NCBI GenBank assembly: GCA_949840905.1
Contig: CATKXW010000015.1
Coordinates: forward strand, 1 to 49,110
Length of the DNA: 49,110 bases
Reading direction: 5' to 3'
Origin: an uncultured Eggerthellaceae bacterium
GTDB taxonomy: Bacteria > Actinomycetota > Coriobacteriia > Coriobacteriales > Eggerthellaceae
Within the stretch, counting starts at the first letter, position 1; every line of letters starts with the position of its first letter. Below the pieces are notes generated by a model that saw only the letters and a list, made by a program, of their open reading frames with translations, was not told where the DNA came from and made no database searches. This document shows, piece by piece, positions 1 through 49,110 of the stretch. The position numbers and the translations under genes are program-made.

Positions 1-1
1 G

Positions 2-64
2 CCTAGGCTTAGCGGCCTAGGATCGTCCAAGAAAACGTCCACGCCCCCAGGTGTTCGGCTGACA
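2..64 (+). pseudogene. 3' part or remnant of an unrecognised gene cut by the window edge
   Basis: Frame 2 is open from the window edge and reads LSGLGSSKKTSTPPGVRLT. The fragment near 37983-38050 reads LSGLGALKNIHAPSGVQLT, and 16 bases (GCTTAGCGGCCTAGGA) are identical in both places. The frame then runs on into the tRNA leader with no clear end, so either the gene is truncated here or the similarity is only a coding scrap. I do not recognise the family. Confidence 0.3.
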
Positions 65-122
65 ATGAAAATTAACGCGTCGCATCGGGGCGAAAGTCAA
101 GAAGAAAAATCGCTCAAGAGGC

Positions 123-150
123 TTGCAATACACGCGGAAAGTGCTAACAT
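123..150 (+). promoter_or_regulatory. Candidate promoter of the initiator tRNA gene
   Basis: TTGCAA (123-128), a 16-base spacer and TAACAT (145-150) lie about 60 bases before the tRNA. The stretch is more AT-rich than its surroundings. The call rests only on hexamer match and position. Confidence 0.4.
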
Positions 151-210
151 ATATGTTCGCTCAACGGGCGCGTTCGGATTCGATTCCGTTGCCCCGAGGA
201 GCGCCGATGA

Positions 211-287
211 TGCGGGGTGGAGCAGTCTGGTAGCTCGCCGGGCTCATAACCCGGAGGCCGTAGGTTCAAATCCTGCCCCCGCGACCA
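211..287 (+). tRNA. Initiator tRNA-Met (CAT anticodon)
   Basis: This is a 77-base cloverleaf with an encoded CCA end. The anticodon loop CTCATAA sits on a stem containing three consecutive G-C pairs (GGG/CCC), the hallmark of initiator tRNA. Position 1 is U opposite G72, so the first acceptor pair is not Watson-Crick, another initiator trait. The T arm contains GGTTCAAATCC. The 3' half is the attachment site of the element that follows: a diverged copy of it recurs at 3101-3143. Confidence 0.95.
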
Positions 288-295
288 ACTTGAAC

Positions 296-340
296 AGCAG
301 GTTGGATAATCTGAGAAGCTTATCTGACCTGCTTTTTCTT
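296..340 (+). terminator. Rho-independent terminator after the tRNA
   Basis: AGCAGGT (296-302) pairs with ACCTGCT (327-333), with an inner GATAA/TTATC stem, followed by a T-rich run. It lies just inside the integrated element, so it was probably supplied by the element when the tRNA's own terminator was displaced to 3152-3186. Confidence 0.7.
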
Positions 341-379
341 TCTCCTCTTTTGGGTTGCCCGAACAAACGCTTCGTGACG

Positions 380-421
380 TGACCACCAAATGACCACCTA
401 GCTGACCACCATTTGACCACC
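380..421 (+). repeat. Four TGACCACC direct repeats, left end of the element
   Basis: TGACCACC starts at 380, 391, 403 and 414, a spacing of 11, 12 and 11 bases (about one helical turn). The same motif, strand and spacing recur at 2930-2971 near the other end. This fits arm-type binding sites of the element's tyrosine integrase; the role is inferred. Confidence 0.75.
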
Positions 422-562
422 TGATTCGGATTGTGCAACACGCGGACATGCGAATCATGGGTGAGTTTTTCACTGTTGCTGTCTTACGAAACGGGATACT
501 TGCTAATTGGATTTCTAGACCTAAACACTCTCTTATGTGAGTCTAGAGATCTATTGGTGGGA

Positions 563-1774
563 TCAAGCATAGTACATGTCATCGTCGTTGAAGAGCCATC
601 GAGCAATGTCGATGATCCTAATGCCCTCTCGGTCATATTCCGGATGTCCCGTACGTGCGATTATCAACTTAGGATATGCGTCGCGGATCTTCATTAAGGG
701 AGATAGTTCTCGTTCTAAAGTCTCGTCTGAGCTAATATCATCGCTCACTTGAATATATAGCTTCTCATTTCGCCTCAACGCCACGAAGTCGATCTCTTTC
801 TCATAGAGCATTCCCGCATACACTTCATATCCTCTGCGCAGCAACTCTATCGCAACGATGTTCTCGAAGGTCCTACCCCAATCCATGTTCTTCGTGCCGA
901 GCAATGCGTATCTGAACGATTGATCGGCGAGGTAGTATTTCTCACCACTGGCTAGGTATTTCTTCCCGCGAATGTCGTAGCGCCGCACTTTGTAAAAAGC
1001 GAACGCGTCAGTCAAATACTCGATGTATTTGCGAACGGTCTTCTGATCGGTCGAGTCGCCGTTGGACTCCAAAGCCTTCGCCACGCCATTTGGGGAGGTG
1101 ATGTTAGAAATGTTATCCATGAGGAAATCCGCAACACGGTCCAGTGCAACGTCGCTTCTTGTTTTGTAGCGCTGTTTGATATCTCGAACTATGAGGGTAT
1201 TGAACACATCGGCTATATAGGCGTATTTTTGCCATGTCTCCTCATAAACATATGATCCCGCCATTCCGCCTAAAGACGCGAAGTCAAGGAACGCCGCGTC
1301 CAAATCCTCGCGCTCATAATATTTGCAGAACTCCGAAAACGAGAACGGAAACACCTCTATCTTGAATGTGCGCCCTGTAAACAAAGTTGCAAGGTCGCTC
1401 GATAGAAGGAAAGCATTGGAGCCAGTGATGTATATGTCGAACATCTCCGACGCATGGAGGCTGTTGATAGCATGCTCGAATCCATCGCACATTTGCACCT
1501 CGTCTATCATCACGAAGTTGTCGACTCCGGCCTCGTGCTTATACATGACGTAGTCATGGAGCGCGTGGTATTCCATGAGACCTTCAGCTTCTACGAGGTT
1601 GAAGTTGATGTGTATGACATTGGCGTTTGGGATGTCTTTTTCTATATAGGATCGAAGAGCCTCAAGAAGCTTCGACTTTCCGCTTCTGCGAATGCCGGTG
1701 ATAATCTTGATGTCCGGTGTGTGTAATACGCTCTTCAGCGTATTAAGGTAATGGGTTCTTTCGATCAACCTCAT
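563..1774 (-). CDS. AAA ATPase with C-terminal DUF4143 domain
   Basis: This 403-residue protein has an N-terminal P-loop ATPase domain with Walker A GIRRSGKS (residues 27-34) and Walker B VMIDE (D91, E92). Its C-terminal part is DUF4143-like, and near residue 330 the segment EIDFVALRRNEKLYIQV resembles a PD-(D/E)xK nuclease core. Members of this ATP-binding family are common accessory genes of unproven function and are often suspected to act in defence or DNA metabolism. AAAGGGG lies 7 bases before the ATG. It is the only cargo of the tRNA-fMet element and looks intact, although the integrase beside it is damaged. Confidence 0.85.
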   Translation of the reverse strand: MRLIERTHYLNTLKSVLHTPDIKIITGIRRSGKSKLLEALRSYIEKDIPNANVIHINFNLVEAEGLMEYHALHDYVMYKHEAGVDNFVMIDEVQMCDGFEHAINSLHASEMFDIYITGSNAFLLSSDLATLFTGRTFKIEVFPFSFSEFCKYYEREDLDAAFLDFASLGGMAGSYVYEETWQKYAYIADVFNTLIVRDIKQRYKTRSDVALDRVADFLMDNISNITSPNGVAKALESNGDSTDQKTVRKYIEYLTDAFAFYKVRRYDIRGKKYLASGEKYYLADQSFRYALLGTKNMDWGRTFENIVAIELLRRGYEVYAGMLYEKEIDFVALRRNEKLYIQVSDDISSDETLERELSPLMKIRDAYPKLIIARTGHPEYDREGIRIIDIARWLFNDDDMYYA

Positions 1775-1790
1775 AAAGCCCCTTTCTTTT

Positions 1791-1831
1791 CTATTCCCAA
1801 ATTTTAATAAATTTTGAGATTTTGGGAATAG
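1791..1831. promoter_or_regulatory. Inverted repeat upstream of the DUF4143 ATPase gene
   Basis: CTATTCCCAAA (1791-1801) and TTTGGGAATAG (1821-1831) form a perfect 11-base inverted repeat around an AT-rich centre, 17 bases upstream of the ATPase start. The AT-rich centre could hold the promoter, which would make the arms an operator. Confidence 0.45.
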
Positions 1832-1870
1832 GATTCTAGATCTTCCCGAAATATCAATTCCCGTTATTGC

Positions 1871-1909
1871 TGATTAGCTACTGGTACAAATTGTCCCAGT
1901 AGCTAATCA
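1871..1909. terminator. Strong hairpin downstream of the integrase gene
   Basis: TGATTAGCTACTGG (1871-1884) pairs perfectly with CCAGTAGCTAATCA (1896-1909). The 11-base loop contains the small palindrome ACAAATTGT. It sits 18 bases past the integrase stop codon. It lacks a T-run, so it may be a terminator or RNA stabiliser, or alternatively a protein-binding palindrome. Confidence 0.45.
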
Positions 1910-1927
1910 AGCGGTCATCGAGAAGAA

Positions 1928-2884
1928 TCAGTTGCTACTTTCAAGAACGGCTAACATAGCTTTGAGCTCATCGACCGTGAATGGAATCGAGTCGCGGATG
2001 ATGGTTCCAGGTCTGTCCGGTGCAGCTTCCGCGAACTGACTCTCAATCTCAGCGCGTCTCTTTTCTGCATCCCGTTGGAACACGCTCATGGCATCATCGA
2101 ACGCGCCTTCGATATGCTTCACAGCTCGTTCCTTTGCCTCGGGATCGACATCCGCATAGATGTCGAGCGTCATGGAGGGGTTTGTGTGCCCCAGATAACC
2201 GGATACAGTCCTCACGTCAGCGCCCTCTGCAATCATGAAGGTCGCGAATGGATGCCTCAGGTCATGCAACGCGCAATCGAATCCATTCATCTTGCAGAAC
2301 GCTGCGAAGTCCTTCCTTAGTTGCGTTGGGTTGTAGGGTCGGCTTTCCGATTCGAGCGTGCCGAGGATGTAGGTGTTTGCGAGCTTCACCTTGAGCTTTT
2401 CGCACATCCATCGCACATCATCTTTCATGTCCCTGAGAAGATGATAGGTGTGAGCCGTCAGCGGAAGTGTGCGTGCTTCTCCTGCCTTCGGCTCCTTCAA
2501 GTAGAAGCCGCCTTCACCGTTCCCGAGCGCATGCGAGACGGTGAGCTTGCGCCTCTCTTCGTCGAAGTCACCCCACCTGAGAGCGCAGATCTCGCCCCGA
2601 TACCCGCGAATGGTAGATGACCCTATGGTCTTCGAGTTGATCTTGTACTCCAGGAATGCCTGCATGAATTGAGATACGGTCATGTAGCTGGATGTACAGA
2701 AGCCTTCTAGCTCCAGCTTTACGATGAGGTCATTGCGAGCTTGCTCAGCTTGGTTTCGAGTTTTGCCCGCGACAGTGTGATAGGTCGTCTCGGTCGCATT
2801 CGTTATTGGGTTGGTGTGCTCCAGCACGCATTCCCACTTGTTCGTATTGCGACGACGCCTGAGGCTCTTCGGTTTGTATTGCAT
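1928..2884 (-). pseudogene. Tyrosine integrase with internal in-frame deletion
   Basis: The frame encodes 318 residues from the ATG at 2884, which has AAAGGA 8 bases upstream. The longer frame to 2980 runs through the TGACCACC array and is rejected as the start. The N-terminal arm-binding part is normal up to SSTIRGY. The sequence then jumps straight to RGEICALRW, the start of the catalytic domain, so most of the core-binding domain (roughly 100 residues in relatives) is missing. The jump also puts Tyr where the first catalytic Arg (GMR of TGMRRGE) is expected. The C-terminal HDLRH box, LGH and the nucleophile context DIYADVD remain. I infer a non-functional integrase; the junction is at about 2598-2606. 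Confidence 0.75.
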
Positions 2885-2929
2885 GACATGTCCTTTCGAC
2901 GTTTTCCACAGAAAAGGCGGCGAAAATCG

Positions 2930-2971
2930 TGACCACCTGATGACCACCTTAGTGACCACCTGATGACCACC
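2930..2971 (+). repeat. Four TGACCACC direct repeats, right end of the element
   Basis: TGACCACC starts at 2930, 2941, 2953 and 2964 (11, 12, 11 spacing), the same strand and spacing as at 380-421. The array lies just upstream of the integrase start, so integrase binding here could also repress its own gene. Confidence 0.75.
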
Positions 2972-3100
2972 AAACGGCATCGAAAAAGTTGAAGGACATG
3001 ATGATGCGTGACAAAGCCTGACAAAAGAATCCGCAGTTCAACGTGTTGATTCTGCAAAACGCGAGAAACCGGATAGAACCTGAAAACCGGGTTGGAAGCC

Positions 3101-3143
3101 CTCATGACCCGGAGGTCGTAGGTTCAAATCCCGCCCCGAGACC
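3101..3143 (+). repeat. Displaced, diverged tRNA-fMet 3' end (att site)
   Basis: From CTCATGACCCGGAGG to ACCA this matches tRNA positions 243-287 with a few substitutions and a two-base gap. There is no 5' half, so it is not a tRNA gene. It marks the right boundary of the integrated element. Confidence 0.8.
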
Positions 3144-3151
3144 AAACGTTC

Positions 3152-3186
3152 AGCCCTGGTAGAGATACCAGGGCTTTTTGTTTTTC
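3152..3186 (+). terminator. Rho-independent terminator, probably the original tRNA terminator
   Basis: AGCCCTGGTA (3152-3161), loop GAGA and TACCAGGGCT (3166-3175) are followed by TTTTTGTTTTT. It sits 8 bases after the displaced tRNA 3' end and nothing else on this strand needs it, which supports the insertion model. Confidence 0.9.
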
Positions 3187-3203
3187 TGGTCTCGCCCAAG
3201 AGC

Positions 3204-3236
3204 AGACGCGCTCCCGGGAGATGGGGGAGCGCGTCT
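3204..3236 (-). terminator. GC-rich hairpin at the end of the oxidoreductase operon
   Basis: AGACGCGCTCCC (3204-3215) and GGGAGCGCGTCT (3225-3236) form a perfect 12-base stem, 12 bases past the nrfD-like stop. No T-run follows on the minus strand, so a terminator role is only likely. Confidence 0.5.
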
Positions 3237-3248
3237 CGGGGGGCGGGA

Positions 3249-4115
3249 CTAGAGGAAGGCTACTGGGAGGGCGGCGAGCACGATGAGGAGGCGCAGGACG
3301 AAGCCTCCTATCAGCACGCCGCTCTCGCCGATGATGCTGACCACGAGCGAGGTGGTCGAGGTCTCGGGCTTCTTCGTGATGAACACGGGATAGCCTTCGA
3401 TCATGAACGGTGCGATCAGGCCCAGTATCACCAGGCCGCCCCAGAACAGCGGCGCGTATTGTCCTGCGATGAGCGAATGGACCGACGCCGCTCCTTCGGG
3501 AGAGCCCGAATTGACGATGACGAGCATGGTGAACAGCACGATGGCCTCGATGGCCGAGAGGATGACATGGCTCTTCTTGACGAGCCACATCTGCTCGAAG
3601 CGCTCGCGATCGGTGATGAGGCCGATGAGACTGGTGGCCGCAAGGCCTGCGGACAGCGCCGATATCACGAACAGGATGGGCAGGATAGCGTTGTTCCAGA
3701 GCGGATAGGCATGAACGACGCCGAGGAGGAAGCCCGTGTAGGCGGCCACGCAGAACGCCGAGATGATGCCGATCCAATCGAGCCACCCCGGTACCGGCGT
3801 CTTCCGTATCTCGAGAATGGCTGCTATCAGGCAGACGGGCATGTAGATGCAGATGAAGTACACGCCGAGCGTCATGACCGATCCTGGGTTCAAGACGAGG
3901 TAGACGAACCGGAGCGGGTCGTGCATCCCTGCCTCGGCGTCCAGCATGAGCAGTAGAAGGCCTATGGCCATGAATACGGGCGCGATCAGCCTGCCGGCCA
4001 CGCGCATCTTCACGCTATCGGGGTACTTCCGCGCGACGAAGGCCGCTGTGATGAAAGCTCCCGCTGAGGCACCTGCTAAGAACAGATACCATGCGATCAT
4101 TGGTCCCCAAACCAT
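3249..4115 (-). CDS. NrfD/PsrC-type membrane anchor subunit
   Basis: This hydrophobic 288-residue protein has about eight membrane segments and opens with WGPMIAWYLFLAGASAGAF, typical of the NrfD/PsrC family. These subunits hold a quinone site and pass electrons between the membrane pool and the outside-facing Fe-S and molybdenum subunits. The ATG at 4115 follows the Fe-S gene's stop by 7 bases, and its ribosome site (GAGGTGA) overlaps that stop, so the two are translationally coupled. It is the last gene of the operon. Confidence 0.88.
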   Translation of the reverse strand: MVWGPMIAWYLFLAGASAGAFITAAFVARKYPDSVKMRVAGRLIAPVFMAIGLLLLMLDAEAGMHDPLRFVYLVLNPGSVMTLGVYFICIYMPVCLIAAILEIRKTPVPGWLDWIGIISAFCVAAYTGFLLGVVHAYPLWNNAILPILFVISALSAGLAATSLIGLITDRERFEQMWLVKKSHVILSAIEAIVLFTMLVIVNSGSPEGAASVHSLIAGQYAPLFWGGLVILGLIAPFMIEGYPVFITKKPETSTTSLVVSIIGESGVLIGGFVLRLLIVLAALPVAFL

Positions 4116-4122
4116 CTTCGTA

Positions 4123-4659
4123 TCACCTCACATAATAGATTTTTGCTCTTGTCAGATCGCCAGCGAGAGGCTGAGCGTTCGTCCGTGCTATCTCCTTGCA
4201 GATCTCGCTTTCGGGATCATCCAGATCGCCGAAGATGCGAGCACCGGAGATGCAGGTCCCAACGCAGGCAGGCGGGTTTCCCGGCTCGCCCTCGTACCAG
4301 CAGAAGCGGCACTTCTCGACCACGCCGCTCGGATGCAGCTGGACGCGCGCGTTGTAGGGGCAGGCCGCCATGCAGTATTTGCACCCGATGCATTTCTTCT
4401 CGTCCACCAGCACCACGCCGGAGTCGGTGGTGTAGGTCGCAGTGGTCGGACACACCGTCTGGCACGGGGCGTCTTCGCAGTGCATGCACTGTACCGGCAC
4501 GTTCTCGGCATAGACGTTCGGGTAGCTCCCCTGTTCCTCTTCGTAGAACTTGATGAACGCCTCGTCGGAGGGAAGCCCGTTTATCATCTGACAGGCGATC
4601 CGGCAGGCATAGCACCCGACGCATTTCTTGGTGTCTATCAGCATTCCGTATCGAGCCAT
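4123..4659 (-). CDS. 4Fe-4S electron-transfer subunit (PsrB/DmsB type)
   Basis: This 178-residue ferredoxin-like protein has several cysteine clusters, the first being C13, C16, C19 and C23 (CVGCYACRIAC). Later clusters include CMHCEDAPC, CIGCKYCMAAC and a final CRFCW...C pair. The arrangement matches the four-cluster subunits that wire molybdopterin reductases to a membrane anchor. I chose the ATG at 4659, with GGAAGG 10 bases upstream, over the TTG at 4665, which is too close to that site. The gene starts 3 bases past the catalytic subunit's stop codon. Confidence 0.9.
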   Translation of the reverse strand: MARYGMLIDTKKCVGCYACRIACQMINGLPSDEAFIKFYEEEQGSYPNVYAENVPVQCMHCEDAPCQTVCPTTATYTTDSGVVLVDEKKCIGCKYCMAACPYNARVQLHPSGVVEKCRFCWYEGEPGNPPACVGTCISGARIFGDLDDPESEICKEIARTNAQPLAGDLTRAKIYYVR

Positions 4660-4661
4660 GA

Positions 4662-6869
4662 TCAACCAACCTTCCTAACCTTGACCGCCACTTCCTGGGT
4701 CATGGCCGCCCCTACGCCCGGCTCCATGTGGAAGGGAACGAAGTCCATGAAGTTCAATCCGAGATCGCGGGCGCGTGTGAGGTAGGGCGAGGTGTTGCCG
4801 TAGTGCGTGGGAAGGAACACCACGCCGGGCTTGAGGCGCTCGGTCACCTTGGCTCGCGTTCGTCCGGTGAATTCGCTGGAAGACAGCTCGACAGTGTCGC
4901 CGTCGGCGATGCCGAGCTTCTGCGCATCAGCGGTCGACAGCCAAACGCGCTCAAGGTCGTATTCGCGAGAGATGGCGTTCAGCGATTCCAGGTTGAGCGT
5001 CATCGTGTGGGACTGGATGCCTTGTTTGCCTCCGACGAAGTAGAACTCATCGGCGGCGGGCTCTACCAGGCGCGGCGCGTATCCGATGACGGGGTTGAAG
5101 CCGGCGGCCCCCACCTTCTCGGAGATGAACTGGAACTTCTCGGTCGGCGTCTTGAACTTCGGCACGCCGTAGGAGAAGCCGGGATTCGACAGCTCCACGA
5201 TGCCCTTTTCGGTCACTTCCTCGATGGAAGCGCCCACGGTGGCCAGCTGTGCGGCGGCGAGCTCTTCTACCGTGAAGTCGAAGTACTGGCCGACGCCGCA
5301 TGCTCGGGCGAGCTCTGAGAATATCTGGTCGCATGGCTTCGGTTCGGGATGCACCGGCTCCAACACTTTCGTGCGCATGGCAACGTAGTGCTTCTTGCCA
5401 CCGATGAACTCCGGCAGCTCCATGCGCTCGAGCACGGTGCACTCGGGCAGCACGTAGTCGGACTGCATGCACGTCTCGCTCATCTGGATGTCGACGGACA
5501 CGACCAGCTTCGCCTTATCGAGCGCCTCGCGCCACTTCGCCGGCTGAGAATACCCTTGCACCGCGTTGGAGTTGTAGAAGAACACGCCTTCGATCTTGCC
5601 GTTGAGGCAGCCGTCGAGCACGGCGAGATTGGTGCCCATGCTGCTGCTGACCAGCGGGAACTCCGTATCGCCCAGACGGGTGCCCGCGGGCTTCGGAACG
5701 GACGGGAACTTGATGGGGTCCACCTCGCCCGCCTTCGGGGAAGAGGTGATGAGCGCCCCGCCCTTCTGGCCCCAGCAGCCGAGGAGCGCATTGACGGCGC
5801 AGACGCAGCGCGCCGTTTCGAACGAGTTCTGGTGAGCGCAACCGAACGCCGCGCGCCACGACGGCTCGATGGCGCAGGCGGGGGCCGCTTTGGCGAGCGC
5901 TTCGGCGATCTCGACGATCTTCTCTGCGGGCACATCGCAGATGCCTTCGGCCCATTCGGGCGTGTACTCCGCCACTTGGGCGGCGAACTCGGGGAATCCG
6001 ACTGAATGCTGTTCGACGAAGGCGTGATCGTAGAGGTCCTTGGTCACTAGCACGTTCGCGATGCCCAAAAGGAATGCGATGTCGTTGCCGGGTTTGATGG
6101 GGATCCAATCCGATGCGAAGATGCCGGTGTTGTTCAAGCGCGGATCCACGATGACGATGCGCGTGTCGCGCTCTGCCGCCGCCGCGATGCTCTGCACCGA
6201 TGAGGGACGGATGCCGTCGCCGTAGCTGCGCCCGATGAAGACGACCATCTTGGTGTTCGGCCAGTCGACCGAGTAGTTGGAAGCGCCTATCGCCTGTTCG
6301 ATGCCGCTCTCCTTCGAGAGGTTGCAGGCAGCGCCATGGGTGTAGAAGTTGTTGGAGCCCAAAGCGTTGATGAAGCGCTTGGTGTAGTACTTGCCTGAGG
6401 GGCGCGGGTCTTGGATCATCGCCAGCGCTTCGGGTCCTGCTGTCTCGATGATCCCCTTCACCTTCTCGGCTATCTCCTTATAAGCCTGGTCCCAGCTTAT
6501 CGGCTCGAAGCTGCCATCTTCCATGCGTTTCATGGGCTGGGTGACGCGCTCATCATCGTAGGCCCATTGCGCGGTCCCTTGGCCGCGGCCGCACAGGGTG
6601 CCTTTGGCGTAAGGGTGGTCCTCCATCCCGTTCACGATCCAGAGGCGTCCGTCCATGGTGGTGGCGAACAGGCCGCACTTGCTCGAACAGCCATTGCACA
6701 GCGACGGCCCCTTCGCGAGGTTGCCCCCTGCTGCGGCAGCCTGCTCGACCTGCCATGTTCCGAACGAATAGGCGCCCGCTGTTGCGGCGAGCGCGAGGGT
6801 GGCGGCGCTCCCTTTCAGGAAGCCTCGCCGTGTGGGGGCGAATAGCGCCCTCTTCTCTTCTTGCGTCAT
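4662..6869 (-). CDS. Tat-exported molybdopterin oxidoreductase, PsrA/PhsA-like catalytic subunit
   Basis: This 735-residue protein starts at the ATG at 6869 (GAGGAG upstream). A twin-arginine signal (RRGFLK, R14-R15) precedes a hydrophobic stretch, so the enzyme should act outside the membrane. C58, C61, C65 and C93 form the N-terminal 4Fe-4S site. In THGAACNLSKE, C182 lies where the molybdenum-ligating residue is found, and Cys there is typical of polysulfide, thiosulfate and arsenate-type reductases rather than Ser-ligated DMSO reductases. With the downstream Fe-S and NrfD subunits it should form a respiratory reductase (or dehydrogenase). The substrate cannot be read from the sequence. Confidence 0.9.
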   Translation of the reverse strand: MTQEEKRALFAPTRRGFLKGSAATLALAATAGAYSFGTWQVEQAAAAGGNLAKGPSLCNGCSSKCGLFATTMDGRLWIVNGMEDHPYAKGTLCGRGQGTAQWAYDDERVTQPMKRMEDGSFEPISWDQAYKEIAEKVKGIIETAGPEALAMIQDPRPSGKYYTKRFINALGSNNFYTHGAACNLSKESGIEQAIGASNYSVDWPNTKMVVFIGRSYGDGIRPSSVQSIAAAAERDTRIVIVDPRLNNTGIFASDWIPIKPGNDIAFLLGIANVLVTKDLYDHAFVEQHSVGFPEFAAQVAEYTPEWAEGICDVPAEKIVEIAEALAKAAPACAIEPSWRAAFGCAHQNSFETARCVCAVNALLGCWGQKGGALITSSPKAGEVDPIKFPSVPKPAGTRLGDTEFPLVSSSMGTNLAVLDGCLNGKIEGVFFYNSNAVQGYSQPAKWREALDKAKLVVSVDIQMSETCMQSDYVLPECTVLERMELPEFIGGKKHYVAMRTKVLEPVHPEPKPCDQIFSELARACGVGQYFDFTVEELAAAQLATVGASIEEVTEKGIVELSNPGFSYGVPKFKTPTEKFQFISEKVGAAGFNPVIGYAPRLVEPAADEFYFVGGKQGIQSHTMTLNLESLNAISREYDLERVWLSTADAQKLGIADGDTVELSSSEFTGRTRAKVTERLKPGVVFLPTHYGNTSPYLTRARDLGLNFMDFVPFHMEPGVGAAMTQEVAVKVRKVG

Positions 6870-7594
6870 CTCTCCTCGTTCCTCCTGTTCTGCCCTCGTG
6901 GGTCTTCGACCTTTCCTAGTTCGGCTTCGAGCCGATCGGTGGTGTTCTGGACTTCTTTCAGCAAGGAGCGAACGTGTGCGATAGCGGCGTTCAGCTCCTG
7001 GAGGCGTTCTTTGGTGCAAAGGGTGGAAGCGGTGCTACCGTCGAGCGCGGATGTGCAAGCGGCGAGCTCGGCATCGTAGGCTCCGAGCCAATCGAGGTGC
7101 TCGTTGAGGAAGCTGCGCAGCGCGGGGTGGTTTCCCGCGTCGCCATAGAGGGCGGCCACCTCGCAGAGCAGCGTCAGGTGGTCGGGCATGGCGGCGAACT
7201 CTGGCGGCACGTCTATCTCGAGGCGTTCGTAAAGGGCCATCATGTGCTGGGCGGGATCTCCCATATAGAGATGCTTGGAGGCGCCGAACGCACATGCTCC
7301 GTCTCGACCGCGCCAGGAAGGATCGGCCCACATCTTATAGAGCGACTCGACCGGTAGAAGGGATGCTGCACCGCCAGGGGTCAGCAGATCCGTTTCCAGG
7401 CGATGCCGCACGGCGGGATCGACCGATGCCACCGATGCTGCTTCATAGGCGGCATCGCTCTGATCGCCTAGGCGCACGAACAGCGCGCCGAGAGTCCTCA
7501 GCTGATCGGTCATGGCTGCGATGCGGGCTTTTCGGGTGTCCTTCAAGCTCGCCCCCTCGCTCTTCGGTGGTGCGCTCTTCCATTCGCCCTCCAT
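6866..7594 (-). CDS. TorD/DmsD-family chaperone for the molybdoenzyme
   Basis: The conserved part (QLRTLGALFVRLGD, then SLYKMWADP, LALYERLEIDVP-like and FLNEHLDWL) is that of the all-helical TorD family, which binds the Tat signal of a partner molybdoenzyme and checks cofactor insertion. The frame is open far upstream, but the section before about 7600 is low-quality Arg/Ser-rich sequence and covers the promoter and a palindrome. I place the start at the ATG at 7594; a later ATG (at MTDQLRTLG) is possible. The stop overlaps the next gene's ATG (ATGA), so production is coupled to the catalytic subunit. Confidence 0.8.
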   Translation of the reverse strand: MEGEWKSAPPKSEGASLKDTRKARIAAMTDQLRTLGALFVRLGDQSDAAYEAASVASVDPAVRHRLETDLLTPGGAASLLPVESLYKMWADPSWRGRDGACAFGASKHLYMGDPAQHMMALYERLEIDVPPEFAAMPDHLTLLCEVAALYGDAGNHPALRSFLNEHLDWLGAYDAELAACTSALDGSTASTLCTKERLQELNAAIAHVRSLLKEVQNTTDRLEAELGKVEDPRGQNRRNEER

Positions 7595-7619
7595 CCTATG
7601 CGCGAGACGCCCTTTCGAT

Positions 7620-7638
7620 ATCATCAGTTTCTGATGAT
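7620..7638. promoter_or_regulatory. 19-bp palindrome between the oxidoreductase operon and luxR
   Basis: ATCATCAG-TTT-CTGATGAT is a perfect palindrome just downstream of the predicted minus-strand promoter. Size and symmetry fit a LuxR/FixJ-type site, and the divergent gene encodes such a regulator. Confidence 0.5.
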
Positions 7639-7652
7639 TCTTGCCATTCGCC

Positions 7653-7681
7653 CTTGTACGCGGGGTTTCTATTGGGCACAA
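7653..7681 (-). promoter_or_regulatory. Candidate promoter of the torD-psrABC-like operon
   Basis: On the minus strand TTGTGC (7681-7676), a 17-base spacer and TACAAG (7658-7653) form a reasonable sigma-70-type promoter. The predicted start near 7646 precedes the 7620-7638 palindrome. Confidence 0.45.
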
Positions 7682-7785
7682 TGGGTGCTCGACATGAGCT
7701 TTAGCTTTGAGCGTCTGCGGGCGCGCACCGTGGGTCTTCGATGGAGCGCGACGGAAAGATACGACCCTGCTAAGGAGTTGGGCCG

Positions 7786-9579
7786 ATGGCCGCAAACACC
7801 GAAGAGAGCAACGAGAGGATAGCCTCGGCGATGCTCGGCGAGTCGTTGGACGGCTCCGGCTCTTGTGGCTCGGCATCGCGCAAGCGGCTGGGAAGGCTCG
7901 AGGCGATGATCATCCCGTGGCGCTATCTCGGACTCGCGTTCTTCTGGGCTGCCAGCATGCTCACCTTCCGCAGCTCCATCCTGTTGGTGGGGGATGCCGA
8001 TACCGTTGGCTATAACACTTTTGTGGTGGTCGTCTCCTTCGTGGCGAACATGACCTTCCTGTTCGCTATGGCGGCGCTGGTCGAGCGCAGCCCGCGCTAC
8101 CTCGCGAAGATACCGAGTGCTCTGTTCTGCGTGGCCATCATCGGCGGCTTCGTTTTCATACGGTGTGCCGGAGAGCTTCCCTGTGCGGAGGCCGTCCCTG
8201 TCATGTTGTGTGCGGGCGCCGTGCTGTGCGGGGTGGGCTACGGTTATTTCTGGGGGAGCTGGGCAGACGCGCTCGGACGCATCCATCCATCTGTGACGGC
8301 GGTCTCCATGCCCGTCGTCTTCCTGCTGACCGCGGCTTTGTTCGTAGGGATAACGCTCGTGGTTTCCTACACGCCGATCCCCGCTATCGCTCTGATGATC
8401 CCGCTGCCGCTGCTGTCGTGGGCGTGCTTGGAGCGGAGCCGCAAGGATCCGGCTGCTATCGCGCCCAAAGAGGCATCGTCTCAAAGGTATATCGAAGCGG
8501 TGGTGTCGCTGGTGCCGCTCCTGATCGCGACCATCGTGCTCTCGCTGCTCTTCGGATTCCTTTGGGAGACCACCGTGCTGAGCATGCGCACCGCCACCGA
8601 AGCCCACGGGCTGCCGCTGGTGGCGAACCTCATCGCGGCCATCGTGTTGTTGGGAGGCGTCATCGTCGCGCGTCGCAAGGTGGACCTCACGCTGACCTAT
8701 CGGATACTCATACCCATCGCCATCGTGTTGTTCGTCGTCATCCCCTTCTTCTGGAGCGACCAGCCGGTGCTCATGAACGCCGTCATGAGCGCGCTCTACG
8801 GCGTCTTCGACGTCATCATCTGGTATCTGGTGGTGTCCACCTCTTATGACCTCGGTGTTTCGGGATTCGTGGTCGGCGGCATCGTGCGCGGGGTGTCCAT
8901 CTTGAGTCGGCTCATAGGCATCGGTATCGGGTTTCTGGTGATGCTGGAACCGCTCGCTGCCAGCGGTGCCATGATGGGCGTCTGCATCGGAGCGGTGTAC
9001 GTGCTGGGGATGCTGCTGTGGTTCTTGAGGCGCAGCACAGCGCGGAAAGCTCAGGACGATCAGGTGCGCTCGGCAGCTCAGCTGACGGTTCAGCCGACGG
9101 TGCGGGCGGCGGTGCGGGCGGCGGAAGCGACCGGGGAGACGGAGCAGGTAGCGGAAGCGGCAGCGAAGGTGATGCGGGTGGCGGAAGCGACCGATGAGGC
9201 GCAGCAGGCAGCGGAAGCGCCAATGAAGGCGAAGCAGGTGGCGGAAGCGACCGAAGAAGCGGCACCTGTCGTTGTGGTGGAGGTCGCTGCGGCCGAGAAG
9301 GGGGCCGGAGCCGACCGGGCAGCCAGCGAGGTGCTCGCACCTGAAGGGAAGCAGGCCCTCGCCGAAGAGGACCGCTACGGGCTGATGGCGCGTGAATACG
9401 GCTTGACGCGGCGCGAGGCCGAGGTGCTCTCTTACCTGGCACGGGGACGTTCCGCCAAGGTCATCGCCGAGGCGCTGTTCGTTTCGGAGTCCACCATCCG
9501 CACCCATACGAGACGCATCTTGGAGAAGACCTGCCTGCACTCGAAACAAGAGCTCATCGATCTGGTCGAGCGCTATTGA
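7786..9579 (+). CDS. Membrane-bound LuxR-family regulator with MFS-like sensor domain
   Basis: This 597-residue protein begins with about 12 membrane helices (roughly residues 45-415) that resemble MFS transporters. A long Ala/Glu-rich linker follows, and then a LuxR/GerE helix-turn-helix (about 538-597; LTRREAEVLSYLARGRSAKVIAEALFVS region). Such fusions are abundant in Eggerthellaceae beside molybdoenzyme genes and are presumed to sense a small molecule at the membrane. AAGGAG stands 9 bases before the ATG. It is divergent from the oxidoreductase operon and is the obvious candidate regulator. The linker holds a 10-residue repeat (9118-9267). Confidence 0.9.
   Translation: MAANTEESNERIASAMLGESLDGSGSCGSASRKRLGRLEAMIIPWRYLGLAFFWAASMLTFRSSILLVGDADTVGYNTFVVVVSFVANMTFLFAMAALVERSPRYLAKIPSALFCVAIIGGFVFIRCAGELPCAEAVPVMLCAGAVLCGVGYGYFWGSWADALGRIHPSVTAVSMPVVFLLTAALFVGITLVVSYTPIPAIALMIPLPLLSWACLERSRKDPAAIAPKEASSQRYIEAVVSLVPLLIATIVLSLLFGFLWETTVLSMRTATEAHGLPLVANLIAAIVLLGGVIVARRKVDLTLTYRILIPIAIVLFVVIPFFWSDQPVLMNAVMSALYGVFDVIIWYLVVSTSYDLGVSGFVVGGIVRGVSILSRLIGIGIGFLVMLEPLAASGAMMGVCIGAVYVLGMLLWFLRRSTARKAQDDQVRSAAQLTVQPTVRAAVRAAEATGETEQVAEAAAKVMRVAEATDEAQQAAEAPMKAKQVAEATEEAAPVVVVEVAAAEKGAGADRAASEVLAPEGKQALAEEDRYGLMAREYGLTRREAEVLSYLARGRSAKVIAEALFVSESTIRTHTRRILEKTCLHSKQELIDLVERY
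9118..9267 (+). repeat. Five in-frame 30-bp repeats in the regulator's linker
   Basis: The units encode AAEATGETEQ, VAEAAAKVMR, VAEATDEAQQ, AAEAPMKAKQ and VAEATEEAAP. Each begins with (A/V)AEA. The stretch joins the membrane domain to the DNA-binding domain and should be helical. It is a likely place for length variation between strains. Confidence 0.85.
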
Positions 9580-9650
9580 GCGGTGAGCCACGTGATGCGC
9601 GAGGTCGCTGCACCCGAACCGAGCGCACCGCCCCCGGTCGGTCGCAGTGC

Positions 9651-9656
9651 TATGAT
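9651..9656 (+). promoter_or_regulatory. -10 element placed for a leaderless ybaK mRNA
   Basis: TGC-TATGAT is an extended -10 element that ends 6 bases before the ATG at 9663, so transcription would start at or next to the start codon. A -35 element is not evident. GATGAGG also overlaps here and could serve as a ribosome site if transcription starts upstream. Confidence 0.4.
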
Positions 9657-9662
9657 GAGGCC

Positions 9663-10148
9663 ATGAGCAAGCAGGAGAAACACGCGAAGACCAATGCCAT
9701 GCGACTGCTGGATGCAGCGGGAGTGGGCTATGAGGTCGCGTTGTTCGACTGCGATCCCACCGACACCGGGCTTCAGATCGCCCATATGGTGGGCAAAGAC
9801 CCTGAAGCGGTGTTCAAGACCCTGGTCACCCAAGGGAAGACGGGCGAGCACTATGTGTTCTTGGTGCCCGTCGCCACCGAACTCGACCTGAAGAAGGCCG
9901 CCTCCGCATGCGGCGAGAAGGCGGTGAGCATGGTACGGGCGAAGGAGCTTCTGCCCCTTACCGGATACATCCACGGAGGCTGTTCACCGCTGGGCATGAA
10001 GAAACGCTTCCCTACCTTCATCGACGAGACGGCTCAGTTGTTCGAGCGCATCTCGTTCAGCGGCGGCAAGATAGGCTGTCAGCTCACCCTCGATCCGACT
10101 GACCTTCCGCAAGCGCTCGACTTCGCGTATGCCGACCTGACGGTATAG
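9663..10148 (+). CDS. ybaK: YbaK/EbsC-type Cys-tRNA(Pro) deacylase
   Basis: The 161-residue protein matches the YbaK family over its whole length: KTNAMRLLDAAGV, DAVFKTLV-like (EAVFKTLV), the KKAASACGEK stretch, LTGYIHGGCSPLGMKK and a closing SGGKIGCQL. Enzymes of this family hydrolyse Cys wrongly attached to tRNA-Pro by prolyl-tRNA synthetase. The frame extends upstream to 9576, but family alignment begins after the ATG at 9663. The gene is convergent with upp. Confidence 0.92.
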   Translation: MSKQEKHAKTNAMRLLDAAGVGYEVALFDCDPTDTGLQIAHMVGKDPEAVFKTLVTQGKTGEHYVFLVPVATELDLKKAASACGEKAVSMVRAKELLPLTGYIHGGCSPLGMKKRFPTFIDETAQLFERISFSGGKIGCQLTLDPTDLPQALDFAYADLTV

Positions 10149-10162
10149 GAGGCGTTGGTGTC

Positions 10163-10795
10163 CTAGACGACGGTGGCGAAGATGCGGTCGCCAGCATCGC
10201 CCAGGCCGGGGGTGATGTAGGCGGTCTCGGTGAGCCCGTCATCGAGGGAGGCGGTGTAGATGGCCACGTCGGGATGGGTCTGTTGCAAGGCGCGAACGCC
10301 TTCGGGAGCTGCTACGATGCACAGCATGCGCAGATCCTGGCATCCTCGTTCCTTCAGGCGCGTGAGCGCGTCGGCGGCGCTGCCGCCGGTGGCCAGCATG
10401 GGGTCGATCACGTAGACGAGCGAATCGGCTACGTTAGCGGGCATCTTGCAATAGTATTCCATGGGCTGAAACGTGGTCTCGTCGCGTTCCATGCCGATGA
10501 ATCCCACCGCTGCATGGGGCAGCATGGCCAGCACGCCGTCGACCATGCCCATGCCGGCGCGCAAGATGGGCACCACGGTGATGGGCCGCTGGTCGAGCAT
10601 GGGGAGCGAGGCTGTGCTGACCGGCGTGGTGACCGATGCGGTGCGCACCGGAAGGTCGCGGGAAGCCTCGTAGGCGAGCAGCGCGGCGATGGTGCGCAGG
10701 CGGCTGCGGAACTCGGCGGACGTGGTGGCGGCATCGCGCATGATCGTGAGGTTATGGGAGACGATCGGGTGGTCGACGATGTGCAGCATGTCCAT
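10163..10795 (-). CDS. upp: Uracil phosphoribosyltransferase
   Basis: The 210-residue protein converts uracil and PRPP to UMP in pyrimidine salvage. The PRPP-binding loop VIDPMLATGGSA is clear, as are VPILRAGMGMVDG and the C-terminal YITPGLGDAGDR uracil-binding segment. Length is normal for the family. GAGGAG precedes the ATG at 10795. A TATAAT on the minus strand (10849-10844) is a plausible -10 element about 50 bases upstream of the start codon. Confidence 0.97.
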   Translation of the reverse strand: MDMLHIVDHPIVSHNLTIMRDAATTSAEFRSRLRTIAALLAYEASRDLPVRTASVTTPVSTASLPMLDQRPITVVPILRAGMGMVDGVLAMLPHAAVGFIGMERDETTFQPMEYYCKMPANVADSLVYVIDPMLATGGSAADALTRLKERGCQDLRMLCIVAAPEGVRALQQTHPDVAIYTASLDDGLTETAYITPGLGDAGDRIFATVV

Positions 10796-10886
10796 GGGCG
10801 TGCTCCTCGGCTTCTTCGGAAAGGGACGGTTCGCTTCTGAACATTATAGTGGCCGTTGCGGCTTTGGGGCCTTCTCGGAAGCGGTT

Positions 10887-10915
10887 TTGGCAGGGGGAGG
10901 GGCTTCCGCTATCAT
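10887..10915 (+). promoter_or_regulatory. Promoter of the first two-component system, predicted leaderless
   Basis: TTGGCA (10887-10892), 17 bases, then TATCAT (10910-10915). The ATG at 10922 begins 6 bases past the -10, where transcription should start. No ribosome site lies at proper spacing. Confidence 0.6.
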
Positions 10916-10921
10916 TACGGC

Positions 10922-11587
10922 ATGGACACCATCTTCATCATAGAAGACGACAGCGCACTGCGCGAGGAGCTGACGCGGCTCTTGCAGCTGCAAGGCTATG
11001 CTGTGGCGACGACGGTCGATTTTCCCAACGCTGCCCAGGCGGTTCTGGAGGCCGACCCGGCATGCGTGGTGCTCGACCTGGCGCTGCCCGGTGCTGACGG
11101 CCACGCCATCTGCCGCGACGTCCATGAGCGCTCGACGGTACCCATCATCATGCTCACCTCGTCGGTGAGCGAGTTCGACGAGGTGATGGCCCTGGGCCTT
11201 GGGGCGAGCGATTACGTCACCAAGCCCTATCGGCCGGCGGTGCTGCTGGCTCGTATCCAGGCGCTGCTACGGAAGGCACCGCCCTTTCAGAGCGCGCGGC
11301 TCGAACATGGCGGGGTGACCCTTGATACGAATCGCGCTCTGGTGAGCTGCGGATCGTCTCAGGCTGATCTCACCCGTAACGAGATGCGCATCTTGCAGCT
11401 GCTCATGCGCAACGCGCCGAACATCGTGGCGCGACAGGATATCATGTACGAGCTGTGGGAGTCGGATGAGTTCATCGACGACAATACGCTCACGGTGAAC
11501 GTGAATCGCCTGCGCAAGACGCTCGTGCGCATCGGCGCGCCCGACGATTACGTGAAGACGCATCGCGGCATCGGATATTCCCTATGA
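10922..11587 (+). CDS. OmpR-family response regulator, Bce-like system
   Basis: The 221-residue protein has a receiver domain (acidic pair E9/D10, phosphoacceptor D52 in VVLDLALPG, T79, K101 in YVTKPYRP) and an OmpR-type winged helix ending GIGYSL. Its stop overlaps the kinase start (ATGA). The order regulator, kinase, ATPase, permease matches BceRS-BceAB modules that detect and remove cell-wall-active peptides, so this regulator should control the ABC genes at 12811-15945. The ATG at 10922 directly precedes MDTIFIIEDD, the normal start of the receiver fold. Confidence 0.92.
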   Translation: MDTIFIIEDDSALREELTRLLQLQGYAVATTVDFPNAAQAVLEADPACVVLDLALPGADGHAICRDVHERSTVPIIMLTSSVSEFDEVMALGLGASDYVTKPYRPAVLLARIQALLRKAPPFQSARLEHGGVTLDTNRALVSCGSSQADLTRNEMRILQLLMRNAPNIVARQDIMYELWESDEFIDDNTLTVNVNRLRKTLVRIGAPDDYVKTHRGIGYSL

Positions 11588-12666
11588 GGGTCGCTCCAGG
11601 CGCGAGTTCGGCGGAGGCGGCACCGCTTTACGAGGTCGAGCGCTTCACGTTCGGTGCCTACTTGCGCGATCGTTGGCTGCAAGCGTTCATGGTGTGCGCC
11701 TGTTCGGGCGGCGTGGTCCTCATGTTGGCGGCTTTGGGGCTGAGCGCGACCGCTATCTTGGCAGTGGCCGGGTTCATGGTCATGATGCTCGCCGCCGCGG
11801 TCGTCATCGATTTCCTTCGGCGTCGCAGATTCTGGTATCAGCTGGGGCGAACGGCCGAAGGAGCTCGCCGGGTGAGCGAAGTGCGGTCGTTGATGGACGA
11901 ACCTGAGCATCTGTTGGAAGGGCGTATCGCTTCGCAGGTCGTAGAGCGCCTGAGCGATCTGGCCAATGGCGAACTGACGATGCTGCGGCGCAGCAATGCC
12001 GATTATCGCGATTACATCGAGCTATGGATACATGAGACGAAGACCCCGATCGCGGCGGCGAAGCTGGTGGCCCAGCGCATCGGGGGCGAAGAGGCGCACA
12101 GCATAGGGCGCGAGCTGGAGCGCATCGAGCGTCAGGTAGAGCAGGCGCTCTATTATGCGCGCTCCACCGCGGTGGCGAACGATTACGAGATCCGTGAGGT
12201 GGTCCTTGCTGCCCTCTGCGCCGAAGCTTGCAAGCGCAACGGGCGTTTCCTCATAGAGCAGGAGGTCACGCCGCACTTCGTCATCCCCTCTGAGCTCACG
12301 GTGCTCACCGATGCTCCGTGGCTTCTGTTCATGCTCAGCCAGGTAGTGGTCAACGCGGCACAGTATCAGGCCCGCACCATCGTGTTCAGCGCCGAGATGC
12401 ATGGAGAGGGAACGCCCCATGGCCATACGGTGCTGGAAGTGCGCGACGATGGGGTCGGCATCGCCGAGGCCGACATGGCACGCGTGTTCGATCGCGGCTT
12501 CACCGGCACCAACGGCCGCGCCCGCGGCACGGCTACCGGTATGGGGTTGTATCTGGTGGCTTCCATGGCGACCTCGCTGGGCCTTGGCCTCTCGTTGCGC
12601 AGCGAAGAGGGCGTGGGCACCACCGTGGTCTTCGACTTTCCACACGATCGTAGCCGCATGGCCTGA
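11584..12666 (+). CDS. Intramembrane-type sensor histidine kinase (BceS-like)
   Basis: The 360-residue kinase has two membrane helices (about 34-52 and 57-77) with almost no outside loop, as in BceS-type kinases that read signals through a partner ABC permease. The H-box is IHETKTPIAA with H150. The ATP domain shows the N box NAAQY, DDGVGI, and GTATGMGLYL. It overlaps the regulator gene by 4 bases. Confidence 0.92.
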   Translation: MRVAPGASSAEAAPLYEVERFTFGAYLRDRWLQAFMVCACSGGVVLMLAALGLSATAILAVAGFMVMMLAAAVVIDFLRRRRFWYQLGRTAEGARRVSEVRSLMDEPEHLLEGRIASQVVERLSDLANGELTMLRRSNADYRDYIELWIHETKTPIAAAKLVAQRIGGEEAHSIGRELERIERQVEQALYYARSTAVANDYEIREVVLAALCAEACKRNGRFLIEQEVTPHFVIPSELTVLTDAPWLLFMLSQVVVNAAQYQARTIVFSAEMHGEGTPHGHTVLEVRDDGVGIAEADMARVFDRGFTGTNGRARGTATGMGLYLVASMATSLGLGLSLRSEEGVGTTVVFDFPHDRSRMA

Positions 12667-12710
12667 TGGGCCAGGACCTTCCGACCGCTTCCCTGACATC
12701 GGTGACGATT

Positions 12711-12766
12711 TCGTAAGGAGCTCGTAAGCTGGTTCGATGGTAGCTGTAACGGGGACTCCGTATCAT
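12711..12766 (+). promoter_or_regulatory. Candidate response-regulator site and promoter of the Bce-like ABC operon
   Basis: TCGTAAG occurs at 12711-12717 and 12722-12728, one helical turn apart, as expected for an OmpR-type dimer. A TATCAT -10 element follows at 12761-12766 with no good -35, which is usual for activated promoters. Confidence 0.5.
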
Positions 12767-12810
12767 CGGTCCTAGGTTCAGAGGACTACTGATAGGGAAG
12801 GAGCCGCATC

Positions 12811-12912
12811 ATGAAGATAGTAGGGAAAGCCATCGCGGTGGTGGCCGTGTTCGTGGCGGTGGGGGCGTTGCTCGTCCATGAGGCGCCGCGTCTGACGAAG
12901 AATGGGAGATGA
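12811..12912 (+). CDS. 33-residue membrane microprotein in the Bce-like operon
   Basis: The ORF starts MKIVGKAIAVVAVFVAVGA, a basic start followed by one hydrophobic segment (about residues 8-21), and ends with a short basic tail. AAGGAG stands 8 bases before the ATG, and its stop overlaps the ATPase start (ATGA). The ribosome site, coupling and placement argue that it is expressed. It could be a small membrane partner of the transporter or only a coupling leader; the function is unknown. Confidence 0.6.
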   Translation: MKIVGKAIAVVAVFVAVGALLVHEAPRLTKNGR

Positions 12913-13739
12913 CCATGGCCGAGATCACTGTTACAGCGAACATGCGAGAGATCGAGGGCGGCTTTCAGCCGACCATGCCCATTCTCAGCGTGCGCCAGGT
13001 GGAAAAGGCGTTCGGCGGCCGCGATTCCATCACCCGGGCCCTCGCCGGCGTCAGCTTCGATGTGGCGCCTGGTGAGTTCGTGGCCATCATGGGGCCGTCC
13101 GGTTCGGGCAAGACGACGCTTCTGAACTGCGTCGCCACCATCGACAAGGTCACCAGCGGCCAGATACTGGTCGACGGGCACGACATCACCCAGATGGGGC
13201 GCCGGCAGTTGGCGAAGTTCCGCCGCGACGAGCTGGGCTTCATCTTCCAAGACTTCAACCTGCTCGATACGCTCACTGGTTTCGAGAACATCGCGCTGGG
13301 TCTGACCATCAAGCGAGTCTCGCCTGCGCTCATCCCTCGCAAAGTGGAGGACATAGCCGCCACTTTGGGCGTGAAGGATGTTCTGCGGAAGTATCCGTAT
13401 CAGATGTCGGGCGGTCAGAAGCAGCGCATCGCGGCGGCCCGTGCTATGGTGAGCGATCCGAAGCTCATCTTGGCTGACGAGCCCACCGGCGCGCTCGACT
13501 CGCGCTCCTCAGCGGTGATGCTGGAGATGCTCGAGGTGCTGAACGAGAACCTGGGAGCCACTATCATGATGGTGACCCACGATAGCTTCGCGGCATCGTT
13601 CAGCAATCGAGTGCTGTTCTTGCGCGATGGTCTGGTCTTCAACGAGATTCGCCGCGGCACGATGAGCCGCGAGCAGTTCTTCGCCCGGATCATGGAAGTG
13701 ATCGGCTTTCTGGGAGGGGAGGCGGAGCATGCTGCTTAA
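12909..13739 (+). CDS. ABC transporter ATPase (BceA-like)
   Basis: The 276-residue ATPase has Walker A GPSGSGKT (62-69), Q-loop FIFQDFNLL, signature MSGGQKQR (166-173) and Walker B LILADEPTGALDS. It belongs to the MacB/LolD/BceA group that powers FtsX-type permeases. About 25 extra residues precede the usual start, and a second ATG at 12915 is equally possible. It overlaps the permease gene by 11 bases, so both should be made together. Confidence 0.93.
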   Translation: MTMAEITVTANMREIEGGFQPTMPILSVRQVEKAFGGRDSITRALAGVSFDVAPGEFVAIMGPSGSGKTTLLNCVATIDKVTSGQILVDGHDITQMGRRQLAKFRRDELGFIFQDFNLLDTLTGFENIALGLTIKRVSPALIPRKVEDIAATLGVKDVLRKYPYQMSGGQKQRIAAARAMVSDPKLILADEPTGALDSRSSAVMLEMLEVLNENLGATIMMVTHDSFAASFSNRVLFLRDGLVFNEIRRGTMSREQFFARIMEVIGFLGGEAEHAA

Positions 13740-15945
13740 GCTAGCGGTGCGCAACATCCGCCGCTCGGTGCGCGACTATCTTATCTATTTCGTCACGCTG
13801 CTGTTCGGCGTCGCGCTATTCTATACGTTCAACTCCATCGAGAGCCAACAAGTGCTCTTCGACATGGAAGAGACCGCTTCGGCGAACGTGTTCGAGGTCA
13901 CCCAGTACGTCATGAACATGTTCTCCGGCGTTATCGCGTGCGTGCTCGGATTCTTGGTGCTGTATTCCAACCGCTTCCTCATCCGGCGGCGCAAGCGCGA
14001 GTTCGGCACCTATGAGGTATTGGGGATGATGCCGAGCCAAGTGGCGCGTATCATGCTGTATGAGACTCTCATCGTGGGCGTGGCATCGTTGGTGCTGGGC
14101 CTGTTGCTCGGAGTGCTCCTGTCGCAGGGACTGTCGTTCGTGACGGGTGCCATGTTCGGCACCACGATCAAGAACTACCAGTTCGTGTTCTCGTCCGAGG
14201 CGTTCATGCTCACGCTGATATGCTTCGTCATCATCTTCGCGGTGCTGGCGGTGTTCAACACGGTATCGGTCGGGCGCTATCGGCTGATCACGCTGTTGCA
14301 AGCGGAGTCGCAGAACGAAAAGGCACCGGTGCGCAACCAGTGGGCTTGCCTGGTGGTGTTCATCGTATCCATCGCGGTGCTGGCCTTCGCCTACCAACAG
14401 CTGATCGAGAGCGGCATGGTGATGCTCGATGACCCGCGCTTCCTTCGCGCCACCGTTGCCATGCTGGTGGGGTCGCTTCTGTTCTTCTGGTCGTTGGCCG
14501 GCTTCGTCATCGCACTGCTGACGCGCCTGCGCGGCGTGTATTTGCGGGGATTGCGACCTTTCACGGTGCGACAGATAGCCAGCAAGGTGAACACGGCGTT
14601 CGTATCGCTGTGGGCGGTGTGCGTGCTGCTGTTCTTCTCGATAACCACGTTCTCGGTGGGCATGGGCCTGGTGGAGGTGTTCGTGGGCGATGCGCAGAAA
14701 GCGAACCCCTACTCTGCGACGGCATCGTCCAACATATGGTCTGTCGACCTCCAGAAAGGGAAGGCTTCGCGGGCGATGGAGCTGGACGAGCGAGCGCAGA
14801 CTCTGAAAGAGATGCAGCCTGCGCTCTATGAGGACGGCGTGGCGCATGATTGGTCCATGGCCCAGAAGCTGCAGCAGGCTGCCCCCGAGCTGTGGGAACA
14901 GACCATCGGTAGCTACGGACAGGTGAACAACTACGAGGTACCAGGCCTGTCCATGGGATCCATCGTGGATCGAGTAGATGATCCTGAGTGGCAGAAGAGC
15001 ATTCGCGAGAATGACACCATCGCGGTGGCGATCGAACAGAACGTTCAGGTCATATCTTTGGAAGAGTTCAATACCGCGCGGGAGATGCAGGGCCAACAGC
15101 CGGTGGCGATCGGTGCTGACGAATGCGCGCTCGTGAACAATATGGCCATTACACAGAGCTTGACCGAAGGGGTGGCTCGTTCGGGGGCCGTCTTGAACGT
15201 GAGCGGCGCTGATCTGACGGTTCGCCCCGAAATATACGATACGCAGCTCTATGACAGCGCCATGCTGTCCACCGCGTTCGTGATAGTGGTGCCCGATGAG
15301 GTGGTCGCCAACATGAAGGCGGCTGGCGCGATCCCGAACACCAGCTCTCTGAACATGATGTATGCCGATAACGGTCTGACCGATGCGGAGAACGATGTGC
15401 AGCTCGCCCGTATCGTGGCAGCCGCACAACCGGTCGGCAGCGGTGCGACCGGCGATCGATCGGCTGCTGCTGACATTCGGTACGGCTCAACGTATTGGCC
15501 GGTGAACTCGGTGTATACCGCTCATGAGATGATCACTCAATCGTTCGGCTTGCGCATGATGATCACCTATCTTGCGCTGTACATCGGTCTGGTGTTCTTA
15601 TTGTCCACCGCAGCCATTCTCGCGGTGCAGCAGATGTCGGAGACGGTCGATTCCCAGAATCGTTATCGCATGCTGTGGCGGCTCGGCTGCGATGCGCGCA
15701 TGATAAATCGCTCGCTATTGGCGCAGGTGCTCGTGTACTTCTTGGCGCCGCTGGGTTTGGCGGTGTGCCATTCTGCGTGCGCGATCTGGGTGCTGAGCAA
15801 CGTGATGTTCGACGCTTGGGGCGTGCCTGTGCTCGCACCCATCCTCATGGCCTCCGTGTTCACGAGCGTCATCTATGGTGCCTACCTGCTCATCACCTAT
15901 TTCGCCAGCCGCAGCGTCCTCAAGCCCATACTTCGCTCTGCCTGA
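13729..15945 (+). CDS. FtsX-type ABC permease with large outside domain (BceB-like)
   Basis: The 738-residue permease has seven membrane helices in its first 311 residues, then an outside region of about 290 residues (312-604), then three closing helices from about 606. This 7+3 layout with one large loop between helices VII and VIII is the BceB architecture. In known systems that loop recognises antimicrobial peptide-lipid complexes and passes the signal to the kinase. The gene is the last of the operon; no clear terminator follows on the plus strand. Confidence 0.9.
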   Translation: MLLKLAVRNIRRSVRDYLIYFVTLLFGVALFYTFNSIESQQVLFDMEETASANVFEVTQYVMNMFSGVIACVLGFLVLYSNRFLIRRRKREFGTYEVLGMMPSQVARIMLYETLIVGVASLVLGLLLGVLLSQGLSFVTGAMFGTTIKNYQFVFSSEAFMLTLICFVIIFAVLAVFNTVSVGRYRLITLLQAESQNEKAPVRNQWACLVVFIVSIAVLAFAYQQLIESGMVMLDDPRFLRATVAMLVGSLLFFWSLAGFVIALLTRLRGVYLRGLRPFTVRQIASKVNTAFVSLWAVCVLLFFSITTFSVGMGLVEVFVGDAQKANPYSATASSNIWSVDLQKGKASRAMELDERAQTLKEMQPALYEDGVAHDWSMAQKLQQAAPELWEQTIGSYGQVNNYEVPGLSMGSIVDRVDDPEWQKSIRENDTIAVAIEQNVQVISLEEFNTAREMQGQQPVAIGADECALVNNMAITQSLTEGVARSGAVLNVSGADLTVRPEIYDTQLYDSAMLSTAFVIVVPDEVVANMKAAGAIPNTSSLNMMYADNGLTDAENDVQLARIVAAAQPVGSGATGDRSAAADIRYGSTYWPVNSVYTAHEMITQSFGLRMMITYLALYIGLVFLLSTAAILAVQQMSETVDSQNRYRMLWRLGCDARMINRSLLAQVLVYFLAPLGLAVCHSACAIWVLSNVMFDAWGVPVLAPILMASVFTSVIYGAYLLITYFASRSVLKPILRSA

Positions 15946-16039
15946 TGTCTCAACGCAGAGCTGACGAGAAGCTATCGAGCATGGGCGGACGTGCTATTCG
16001 ATGAACCTCTTTCCAACAGAATCGTTCATGAGGCTTCGA

Positions 16040-16073
16040 AACAGAAAGAACGGGGGCCGTATGGCCCCCGTTC
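16040..16073 (-). terminator. Terminator of the lipoprotein gene
   Basis: GAACGGGGGCC (16048-16058), loop GTAT and GGCCCCCGTTC (16063-16073) form an 11-base stem. On the minus strand a T-rich stretch (TTTCTGTTTC) follows, so it terminates the leftward lipoprotein transcript and may also block transcription coming from the permease. Confidence 0.8.
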
Positions 16074-16099
16074 CGATGTGGCGTGCTATGAACCGTTGG

Positions 16100-16621
16100 C
16101 TACTCGCGCACGAAGATGGAGAGGTTACCGGTGCTGGGGTCGTTCGCGATGATGGCCTCGCCCCAGTCGGAATCGGCTACGTAATCGGCATCCGTCGGCT
16201 TCTCGTTGCCGTTCTCATCCGTGGTGATGAGGGTGATGTCGGTGCCATCCTGCTCCCAGGTGCCCGGCACCTCGACGCCGAGGGCGCTCAGCACCATGGT
16301 GCCGTCATCAGCTAGCGTGTAGGCCGACTCCAGAGTACCCTCCGGTACGCCGTTGGCCTCTTCGTACTCGGTGACGGTGTAATCCTCGCCGTCGATGCGC
16401 ACTGCGGTCATGGTCCAAACGCCAGCCAGGTCGATGGCGTTCTCGTCCACGGCGGCTGCAGAGGTCGTAGCGCTCGATGCCGAAGAGCTCGCGCTGCTCG
16501 ATGCGGAAGAAGAGGGCGATGCGCTCTGCGGGCTGCTGCAGCCGGCGAGCGCCGGCATCGCTGCGGCCAGGGCGCAACCCAGCGCCAGCGCGACCACCTT
16601 CGACGAAACGGTCTTCTTCAT
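16100..16621 (-). CDS. Secreted lipoprotein with lipocalin-like beta domain, function unknown
   Basis: The 173-residue precursor begins MKKTVSSKVVALALG and carries a lipobox ALAGC, so it should be lipid-anchored outside the membrane. A Ser/Ala-rich spacer follows. The mature domain (LAGVWTMTAVRIDGEDYT, then GTWEQDGTDITLI) has the repeated G-x-W and strand pattern of small lipocalin-like proteins. The start at 16621 has AAAGG upstream; the longer frame to 16723 lacks a signal-peptide start. No exact family is recognised. Confidence 0.8.
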   Translation of the reverse strand: MKKTVSSKVVALALGCALAAAMPALAGCSSPQSASPSSSASSSASSSASSATTSAAAVDENAIDLAGVWTMTAVRIDGEDYTVTEYEEANGVPEGTLESAYTLADDGTMVLSALGVEVPGTWEQDGTDITLITTDENGNEKPTDADYVADSDWGEAIIANDPSTGNLSIFVRE

Positions 16622-17032
16622 AGTGAAACCTTTCTCTTGTTCGCTCGGTATGAGCATTGTTATGACCTTCAGGCGTTCGAGCCTGATGTGACCGTAGGGA
16701 CGTATAGACTTAAGATATAGCATACTCCTTTATGCCGCAACGAAAAAGTTGCAGGTGACGGTAGTATATCGCCAGGTCGGTCCCTCCATCGAGAGAATGG
16801 CGAACGTGATGAGAGGGAGTCAGAGGAAGGGCCTTTCGCCGTCACGTTTTGCGCGAAACGGCGATGAGATCTTGACGCTTTGGCTTTTGGGCTCTCGCGC
16901 GTATTGATCGTGAGGTCGCGCGGTCGTGTGAAAACCGTTTTCTGGCCGTCATGGACCTATCATAGGGGGCTGATACACTGAGCGCGAGAATATGAGCTCG
17001 ACGAAGCAGAGGACGAAGCAGAGGAGCGTGCT
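16622..17032. other. Intergenic region between divergent genes
   Basis: About 410 bases separate the lipoprotein start and the DUF4230 gene. The left edge is AT-rich and should hold the lipoprotein promoter. TATCAT at 16958-16963 is a likely -10 for the rightward gene. One stem, TCGCCGT with ACGGCGA near 16837-16866, is present. No ORF with a ribosome site is seen. Confidence 0.4.
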
Positions 17033-17686
17033 ATGGCGAAAGAGGCATCGAACAAGGGCCTGGTGAAGACGATCATTCGCAGCGTCGTGGTGCTCGCGGT
17101 GTGCGCGTGCGTGGTAGCCGTGGTGTTCGCGGTGAAGGGTATGAGCGAGAATGCGGGCAAGCCTGAGCTGACGGGCACGTTCGTGAGCGAGAAGCTGGAA
17201 GATTGCAGCGAGCTTTCGGCGGCGGAGCTGGCCTATCGTGGCGTGGTGTCCTTCCAGGAGGGCGACATCCCCTTCCTGACGCAAAAAGCGTTCCAGATGA
17301 TCTATACGGCTGAGATACGCGCAGGGGTCGATCTGGGCCAGGCCCAGGTGAGCGTGACCGACCATGAGCTGCGTATCGACCTGCCAGCTGTGGAGGTGCA
17401 AACGCTGACCATATTGCCCGACTCTCTTGAGGTGATAGACGAGCAGCGCGCGTTGCTGAACTGGACGAGCCGGGAAGACACCGTGAAGGCCATGCAGTAC
17501 GCGGAAGACGACGCCATGAAGCACGCCGATATCGCCGCTTTGAAGGCGCGAGCGTCCGATCAGACGAATCGACTGATAAACGCTCTGTTCGAAGGCTTCA
17601 TCGGCGATCGCTCCCTGATAGTGGAGTTCGCTGCCGAGCAGCCTGAGCAGGCGCAGCGGATCGATCAGGTCGAACAGCTCGAATAG
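17033..17686 (+). CDS. DUF4230 membrane-anchored protein
   Basis: The 217-residue protein has one N-terminal membrane helix (about 11-33) and an outside domain with the pattern of DUF4230 (ELSAAELAYRGVV, then a beta-rich stretch DHELRIDLPAVEVQTLTILPDSLEVID). The C-terminal third is helical. The function of the family is not established. AGAGGAG lies 8 bases before the ATG. It stands alone, just upstream of a two-component operon on the same strand. Confidence 0.8.
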   Translation: MAKEASNKGLVKTIIRSVVVLAVCACVVAVVFAVKGMSENAGKPELTGTFVSEKLEDCSELSAAELAYRGVVSFQEGDIPFLTQKAFQMIYTAEIRAGVDLGQAQVSVTDHELRIDLPAVEVQTLTILPDSLEVIDEQRALLNWTSREDTVKAMQYAEDDAMKHADIAALKARASDQTNRLINALFEGFIGDRSLIVEFAAEQPEQAQRIDQVEQLE

Positions 17687-17721
17687 ACCGCCCAGTGATC
17701 ACGGGCCTTTCGTCGTCCTTT

Positions 17722-17740
17722 CATGACCATGCTGTAATGG
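17722..17740 (+). promoter_or_regulatory. Operator copy A of the second two-component system
   Basis: CATGACCATGCTGTAATGG matches 19838-19856 at 17 of 19 bases. It lies 79 bases before the response regulator start, with TATCAT at 17772-17777 between. It probably serves autoregulation. Confidence 0.6.
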
Positions 17741-17818
17741 AGCGTCCGCTCGGGCAAGTGGTCGAACAGGCTATCATGGAGACCGAAGAGCCAGCGAAGG
17801 CGAAAGGACGGACGGCTC

Positions 17819-18490
17819 ATGCGCGTATTGTTGGTAGAAGACGACGCCGCCATCGTGGCGGCGTTGACCGAGCTGCTCACCCATGAGGGCTTCGAGGTGG
17901 AGAGCGATAGCACCCAAAGCGGTGCCTGCCGTCTGTTGGCCGAGCAAGCCTTCGACATCGCATTGTTGGATGTGACCCTGGCCGAGGGCAGCGGCTTCGT
18001 CGTGTGCGCGGCGGCCCAGAAGGCAGCACCCTCTATGCCGGTCATCTTCCTCACGGCATCCGATGATGAGTATTCCACGGTGGCCGGTCTCGATATGGGC
18101 GCGGTTGATTACATCGCCAAGCCCTTCCGTGCGCGCGAGCTCATCTCCCGCATCCAAGCGGCGCTGCGTCGCGCCCATCGTGCCGAGAGCGTCTTCGTCG
18201 TGGACGATGTTCGGCTCGACACCGCGTCGGCCCAAGTGAGCAAAGCCGGTCGCGAGGTGGTGCTGTCCGCTCTGGAATACCGGCTGCTGCTCTACTTCTT
18301 CCAGCGAAAAGGGAAGATGGTCACCCGTGAGAACCTGCGCGACGCCATTTGGGAGAGTGCTGGAGAATACGTGTCGGACAACGCGCTGAACGTCTACATC
18401 AAGCGGCTGCGCGAGAAGATAGAGACCGACCCGAGCGACCCGTGCATCATCGTGACCATGCGCGGTCTGGGCTATAAGGTAGGGGAGTGA
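17819..18490 (+). CDS. OmpR-family response regulator
   Basis: The 223-residue protein has a receiver domain (E7, D8, phosphoacceptor D51 in LLDVTLAEG, T79, K101 in YIAKPFR) and a winged-helix output domain (YVSDNALNVYIKRLREK, ending GLGYKVGE). Its kinase gene lies 190 bases downstream rather than overlapping, because the inverted-repeat element at 18505-18652 sits between them. The ABC operon at 19939 carries the same 19-base motif as this gene's own upstream region and is the likely target. Confidence 0.93.
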   Translation: MRVLLVEDDAAIVAALTELLTHEGFEVESDSTQSGACRLLAEQAFDIALLDVTLAEGSGFVVCAAAQKAAPSMPVIFLTASDDEYSTVAGLDMGAVDYIAKPFRARELISRIQAALRRAHRAESVFVVDDVRLDTASAQVSKAGREVVLSALEYRLLLYFFQRKGKMVTRENLRDAIWESAGEYVSDNALNVYIKRLREKIETDPSDPCIIVTMRGLGYKVGE

Positions 18491-18504
18491 CCGCTTTCGT
18501 GAAT

Positions 18505-18652
18505 TTTGGTGCAAATTTTGCGAGTTTTGTACATCTTTCGTTTCGAAATGAGCCGATCATTGGCTGAAAAGAGGCGATTCGGGCACATCTTGGACGAAAA
18601 ACGCGCAAAAACGCCCCCGCTCTTGTACAAAACTCGCAAAATTTGCACCAAA
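18505..18652. repeat. Long inverted-repeat element, copy 1
   Basis: Two perfect 29-base arms (18505-18533 and 18624-18652) face each other across 90 bases. The arm contains GGTGCAAA at its outer end and GAGTTTTGTACA at its inner end. A second element with related arms and a partly related centre (TTGGACG) lies at 31068-31222. It occupies the gap between the regulator and kinase genes. As RNA it would form a very stable stem between two genes of one operon. Confidence 0.9.
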
Positions 18653-18680
18653 GATCAGAAAAACCGGAACGGAGGGTTCG

Positions 18681-19691
18681 ATGGGGTCGTATTCCACGCT
18701 TGTAAGGCAATCCCTGATCATGGGCGCGCTCGTCGTCCTCTTCGCGGCGTTCTCCGCCTACTATGGGCCAATAGGGGCGACGACGTGGGTATTGGCGAGC
18801 GGTGCGACATCCCTTGCGTTCTTCATCGCCGTGTCGGTGGCGCGACGGCGTCAGATAATGCGGCTAGCCACCGAAGTGGACGAGGTGCTCCACGAAGGGC
18901 GGCGAGTGGATCTTTCATCGTGTCGCGAGGGCGATGTGGCCGTGCTGTCCAATGAGCTGGCGAAGATGGTATCGCGGTTGACGCGCACCGCTGAGCAGCT
19001 CGACCAGGAGCGCGGCGCTCTGGCCGATGCGCTGGCCGATGTGTCTCATCAGATACGCACGCCGCTGACCGCCATGAGCCTGATGCTGCCCGCTATCGAA
19101 CGCGCTGATGATGCGGCAGATCGGCGGCGGCTCACGCGTCGTTTGGAGCACATGATCGATCGTGTGGGCTGGCTGGTCACTACCTTGCTGCGCATCGCGC
19201 GGTTGGACGCGGGTGCCATGCATATGGAGAAGCGCTCGGTGAGCGCGGCCGCCATGATAGAGCGGGCCGTCGCGCCGTTGCGGACAGCCTATGACCTGCG
19301 CGGCATCGATCTGGTGGTGGAGGCCGACGAAGCAGTGGGCTTTCAGGGCGATGAGCGTTGGAGCGCCGAAGCGCTGGAGAACATCGTGAAGAACTGCATG
19401 GAGCATACTGCTGCGGGAGGCCGGGTGACCATCACTGCGCGCGAAGACGCTCTCGCCACTGTGGTGACCGTGATCGACTCCGGCACGGGCATCGCGCCGG
19501 AAGATCTGCCCCATGTGTTCGAGCGCTTCTATCGTCATGGCGAGGCGACCGAGGAAGAGATGGAGGGCTTCGGCATCGGCTTGTCCCTCGCCCAAGCTCT
19601 CGTCTCGGCCCAGGGCGGCACGCTGCGCGCTGCGAACGAGCCCGGTGCCGGTGCGCGCTTCGACATCGCCTTCCCTAAACTGATCGTATGA
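18681..19691 (+). CDS. Sensor histidine kinase
   Basis: The 336-residue kinase has two membrane helices (about 11-28 and 34-53) and a short loop, then a HAMP-like linker, dimerisation box VSHQIRTPLTAM with H123, N box ENIVKNCMEH, DSGTGI, and GFGIGLSLA. The small outside loop suggests sensing within the membrane or through a partner protein. CGGAGG precedes the ATG. The partner is the regulator at 17819; the ABC operon downstream is the likely target. Confidence 0.92.
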   Translation: MGSYSTLVRQSLIMGALVVLFAAFSAYYGPIGATTWVLASGATSLAFFIAVSVARRRQIMRLATEVDEVLHEGRRVDLSSCREGDVAVLSNELAKMVSRLTRTAEQLDQERGALADALADVSHQIRTPLTAMSLMLPAIERADDAADRRRLTRRLEHMIDRVGWLVTTLLRIARLDAGAMHMEKRSVSAAAMIERAVAPLRTAYDLRGIDLVVEADEAVGFQGDERWSAEALENIVKNCMEHTAAGGRVTITAREDALATVVTVIDSGTGIAPEDLPHVFERFYRHGEATEEEMEGFGIGLSLAQALVSAQGGTLRAANEPGAGARFDIAFPKLIV

Positions 19692-19837
19692 GCTGGAACA
19701 GCGTGCGAGATGGCAGGGGGTAGGGACCCCTGCCTCTTGCTGATCGCTCATGGGTCGCATGGCCTTTCTCAAGGGGAGGCGCAGCACCCATCGTCTCTGG
19801 CCGTTACAGTCTTGCGCAGTTGCTCGACCGTCATCAT

Positions 19838-19865
19838 CATTACCATTCTGTAATGGGCCTATCAT
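19838..19865 (+). promoter_or_regulatory. Operator copy B and -10 element of the MacB-like operon
   Basis: CATTACCATTCTGTAATGG (19838-19856) is immediately followed by a TATCAT -10 (19860-19865). CATTAC and GTAATG within it are inverted repeats. The site covers the -35 region, so the regulator would either replace -35 contacts or block them. Confidence 0.6.
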
Positions 19866-19938
19866 GGGCAGGTAAGCCGCGGGCGGGATACTCTTCTCGT
19901 ATGTGTTGGGCTCATGATGCGGAAAGGCGGAAACGACC

Positions 19939-20619
19939 ATGGAGATCCTCACCGTCAGTCATCTTACGAAGGTATACGGGGAAGGGGAGGCTGCCACGCG
20001 GGCGCTCGACGATGTGACGTTCTCGGTGGAAGAGGGCGAGTTCATCGCCATCGTGGGCTCCTCCGGTTCGGGCAAGTCGACCCTGTTGCACCTGATAGGC
20101 GGTGTGGACCGTCCCACGTCGGGCTCGGTGTTCCTGAACGGCTCCGATGTCTATGCGCGCACCGACGAGGAGCTGGCGGTGTTCCGTCGTCGCGAGGTGG
20201 GGCTGGTGTATCAGTTCTACAACCTGGTGCCGGTGTTGAACGTAGTGGAGAACATGACGCTGCCCGTGGCCCTCGATGGGCGACCGGTGAATCAGGGGCG
20301 GCTGGACAGCCTGCTGGACAAGCTGGGCCTACGCGGCCGCGAGGGTCATCTGCCCAGTCAGCTGTCGGGCGGCCAGCAGCAGCGCGTAGCCATCGGGCGT
20401 GCCCTCATGAACGCCCCGGCGCTCATCTTGGCTGATGAGCCTACTGGCAACCTCGATACGCGCAACAGCCGCGACATCATGCAGCTTTTGCGCGACTCCA
20501 ATCGCGAGTTCGGCCACACGGTCATCGTGATCACCCATGATGAGGAGATAGCCCTTGCCGCCGATCGCATCATGGCCGTGGAAGACGGCCGCATCGTGCG
20601 CGACGAGAGGATCCGCTGA
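19939..20619 (+). CDS. ABC transporter ATPase (MacB/LolD type)
   Basis: The 226-residue ATPase has Walker A GSSGSGKS (40-47), Q-loop VYQFYNLVPVLNV, signature LSGGQQQR, Walker B LILADEPTGNLDT and switch His ITHDEE. This is the standard length of the MacB/LolD group. Its TGA shares a base with the permease ATG (TGATG), so the two are tightly coupled. Confidence 0.94.
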   Translation: MEILTVSHLTKVYGEGEAATRALDDVTFSVEEGEFIAIVGSSGSGKSTLLHLIGGVDRPTSGSVFLNGSDVYARTDEELAVFRRREVGLVYQFYNLVPVLNVVENMTLPVALDGRPVNQGRLDSLLDKLGLRGREGHLPSQLSGGQQQRVAIGRALMNAPALILADEPTGNLDTRNSRDIMQLLRDSNREFGHTVIVITHDEEIALAADRIMAVEDGRIVRDERIR

Positions 20620-23555
20620 TGAACGCCATGGGAAGATTCACCATCGCCTCGTTGCGGCGCAACCGCGTGCGCACGCTGGTCACCATCGCGGGGGTGGCGC
20701 TGGCCGCGGCGCTTCTGACCGCGGTGCTCACCAGTTACACCAGCTTGACCCATTATCTGTACGAATCGGAAGCAGCGCTGTCGGGCACGTGGACCGTTGC
20801 GGCCGAGGCACCCGACAGCGAGCAGTTCCGCCAGCAGATCGATGAGGCGCACGATACCTCCGAGGTAAGAGGTCTTGCTACGGTGCAAGATGTGGGCTTC
20901 GCCCAGCTCACCGAGGAGCAGCAAGTCCGTTTCGGGAAGTATCTCCCCATTCTGGATGTTTCAGGCGAAGTGGGCGAGGTATGCGCTATCCGTTCGAGCG
21001 AAGGTCGCATGCCCGAGCGCGCTGGCGAGATCATGCTACCGGAATCCTGGCGCGATAGAGCGCTGGCGAATGTGGGCGACACGCTCACGTTGCAGGTGGG
21101 CCAGCGCCGGGCGGTGGCCGTGTCCGCTGCTGAGCAAACGGCTGCTGCGTCCGGACCTGAGGTCGAGGATGAGCTCTACCCGAACGGGCAGTACGGGAGC
21201 GTAGTCGAATACACACACCCGCTCGAAGACGGCGCTATCCTCGATTCCACGATCGGCTACCTCGATTCCGAGCTTGACGGGGGCAGGTTCGATGAGGAGC
21301 TGACCGCCTTGCGGGAGCGCACGTATACCGTGGTCGGCTTCTACGAGCGCGTGAACAGCGTGCTGATGAACGGCATCGGGCCGTCTGCGGTCACGGTGGG
21401 CGACCCGGAGGCTGCCGGTCTCATGTGCGCGTATGTGGACCTGACCGGTGAGGCCAACGAGAAAGCGTTGGTGGAACGCGCCGAGGAGCTGTTCCCGGAG
21501 GCTACCGTTACGTCCCATAGCACCATGCTGCGCTATCTGGGAATTCGCGGTGCCGGCTACATTTGGGACACGTTCTTCGATCTCGCTGTGGTGCTCGCGG
21601 TGGTGATCGTCGCGGCATGCGTGTCGCTCATCTACAACGCGTTCGCCATCTCGGTCGCGGAGCGCACCAACCAGTTCGGGTTGCTGTCGTCAGTGGGGGC
21701 TTCTCGCAAGCAGTTGCGTCGAGCAGTGCTGCTCGAAGCGCTGCTCGTGGTGTGCATCGGTATTCCGCTAGGGCTGCTCGCGGGCGTGGGCGGCTGCGCG
21801 GTCACCTTCGCGTTCATCGGTCCTATGATCGCCGCGGTGCTGGGGGATATGGGCGTGCCGTTCGCGACGCATGTGGAGCCGTGGGTGCTTGCGGGTGCGA
21901 GCGCGCTCACGCTGGTGACGGTGTTGGTGTCGGCGTATCTGCCAGCGAAGCGAGCGAGCCGCTTGAACATCATCGAAGCGCTGCGTTGGAGCCAGGGCGG
22001 CCAGGTATCGAAGAGGGGCGTGCGTCTGGCGGCCCGCAACACGGATGCGTCGAAGTTGTGGAAGCGCGGGATCGGTCCGGGTCGTTTGTTGGGCGCGGGC
22101 GGTATGTTGGCTCGCATCACGAAGAAACGTGGTGCTACGAAGGGCCGCACCGCTGCGGTGTCGCTGGCGTTGGCCATCGCGCTCCTGGTGACGGCTGGCT
22201 CGCTCAGCACGCTGCTCGGCCGCCTGACGGAGGTAGCTAGTAGCAGCATAGACTATGATCTCGAGCTCTCCGTTTCGGTGACGGACCCGGATAAGAGCAC
22301 GCTCGGTGCGCTGAGCTCTGAAGGTGGTCGCGAAGGGCTGATGAGCATCTATGCTGCGGCTGCGGAAGTGCCCGAGGTCGAGCAGGTGGGCTGGGCCCTG
22401 AGCTCGTTCATGCCGGCGATCCTGGACGATGCGATGGTCGGGAATGCTCTGGCCAGCAGTAGGATAGTGGATGCCGGACGGATGTCCGACGGTCGCTGTG
22501 CCGTGGATGCTCTCGCCTACTTCCTCGAAGATGATGCGTTCGAAGCTTACGCCCGGGAAGCCGGAGTCGACCCAGCCGATTTCCTCGACCCGACCCATCC
22601 GCGCGCTATCGCTGTGAGCACCGTTTACGGCAATGATGGCGAGCGCTATCAGGTGGAAGAAATGCTGCGTGGTACCGGTTCGGTCGAGCTGTACGTGGGA
22701 GGCACCTATGACGGAGATCCGATCTCTGGTTTCGGCTCGCAGTGGCAGGCTCATGATGGTGCTCCGAACAGCATCGATATCTATGCGTTCGTAGTGGACG
22801 AGACCGGTGCTGGCGTGCAGGTGGACGACCTGAGCGATCCGCTCCTTTCCCTGGATACGATGTCGGTGGAAGTGGCGGCGTTGACCGACTCTATGCCACC
22901 TATCGTGCATAGGAGCAAAGCTGTCCAGCTCATCATGCCTCAGGCGCTGCTTCCCGCTTTCGCCCATGCGAGCGTTCCTGGCAGCAGCATGGCTGGCTAC
23001 GACGTGGTGGAGGGTCTGAGCTCCCAGGCTGCCGAAGCGGTCGAGCGGGCCGCTGCCGAGCGCGTCGCTGAACTGGGCGAGGCCGAGTACTTCCCCTTTA
23101 TCAACGACTACGCTTCCATGGAAGACTCCAACAATGTGCTCGCGTTGATAGTGAACGTGTTCTGTCTGCTGTTCACGGTCATCTTGGCGCTCATCGCTAT
23201 GGCGAACGTGTTCAACACCGTGACGAACAGCCTTATCCTGCGCCGCCGCGAGTTCGCCATCATGCGTTCCATCGGTCTGTCGGGCCGTCAATTCCGACGG
23301 ATGATCGCTAGCGAATGCGCGCGATTCGCCGTGATCGGCCTGGTGGCGGGCCTGGTCATCGCCACAGGCGTGTCGTTTTTGATCTTCTCGGCGGTGACCC
23401 AGTCGATGGTAGGCTTGAACTTCGGGCTGCCGTGGAACTACGTGGCTTTGGCCATAGGGATGACCGCTCTTGTCATGGTCGCTTCGGTCGCTTACGGCAT
23501 GCATCGTTGCAAAGCCGACAACGTCGTGGAAGCCTTGCGCATGGAGAGCATCTGA
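20619..23555 (+). CDS. FtsX-type ABC permease with two FtsX domains
   Basis: The 978-residue permease has an N-terminal membrane helix, an outside domain (about 45-310), a first FtsX block with three helices (about 315-460; ERTNQFGLLSSVGAS), a middle helix near 515-535, a second outside domain (about 540-830) and a closing FtsX block (RREFAIMRSIGLSGRQF, from about 845). The layout suits extrusion or mechanical signalling at the envelope rather than small-molecule uptake. The substrate is unknown; control by the adjacent two-component system suggests an envelope-stress or antimicrobial response. Confidence 0.9.
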   Translation: MNAMGRFTIASLRRNRVRTLVTIAGVALAAALLTAVLTSYTSLTHYLYESEAALSGTWTVAAEAPDSEQFRQQIDEAHDTSEVRGLATVQDVGFAQLTEEQQVRFGKYLPILDVSGEVGEVCAIRSSEGRMPERAGEIMLPESWRDRALANVGDTLTLQVGQRRAVAVSAAEQTAAASGPEVEDELYPNGQYGSVVEYTHPLEDGAILDSTIGYLDSELDGGRFDEELTALRERTYTVVGFYERVNSVLMNGIGPSAVTVGDPEAAGLMCAYVDLTGEANEKALVERAEELFPEATVTSHSTMLRYLGIRGAGYIWDTFFDLAVVLAVVIVAACVSLIYNAFAISVAERTNQFGLLSSVGASRKQLRRAVLLEALLVVCIGIPLGLLAGVGGCAVTFAFIGPMIAAVLGDMGVPFATHVEPWVLAGASALTLVTVLVSAYLPAKRASRLNIIEALRWSQGGQVSKRGVRLAARNTDASKLWKRGIGPGRLLGAGGMLARITKKRGATKGRTAAVSLALAIALLVTAGSLSTLLGRLTEVASSSIDYDLELSVSVTDPDKSTLGALSSEGGREGLMSIYAAAAEVPEVEQVGWALSSFMPAILDDAMVGNALASSRIVDAGRMSDGRCAVDALAYFLEDDAFEAYAREAGVDPADFLDPTHPRAIAVSTVYGNDGERYQVEEMLRGTGSVELYVGGTYDGDPISGFGSQWQAHDGAPNSIDIYAFVVDETGAGVQVDDLSDPLLSLDTMSVEVAALTDSMPPIVHRSKAVQLIMPQALLPAFAHASVPGSSMAGYDVVEGLSSQAAEAVERAAAERVAELGEAEYFPFINDYASMEDSNNVLALIVNVFCLLFTVILALIAMANVFNTVTNSLILRRREFAIMRSIGLSGRQFRRMIASECARFAVIGLVAGLVIATGVSFLIFSAVTQSMVGLNFGLPWNYVALAIGMTALVMVASVAYGMHRCKADNVVEALRMESI

Positions 23556-23604
23556 GGCATGCGCCAAGAACGTCTGAGGATCCACGAGCGCCGAACGTAA
23601 GGAA

Positions 23605-23645
23605 GAGCCGCCGGTGACGAATGCGCACCGGCGGCTCTGTTTCGG
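23605..23645 (+). terminator. Terminator between the permease and the MFS-CBS gene
   Basis: GAGCCGCCGGTG (23605-23616) and CACCGGCGGCTC (23626-23637) form a perfect 12-base stem followed by TGTTTC. It lies between convergent genes and may serve both. Confidence 0.75.
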
Positions 23646-23667
23646 ATAGGGCGGGAGAGGCGGTGCG

Positions 23668-25677
23668 CTAGTTCCCTTCGGTCTCCATCTCTTCGATGGT
23701 ATCGGCGATGGCATGCATGATGTTGCGGCGGCTGAGGGTGCCGACGAGCTTGCCGCTGCCATCGACCACCGGCACCTTCTTGATGCGTTTCTCCGCCAGG
23801 GTGTGCACGGCCACATCGAGCGGCGTGGTCTCTTTGACCGAGATGACGCGCTTCGTGGCGATGGCCATGACGTTCAGCTCCAGCAGGTCGGTCAGGCGCG
23901 CGGCCATGGCGGTATCGTCGACGAAGCGGTAGAGGTTCAGCGACGAGTCGAATAGCGAAAGTTCGTTTCTACCCAGGTAGGAAGCTATATCGCCATCGGA
24001 GATGAAGCCTACGAGCCGGTCGTCCGCATCCACGATGGGCAGCCCGCTGGTGTCGGCGGCCGCCATGAGGCGGATCACATCGCGCATGGGCGTGCTGGTG
24101 GAGACGCACAGCGACTCGCGCGTCATGGCGTCGCTCGCGATGAGCTCGTCGCGTCCGTCGGGCTTTTCCAGCAGGTTCATGTCCTCTCCTTCCGTCGCGT
24201 CGATGGTCACGCCGTCCAGGCCGGCGGAGTAATCGACCAGATCGGTCCCAGCGGCGGTGCCGCCCTGGGCTTCGGCGCCCACGGCCTTCGCCCCCTTCAT
24301 CTTATCGCGAACGAAGAAGAGGATGACCAGCACCGCGACGCCCATGAGGATAGCAGTGGTGGTGAAGGCGAGATGGTCGCCCAGATAGAGCTGTTCGGCG
24401 GCCGAGGCGTCCGGCGCGAAGGAGGGAGCCAGCGCTGAGATGGAGACCAGCATGGCCGTGCCCATCGAAGCGGCCACTTGGTTCAGGGTGTTCGACAGGC
24501 CTTGAGCGTGCTGGATCACGTCGTTGCTGAGCGAGTTCACGCCCCAGGTGTTCAGCGGCGTCATGGTGAATTGCAGGCCTATCATCAGCACGCTGTAGGC
24601 TAGCATGATGAAGATGAAGTCCGTATCCATGCCCAGCAGGGTGAGGGCGATGCCGCCAGCGAGGGCTACGAAGCAGCCCGGCACCACTACCTTGCGCACG
24701 CCGAAGCGGTCGAACAGACGCCCACTGACCAGGCCCATGAACGCGCCGATGACGGCCCCGGGCAGCATAGCGACGCCTGACATGGTGGCCGAGTACCCGC
24801 GCACGCCCTGGATGTAGAGCGGCGTGATGACGCCGGTGCCCATGAGCGCCGCCTGCACGATCACGATGATGATGACGGCTGTGGCATACTTTCGCGTCTT
24901 CAGGATGTCCACTTTCAACATGGGCACTGACAGGTGCGACTGCCTTCGTACGAACAGCGCTACCATCACCAGGCCCACCACGATGAGCGCCCCGGTGATG
25001 ACCAGGCTTTCGCTGGAAGCGAAGGTGGACAGGCCATAGAGCAAGCAGACAAGGCCCACCGACGACAGCGCCACGGACAGCTTATCGAAGGTGGTGCGCT
25101 CAAAGCTGCCATAGTTGCGCAGCAGCCCCACCGAGAGGGCTATCACCAACACCGACAGGATGGTGACGATGCCGAATAGCCAGCGCCAGCCCACCGAGTC
25201 GACCAACAGGCCAGCCAAAGACGGGCCGATGGCCGGTGCGAAGCCGATGATGAGCCCGATGACGCCCATGGCCGTGCCGCGCTGCTCGCGCGGGAATACA
25301 AGGAGGATGACCGTGAACACCATGGGCATGGCCATGCCGGTGCAAGCCGCTTGCAGCACGCGACCGAGCAACAGCACCCAGAAGTTCGGTGCCAAAGCTG
25401 CCGCTAGGCTTCCCACCATGAATATGGAGAACGCCGTGATGAACAGCTGTCGGGTTGAGAACCGCCCGATCAAATAGGCTGATAGCGGGATGATGACCGC
25501 TTCCACCAGCGAGTAGCCGCTCGTGAGCCACTGAACGGTGGTGGCATCCACGTTCAGGCTGGCCATGATGGTGGGCAAAGCTGGCGACAACAGCGTTTGA
25601 TTAAGCACTGCAAGAAGCGTGCCTGCCAACAGAACGCCCACCATCACCATGTCTTTTCTACTTACGCCTAGTGCCAT
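23668..25677 (-). CDS. DHA2-type MFS transporter fused to a CBS-domain pair
   Basis: In this 669-residue protein, about residues 1-455 form a multidrug MFS transporter of the EmrB/QacA group (LLGRVLQAACTGMAMP, motif C-like GFAPAIGPSLAGLL). A linker follows. Residues from about 528 are two CBS motifs (DAMTRESLCVSTSTPMRDVIRLM...GLPIVDADDRLVGFISDGDI and IKKVPVVDGSGKLVGTLSRRNI). CBS pairs bind adenine nucleotides, so transport may be gated by cell energy or by a nucleotide signal. Fusion of CBS to a secondary drug exporter is unusual. It stands alone, convergent with the ABC operon. Confidence 0.9.
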   Translation of the reverse strand: MALGVSRKDMVMVGVLLAGTLLAVLNQTLLSPALPTIMASLNVDATTVQWLTSGYSLVEAVIIPLSAYLIGRFSTRQLFITAFSIFMVGSLAAALAPNFWVLLLGRVLQAACTGMAMPMVFTVILLVFPREQRGTAMGVIGLIIGFAPAIGPSLAGLLVDSVGWRWLFGIVTILSVLVIALSVGLLRNYGSFERTTFDKLSVALSSVGLVCLLYGLSTFASSESLVITGALIVVGLVMVALFVRRQSHLSVPMLKVDILKTRKYATAVIIIVIVQAALMGTGVITPLYIQGVRGYSATMSGVAMLPGAVIGAFMGLVSGRLFDRFGVRKVVVPGCFVALAGGIALTLLGMDTDFIFIMLAYSVLMIGLQFTMTPLNTWGVNSLSNDVIQHAQGLSNTLNQVAASMGTAMLVSISALAPSFAPDASAAEQLYLGDHLAFTTTAILMGVAVLVILFFVRDKMKGAKAVGAEAQGGTAAGTDLVDYSAGLDGVTIDATEGEDMNLLEKPDGRDELIASDAMTRESLCVSTSTPMRDVIRLMAAADTSGLPIVDADDRLVGFISDGDIASYLGRNELSLFDSSLNLYRFVDDTAMAARLTDLLELNVMAIATKRVISVKETTPLDVAVHTLAEKRIKKVPVVDGSGKLVGTLSRRNIMHAIADTIEEMETEGN

Positions 25678-25959
25678 GGACTCGACCCCTTCGCTTCTTC
25701 TCTCTGAAAAATGGGTAACGCTCCTATGCTAGCAGAGACAGAAAGGAAAACAATCCGTAAGAAGAGAAGGCCACGGCCATGGCATTCGCGGAACGGAGGT
25801 CAGCGGCAGCGGGCGCTATGGTCTGGCAGTGGGCAACGAGGAGGTAACGACCTGTGTGAAGAAATCCCTCCTGCCCCAAGAAGGGGTGCGCGAAGCGGTA
25901 AGCTTATGGCAAAGAGCGTCCCTTCGCGCCGCATTCCGTTTTGATGGGAAGGCCCTTCC
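25678..25959. other. Intergenic region between divergent membrane-protein genes
   Basis: It must contain both promoters; CTATGCTAGC near 25723 is AT-richer than its surroundings. A frame from 25711 to 25944 exists but has Arg-rich, unpatterned sequence and no ribosome site. Confidence 0.35.
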
Positions 25960-26607
25960 ATGGTGAGGCTTCGCATACATAAGGTGACCGAGGATGACCA
26001 GATCGGTTATTTCGCGCCGCGTACCTGGGCATTCTGGCGCAGCCTCATCGTATGCTTCTGTCTCATGTGCATCGTTGGCCATTGGCTCGAGATCCCTTAC
26101 TGTTTCTTCATGGACCTGTTCTTCGGTATCGTGGAGGACACTTACGCCGTGCTCACCGACCCGTGGTACCACCCTTATTGGGTGTATGGCATCGGCGCGG
26201 TGCTGATGACGCTGATCGTGGAGCCGTTGAAGGAGCGCATCATCTTGCGTCGCCATAACCTGGGGTTGGCGCTGCTCGAATCGTTCGTGGTGGTGGTCGT
26301 GCTCAGCATGGTCATCGAGCTGGTGGTAGGGTGGCTCGTGAACCAGCCCGACGCGGAGGGCGTTTATCCGTATTGGGACAACTCGCAGCTGCCGCTGAAC
26401 ATCTTCGGCCAAGCGTGGCTGGTGAACGATGTTGCCATCGGCCTGGTGGCCATGATCTATGTGTGGATCATATTCCCCTTGGTGTGCGAGGGTTTCTCGC
26501 GTTTGCGGCCGCCGGTAGCCAATGGCGCATTCGTGTTCGTGGTGGCGGCGTTCGTCGGTTGCTGCATCGCTTCTTACACCCAGCTCATCATGGCTGACGT
26601 GCTGTAG
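25960..26607 (+). CDS. CmpB-like integral membrane protein
   Basis: The 215-residue protein has five or six membrane segments and the pattern of the putative ABC-transporter CmpB family (GHWLEIPYCFFMDLFFG..., then WYHPYWVYGIGAVL, KERIILRRHNLGLALLESFVVVVVLSMVIELV, YWDNSQLPLNIFGQ). Despite the name, no ATPase accompanies it and the role is unproven. GGAAGG precedes the ATG. A terminator follows. Confidence 0.75.
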   Translation: MVRLRIHKVTEDDQIGYFAPRTWAFWRSLIVCFCLMCIVGHWLEIPYCFFMDLFFGIVEDTYAVLTDPWYHPYWVYGIGAVLMTLIVEPLKERIILRRHNLGLALLESFVVVVVLSMVIELVVGWLVNQPDAEGVYPYWDNSQLPLNIFGQAWLVNDVAIGLVAMIYVWIIFPLVCEGFSRLRPPVANGAFVFVVAAFVGCCIASYTQLIMADVL

Positions 26608-26630
26608 GAGAGAGCTGCGAGGAATGAGGC

Positions 26631-26667
26631 GAGGCCCCCTTTCCCATTCGATGGGAGTGGGGGCCTC
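26631..26667 (+). terminator. Terminator after the CmpB-like gene
   Basis: GAGGCCCCC (26631-26639) pairs with GGGGGCCTC (26659-26667), with an inner CCCAT/ATGGG stem. Only a weak T-rich tail follows. Confidence 0.65.
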
Positions 26668-26738
26668 GGTCGTTCTGGCACGGGCACCTTGGTCGTTCTG
26701 ACGCGGGTGCGGGCGTCCAGGCTGTCGGCTGGGAGCAG

Positions 26739-27986
26739 CTAACCGGTCACGCTCGGCTCGGCGTAGCGGTAGATGGCGGCCACGCCGCTGGTGGTGGGCA
26801 TGTCATCGGCTGGAAGCACGATGACCTTGCCGCCTTGTTTCAGCGTCGCTTGGGCGAACGCATCGGCGATATCGGGGCTCGCAGGATCGAGCTCCTTGTT
26901 GTCGGCGGGGTCGGCGGCGGGGTCGTAGTCCACCGCGCCCGTGGCGGCGTCAAAGGTACCAGGCAGGCCCTTGCCCTGCTCCACGAAGAGCACATCCACA
27001 TCTTTCTCGAACAGCGCGCGGCCTATCTTCACCGGGTCGTCGGAGGCGCGGTCCTTCGAGGCGTCGAGGTCGTAGCGCTCCTTGAGGGCGCCGATGGCGT
27101 CAGTGCGTCTCTTCTCGATGATAGCCACGGCCGCGTCGCGCAGTTCGGTGCCGCTGACAGTGCAGGGATCTTTCAGGATGGTCTCGGGCAGCAGCGTGGG
27201 GAAGGTGGCCAGCGCACGGAAAGCGCTCTCATGCTCGGGTAGCGTCACCAAGATCACCGGCGTGGGGTCGTCGCGCAGGATGCGGTCGTTCAGCACTTTG
27301 TCGACATAGCGGAAGAACTTCTCGCGATGCTCTTTCGTCACGTCGTTGCGCGAGCGATGGCCGTGGAAAGGCGACATGTGGCCCTCAAGGCTGTAATAGT
27401 CGAGCGCGCCGATGTCGGTGGGCTTGTCGTCGGGTTCCTGAAGCGGGTACAGCTCGATGAACGCCTGCTTCACGTCGTCGGGAAGCTCCACCCAATGGGC
27501 GTGGTCGTGGTTACCACGCAACAGGCCGAAGTTGCCAACGTTCAGCAACAGCAGGTAGTAGTCCATCTCGTATTCCGCGTTCATCAGCAGCGGTTTGAGG
27601 TAGAACTCCTCGCCCACCATCACGGCGGGCTGCGGCGCGAATGCGAGGTCGAAGGTGAAGGCGCCACTGTTGTCGATGAGGAGGGCGAGACCGTGCTGGG
27701 CGCTCAGCCAGATGGTGTCGTCGGGATGGTCGAGCAGGTAGTCCATCTTCTCGACGATGCCCTTGTAGGCGGTTTTGTCGTAGGTCTCGGCCAGTGTGCG
27801 TTCGGCTTCGTTGCGGAGGTCTTTGAACTGGGTGCTCACCCACCGGTCGCGGCGCATCTCGCGCTCGTCGTGGGGCGTGGGTAGATAGATCGAGACGCAA
27901 GGAGCCTCGGTTCGCTGGTAGATGGAAGGATCGAATGCGTTCATGGCATGAATGCTATCGCGCAGGAGTACGGATGCGTCTCTCAT
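26739..27986 (-). CDS. baeRF-like (bacterial release-factor-fold) protein
   Basis: The 415-residue protein has the layout of the bacterial archaeo-eukaryotic release factor-like families: an early CVSIYLPT block, a middle stretch in which a LLNVGNFGLLRGN segment leads into a family-typical ELP motif, and a C-terminal segment with VDVLFVEQGKG and a closing nucleotide-fold domain (KVIVLPADDMPTTSGVAAIYRY). Relatives are predicted to act on ribosomes or tRNA; none is assigned here with certainty. GGAGG lies 6 bases before the ATG at 27986, which decides the start over the TTG 12 bases upstream. Confidence 0.7.
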   Translation of the reverse strand: MRDASVLLRDSIHAMNAFDPSIYQRTEAPCVSIYLPTPHDEREMRRDRWVSTQFKDLRNEAERTLAETYDKTAYKGIVEKMDYLLDHPDDTIWLSAQHGLALLIDNSGAFTFDLAFAPQPAVMVGEEFYLKPLLMNAEYEMDYYLLLLNVGNFGLLRGNHDHAHWVELPDDVKQAFIELYPLQEPDDKPTDIGALDYYSLEGHMSPFHGHRSRNDVTKEHREKFFRYVDKVLNDRILRDDPTPVILVTLPEHESAFRALATFPTLLPETILKDPCTVSGTELRDAAVAIIEKRRTDAIGALKERYDLDASKDRASDDPVKIGRALFEKDVDVLFVEQGKGLPGTFDAATGAVDYDPAADPADNKELDPASPDIADAFAQATLKQGGKVIVLPADDMPTTSGVAAIYRYAEPSVTG

Positions 27987-28166
27987 GGCAACCTCCAAAG
28001 TTCACAGGTTTTCGGGGTCAATGCATCTCTTAGCATAGTCACCTGAGAGCGCTGTATCGTGCCCGTTCTATCGTTGCTGCCGAACCGTCAACTTCTCGAC
28101 CCCGCATCCTGTACTGCTGGTCGCTGCTGATCGCGGGGCCGATGCTGCCTGGGGGGGAGGGTGACA

Positions 28167-28241
28167 GGGTGACAGGGGACGGGGATAACGTCATCATGAT
28201 GGGAGGGTGACAGGTGACGTTATCCCCGTCCCCTGTCACCC
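28167..28241. repeat. REP-like 27-bp perfect hairpin
   Basis: A 27-base arm beginning GGGTGACAGGGGACGGGG (28167-28193) is matched exactly by its reverse complement at 28215-28241 around a 21-base loop. GGGAGGGTGACAGG-like words also occur just before the left arm and inside the loop. It lies in the 327-base gap between baeRF and the P-type ATPase genes and has the look of a repetitive extragenic palindrome. No transposase is nearby. Confidence 0.85.
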
Positions 28242-28313
28242 TCGCACGTCGTCTCTGGCTCTTTCTTCCCTGCTATCTCTCCTGCCGTGTTTCTTCTGGT
28301 GCGATCGGCCTCA

Positions 28314-30260
28314 TCAGCTGCGCATCGTGCGCATGGCGTTCAGGATGGCGAGTACGGCCACGCCCACATCGGCGAAGACCGCCATCCACATGTTGGCGAT
28401 ACCGAACGCGGCCAAGATGAGCACCGCGAACTTGACGCCGAGGGCAAACACGATGTTCTGCCGCACGATGGCCATGGTCTTGCGGGCGATTCGCATGGCG
28501 GTCGCGATCTGGCTGGGCCGGTCGTCCATCAACACGATGTCGGCAGCCTCGATGGCGGCGTCGCTTCCCATGGCACCCATGGCGATGCCGATATCGGCGC
28601 GGGTGAGCACCGGCGCATCGTTGATCCCGTCGCCCACGAAGGCCAGGTTTCCCTTGTCGTTGCCGGCGCGCGCTTCCATGAGGCGCTCCACCTGCATGAC
28701 CTTATCGGCGGGCAAGAGTTCGGCGTAGAACTGGTCGAGGCCAAGATCGGCGCTTACGGCACGGGCCACATCCTCGCGGTCGCCGGTGAGCATGACCGTG
28801 GTGGTCACACCAGCGTTGCGCAGCGCGGCTATGGCTGCACGGGCGTCTTCCTTTACGACATCGGCGATGACGATGGTGCCGATATAGGTGCCATCCACAG
28901 CCACGTGCAGCACGGTGCCCACTAGCTCGGTGCGGGGTGGCTCTATGCTGTGGCTGCTCAAGAGCTTGTCGTTGCCCACCAGCACCGTCTTCTCGTCCAC
29001 TACGGCGCGGACGCCGTGGCCGCTGACCTCCTCGACCTGGGTGATGCGCTCATGATCGATGACGCCTTCATAAGTGTCGGTGAAGCTGCGGCGCACTGAG
29101 GCGGCGATGGGGTGGTTCGAGTAGGCCTCCGCATGGGCGGCCAGGTCGATGAGCTCCGCTTCGGTGGTGGCGCCTTCCGCCTGCAGGGCTGTGACCGAGA
29201 ACGTGCCGTCGGTGAGGGTGCCGGTCTTGTCGAACACCACGGTGTCGGCCTTGGCGAGGGCTTCCAGGTAGTTCGAGCCCTTCACCAGGATGCCCTTGCG
29301 CGAGGCTCCGCCGATGCCGCCGAAGAACGATAGCGGCACCGATATGACCAGCGCACACGGGCACGACACCACGAGGAACGTCAGGCCGCGCAGGATCCAG
29401 TCGGCCCACAGCTGTCCGTCGCCCAGCGTGGCGGTGGCGATGCCGATGGTGAGCGGCGGCAGGATCGCCAGCGCCACGGCCAGCCCTACCACGATGGGGG
29501 TATAGTAGCGAGCGAAGCGCGTGATGAAGCTCTCGGTGCGCGCCTTCTTCTCGGCGGCGTTCTCCACCAGTTCCAGAATGCGGTTGACGGTGGAATCCTC
29601 GTAAGGCTTGGTCACGCGCACGGTGAGCATGCCGGTGAGGTTCACGCAGCCAGAAATGACCTCATCGTCGGGACGAGCGGTGCGCGGGACCGACTCGCCG
29701 GTGAGCGCGGCGGTGTTCACCTGAGATTCACCGTCGAGCACGATGCCGTCGAGCGGGATGCGCTCGCCCGGCTTCACCACGATGCTGTCGCCGGGCTCCA
29801 CCTCGTAAGGGTCCACCTGTACGAGCTCGCCGTTCCGCATGACATTGGCGTACTCGGGCGCGATGTCCATCATGGCGGCGATCGATTTGCGCGATTTACC
29901 CACCGCGTAGCTTTGGAATAGCTCTCCTACCTGGTAGAACAGCATCACGGCAGCACCTTCGGCCATGTGCGGCTCGGTGTGAGGGAACAGCACCAGCGCG
30001 AATGCGCCCAGGGTGGCTACCGTCATAAGGAAGCTCTCATCGAGGGCGTGACCGTGTGCGAGGTTTCTCGCCGCTTTGGCGATGACGTCGTAGCCTGCGA
30101 TCAAGTAGGGGATGAGGAAGAGGATGAGTTCGGCGATCAGTGCGTTGGACTCGCCCACCGTGCGCGCGATGAGACCAGTATTCTCGCAGATGAGAATGAT
30201 GAAGAACAGAGCGAGCGCGACCAGGATGCGGTTACGCCAACAGAGTTGTTTGTCGGACAT
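28314..30260 (-). CDS. P1B-type metal-exporting ATPase (Zn/Cd/Pb group)
   Basis: The 648-residue pump has the actuator motif TGES, membrane ligand motif CPC (C300-C302), phosphorylation site DKTGT (D344), an HP-type loop (SNHPIA) and the hinge GDGINDAP. CPC plus an SmtB-like regulator point to export of Zn2+, Cd2+ or Pb2+. Unlike many ZntA proteins it lacks an N-terminal metal-binding domain; that domain is a separate gene just upstream (30274-30501). It is the last gene of a three-gene operon. Confidence 0.95.
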   Translation of the reverse strand: MSDKQLCWRNRILVALALFFIILICENTGLIARTVGESNALIAELILFLIPYLIAGYDVIAKAARNLAHGHALDESFLMTVATLGAFALVLFPHTEPHMAEGAAVMLFYQVGELFQSYAVGKSRKSIAAMMDIAPEYANVMRNGELVQVDPYEVEPGDSIVVKPGERIPLDGIVLDGESQVNTAALTGESVPRTARPDDEVISGCVNLTGMLTVRVTKPYEDSTVNRILELVENAAEKKARTESFITRFARYYTPIVVGLAVALAILPPLTIGIATATLGDGQLWADWILRGLTFLVVSCPCALVISVPLSFFGGIGGASRKGILVKGSNYLEALAKADTVVFDKTGTLTDGTFSVTALQAEGATTEAELIDLAAHAEAYSNHPIAASVRRSFTDTYEGVIDHERITQVEEVSGHGVRAVVDEKTVLVGNDKLLSSHSIEPPRTELVGTVLHVAVDGTYIGTIVIADVVKEDARAAIAALRNAGVTTTVMLTGDREDVARAVSADLGLDQFYAELLPADKVMQVERLMEARAGNDKGNLAFVGDGINDAPVLTRADIGIAMGAMGSDAAIEAADIVLMDDRPSQIATAMRIARKTMAIVRQNIVFALGVKFAVLILAAFGIANMWMAVFADVGVAVLAILNAMRTMRS

Positions 30261-30273
30261 GAAGGGATCCTAT

Positions 30274-30501
30274 CTAGTGGACTATCTTGCAGTCGGGCTC
30301 GATGGAGGAGCAGATGGCCTGGGCCTCAGCGATCACCGCGTCAAGGGCATTGGCGTCGGCAACATCGGCATCGAGCACGAGCTTCTGCGTCATGAAGCTG
30401 ATGGTAGCCTTGTTCACGGCGGGCAGCTGATTGATAGCGCTCTCCATCTTGGCGGCGCAGTTCGCGCAGTCGAGGTCTTGAAGCTTGAAGGAGCGTTTCA
30501 T
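30274..30501 (-). CDS. Free-standing heavy-metal-associated (HMA) domain protein
   Basis: The 75-residue protein is a single HMA domain with metal motif DCANCAAKME (CxxC). It probably delivers metal to the ATPase encoded 13 bases downstream, or regulates it. The start at 30501 has AAAGGA 8 bases upstream; the longer frame to 30567 carries unrelated sequence. Confidence 0.9.
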   Translation of the reverse strand: MKRSFKLQDLDCANCAAKMESAINQLPAVNKATISFMTQKLVLDADVADANALDAVIAEAQAICSSIEPDCKIVH

Positions 30502-30597
30502 GGGAGTGGTCCTTTCTCGTTGGTCGTGAAGTAGCGGGAGGTGGGGTCGCCCACCGCGGGTCGGCAATGGGTGAGTGTTCGGCCGGACGCTCCAAGG

Positions 30598-30945
30598 TCA
30601 TTCGCACACGTGGGTGATGCCTTGGGCGAGCATGGTGTAGACGTGGTCGTCGGAGAGCGAGTAGATGACGTTCTTGCCGTCGCGCTGGAACCTTACGAGC
30701 CGCGCCTGCTTGAGGACGCGCAGTTGGTGGGAGACCGCGCTCTGGCTGACGCCCACCGCCTCGGCGATGGCTGCCACGTACCGTCCCTCTTCCATGAGGG
30801 AGTAGAGTATCTTGATGCGGGTGGTGTCGGCGAAGGCTTTGAACAGGTCGGCTACATCGTAGAGGATCTCTTCGTCGGGCAGTCCTTCAGCGAGCATCGT
30901 AGAGGCGTTAGGTTTGGCGAGCGTTTCATCGTGGTTCGAAGACAT
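30598..30945 (-). CDS. ArsR/SmtB-family metal-responsive repressor
   Basis: The 115-residue winged-helix protein has recognition helix SQSAVSHQLRVLKQARLV. The last helix carries D-x-H-x10-H-x2-E exactly (DDH...THVCE), the alpha-5 site of SmtB/CzrA that binds Zn2+ or Co2+ and releases DNA. The alpha-3 ELxCxC cadmium site is absent. So it should repress the HMA-ATPase operon until zinc-like metal is in excess. Confidence 0.93.
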   Translation of the reverse strand: MSSNHDETLAKPNASTMLAEGLPDEEILYDVADLFKAFADTTRIKILYSLMEEGRYVAAIAEAVGVSQSAVSHQLRVLKQARLVRFQRDGKNVIYSLSDDHVYTMLAQGITHVCE

Positions 30946-30975
30946 GGGCGTCCTCTCATTCTTTATGTTTTAAAA

Positions 30976-30995
30976 ATATGAGCAATTATTCATAA
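30976..30995. promoter_or_regulatory. SmtB/CzrA-like operator
   Basis: ATATGAGCAATTATTCATAA contains TGAGCA-AT-TATTCA, close to the 12-2-12 operator of SmtB/CzrA repressors. It lies 30 bases upstream of the repressor start, in an AT-rich stretch that would hold the promoter. Confidence 0.75.
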
Positions 30996-31067
30996 GTATA
31001 GGTCATGTGCTTGCTTTGTCAACGATGGTCTTGTGAGTTTTGGTGAAAGGGATCGTTTTTCGTCGAG

Positions 31068-31222
31068 TTGGTGCAAAAAAGTGGAGTTTTGTACATCGGT
31101 CGTGCATCGATTGTCTTCAAAAGATGACGATAGTCTACATTTTTGGACGGTTTTCTGCGATTTGAACCTGAAAACTATCAGTTTGGTACAGGCTTATGTA
31201 CAAAACTCCGCTTTTTTGCACA
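31068..31222. repeat. Long inverted-repeat element, copy 2
   Basis: Arms at 31071-31096 and 31196-31221 match over 26 bases with one mismatch and share GTGCAAA...GAGTTTTGTACA with copy 1 (18505-18652). The centre (about 100 bases) contains ACAT-TTGGACG as in copy 1 and a small GATAGT/ACTATC pair. It lies between the metal operon and the phosphatase gene. Confidence 0.88.
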
Positions 31223-31369
31223 TGTCTTCTACTAATACTGTCGATGAAGTAACCATAGGGCATCAATCGACCGCGAATTCGCCCGTTCCTGCGGTGTAGG
31301 GGTTAAGCTAAGGCGAATCGATCGGCAGTGCGAATGGCGGCCAGTACAGTGGCTTGCTATGGGAGCGAG

Positions 31370-32332
31370 ATGGTCATGGAAACATGGAGCGAGAACAAGA
31401 TGGAGCGCGTGGCAGACGGCGTCGAAGAGCATGATGTGATGATCCACGAGCGGAAGGTGGAGCCGCATGGCACCATGCGCGACGGCATCGCCGTGGGTAC
31501 CGTGCAGCTGCCGGAGGTCGACGTCCCCGGTTTCATCGAGTATGGGCGCATCGTGCTGGATAAGCTGCCGAACACGCGCGATCTGGGCGGCATGCCTGCG
31601 GCTGATGGTCGCACCATCGCGCCGCACCGCCTCATCCGTTCGAGCGCACTGCACAAGCTGACGGAGGCTGACGCTGAGCGATTGTTGGAGTGGCACGGGC
31701 TGATGCGCGTGGTCGACCTGCGTAGCGAGCTGGAACGCCAGGCATCGCCCGATGATACGAAGCTGCTGCGGGAAGTGGTGTTCTACGACCTTCCCGTCAT
31801 CACAGCCGAAGAGGTGGGCATCTCGCGCTCAGGCGATTTGGGAAAAGATTTCAAAGCGTTCCTCGATTACAACGCTGCGCCTGCCGATATGATGAAGCGT
31901 ATGTATGGCCGGGCGCTACTGGGCGATGACGGCATGCGGGCCTACGGCGAGTTCCTCGACCTGTTGCTGCAGTCCGAGCAGGGTGCCACGTTGTGGCATT
32001 GTACCGAGGGCAAGGATCGCGCCGGTCTGGCTGCCGTTTTGGTGGAGCACATCCTGGGCGTGCCGGATGAGTACGTGGTGGCTGATTATCTGGCCACGAA
32101 CCTGTTCGTGCGGACGATGGCCGAAGGGATGCTCGATACGCTCGGGCGCCATGGGATCCTGCGCGATCTGGCGACCGATGTGGACGTGCTGTTCTATGCG
32201 AACACCGATTTCCTCGAGCACGGCTTGAGCCTGGTGCGCGACGCTTACGGCAGCTTGGACGGCTATATCGAGCGCGCCTTGGACTTCGGCCCCGACAAGC
32301 AGCGCCGCCTTCGCGAGATGTACCTTATATAA
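31370..32332 (+). CDS. Tyrosine/phosphoinositide-type phosphatase (Y_phosphatase3)
   Basis: The 320-residue protein has the cysteine-phosphatase loop HCTEGKDRAG (C211, R217) and the early family segment LPNTRDLGGMPAADGR. It hydrolyses phosphotyrosine or phosphoinositide in known relatives. The ATG at 31370 has a TATGGG box ending 6 bases upstream, so the mRNA may be leaderless, though GGGAG is also near. guaA begins 76 bases after the stop codon. Confidence 0.88.
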   Translation: MVMETWSENKMERVADGVEEHDVMIHERKVEPHGTMRDGIAVGTVQLPEVDVPGFIEYGRIVLDKLPNTRDLGGMPAADGRTIAPHRLIRSSALHKLTEADAERLLEWHGLMRVVDLRSELERQASPDDTKLLREVVFYDLPVITAEEVGISRSGDLGKDFKAFLDYNAAPADMMKRMYGRALLGDDGMRAYGEFLDLLLQSEQGATLWHCTEGKDRAGLAAVLVEHILGVPDEYVVADYLATNLFVRTMAEGMLDTLGRHGILRDLATDVDVLFYANTDFLEHGLSLVRDAYGSLDGYIERALDFGPDKQRRLREMYLI

Positions 32333-32365
32333 AGGTAGGCGCGCGAAGGTGGGGGCGCGCCATGC

Positions 32366-32371
32366 TATCAT
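32366..32371 (+). promoter_or_regulatory. Extended -10 element upstream of guaA
   Basis: TGC-TATCAT (extended -10 form) lies 37 bases before the guaA start codon. No good -35 is visible. Confidence 0.35.
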
Positions 32372-32408
32372 GGGCGGAAGTGAAAGTCCGCTGTTCCGAG
32401 GAGCTATC

Positions 32409-34100
32409 GTGACCGAAACCGCCGCCCTTCCCCCGCAGACCGTGCTCGTGTTCGATTTCGGCGCACAGTACGGGCAACTGATCGCCCGCCGCGTGCGCGA
32501 CCTGCACGTTTACTCCGAGATCGTGCCGTGCGACGTGACGGCGGATGAGGTGCGCGCCATGCATCCGGCGGCCATCATCTTGTCGGGCGGCCCGGCCAGC
32601 GTGTACGCCGACGATGCGCCGAGCGTGGACGCGGGCATCTTCGAGCTGGGCATTCCCGTGCTGGGCTTCTGCTATGGTCAGCAGATCATGGCCGTGACGT
32701 TGGGAGGCGCGGTCGGGCACACCGAGAAGGGCGAGTACGGCCCTGCTCCGCTGATGCGCTTGGATGGCGTGTGCGGCGAAGAGGCGGGTGCGGAGGCGGA
32801 GGCAGTAGTGCCGCGCTCGGAGCTTCTGGGAGATACGCCCTGCTCGCAGACCGTGTGGATGAGCCATCGCGATGCGGTGAGCGAGGTGCCGGAAGGGTTC
32901 GTGGTGACGTCGCGCACCGACGTGTGTCCGGTGGCGTCGATGGAATGCCCCGAGCGGCGACTGTATGCCACGCAGTTCCACCCCGAGGTGCGCCACACTC
33001 CCTACGGCAACGACATGCTGAAGAACTTCCTGTTCGACATATGCGGTCTGGAACAGAGCTGGACAATGGATTCGATCATCGAGGATTCGGTGGCGGCCAT
33101 CCGCGAGCAGGTGGGGACCGACCGCGTGATCTTGGGGCTTTCGGGCGGCGTGGACTCGAGCGTGGTGGCCGCGCTGTGCGCCGAGGCTATCGGCAAGCAG
33201 CTGACCTGCGTGTTCGTGAACCATGGACTTCTGCGCAAGAACGAGCCCGAAGAGGTGGAGGAAGTGTTCACCAACCAGTTCGACGTGGACTTCGTGCACG
33301 TGCATGCCGAGGACCGCTACGCCGAACTGCTCGCGGGCGTGACCGAGCCGGAGAAGAAGCGCCGCATCATCGGCGAGCAGTTCTGGAAGGAGTTCTTCGC
33401 CGTGGCCGAGGAGCTGGCCGATGACGGCCGCCCCGTGAAATTCCTGGCGCAGGGGACCATCTACCCCGACATCATCGAGAGCGGCGCGCGGAAGACCGGC
33501 GGCAAGGCGAGCACCATCAAGAGCCACCATAACCTGATCCCGTTTCCGGATGGCGTGCATTTCGAGCTGATCGAGCCGCTGGATCATTTCTTCAAGGACG
33601 AGGTGCGCGCGCTCGGCACCGCGCTGGGGCTGCCCGACCACATCGTGCATCGCCAGCCCTTCCCGGGCCCGGGTCTGGCCATCCGCATCATCGGGGAAGT
33701 GACCCCCGAGAAGCTGGAGATCCTCAAGAACGCTGACGCCATCGTGCGCGAGGAGCTGGACGCCTATAACGAGAGCCTGTTCGAGCAGACCGGTGTGCGC
33801 GGCGGCGAACTGCCACGCGACGAAGCTGGTGGCCCCGAGGTGGAGCGCCCGGTGTGGCAGTACTTCGCCGTGCTGCCCGATGTGCGCAGCGTGGGCGTGA
33901 TGGGCGACGAGCGCACCTACCAGCGCCCCATCATCCTGCGAGCCGTAGAGAGCAGCGACGCCATGACCGCCGACTGGGCCAAGCTCCCCTACGAGGTGCT
34001 AGCGCGCGTGTCGTCGCGCATCGTGGCCGAGGTGCAGGGCGTGAACCGAGTAGCCTACGACATAACCAGCAAGCCGCCTGCAACGATCGAGTGGGAGTAG
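32409..34100 (+). CDS. guaA: GMP synthase (glutamine-hydrolysing)
   Basis: The 563-residue enzyme makes GMP from XMP, ATP and glutamine. The amidotransferase domain shows the triad C88 (GFCYGQQ), H191 and E193 (QFHPE). The ATP-pyrophosphatase loop is SGGVDS (245-250), and the dimerisation domain ends ATIEWE as in most GuaA. Two stretches longer than usual occur (about 122-140 and near 470). The GTG at 32409 with GAGGAG upstream is chosen over an in-frame ATG at 32349. The 3' end of guaA is a known integration site of genomic islands, and one follows here. Confidence 0.97.
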   Translation: MTETAALPPQTVLVFDFGAQYGQLIARRVRDLHVYSEIVPCDVTADEVRAMHPAAIILSGGPASVYADDAPSVDAGIFELGIPVLGFCYGQQIMAVTLGGAVGHTEKGEYGPAPLMRLDGVCGEEAGAEAEAVVPRSELLGDTPCSQTVWMSHRDAVSEVPEGFVVTSRTDVCPVASMECPERRLYATQFHPEVRHTPYGNDMLKNFLFDICGLEQSWTMDSIIEDSVAAIREQVGTDRVILGLSGGVDSSVVAALCAEAIGKQLTCVFVNHGLLRKNEPEEVEEVFTNQFDVDFVHVHAEDRYAELLAGVTEPEKKRRIIGEQFWKEFFAVAEELADDGRPVKFLAQGTIYPDIIESGARKTGGKASTIKSHHNLIPFPDGVHFELIEPLDHFFKDEVRALGTALGLPDHIVHRQPFPGPGLAIRIIGEVTPEKLEILKNADAIVREELDAYNESLFEQTGVRGGELPRDEAGGPEVERPVWQYFAVLPDVRSVGVMGDERTYQRPIILRAVESSDAMTADWAKLPYEVLARVSSRIVAEVQGVNRVAYDITSKPPATIEWE

Positions 34101-34583
34101 TCGCAACTATCTAGACCCTTGCCTCGATTAGGGTTCTGAACTGGGAATACTATTCGATTGTTGTCTTCCCGATGCGCCTGTTCCCGCTTTCTTTGGGACG
34201 GGTTCGGCATCATCGCGTCATCACGTCATCGCCGCCGACATCACTGCTGCTCCGGCGTGCGCTCTGAGCTGGGATGGTTCCGCATCCGCATTACTATCCC
34301 ATGTCTTCCGGATAGCTCCTGACGGCGTGGAACCCGTTCGGTTTGTGCCTTCACTTCGCTCTGATAGTCTGCCTTTTGCCAGCTCAGGGGCGTGATGTCG
34401 TTTTGATGTCGAACCCGCCCTCTCCGAAACTTGCGTATCAACCGTTGATAGTCCATATCTTCGCATATCTTCGAGCGGCTTTCTCGCGGGAACAGCTGGG
34501 GCAGTTGGCTCGAGCGTGCTATATCAACTGGGTGCGCTGGGTGCTCGAACTTGTGGAGGAAACTACACAAATCGTGTGCAGGT
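34101..34583. other. Gap downstream of guaA
   Basis: This stretch of 480 bases holds only short frames without ribosome sites or family patterns. No second copy of the guaA 3' end (ATCGAGTGGGAG) was found elsewhere in the window, so the att boundaries of the island are not defined. Confidence 0.4.
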
Positions 34584-34961
34584 TCAGCGCCTCGGAATAT
34601 TCCTCATCGCCTCGTTGGCGTCTCTGACGGCAGCCTCGGACGAGAGAGCGCCGTACTCCTCTGCCACGGCTCGGGTGATCCATACGAGATCCTCTCCCAG
34701 TATTCGCCCTTCCTGCCTTGCAAGGACGAGCTCGCGGTAGATCGCTTGCATCCATTGCGAGAGCGATTTCGCGATGCGTGAGCTCGGGATGACGGTCACG
34801 CTCTCGTCGAGAAGCCTGCGCTCGATGTAGTCCTGCTTTGTGAGATCGGAGAGCGACACGAGCGCATCGAGCCGCGTTGCCGCATCCTCTTCCATCCTGA
34901 AGGCGACGATGACGGAGCGACTCCTCTTGCACGGGCGCTTCGCCCTACGCTTGCGGGACAT
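34584..34961 (-). CDS. Ribbon-helix-helix mobilisation-type (MobC-like) protein
   Basis: The 125-residue protein is very basic at its start, then VAFRMEEDAATRLDALVSLSDLTKQDYIERRLLD-type sequence, the RHH/MobC pattern found beside integrases of conjugative or mobilisable elements, where such proteins assist the relaxase at oriT. No relaxase gene is present. The ATG at 34961 lies inside the integrase 3' end, overlapping it by 17 bases. Confidence 0.65.
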   Translation of the reverse strand: MSRKRRAKRPCKRSRSVIVAFRMEEDAATRLDALVSLSDLTKQDYIERRLLDESVTVIPSSRIAKSLSQWMQAIYRELVLARQEGRILGEDLVWITRAVAEEYGALSSEAAVRDANEAMRNIPRR

Positions 34962-36033
34962 AGCCCATCGCCTCATCGAGCTTCCCTGTGATCGCCCTTT
35001 CAGCGCCAGGCATCAAGTGGATGCGACGGTGCGTTACCGTCTCCCCCGCATGTCCGAGGCGCGCAGCTATCGAGGGTACCGACATGCCCATCGCCACGAG
35101 CATGGAGGCGTGGCTGTGGCGCAGGTCGTGAATCCGTATGCGCCTCACCTTTGCCGCTTTAGCGCTCCTCGTCATCTCGTGGTGGAGGAGGTGCTTGGTC
35201 ATGCTCGGGAATATCCTCGCGTTCGGGTTCGATATCGCGTGCATCATCAGGTACTCGTTGAGCTCCTCGGCGAGAAAAGCAGGCATGGTGACCGTCCTGT
35301 ACGACCGAGGAGTTTTCGGGGGATTGAGGATGTCTTCGCCTCCGATCCTCGCGACCGACTTGCTCACCTTGATCTGCGACGCCTCGAAATCGATGTCGGC
35401 AGGCGTGAGAGAGGGCATCTCCCCGACGCGGAGCCCGCACCAGAACAGGATCTCGAAGGCCAGATGGGAATAGGGCTTGTCGGCGATTGCGTCGGAGAAT
35501 CGCAGGTACTCCTCCTTGGTCTAGACGCCCATCTCGCGCCTTTCCTTGGAACCGACCTTTCCGGCGATCTGGACAGGGTTGCGTTCGAGTCCGTAGAAGC
35601 GAACGAGATGGTTCATGATCGCCGACAACTGGCTGCAAAGCGTGTTCAGGTACGTTGCCGAGTACGGCTTGCCCTTGGAGGTACGGCACTCCAATAGATA
35701 GTTCTCCCAATCGATAATCGCCTTGGCGTCGATGTCTCCTACGAGCAGGCCCTGGAAATACGGCTTTAGCGTGCTCTCGATGTAGTAGCGCTTCTGCTCC
35801 AGTGTCGTCTCGCGAACCCTGGGCTCGGTGTCTTGGAGGTAGAGATCGCAGGCGAATCCGAACTCCATCGACGCGGCCTTTGACATTCGCTTCTTGAAGT
35901 CGAGTTCCCAGGCTTCTGCTTCGCGTCTCGTGCGAAAGCCCCGCTTTGACTTCCTTTGTGGTACGCCCCTCCAATCCTTGTATCTGAAGTTCGCGAACCA
36001 AGTCCCGCGTTTCTCGTCCTTGTATGCTGTCAT
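34945..36033 (-). pseudogene. Tyrosine integrase broken by a stop codon and loss of the catalytic Tyr
   Basis: One continuous frame would encode about 362 residues: an AP2-like N-terminus (YKDEKRGTWFANFRYKDW), core-binding domain, and catalytic domain (FWCGLRVGEM, HDLRHSHASM, LGHAGETVTH). It is interrupted at 35521-35523 by TAG between MGV and TKEEY, where Trp (TGG) is expected. In addition the nucleophile position reads HRRIHL instead of HRYIHL, with Arg (CGC) for Tyr. Either change would abolish recombination, so this island is fixed unless a helper acts in trans. Confidence 0.88.
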
Positions 36034-36040
36034 GATTGCT

Positions 36041-36072
36041 CATTTTCCGTAGTTTTCAACGTACGGAAAATG
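36041..36072. promoter_or_regulatory. Inverted repeat upstream of the broken integrase
   Basis: CATTTTCCGTA (36041-36051) and TACGGAAAATG (36062-36072) form a perfect 11-base inverted repeat 8 bases before the integrase start. AGTACGTACT (36113-36122) and TTAGTACGTATT nearby repeat the GTACG word. These suggest operator or integrase/excisionase sites. Confidence 0.45.
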
Positions 36073-36262
36073 ATGGACTATGCCGTCGTCATTACCTGCA
36101 AAAAAACTTTAGAGTACGTACTGTCGATCTGCGCATGGCAGGCTCTTCCTAAGTTAGTACGTATTGAAAATAGGGGGACGAAATGAGCCGGACCATGAAA
36201 TCATGATATTTGTAAAGAGGGAAAGCATTTAACTGGCGTAGGCGTACGAAGATGACTCCAGC

Positions 36263-37255
36263 TTATAATGGTAATTGAGCGTCGCTAGTAATTGATATCC
36301 CTGTGTATGTCGTGCTTGTTCGCCCACCAGCATATTTCCCGACCTTGCAGTCGGCATGGATTGTCACTTTTTCGCCTGGACGCACTAGAGCTATTTCGCT
36401 CTTAGATATTTTTCCTAAACCTACAGTTACTTCTTTACCGTCGTCTTGAAGTATGCGCAGCTTATCTTTCTGGGACAGGGTCGACGTAATTAGCGTACCG
36501 TGAATATCTATTTCATCTGATTCAATCGCGGCGTTTTTGATAAATTCCGACATCAGCTTTGCGCGCTCATGTTTTATCTCGCTGGTCAATGCTTGCTGCG
36601 CAGGTTCCTGCCATTTAATGTCCAGATTAAGTCCATCTTTACCTAATGTTTCGCAGAATGCCCTAAAAGAAGATGCAGCTCTAGGACCCAAGTCCGTGAG
36701 CAGCTCAATCAATTCTTCGTGCTCTAAAGATTCTTCCGTAGTGCTCGATAGAATATCGATAAACATCTCAAAGCTCTCATCAGCCAAAGGCTTTGCATCA
36801 AACTCCTCTCCAATATCGAGCATTGGGGTGTCGTTAGGGCACAAATCCTCAATGCGATTCATTTTTGGTTGAATATGTATGACTATTGATCCTTGTGAAG
36901 GCGAAGCAACCATCATAAGCGCGGTGCGACTGGTGATATTGAATGGGATTTGCCCGCTTGAGGAACTAAAACCTTTTATAGATGCACCGATTGCATTCAT
37001 AACATTCTGGATATTGGCAAGAGCATTTCCTATTACTTCGATTGGCGCACTGTGGCCTTTAATCGCTGGACCTGTAAAGTGAAGAACGCCCAAAGACTCC
37101 TCAACCGGAGCCTTATTGCCGGTTTTTGAAGATGAGAACGCTCGCAGACTACGTTCGGAAGCTTCCTCTAGGCTTCCAAGATTCAAAGAGACGATATCGT
37201 CAGTAGTAACACCGTTGCTATCCATCAATTTCTTTAGCATGGTCTCCATAGCCAT
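36263..37255 (-). CDS. Unknown protein paired with a nucleotidyltransferase
   Basis: I do not recognise this 330-residue protein. It has no signal peptide or membrane segment. The first 110 residues are mixed, followed by a beta-rich stretch (LMMVASPSQGSIVIHIQP), an acidic helical middle (about 150-240) and a C-terminal part with short strands (DIHGTLITSTLSQKDKLRILQDDGKEVTVGLG) that could be an OB-like fold. It overlaps the upstream nucleotidyltransferase gene by 38 bases, so the two are co-translated. Both are clearly more AT-rich than the chromosome around them. Confidence 0.7.
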   Translation of the reverse strand: MAMETMLKKLMDSNGVTTDDIVSLNLGSLEEASERSLRAFSSSKTGNKAPVEESLGVLHFTGPAIKGHSAPIEVIGNALANIQNVMNAIGASIKGFSSSSGQIPFNITSRTALMMVASPSQGSIVIHIQPKMNRIEDLCPNDTPMLDIGEEFDAKPLADESFEMFIDILSSTTEESLEHEELIELLTDLGPRAASSFRAFCETLGKDGLNLDIKWQEPAQQALTSEIKHERAKLMSEFIKNAAIESDEIDIHGTLITSTLSQKDKLRILQDDGKEVTVGLGKISKSEIALVRPGEKVTIHADCKVGKYAGGRTSTTYTGISITSDAQLPL

Positions 37256-37799
37256 CGATAATCACCTCCAAGTATCCGGACGCTGGAAATTTCCAGCGAT
37301 TATTGTCTTCATCACAAAAACGTGTTTTTGACCAAAATTGATCCCAGTAACCACGCTGCTTGGCATATATCGTTTCAAATTCTCCAGCAACATCGTACTC
37401 CGTGGGAGGAACAATGAGCGCGTAGCCATCAACAAGAGGATGAAGCCTGTCAATTACAGAACTTTTCGTTAAGACCGATAAAACAATTTTTGCATTCAAA
37501 TTGTCGCCAAATGTAGCTACATCGAAGTAGTCTTTAGTAAAAAGGAAAACAACGTCAATATCGCTAGGGTCTTCTTTAGATGTTATGAAGCTGCCGCCAA
37601 TCCATACTTCTGCTAATCCAGGGGCGGCATTTCGAACAATGCTCAGGCAGTCATTGAATGCCCTCCAAATATCTCGGCGCTTGTCTGAGAGACCTGTAAC
37701 ATAGGAAGACTCAACTTCATCGAGAGTGGCTAAATAGCGGCCCAAGGGGAGAACTTTTCTATCGGAGCCGTCGATTTTTAATAATGCCGGTATTGGCAT
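37218..37799 (-). CDS. Nucleotidyltransferase-fold protein (DUF6932-like)
   Basis: The 193-residue protein carries the MNT-type active-site pattern WIGGSFITSKEDPSDIDVVF with G68-G69-S70 and the metal-binding pair D80/D82. Enzymes with this motif transfer NMP groups to proteins or RNA. Small stand-alone members are often toxins, antitoxins or defence effectors. A good ribosome site (AGGGAGAGG) precedes the ATG at 37799. With the overlapping downstream gene it forms a compact two-gene unit beside a dead integrase. The function is inferred only from fold motif and setting. Confidence 0.75.
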   Translation of the reverse strand: MPIPALLKIDGSDRKVLPLGRYLATLDEVESSYVTGLSDKRRDIWRAFNDCLSIVRNAAPGLAEVWIGGSFITSKEDPSDIDVVFLFTKDYFDVATFGDNLNAKIVLSVLTKSSVIDRLHPLVDGYALIVPPTEYDVAGEFETIYAKQRGYWDQFWSKTRFCDEDNNRWKFPASGYLEVIIDGYGDHAKEIDG

Positions 37800-37834
37800 A
37801 CGGCCCCCTCTCCCTTGAAATGTAGAGCAATGAT

Positions 37835-38110
37835 TTTACCATGCTAGCGTTTCGTATTTTGAGGAGGGTAATGATCTGAATGCAATTTTCATTCGGATTA
37901 AAAGCGGGGGCGTGGATGAAAACCAGGACGAGTCGCTGACGCCCTTCTTGGAGATTCTCGAATCATCGTCCAATCGAACCTTCTTGCTCCAGCTTAGCGG
38001 CCTAGGAGCGCTCAAAAACATCCATGCCCCTTCCGGCGTCCAGCTAACCTTGCAATTTGACCAAGCATTCTTTAGCGGCATCCATCATGCCAGCCTTCGA
38101 GGCGCGAGGC
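37835..38110 (+). pseudogene. Gene remnant related to the window's first bases
   Basis: An open stretch reads IFIRIKSGGVDENQDESLTP, then FLLQLSGLGALKNIHAPSGV and LTLQFDQAFFSG, after which coding quality is lost. There is no good start codon or ribosome site. It shares the LSGLG...PxGVxLT segment with positions 8-64. I take it as a broken copy of an unrecognised gene. Confidence 0.45.
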
Positions 38111-38208
38111 ATCCACCCTGCGCCTCGAAGACCTCGGGGCGTCGATATCGCTCATCGGCGTGACCCTGATCGCTCTTCCTGCTGGTATCCTTATGGGAGG
38201 CTATGTGG

Positions 38209-39456
38209 ATGAATGCGCAAGAAGATCGAGAGGGCGATATCGCAATGGCAGAGACTGCTGAGAAGAAGATGTCCAAAGCAAAGAAGATACTGATAGCGGT
38301 AGTTGCCATCGTGGTGGCGCTGCTAGTTGTCGTTGACATCGCCGTGAGTAGCTATCTGGTGAACTACGCGATCGGGCGTGCCGGGGATGGGGGCGATCGC
38401 AATGTGGAAGAGGTCGTCATCGAAGCTGAGGGGACGGTAGCCCGCATTGAGGCGGAGCGTGCTGCGCAGGCGGTCGAAACTGCCAAGTTCCTGAATGCAG
38501 TCCCGGGCGAGCCTGTTGAGATCACCGCCGCCGGCGGTATCCACCTGGCCGGCATCGTCTACGAGCATGCCACCAGCGACGACGCTTCGACGCCAACAGA
38601 TTCGCAGGGGCCTTCGGCTTCGGATGCTTCTGCATCAGCCAGTTCGCAAGATTCTTCCGTCTCAGACATCTTCATACCAACCGATTCGCAGTCATCTTCC
38701 GACACGATCGATCCCTCGACCATCGATTCAGCCCTGCTCGATCAAGCCTCACCCTCCGGTGCTACAACCTCCCCCGACGACCGCTGGGCGCTCGTCGTTC
38801 ACGGCTATCGCGATACCAACCAAAGCGGTTACGTGCTGGATATGGTCCAGCACTACTACGCTGCCGGCTTTAACGTGCTCACGCCCGATCTGCGTGCGAG
38901 TGGCCAGAGCGAGGGCGATTATGTGGGCATGGGCTGGCTCGACCGCCTCGACATCCTCGATTGGATCGATTGGATCCTGACCCAGAACGCCGACGCGCAG
39001 ATCGTCGTACATGGCGTTTCCATGGGCGCGGCGACCACGATGATGGTGGCTGGCGAGGAGACTCCCGATGCGGTAGTGGCCTTCGTGGAGGACTGCGGAT
39101 ACACTTCGGTTTGGGATGTGTTCTCCTCCGAGCTGTCCCGACGCTTTGGCTTGCCGGAGTTCCCGCTGCTCCATTCCGCATCGGCCCTGTCAGGCTTGAT
39201 GGCAGGCTACAGCTTCGAAGAGGCCTCTGCGCTCGAGGCAGTGGCTCGAAGCGAGAAGCCGATGCTGTTCATCCATGGCACCGCGGACGACTTCATCCCG
39301 TTCGACATGATGGGCCAGCTCTATGATGCGAAGACGGCGGGCGATAAGGAGATGCTCATCTCCGAGGGTGCCGGGCATGCGGAAGCGATGTATGAGCTGG
39401 GCGACGCTTATTGGGACACGGTCCTTGGATTCGTCGATCGCTACGTTGGGCAGTAG
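38209..39456 (+). CDS. Membrane-anchored alpha/beta hydrolase
   Basis: The 415-residue protein has an N-terminal membrane helix (about residues 25-48), a Ser/Asp-rich linker (about 125-180) and an alpha/beta-hydrolase domain with nucleophile elbow GVSMG, acid in HGTADDFIP and base in GAGHAEA. The domain should face outside. It resembles the cell-surface lysophospholipase/peptidase-like hydrolases of Gram-positive anaerobes; the substrate is unknown. The ATG at 38209 has GGAGG at 8 bases, better spaced than the ATG at 38203. Confidence 0.85.
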   Translation: MNAQEDREGDIAMAETAEKKMSKAKKILIAVVAIVVALLVVVDIAVSSYLVNYAIGRAGDGGDRNVEEVVIEAEGTVARIEAERAAQAVETAKFLNAVPGEPVEITAAGGIHLAGIVYEHATSDDASTPTDSQGPSASDASASASSQDSSVSDIFIPTDSQSSSDTIDPSTIDSALLDQASPSGATTSPDDRWALVVHGYRDTNQSGYVLDMVQHYYAAGFNVLTPDLRASGQSEGDYVGMGWLDRLDILDWIDWILTQNADAQIVVHGVSMGAATTMMVAGEETPDAVVAFVEDCGYTSVWDVFSSELSRRFGLPEFPLLHSASALSGLMAGYSFEEASALEAVARSEKPMLFIHGTADDFIPFDMMGQLYDAKTAGDKEMLISEGAGHAEAMYELGDAYWDTVLGFVDRYVGQ

Positions 39457-39847
39457 CCTTCGGGCTTTCGCCCCTTGCGCAGGCTCGCGCGATCGTCGAA
39501 GACGCTGCGCGGCCCCTTGTCGCTCCTCCATCTGGCAATAGCTCCGCAGGCCGATGTCCTAGATGATCGGGCTCTACGTCTACGGTGTGCTCGCGGTGGG
39601 CTTTCTTCCTCTCCATATCGTAGAGGCCTTCCGCTCGATCTTACAGTGGGGATTCCGCTGGGGGCGAACGCTCTTGGGGAGGAAGCGGGCCATGATCATC
39701 GGAGTCAGCTTGGATGGCCCGCAAGCCTTCATAGCAGATGCGCCCGCGCGGAAAGCTGCTGTGCGCGAAGGCTTTTCGGGCCGACCCTTCCGAGCCTATT
39801 CGCCGCCTTCTGCTCGAGAGCGCCCGGAAGGTGTTCTCCGCTGCTTC
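39457..39847. other. Gap between convergent genes
   Basis: About 390 bases hold one plus-strand frame (39563-39925) whose start looks membrane-like but which lacks a ribosome site, degrades into Arg/Ala/Pro-rich sequence and runs antisense into the radical SAM gene. I see no convincing gene or terminator here. Confidence 0.4.
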
Positions 39848-40780
39848 CTACAAATGCCGCAGGTTGGTTCGGTAGTCGCGGAGGCGCGCTTCGCCGATAT
39901 CGGTGATGATAGCGTCAAGGGCTGAGATGAGCTGCTCTCGTTGGTCGGGTAGATGACCTTTCAACATCACGGGATTCGAGGCACCGAGCATGGCAAAGTC
40001 TACGGAAACCTCGAGATGGCCGACCAGCTCTTTGAGCTCCTCGTACTTCTCGGTCTCGCTCTCCTCGGCCCATCTTCCCGCTTCGATGTCGCGATGAAGT
40101 TCGGAGCTCTTGTAAACGGTGAGCATGTTCGCGCCGATGAGCCAGGGATTCGTCTGGTTGCATATCGCGGCTGTCGCGCGAGCTCCCTCAAGACCGCGAC
40201 CTTCACCGGAGATCCCGGCAAGATAGAAGAAAGCATAAGAGATGCCCGCCGCGTCGAGACGCTGGCATTGTTCGACGATGTCCTTCGCGGCGTAGCCTTT
40301 GTTCATGAATGAGAGCGCACCATCGTCACCGGTCTCGATGCCGATGGTGAGGCCATCGAAGCCGCCTTGCGCCAGTCGCAAGAGCTCCTCATCCGATTTC
40401 GATGCGATGTCGGTCACACGAGAAAAGCAGCCGATGCTCTTGCATTGCGGAAAATGCTCGTGCATCAGTTCGGCGATCTGCAGCAGATGGGGCGCTTTCA
40501 GTCCGAAGGGATTCGCTCCCGCAAGGAATACCCGATCCACCTTCGTCCTGCTCAGGCCGAACAGCTCCTCTTCTGCTCGCCGGAGTGGGTCGTGAAACCA
40601 CGTTTGTGCCTCGAGAAGGTCTGCCTCGATGTGTTCCATGGGCGCGGGGCGGAACTTGAAAGGGAGGTCTTCGTAGAGCGTGCAGAACTTGCATTTATGG
40701 TGAGTGCAGCCTGCGGTCGCCTCGATGATGAGCGATCCTGCCTCGTAAGGCGGCCGCCAGATGGTTCCGGTGTAATGCAT
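39848..40780 (-). CDS. Radical SAM protein
   Basis: The 310-residue protein has the cluster motif in ATAGCTHHKCKFCTLY (Cx4Cx2C), a spacing known in one radical SAM subgroup that also shows an IETGDDGALSFMNKG-type segment. It should bind a 4Fe-4S cluster and SAM; the reaction is unknown. It is divergent from an HxlR regulator that probably controls it. Confidence 0.85.
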   Translation of the reverse strand: MHYTGTIWRPPYEAGSLIIEATAGCTHHKCKFCTLYEDLPFKFRPAPMEHIEADLLEAQTWFHDPLRRAEEELFGLSRTKVDRVFLAGANPFGLKAPHLLQIAELMHEHFPQCKSIGCFSRVTDIASKSDEELLRLAQGGFDGLTIGIETGDDGALSFMNKGYAAKDIVEQCQRLDAAGISYAFFYLAGISGEGRGLEGARATAAICNQTNPWLIGANMLTVYKSSELHRDIEAGRWAEESETEKYEELKELVGHLEVSVDFAMLGASNPVMLKGHLPDQREQLISALDAIITDIGEARLRDYRTNLRHL

Positions 40781-40910
40781 GGGAAGCTCCTTCTTCGGCT
40801 GTTTCGTTCGCGGGAAAGGATGCCTGAGCAGTTCGCTCGAATCTAGTACTGATGTTTTATGGTGGTAGTATCAATATCTGCACCAATGGGCATGTACAGG
40901 AGCGATCTTC

Positions 40911-41264
40911 ATGGCTGACAACAAATTCACCGACACAAGAGCGCTCGCACGTTGCGAGTCTATGAGCCGCATGCAAGCGGTGCTCGGCGGCAAATGGAAG
41001 ATCCTCATCCTGTGGTATATCGCCACCTACGAGGTGCAACGATTCGGCGAGCTCATGCGTCGGATCGAAGGCATCTCGCAGTCCACTTTGACCAAGCAGC
41101 TTCGCGAGCTGGAATCCGATGGCCTCATTCATCGAGAGATATATCGCGAGATACCGCCCAAAGTGGAATACACCCTCACTCCTACCGGAAAGAGCCTCGT
41201 TCCCATCCTGAACGAGATGACGCTGTGGAGCCAGCAGTGGCTTTGCGGGGATGAGGGCGAATAG
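40911..41264 (+). CDS. HxlR-family transcriptional regulator
   Basis: The 117-residue winged-helix protein shows GGKWKILILWYI, RFGELMRRIEGISQSTLTKQLRELESDGLI and VEYTLTPTGKSL, all diagnostic of HxlR/MarR-like regulators. C15 in LARCESMS is at the position used for redox or aldehyde sensing in HypR/HxlR proteins. The 130-base shared gap with the radical SAM gene contains two TAGTAYTGAT-like words (near 40852 and 40867). Confidence 0.9.
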   Translation: MADNKFTDTRALARCESMSRMQAVLGGKWKILILWYIATYEVQRFGELMRRIEGISQSTLTKQLRELESDGLIHREIYREIPPKVEYTLTPTGKSLVPILNEMTLWSQQWLCGDEGE

Positions 41265-41313
41265 GGGATCGCGGGGCTATCTCGGGCGATCCGCCTTATC
41301 TGGGCATCGCTCG

Positions 41314-41343
41314 TTCGCACCGGTTCGCGAGCGTGCATATAAT
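41314..41343 (+). promoter_or_regulatory. Candidate promoter of the restriction cluster
   Basis: TTCGCA (41314-41319), 18 bases, then a perfect TATAAT (41338-41343), 47 bases before the first ORF of the cluster. Confidence 0.5.
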
Positions 41344-41389
41344 GAAGGGAGCCCGCGAGCAGTTCGCGAACATCATTCGAAGGATCCAG

Positions 41390-41614
41390 ATGCATATCAA
41401 AACGTTCTCATATCGCTATGCTGAGGAGATACTGCAACATCCTCGCTACCGGGTCGCCTACGACGAGACCATGCGCGTTTGCGAAGGTTGTCTCAGTGCC
41501 AGCTATGAGGGCGAATCAGGCAGGCTATCTCGGTTGGATATCGTTCAGCAGATGATGAACGCCTGCTTTTGGATCGCATTGTCGAATCTCGGCTGGGAGA
41601 GGAGCCTTCGATGA
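41390..41614 (+). pseudogene. N-terminal fragment resembling a BglII/BstYI-type endonuclease
   Basis: The 74-residue product (starts MHIKTFSYRYAEEILQHPRY) resembles the beginning of BglII-fold restriction enzymes, but stops after LGWERSLR, before any catalytic residues. AAGGA lies 7 bases upstream. The Sau3AI-like gene begins 12 bases later. It could be the stump of a replaced endonuclease or a small protein serving the system; the family call is from memory of the pattern and is uncertain. Confidence 0.4.
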
Positions 41615-41626
41615 CCCCGGCTGACC

Positions 41627-43075
41627 ATGAAGGGATACGGTGAGGGCGTGAACGAAGCATCTATGAGCGAGCTTCCCTATGATCGGACCAGCAAAGAATC
41701 TATCCTCTATTATGCGATGGGTTTGGAGGGGAAGACGCTGCGAGAGGCAGTAGGGATCGAGGCGGTCGAGAACCCGGCGGTGCGTAGGGGCTCATTAGGG
41801 AATGCGGTCGAGCTCTACTATTTCAAGTTCGACCCCAACAGTGACCCGAACGCTGACTTCAACGAAGCGGGCATCGAACTGAAGACGACGCCGCTCAAGC
41901 ACAACAAGCGAGGCGATCTGGTGTCGAAGGAGCGGCTCGTTCTTTCGATGATCAATTACGCGAATGTGGTCGACGAAACGTGGGAGACCAGCTCCGTTCT
42001 CAAGAAGTGCAGCGATATCCTGCTGCTCTTCTATCTCTATACGCCAGATGCGAATCCCGTGGACTACGAGTTCTATCTCGTCGAGCTTTGGTCGATCCCT
42101 GAAGAGGATATTCCGACGGTACGGCAGGATTGGGAGACGGTCGTTGAGAAGGTGCGTCAGGGGCGAGCGCATGAGATATCGGGAAGCGATACGCTGTATC
42201 TTGAAGCATGCACCAAAGCGGCCAACGCGAAAGTGCGAACGCGGCAGCCATATTCGGACATCCCCGTGAAGCCGCGAGCCTGGGCGCTGAAGCGATCGTA
42301 CATGACCGCGGTGAGCAGCAAGCTGTTGAAGGCTCAAGCTATCGAACGTGAAGAGGGGCAGCGGAAACTGCCGCTGCTCGATCTAGTGCGAGAACGCTTT
42401 AGGCCCTACTTCGGGAAGACAGAGACAGAGCTAGCTGAGAGGTTCGACCTATTGAAGCCAGGTGGGAGAAAGCCAAAGAGCCTGGGGGCGATGATAACCA
42501 AGCGGATCTTGGGCGTCGATGAGGATACGAAGATCCTCGAGTTCGAAAAGGCCGGCATCAAGACGAAGACGATGCGCTTGAAGCAGAGCGGCATGCCGAA
42601 GGAATCGGTGTCGTTTCCGACGTTCGACAACTTCAAAGTGGCTGAAACGCACTTTGAAGATAGTGACCTGCGCGAGCAGCTCGAGCAGAAATACCTGTTC
42701 GTCATCTATCGTGAAAGCGAGATGGATCCTGGCCGATTCGTCCTCGATGACGTGATGTTCTGGCAGATGCCCGAAGATGATCTTCCTGAGGCGAAGCGAT
42801 GTTATGACGAGATGCGGCGACGCATTCGCGCGGGGGAGGCTGAGAATTCGGTGAGGTCGAGCGAGAATCGGTGCTGTCATGTGCGACCTCATGGCAGGGA
42901 CTCGAGGGATACGGTTCCGACCCCGCAAGGCGATGAGGTCGTGAAGCGCTCCTTCTGGTTGAATCAAGCGTATTTGAAGGATGAGATCGAGAGAGGTTTA
43001 GAAGAGCGCGATCGGCGTGCTCCCAACTGTACCGTTCTTGGGATAGATTTGCCATCATCATGCGAGGGATCTTGA
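41627..43075 (+). CDS. Sau3AI-like type II restriction endonuclease (GATC)
   Basis: This protein of about 482 residues has two MutH-like domains, as in Sau3AI. The first carries the catalytic D...ExK set in DFNEAGIELKTT. The second (about 255-450; LEFEKAGIKTKTM) keeps the fold but lacks the full set, as expected of the DNA-binding/allosteric half. The start is uncertain: the ATG at 41627, GTG at 41648 or ATG at 41663 (MSELPYD), and family similarity begins at the last. The stop lies inside the methyltransferase promoter. Confidence 0.85.
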   Translation: MKGYGEGVNEASMSELPYDRTSKESILYYAMGLEGKTLREAVGIEAVENPAVRRGSLGNAVELYYFKFDPNSDPNADFNEAGIELKTTPLKHNKRGDLVSKERLVLSMINYANVVDETWETSSVLKKCSDILLLFYLYTPDANPVDYEFYLVELWSIPEEDIPTVRQDWETVVEKVRQGRAHEISGSDTLYLEACTKAANAKVRTRQPYSDIPVKPRAWALKRSYMTAVSSKLLKAQAIEREEGQRKLPLLDLVRERFRPYFGKTETELAERFDLLKPGGRKPKSLGAMITKRILGVDEDTKILEFEKAGIKTKTMRLKQSGMPKESVSFPTFDNFKVAETHFEDSDLREQLEQKYLFVIYRESEMDPGRFVLDDVMFWQMPEDDLPEAKRCYDEMRRRIRAGEAENSVRSSENRCCHVRPHGRDSRDTVPTPQGDEVVKRSFWLNQAYLKDEIERGLEERDRRAPNCTVLGIDLPSSCEGS

Positions 43076-43100
43076 TCTTCGACCATCGATCGGGTACAAT
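43072..43100 (+). promoter_or_regulatory. Methyltransferase promoter containing GATC sites
   Basis: TTGATC (43072-43077), 17 bases, TACAAT (43095-43100). GATC occurs at 43068, 43074 (inside the -35) and 43088 (spacer). The system's own methylation could therefore tune the gene. Confidence 0.6.
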
Positions 43101-43141
43101 GAAGCCACTATATTGGCACAGTAGCTAAGGAGAAACGTGCC

Positions 43142-44413
43142 ATGCAGAACATCAGGGTAGCCGAGCTCTTTGCCGGCGTTGGTGGCTTTCGGCTCGGGCT
43201 GGATGGATTTCATGATCCTGCTCTCCCTGAGTTCGAGATGCCGAGCGCTGGTCCTTTCGAAACCATATGGGCGAACCAGTGGGAGCCCCCCGGAGGCGAC
43301 GCGAAGCAGTTCGCCTTTAGATGCTATGAGGACCATTTTGGCGAAGGTTCCTGCGTAAATAGGGATATCAACGAGGTTCTCGACAACTACGAGGCCGGTA
43401 AGATCGATATACCAGATGTGGATATGGTCGTTGGTGGGTTTCCATGCCAAGACTACTCGGTCGCCAAGCCCCTCTCGCAAGCTGGTGGGATCGAGGGCAA
43501 GAAGGGCGTCCTGTGGTGGGATATCTACCGATTCCTTCATCTTAAGGAGCCGAGATACGTCCTGTTGGAGAACGTCGATCGGTTACTGAAGAGTCCTGCG
43601 ACGCAACGAGGGCGGGATTTCGCCATCATGCTCTCATGCTTGGCCGATCTGGGCTATTCCGTAGAATGGCGCGTGGTCAATAGCGCGGAGTACGGAGCAC
43701 CTCAGCGTCGCAAGCGCGTCTATCTCTATGCGGAGCAGACGCCTGTGACGTGGGATCTGGCAGATAGGCTCGCTCATGGTGTGTTCGCAGCGGCTCTGCC
43801 GATCGCGCCGTTTGCCTCGTTCGCGCAGTTCGAGATCCCCGACGACCCCTACGAGGCTACCAGATCGTTCAATAGCGTGGGAAAGGGGAGGTCGCCCTTT
43901 TGTACGGCGGGGGTGATGCAAGATTGCAACGTCGTGACCTTCGATGCCGAAGCGGCCTATGAGGGGCCGTTGGGCAAGCTCGACGATGTGATCGTCGCGC
44001 CCCACGAGGTGCCCGACGAGTTCTATATCGCGGAAGACAAGCTGGAGAAGTGGCGCTATCTCAAGGGTTCCAAGCGCGAGGAGCGCACCAATAAGCGAAC
44101 GGGCTTCACGTATCAATATTCTGAAGGGTCTATGGCGTTTCCTGACCTGCTCACGAATCCTTCGCGCACGATCCTCACGGGCGAGGGCGGTTCGGGCGCT
44201 TCGCGCTTCAAGCATGTGGTCGAGATCGACGGTCGTTTTCGCCGGTTGATCCCCGATGAGCTGGAACAGCTGCAGGGCTTTCCGCGAGGCTGGACGAATA
44301 CCGGCATGACCGATGGCCAACGGGCCTTTTGCATGGGGAACGCTCTGGTGGTTCGGATCCCGCATATGATCGGAAAAGAGATCGTGAAGAGGCATCATGC
44401 CGAGGGTCGCTGA
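43142..44413 (+). CDS. DNA cytosine-5 methyltransferase (M.Sau3AI-like)
   Basis: The 423-residue enzyme has motif I ELFAGVGGFRLGL, the catalytic GGFPCQDYSV (C102), ENVDRLL (motif VI), QRRKRVYLYA (motif VIII) and the closing GNALVVRI (motif X). The PCQDYSVAKPL context and the partner endonuclease fit GATC specificity, with the C methylated. AAGGAG lies 9 bases before the ATG. It overlaps vsr by 17 bases. Confidence 0.93.
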   Translation: MQNIRVAELFAGVGGFRLGLDGFHDPALPEFEMPSAGPFETIWANQWEPPGGDAKQFAFRCYEDHFGEGSCVNRDINEVLDNYEAGKIDIPDVDMVVGGFPCQDYSVAKPLSQAGGIEGKKGVLWWDIYRFLHLKEPRYVLLENVDRLLKSPATQRGRDFAIMLSCLADLGYSVEWRVVNSAEYGAPQRRKRVYLYAEQTPVTWDLADRLAHGVFAAALPIAPFASFAQFEIPDDPYEATRSFNSVGKGRSPFCTAGVMQDCNVVTFDAEAAYEGPLGKLDDVIVAPHEVPDEFYIAEDKLEKWRYLKGSKREERTNKRTGFTYQYSEGSMAFPDLLTNPSRTILTGEGGSGASRFKHVVEIDGRFRRLIPDELEQLQGFPRGWTNTGMTDGQRAFCMGNALVVRIPHMIGKEIVKRHHAEGR

Positions 44414-44885
44414 CCAAAGCCCGTCATCCGACAGGCGCAAGGTGCCGCGAGCGCCGAAGTCATCTTCTGAAGCGACGACGAAGGTGATGAAGGCCAACAA
44501 GCGCGACAACACTAAGCCTGAGCTGCTGGTTCGGCGGAGGCTTCGGGAGGCGGGGCTGGTGGGGTATCGGCTGCATTGGAAGGCGGCAGGGCGACCGGAT
44601 GTGGCTTGGCCAGGCAAGAAGGTGGCCATCTTCGTCAACGGTTGCTTTTGGCATCGCTGCCCCCACTGCAAGCCCTCCATGCCGAAGACCAACGTTGAGT
44701 ATTGGGTGCTCAAGTTCGAATTGAACCAGGAACGGGATATGCGGAAGATCCGCGAACTGGAAGAAGCTGGCTGGAAGGTTCATGTCATTTGGGAGTGTCA
44801 GCTCAAGAAGAAGGTCATCGATCGCACGTTCGAGGAGCTGTTGCCGGTGCTCGCGGAGGAGCTGGATAAGTCCCTGGCGCGCTGA
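44397..44885 (+). CDS. vsr: Very-short-patch mismatch endonuclease
   Basis: The 162-residue protein nicks next to T:G mismatches that arise when 5-methylcytosine deaminates. Seen: KANKRDNTKPELLVRRRLREAGL, catalytic Asp in GRPDVAW, and VAIFVNGCFWHRCPHC with the zinc/active-site His and Cys, then WECQLKK. Linkage to an m5C methyltransferase is the classical arrangement and independently supports cytosine methylation by this system. The start overlaps the methyltransferase gene. Confidence 0.93.
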   Translation: MPRVADQSPSSDRRKVPRAPKSSSEATTKVMKANKRDNTKPELLVRRRLREAGLVGYRLHWKAAGRPDVAWPGKKVAIFVNGCFWHRCPHCKPSMPKTNVEYWVLKFELNQERDMRKIRELEEAGWKVHVIWECQLKKKVIDRTFEELLPVLAEELDKSLAR

Positions 44886-44956
44886 GCGGAGCAGGCGGCA
44901 GGGGGACCCGGTGGCGGTTCGTCGTATGGTGCTTCGGTGGAGGAAGGAGAGGGTGC

Positions 44957-45349
44957 GTGGGGGAGTTCGCGGAGCGGGTGTTCGGGGTGGTGCGGCGTAT
45001 TCCTGCGGGGAAAGTGGCCACCTATGGGCAGGTAGGACGCCTCATCGGCGCGCCTCGGGCTGCTCGTTACGTGGGCTATGCCCTGCGGGCGAACCCTTCG
45101 CCGGGCGTCGATCCTTCTTCTATCCCGTGTCATCGCGTGGTGTTCAAAGATGGGCGCATGGCCACGGGGTTCGCGTTCGGCGGTCCTGACGAACAGCAGC
45201 GGATGCTCGAAGCCGAAGGGGTGCTCTTCGACGAAGAGGGTCGAGTGCTCATGGAGCAGTTCCAATGGGATGGTCGGCTCGACAACGACGACGCTTGCCT
45301 TCCTGGCATGCCGGCCGACCTCGATCGGGAGGCCGAACTGGCTGACTGA
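44957..45349 (+). CDS. MGMT/Ada-like DNA alkyltransferase domain protein
   Basis: The 130-residue protein is the DNA-binding and active-site domain only: FGVVRRIPAGKVATYGQVGRLIG, then IPCHRVV with alkyl-acceptor C58. The N-terminal domain of Ogt/MGMT is absent, as in short alkyltransferase-like proteins, but the acceptor Cys is kept (ATL proteins have Trp there). GTG start with AAGGAG upstream. Neighbours are all DNA restriction or repair genes. Confidence 0.88.
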   Translation: MGEFAERVFGVVRRIPAGKVATYGQVGRLIGAPRAARYVGYALRANPSPGVDPSSIPCHRVVFKDGRMATGFAFGGPDEQQRMLEAEGVLFDEEGRVLMEQFQWDGRLDNDDACLPGMPADLDREAELAD

Positions 45350-45412
45350 TCGCTGCAACCACCCTCATCTTTCGCTACCATCTCAAGGGCGATATCTCAT
45401 CGACGGGCGAGG

Positions 45413-48148
45413 ATGCGAGGAGTCATGGAAGAGCAATGGCACGACACTGCGGGTGCGGCCAGAGGTAAGGACCCAGGCGCAGGGTCGGGCGCGGCCAAAG
45501 GTTCGGACCCAGGCGCAGGTTCGGATGCGGCCAAAGGTTCGAGTGCGGACGAAGGTTCGACCGCGACCAGAGGTTCGGACTCACGTAAAGGTTCGGGCAC
45601 GGTCGAAGAGACGCGCGAACGCGGATGCCAGTGCGAGCCGAGCGCGATCGAAGTGCGGGGTGCGCGGGTGCATAACCTGCGAGACCTATCGGTCGATGTG
45701 CCGCTGCGACGGTTGGTGGCCATCGCTGGTGTGTCCGGTTCGGGGAAGAGCTCGCTGGCCCTCGGCGTGCTGTATGCGGAAGGCTCGCGGCGCTACCTTG
45801 AAGCGCTCTCCACCTATACGCGCCGGCGCATCGCTCAAGCGGGTCGCGCTGCGGTAGACGAGGTGCTCTACGTGCCCGCGGCGCTCGCTCTGCGACAGCG
45901 GCCGGGCATACCGGGCGTCCATTCCACCTTTGGCACCTCCACTGAGCTCTTGAATCATCTGCGCTTGATGTTCTCGCGCCTGGGGAGCCACTGCTGCCCC
46001 AATGGGCATCCGAATCCGCCGACCTTGAACGTGGCTGCGGAGCGACCCATCGTCTGCTGCGTGTGCGGAGTGGAGTTCTACGGGCCGAGCGCCGAAGACC
46101 TCGCGTTCAACGGTGGCGGTGCTTGTCCGGAGTGCGGTGGCACGGGCGTGATCCGTACCATCGATGAATCCACGCTCATCGTCGATCCGGACCTCACGTT
46201 GGAGGAAGGGGCGGTCGCGCCGTGGCGCAACCTCATGTGGTCGCTCATGCCGCAGGTGGCTGAGGCCATGGGCGTGCGCATCGACGTTCCCTATCGCGAT
46301 CTCACCGACCACGAGAAGGACATCGTGTTGCACGGTCCGATGGAGAAGCGCCATATCCTCTACGTCCCCAAGAACAAAGATCGCGCTACCGAATTGGACT
46401 TCACGTTCTACAGCGCCGAGAACTCGGTGAAGAATGCCCTGGCCAAGGCCAAGGACGAGAAGGGCCTCGCGCGTGTGGCGAAGTTCCTCACCGAATCGGC
46501 ATGCCCGGTCTGTCATGGCACGCGCCTATCCGAGCAGGCGCGATCGAGCACCATCGATGGCCGCGGCCTCGCCGATATAACAGCGTTGACCTTGGATGGA
46601 CTGCACCAGTGGTTGCCCACGGTAGCGTCGTGGCTCCCCGCCGCCATGCGGCCCATGAACGACGCGATCGTTGCCGAGATGGTCGAGCCCATCCAGCGGC
46701 TCGAGCAGTTGGGGCTCGGCTATCTCACCCTCGACCGCGCCAGCGAGACGCTCTCCAACGGTGAGCGCCAACGGGTGGCGCTCACGCGTGCGGTGCGCAG
46801 TCGTACCACCGGTGTTCTCTACGTGCTCGACGAGCCCTCCATCGGTCTGCATCCATCGAACATCGAGGAACTGCTGGGCGTGATGGATGACCTGCTGGCT
46901 GACGGAAACTCGGTGGTCATGGTCGATCACGATGTGGACGTGCTGCGCCATGCCGACCATCTCATCGAGATCGGCCCCGGCAGCGGAGCGAATGGCGGCC
47001 GCATCATCGCGCAGGGCGACGTGCAGGCCATCGAAGCTGACCCTGCATCGCGCATCGGGCCGTTCCTTTCGGGAGAAGAAAGGGTGCGCGTGCGAACGCC
47101 CATCGCAGCCGATCACCTCTTCGATGAGGGTACCATTCGCTTAGAGACCGGTCGCATCCATACGGTGCAGCCGCTAGAAGTGCTCATTCCGAAGGGGCGT
47201 TTGACGGTGGTCACCGGCGTGTCAGGCTCGGGCAAGACGACCCTTGTGCTGGAGAGCTTGGTCGTAGGGATGAAGGCGCAACTTGCTGGTCAACAGTTGC
47301 CCGACCCTGTGCGGCTGGTGGAAGCGCCGGGCATCGAGCGCATCGATCTGGTGGATGCCACTCCCATCGGCGTGAACGTGCGCTCCACGGTGGGCACCTA
47401 CTCGGGTATCCTCGATGACCTGCGGCGGGAGTTCGCGAAGCTTCCAGAGGCGAGAGAGCGGGGCCTTAAGGCGGGCGACTTCTCCTACAACACGGGTTCG
47501 CTACGCTGTTCCACCTGCGATGGCACCGGTCAGATATCGCTGGACGTGCAATTCCTTCCCGACGTGGATATCCCATGTCCCGAGTGCGGCGGTGCGCGCT
47601 ACGGCAAGGACGCTTACGCCATTCAGCTGATGGTAGAAGAGGGGTCGCTCGTCGAGGATGCCCCAGTGCGTACGTTGTCCCTTCCGGAGGTGCTGGGACT
47701 GACGGTGGACGAGGCATTGGCTTCGCTAGCGCACCTCAAGCGGGTAGAAGGGAAGCTGCGAACGTTGCATGACCTGGGGCTTGGATATCTCACCCTTGGC
47801 GAGGCGACCCCTGCGCTCTCGGGTGGGGAGGCCCAACGCTTGAAGCTGGCCAACGAGATGCGCCGCCATCAGGAGGATGCGCTGTTCGTGTTCGATGAGC
47901 CTACCATCGGACTGCATCCGCTGGATATCGCCACGCTCATCGGGGTGCTGCAGCGCCTGATCGAGCACGGTGCCACGGTGGTGGTCATCGAGCACGACCT
48001 GGATATGATGGCCAACGCTGACTACATCATCGACATGGGTCCGGGCGGCGGCGACCAGGGCGGTCGCATCGTGGCGACCGGCACTCCGGCCGAGGTGGCA
48101 ACCAACCCGTTCAGCATCACGGGAAAGTACCTGACACGCTGTCTCTGA
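45413..48148 (+). CDS. UvrA-like ABC ATPase without UvrB-binding domain
   Basis: The 911-residue protein has two ABC cassettes: Walker A GVSGSGKSS and GVSGSGKTT, signatures LSNGERQR and LSGGEAQR, Walker B VLDEPSIGLHP and VFDEPTIGLHP. Zinc motifs (VCCVCG...CPECGG; CSTCDG...CPECGG) are present. After the first Zn-like stretch (CPNGHP) it goes directly to the signature half, without the roughly 100 residues that bind UvrB in canonical UvrA. This is the UvrA2 pattern seen in drug-resistance or DNA-binding UvrA-like proteins. The N-terminus has a 4 x 12-residue Gly/Ser repeat tail. Confidence 0.88.
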   Translation: MRGVMEEQWHDTAGAARGKDPGAGSGAAKGSDPGAGSDAAKGSSADEGSTATRGSDSRKGSGTVEETRERGCQCEPSAIEVRGARVHNLRDLSVDVPLRRLVAIAGVSGSGKSSLALGVLYAEGSRRYLEALSTYTRRRIAQAGRAAVDEVLYVPAALALRQRPGIPGVHSTFGTSTELLNHLRLMFSRLGSHCCPNGHPNPPTLNVAAERPIVCCVCGVEFYGPSAEDLAFNGGGACPECGGTGVIRTIDESTLIVDPDLTLEEGAVAPWRNLMWSLMPQVAEAMGVRIDVPYRDLTDHEKDIVLHGPMEKRHILYVPKNKDRATELDFTFYSAENSVKNALAKAKDEKGLARVAKFLTESACPVCHGTRLSEQARSSTIDGRGLADITALTLDGLHQWLPTVASWLPAAMRPMNDAIVAEMVEPIQRLEQLGLGYLTLDRASETLSNGERQRVALTRAVRSRTTGVLYVLDEPSIGLHPSNIEELLGVMDDLLADGNSVVMVDHDVDVLRHADHLIEIGPGSGANGGRIIAQGDVQAIEADPASRIGPFLSGEERVRVRTPIAADHLFDEGTIRLETGRIHTVQPLEVLIPKGRLTVVTGVSGSGKTTLVLESLVVGMKAQLAGQQLPDPVRLVEAPGIERIDLVDATPIGVNVRSTVGTYSGILDDLRREFAKLPEARERGLKAGDFSYNTGSLRCSTCDGTGQISLDVQFLPDVDIPCPECGGARYGKDAYAIQLMVEEGSLVEDAPVRTLSLPEVLGLTVDEALASLAHLKRVEGKLRTLHDLGLGYLTLGEATPALSGGEAQRLKLANEMRRHQEDALFVFDEPTIGLHPLDIATLIGVLQRLIEHGATVVVIEHDLDMMANADYIIDMGPGGGDQGGRIVATGTPAEVATNPFSITGKYLTRCL
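45455..45598 (+). repeat. Four 36-bp in-frame repeats in the UvrA-like N-terminus
   Basis: The units encode AARGKDPGAGSG, AAKGSDPGAGSD, AAKGSSADEGST and ATRGSDSRKGSG. Each splits into two 18-base halves ending in a GGTTCG-like word. The disordered tail precedes the first ABC domain and is likely to vary in copy number. Confidence 0.85.
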
Positions 48149-48190
48149 TCCGGTCCCGGTGCTGCCCTCGAGACGTCGTATGGCTTCCCA

Positions 48191-48220
48191 GCCAGCCATG
48201 GTGATGCCAGCCATGGTGAT
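48191..48220 (+). repeat. 15-bp perfect tandem repeat
   Basis: GCCAGCCATGGTGAT occurs twice head to tail, in the non-coding debris between uvrA-like and the fic fragment. Confidence 0.9.
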
Positions 48221-48335
48221 GCGGTCGGGCATCACTTTTCCGCTCGCACGCAACAGCAGCGATCCGGGACTTGCGCAGGAAGCGGTGAGCGGGCGCGGCT
48301 GCCTCTTGTTGAGCCTGCTTGTCAGCTGGCCGGAT

Positions 48336-48839
48336 GCAGGAGGCGATAAGCAGATGAAGGTCAGTGCTCGTCAACCAGTCGAACAGGTCGCACATCGCCT
48401 CGGGAGCATAGTTCGCCGAAGTTCCTGCATGATCGAGACCGTCGCCGTCGTAGACGCCTACATTTCCGGAGCGGAACCTCCCAGCTTCTTTCACGAGGCC
48501 GCTCATGAGGACCCGATGGGAACAGAGCAGGTCATCGATGGAATAAGGATCCAGAGAATCGAGACCGTTGTAGGCGGCTATGGCGTTCTGCACCTCCAAT
48601 ATGTCTTTCGGATCGCCCAGGATCTTCTGTCCGTCGATGATGCTCTCGACCTCGTTCTCGGCAAGTTCGTTCCCCTCGATAGCCAACGAGGAATGGATCG
48701 TTTTGATGCGCATCTTGCGATGGAGCCAAGGTTTCGTGTCCATGCTGGAAACGGCTTTGATCTCTCCTACCAGCTCGGCTACCTCAAAAGCTAGCTCGTC
48801 TATACGGGATGTTCTCGAGAAAGGAGGACTATAGGTCAT
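48336..48839 (-). pseudogene. Truncated Fic-family gene lacking the catalytic motif
   Basis: From the ATG at 48839 (AAGGAG upstream) about 168 residues match the N-terminal half of Fic AMP-transferases, including inhibitory motif S51-LAI-E55-G56 and the RFRSGNVGV segment that precedes the active site. At LHLLIASC the similarity stops, exactly where HPFxDGNGR should follow. The remaining frame to 48117 is His/Arg-rich and reads through a tandem repeat. The active site is gone, so no AMPylation is expected. Confidence 0.85.
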
Positions 48840-49110
48840 ATTCGACGCTCCTTATCGATCTTGAACGGTTGATTTTAATATGACAACATCGTGCTGCCAT
48901 ATGGCACATTAAAGTGCTCGCGAGATCCCGAAAGCACGAGCGCCTCTCGCCTCTCCTTCTAAACGAGCTGCCTTTGTTCTGGGGGAGGGCTATGTTGCAT
49001 GGCGATCGGTCGGTTCAGTGATCCGTTCGGGCGTGTTAATTGAAATCTTGAACTGGACACCCGTCCAGATTAACTTCAGTACACCGACCTCATTATCATG
49101 AGCATAGCCC
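48840..49110. other. Right edge of the window
   Basis: AT-rich bases directly upstream of the fic fragment probably held its promoter. CTGGAC-ACCC-GTCCAG (49053-49068) is a small hairpin near the edge, and a minus-strand frame enters from 49110 and stops near 48993. I cannot identify it from about 39 residues. Confidence 0.3.

Follow-up and report, generated by a model that had tools for sequence, protein, structure and literature searches.

The window analysed here is a 49,110-nucleotide stretch of DNA (contig CATKXW010000015.1) from the 1.98-Mb genome of an uncultured Eggerthellaceae gut bacterium, whose nearest kin, as judged by its methyltransferase, are Eggerthellaceae and other Coriobacteriia. 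It holds a restriction-modification (RM) unit in which the genes for a restriction endonuclease (R) and a C5-cytosine methyltransferase (M) lie in tandem (Table 1). R is an equivalog-level match to the Sau3AI/MutH family of endonucleases, and its translation may begin at an internal ATG rather than at 41627. The adjoining C5 methyltransferase, with a methylase domain spanning residues 4–416 of 423, gives the pair the composition of a Sau3AI-type system (Type IIP, GATC, C5). In such systems, GATC is protected through cytosine methylation. As R matches Sau3AI at equivalog level, M very probably recognises GATC, and a relative of M (L114) adjoins a BglII/BstYI-family nuclease, which fits a GATC core. 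Depletion of GATC in the window (observed/expected 0.77) is uninformative as proof of methylation, as GATT and AATC are also low.

Table 1. Features of the RM locus (positions in the window).
Feature	Position	Strand	Evidence
TTCGCA-18-TATAAT, candidate promoter for R and the ORF before it, without GATC	41314..41343	+	consensus scan, 10/12
R, Sau3AI-family restriction endonuclease, GATC-type	41627..43075	+	NF040973, 417 bits (cut-off 300); PF02976 MutH; PDB 4pxg Sau3AI, E 1e-56
GATC site 1, 6 bp 5' of the -35 GATC	43068..43071	+	sequence
Predicted -35, TTGATC, holding GATC site 2 (43074-43077)	43072..43077	+	sequence, consensus scan
Spacer GATC (site 3), 14 bp 3' of the -35 GATC	43088..43091	+	sequence
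Predicted -10, TACAAT	43095..43100	+	sequence, consensus scan
Covarying hairpin, M leader	43114..43142	+	arms TGGCAC 43114-43119 and GTGCCA 43137-43142; Shine-Dalgarno AAGGAG 43127-43132 in loop
M, C5-cytosine methyltransferase, without N-terminal HTH extension	43142..44413	+	PF00145, 181.6 bits; TIGR00675
Vsr-type endonuclease, overlapping the end of M	44397..44885	+	PF03852; TIGR00632

Endonucleases of the Vsr type repair T:G mismatches that arise from m5C deamination. The vsr-type gene is followed by one for a methylguanine-methyltransferase-like DNA-binding protein (44957-45349), so that two DNA-repair genes stand beside the RM unit. The tetranucleotide CTAG, whose under-representation is often tied to Vsr-type repair, is strongly depleted in the window (positions 1-49110; observed/expected 0.49). 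Directly 5' of R there is an ORF of 90 amino acids (41342-41614).

Upstream of M, the elements TTGATC and TACAAT, separated by 17 nt, match the promoter consensus at 9 of 12 positions and form a credible promoter; the reading frame of R terminates within the -35, at the TGA of 43073-43075. The pattern TTGATC-(16-18)-TANNNT occurs only once on the two strands of the window, and a related pattern with GGAG downstream has a single occurrence in the whole 1.98-Mb genome, at M. The earlier note had drawn attention to three GATC sites within 24 bases, one of them forming the -35 itself, and both observations hold. Among the 279 GATC sites of the window, however, random placement is expected to produce 1.6 such triples and yields at least one that tight in 78% of trials (P = 0.78), so that the triple is not evidence by itself. 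Chance clustering, which the window alone does not reject, was rejected by the orthologous promoters.

The comparison began with 80 related M loci and was extended to plasmids of Bacillota, viral and phage-collection contigs, and more Coriobacteriia; the pattern scored was TTGATC-(16-18)-[TCG]ANNNT within 140 bp upstream of each gene. The conservation of GATC in orthologous promoters, proposed as a check in the earlier note, was strongly positive: the TTGATC promoter precedes M at 39 of 93 dereplicated loci and only one of 751 control ORFs (Fisher p 3e-40, with related loci not being independent). Another 36 loci have some GATC nearby, and 18 have none upstream. The consensus -35, TTGACA, was found at just two of the 93 loci, whereas 32 of the 41 M promoters with an exact 17-nt spacer (TTGNNN-17-TANNNT) read TTGATC, suggesting that a weaker -35 has been retained for the sake of its GATC. 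Among 69 loci with less than 80% upstream identity, the region from -90 to -35 of M contains 101 GATC sites versus 11.8 expected from locus density, and at least one site is present at 58 loci (control ORFs: 14% of 714). TCGA, the palindrome that ranks second, shows 41 occurrences against 25 expected. The enrichment is confined to M genes of this family: the TTGATC promoter was found at none of 46 R starts, and of 29 C5 methylases from the class, the 26 with 25–32% identity to M, or no match, all lack it. The three others, all with ~52% identity to M, carry TTGATC, although in L162 it is located further from the start. It is also present in family members that were added after the idea was formed (L163, L164, L165, L167, L168, L170, L174 and L178). 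Thus, as far as sequence comparison goes, the M promoter has a core element that shares bases with the cognate site, and promoters that carry GATC both as the -35 and within the spacer are kept specifically at the M genes of the family.

GATC could also have been kept for a reason other than regulation, such as unselected shared ancestry, a promoter preference of the whole clade or coding constraint on the C-terminal end of R. The overlap of the -35 with the R stop codon in the window would suit this explanation, as would the Collinsella group, in which GATC is found only in R coding sequence. However, TTGATC is independent of the arrangement of R, being present at 14 of 36 loci with R just upstream, 6 of 14 with R divergent, 6 of 14 with R elsewhere and 13 of 29 with no R in the fetched flank, which rules out R coding constraint as its cause. 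A clade-wide preference is at odds with the near absence of TTGATC from the control genes. As regards ancestry, the promoter is kept in Bacillota, in a SAR86 genome and in a Flavobacteriales genome; Bacillota plasmids carry TTGATC-17-TATAAT or TTGATC-17-TAAAAT (L114, L115, L117 and L118), and GATCTTGATC also occurs in Jeotgalibaca and Aerococcus plasmids. Between TTGATC loci with M proteins less than 50% identical, the flanks on both sides have fallen to the random level of 25–26% identity and the spacer to 30%, whereas the hexamer is kept. Its constancy in this comparison is fixed by the selection of the set, and the informative figure is the number of divergent loci that retain TTGATC: 13 of the 30 loci with less than 60% identity to the window M. 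Single-linkage clustering of M at 60% identity gives 17 clusters, 9 of which include a TTGATC member. Given that TTGATC survives where flanks are randomised, we see very little chance that GATC was kept for such other reasons. Nevertheless, the 18 loci without upstream GATC and the Collinsella group indicate that the device is not universal.

The additional sites of these promoters recur at fixed offsets. Among the 39 TTGATC promoters, a second GATC lies at -6 from the -35 GATC in nine and at +14 in fifteen, the window having both, and a further recurring offset is +27/28. Promoters without TTGATC often have a GATC that adjoins the -35 instead (L004, L113, L116, L121 and L172, the last with TTGACT). 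Fixed spacing suits protein contacts, and M, or an R that binds two sites, could sit on the GATC array as on an operator and sterically block RNA polymerase, methylation not being the signal. Direct binding of this kind would leave identical conservation. Moreover, R of the Sau3AI family possesses a further DNA-binding domain (the C-terminal half is matched by PDB 2reu and 7xm0), and autorepression by operator-binding methyltransferases is documented in other systems. On the other hand, methyltransferases of the SsoII, Ecl18kI and ScrFI type, which repress their own genes as is proposed for the window M, bind the operator via an N-terminal HTH, and the methylase domain of M begins at residue 4, leaving it without one. 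Many loci also keep a single GATC only, placed exactly within the -35. We therefore regard an operator-type mechanism as unlikely. As a separate observation, a conserved TGT(C/A)CC(A/G) motif is located ~10-20 bp 5' of the first GATC in L001-L004 and L007-L009, whichever R subtype is upstream; its only counterpart in the window is TTTGCCAT.

Methylation of the promoter by M is the reading that we prefer, and it has precedents. In CfrBI, the cognate site is located in the methyltransferase promoter, where, in the account of a review, methylation blocks RNA polymerase (Beletskaya 2000; Zakharova 2004; PMC12707154); the LlaDII methyltransferase is described there as reducing its own expression via sites located in the promoter of its gene, the effect being limited to M (Christensen and Josephsen 2004; PMC12707154); and M of AhdI methylates M-promoter sites that overlap the polymerase binding site (PMC5333194). 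The window resembles CfrBI, as the latter is summarised in that review, in having a cognate site in the methyltransferase promoter, but in CfrBI the two genes diverge, their promoters overlap, and a single site common to both also raises R, whereas the window has tandem genes, an M promoter standing alone at the end of the R gene, three sites and a methylase of the GATC/C5 family. The control proposed here is similar to the self-lowering of LlaDII through promoter sites, so far as the same review describes it. The recognition site of LlaDII differs from that of a GATC system. AhdI shares with the window the overlap of M-promoter sites with the polymerase binding site, but it possesses an additional C protein controlling R, and none was seen in the window.

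Of the two target cytosines in TTGATC, one closes the hexamer and the other, on the template strand, is paired with its G; both lie in the major groove that sigma region 4 reads. On unmodified DNA, either in a new host or upon dilution after replication, the M promoter would be open and M would be made. M would then convert the promoter sites to GATm5C, weakening the contact of sigma with the -35, and transcription of M would drop to a maintenance level, resulting in an early burst of M and a low output later. By analogy with CfrBI, LlaDII and AhdI, we infer that methylation lowers M transcription, and by the same analogy promoter methylation may balance M against R. R would be transcribed from its own upstream promoter, and because this candidate promoter contains no GATC, the supply of R is not expected to be cut along with that of M. 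The same promoter anatomy could instead serve mainly timing: sites left hemimethylated by replication would allow a single pulse of M in each cell cycle, with little steady-state repression. Unblocking after replication has been proposed for loops of the CfrBI/LlaDII type. Resident M may remethylate the sites too fast for such pulses to matter, and we find this variant quite improbable. In our estimate, the probability is about 0.7 that the locus is a Sau3AI-type RM unit in which the M gene is controlled by its own product via promoter methylation, and the interpretation offered in the earlier note is largely supported.

That note had also supposed that M and R are balanced without a controller protein, which agrees with the gene content: in the window, neither R nor M is adjoined by a controller gene of the HTH_3 or another HTH type, and none lies between them. 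The closest regulatory gene, for HxlR at 40911, stands apart and showed no link to the RM unit. The 90-aa ORF lacks an HTH, matched no family significantly and had no homologue at the other loci. A small HTH-like gene is found close to M in three relatives, namely L129 (HTH_3, directly upstream) and L120 and L124 (HTH_59-like, below Pfam's cut-off). L120 and L129 are without promoter GATC, L124 being a near relative of L120 that was not scored separately; this hints that controller proteins and promoter methylation are alternative solutions, in a sample too small for a claim. Boxes of the form GAAC-N4-GTTC, which resemble the Gram-positive LexA/SOS operator, were observed within the M promoter or immediately 3' of it in L164, L165, L167, L168 and L170 and in Rothia L046 (GAACATATGTTC) and L050 (flanked symmetrically by GATC). 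With up to one mismatch allowed, they occur at 17% of M loci versus 4% of controls. SOS induction of M following self-cleavage would make sense; LexA-type control of the window M was rejected, as there is no such box at its locus.

A second conserved element, overlooked in the earlier note, is a hairpin around the ribosome-binding site of M, which probably adds a translational limit on M. Its arms vary in concert among 34 distinct sequences (GGCAC/GTGCC, CGACAC/GTGTCG, GTCCAC/GTGGAC, GGACAC/GTGTCC), with 39 cells changed on both sides versus 15 in shuffled data and none of 500 shuffles as high, and sliding the partner arm abolishes pairing. G-U pairs are present, loops differ by 1-2 nt in length, and the 3' arm includes or adjoins the start codon. 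The covariation, G-U pairs and variable loop therefore favour an RNA structure over a DNA operator, short of proof. The predicted fold in the window is modest (-10.5 kcal/mol; z of -2.6 for the 35-nt core but only -0.8 for 54 nt), and a search of 40500-45500 against Rfam returned nothing at E values of up to 5. The hairpin sequence pattern was found at 31 places in 296 genomes and at none with the reversed control; M is directly downstream in all 30 loci read, and in the genome of the window the M site alone scores well. Four loci (L017, L025, L037 and L040) possess the hairpin but no GATC in the promoter, which shows that the two layers can be separated. Among the Bacillota plasmid M genes, (C)GAAAGGRYGTTCG is common over the Shine-Dalgarno just before the start (L113, L114, L117, L120, L121 and L127); this short inverted repeat or near LexA box is possibly the counterpart of the hairpin of Coriobacteriia. 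More tentatively, Sau3AI-family methylases might share a two-layer, protein-free self-control, in which a methylation-sensitive promoter built on their own site, ancient enough to be shared by Actinomycetota, Bacillota and other phyla, is combined with a hairpin at the ribosome-binding site through which M or the translating ribosome would cap synthesis; this is a possibility to which we give less than even odds.

While the principle is already known from CfrBI, LlaDII and AhdI, the Sau3AI-family version is a new variant. A partial literature search returned no report of promoter self-methylation for the Sau3AI family or of a hairpin at the start of an RM methylase, and a paper on Prevotella Sau3AI contains no GATm5C case. 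Promoter methylation has been described in a recent review as "apparently rarely used" in RM control (PMC12707154); given that the design was found at 39 of 93 loci of one enzyme family, with nearby GATC at 36 more and in several phyla, it may be common. It is understood for only a few RM systems how they can move into a naive cell that survives their arrival when no controller protein is involved. The covarying hairpin where M begins points to a translational step not described before.
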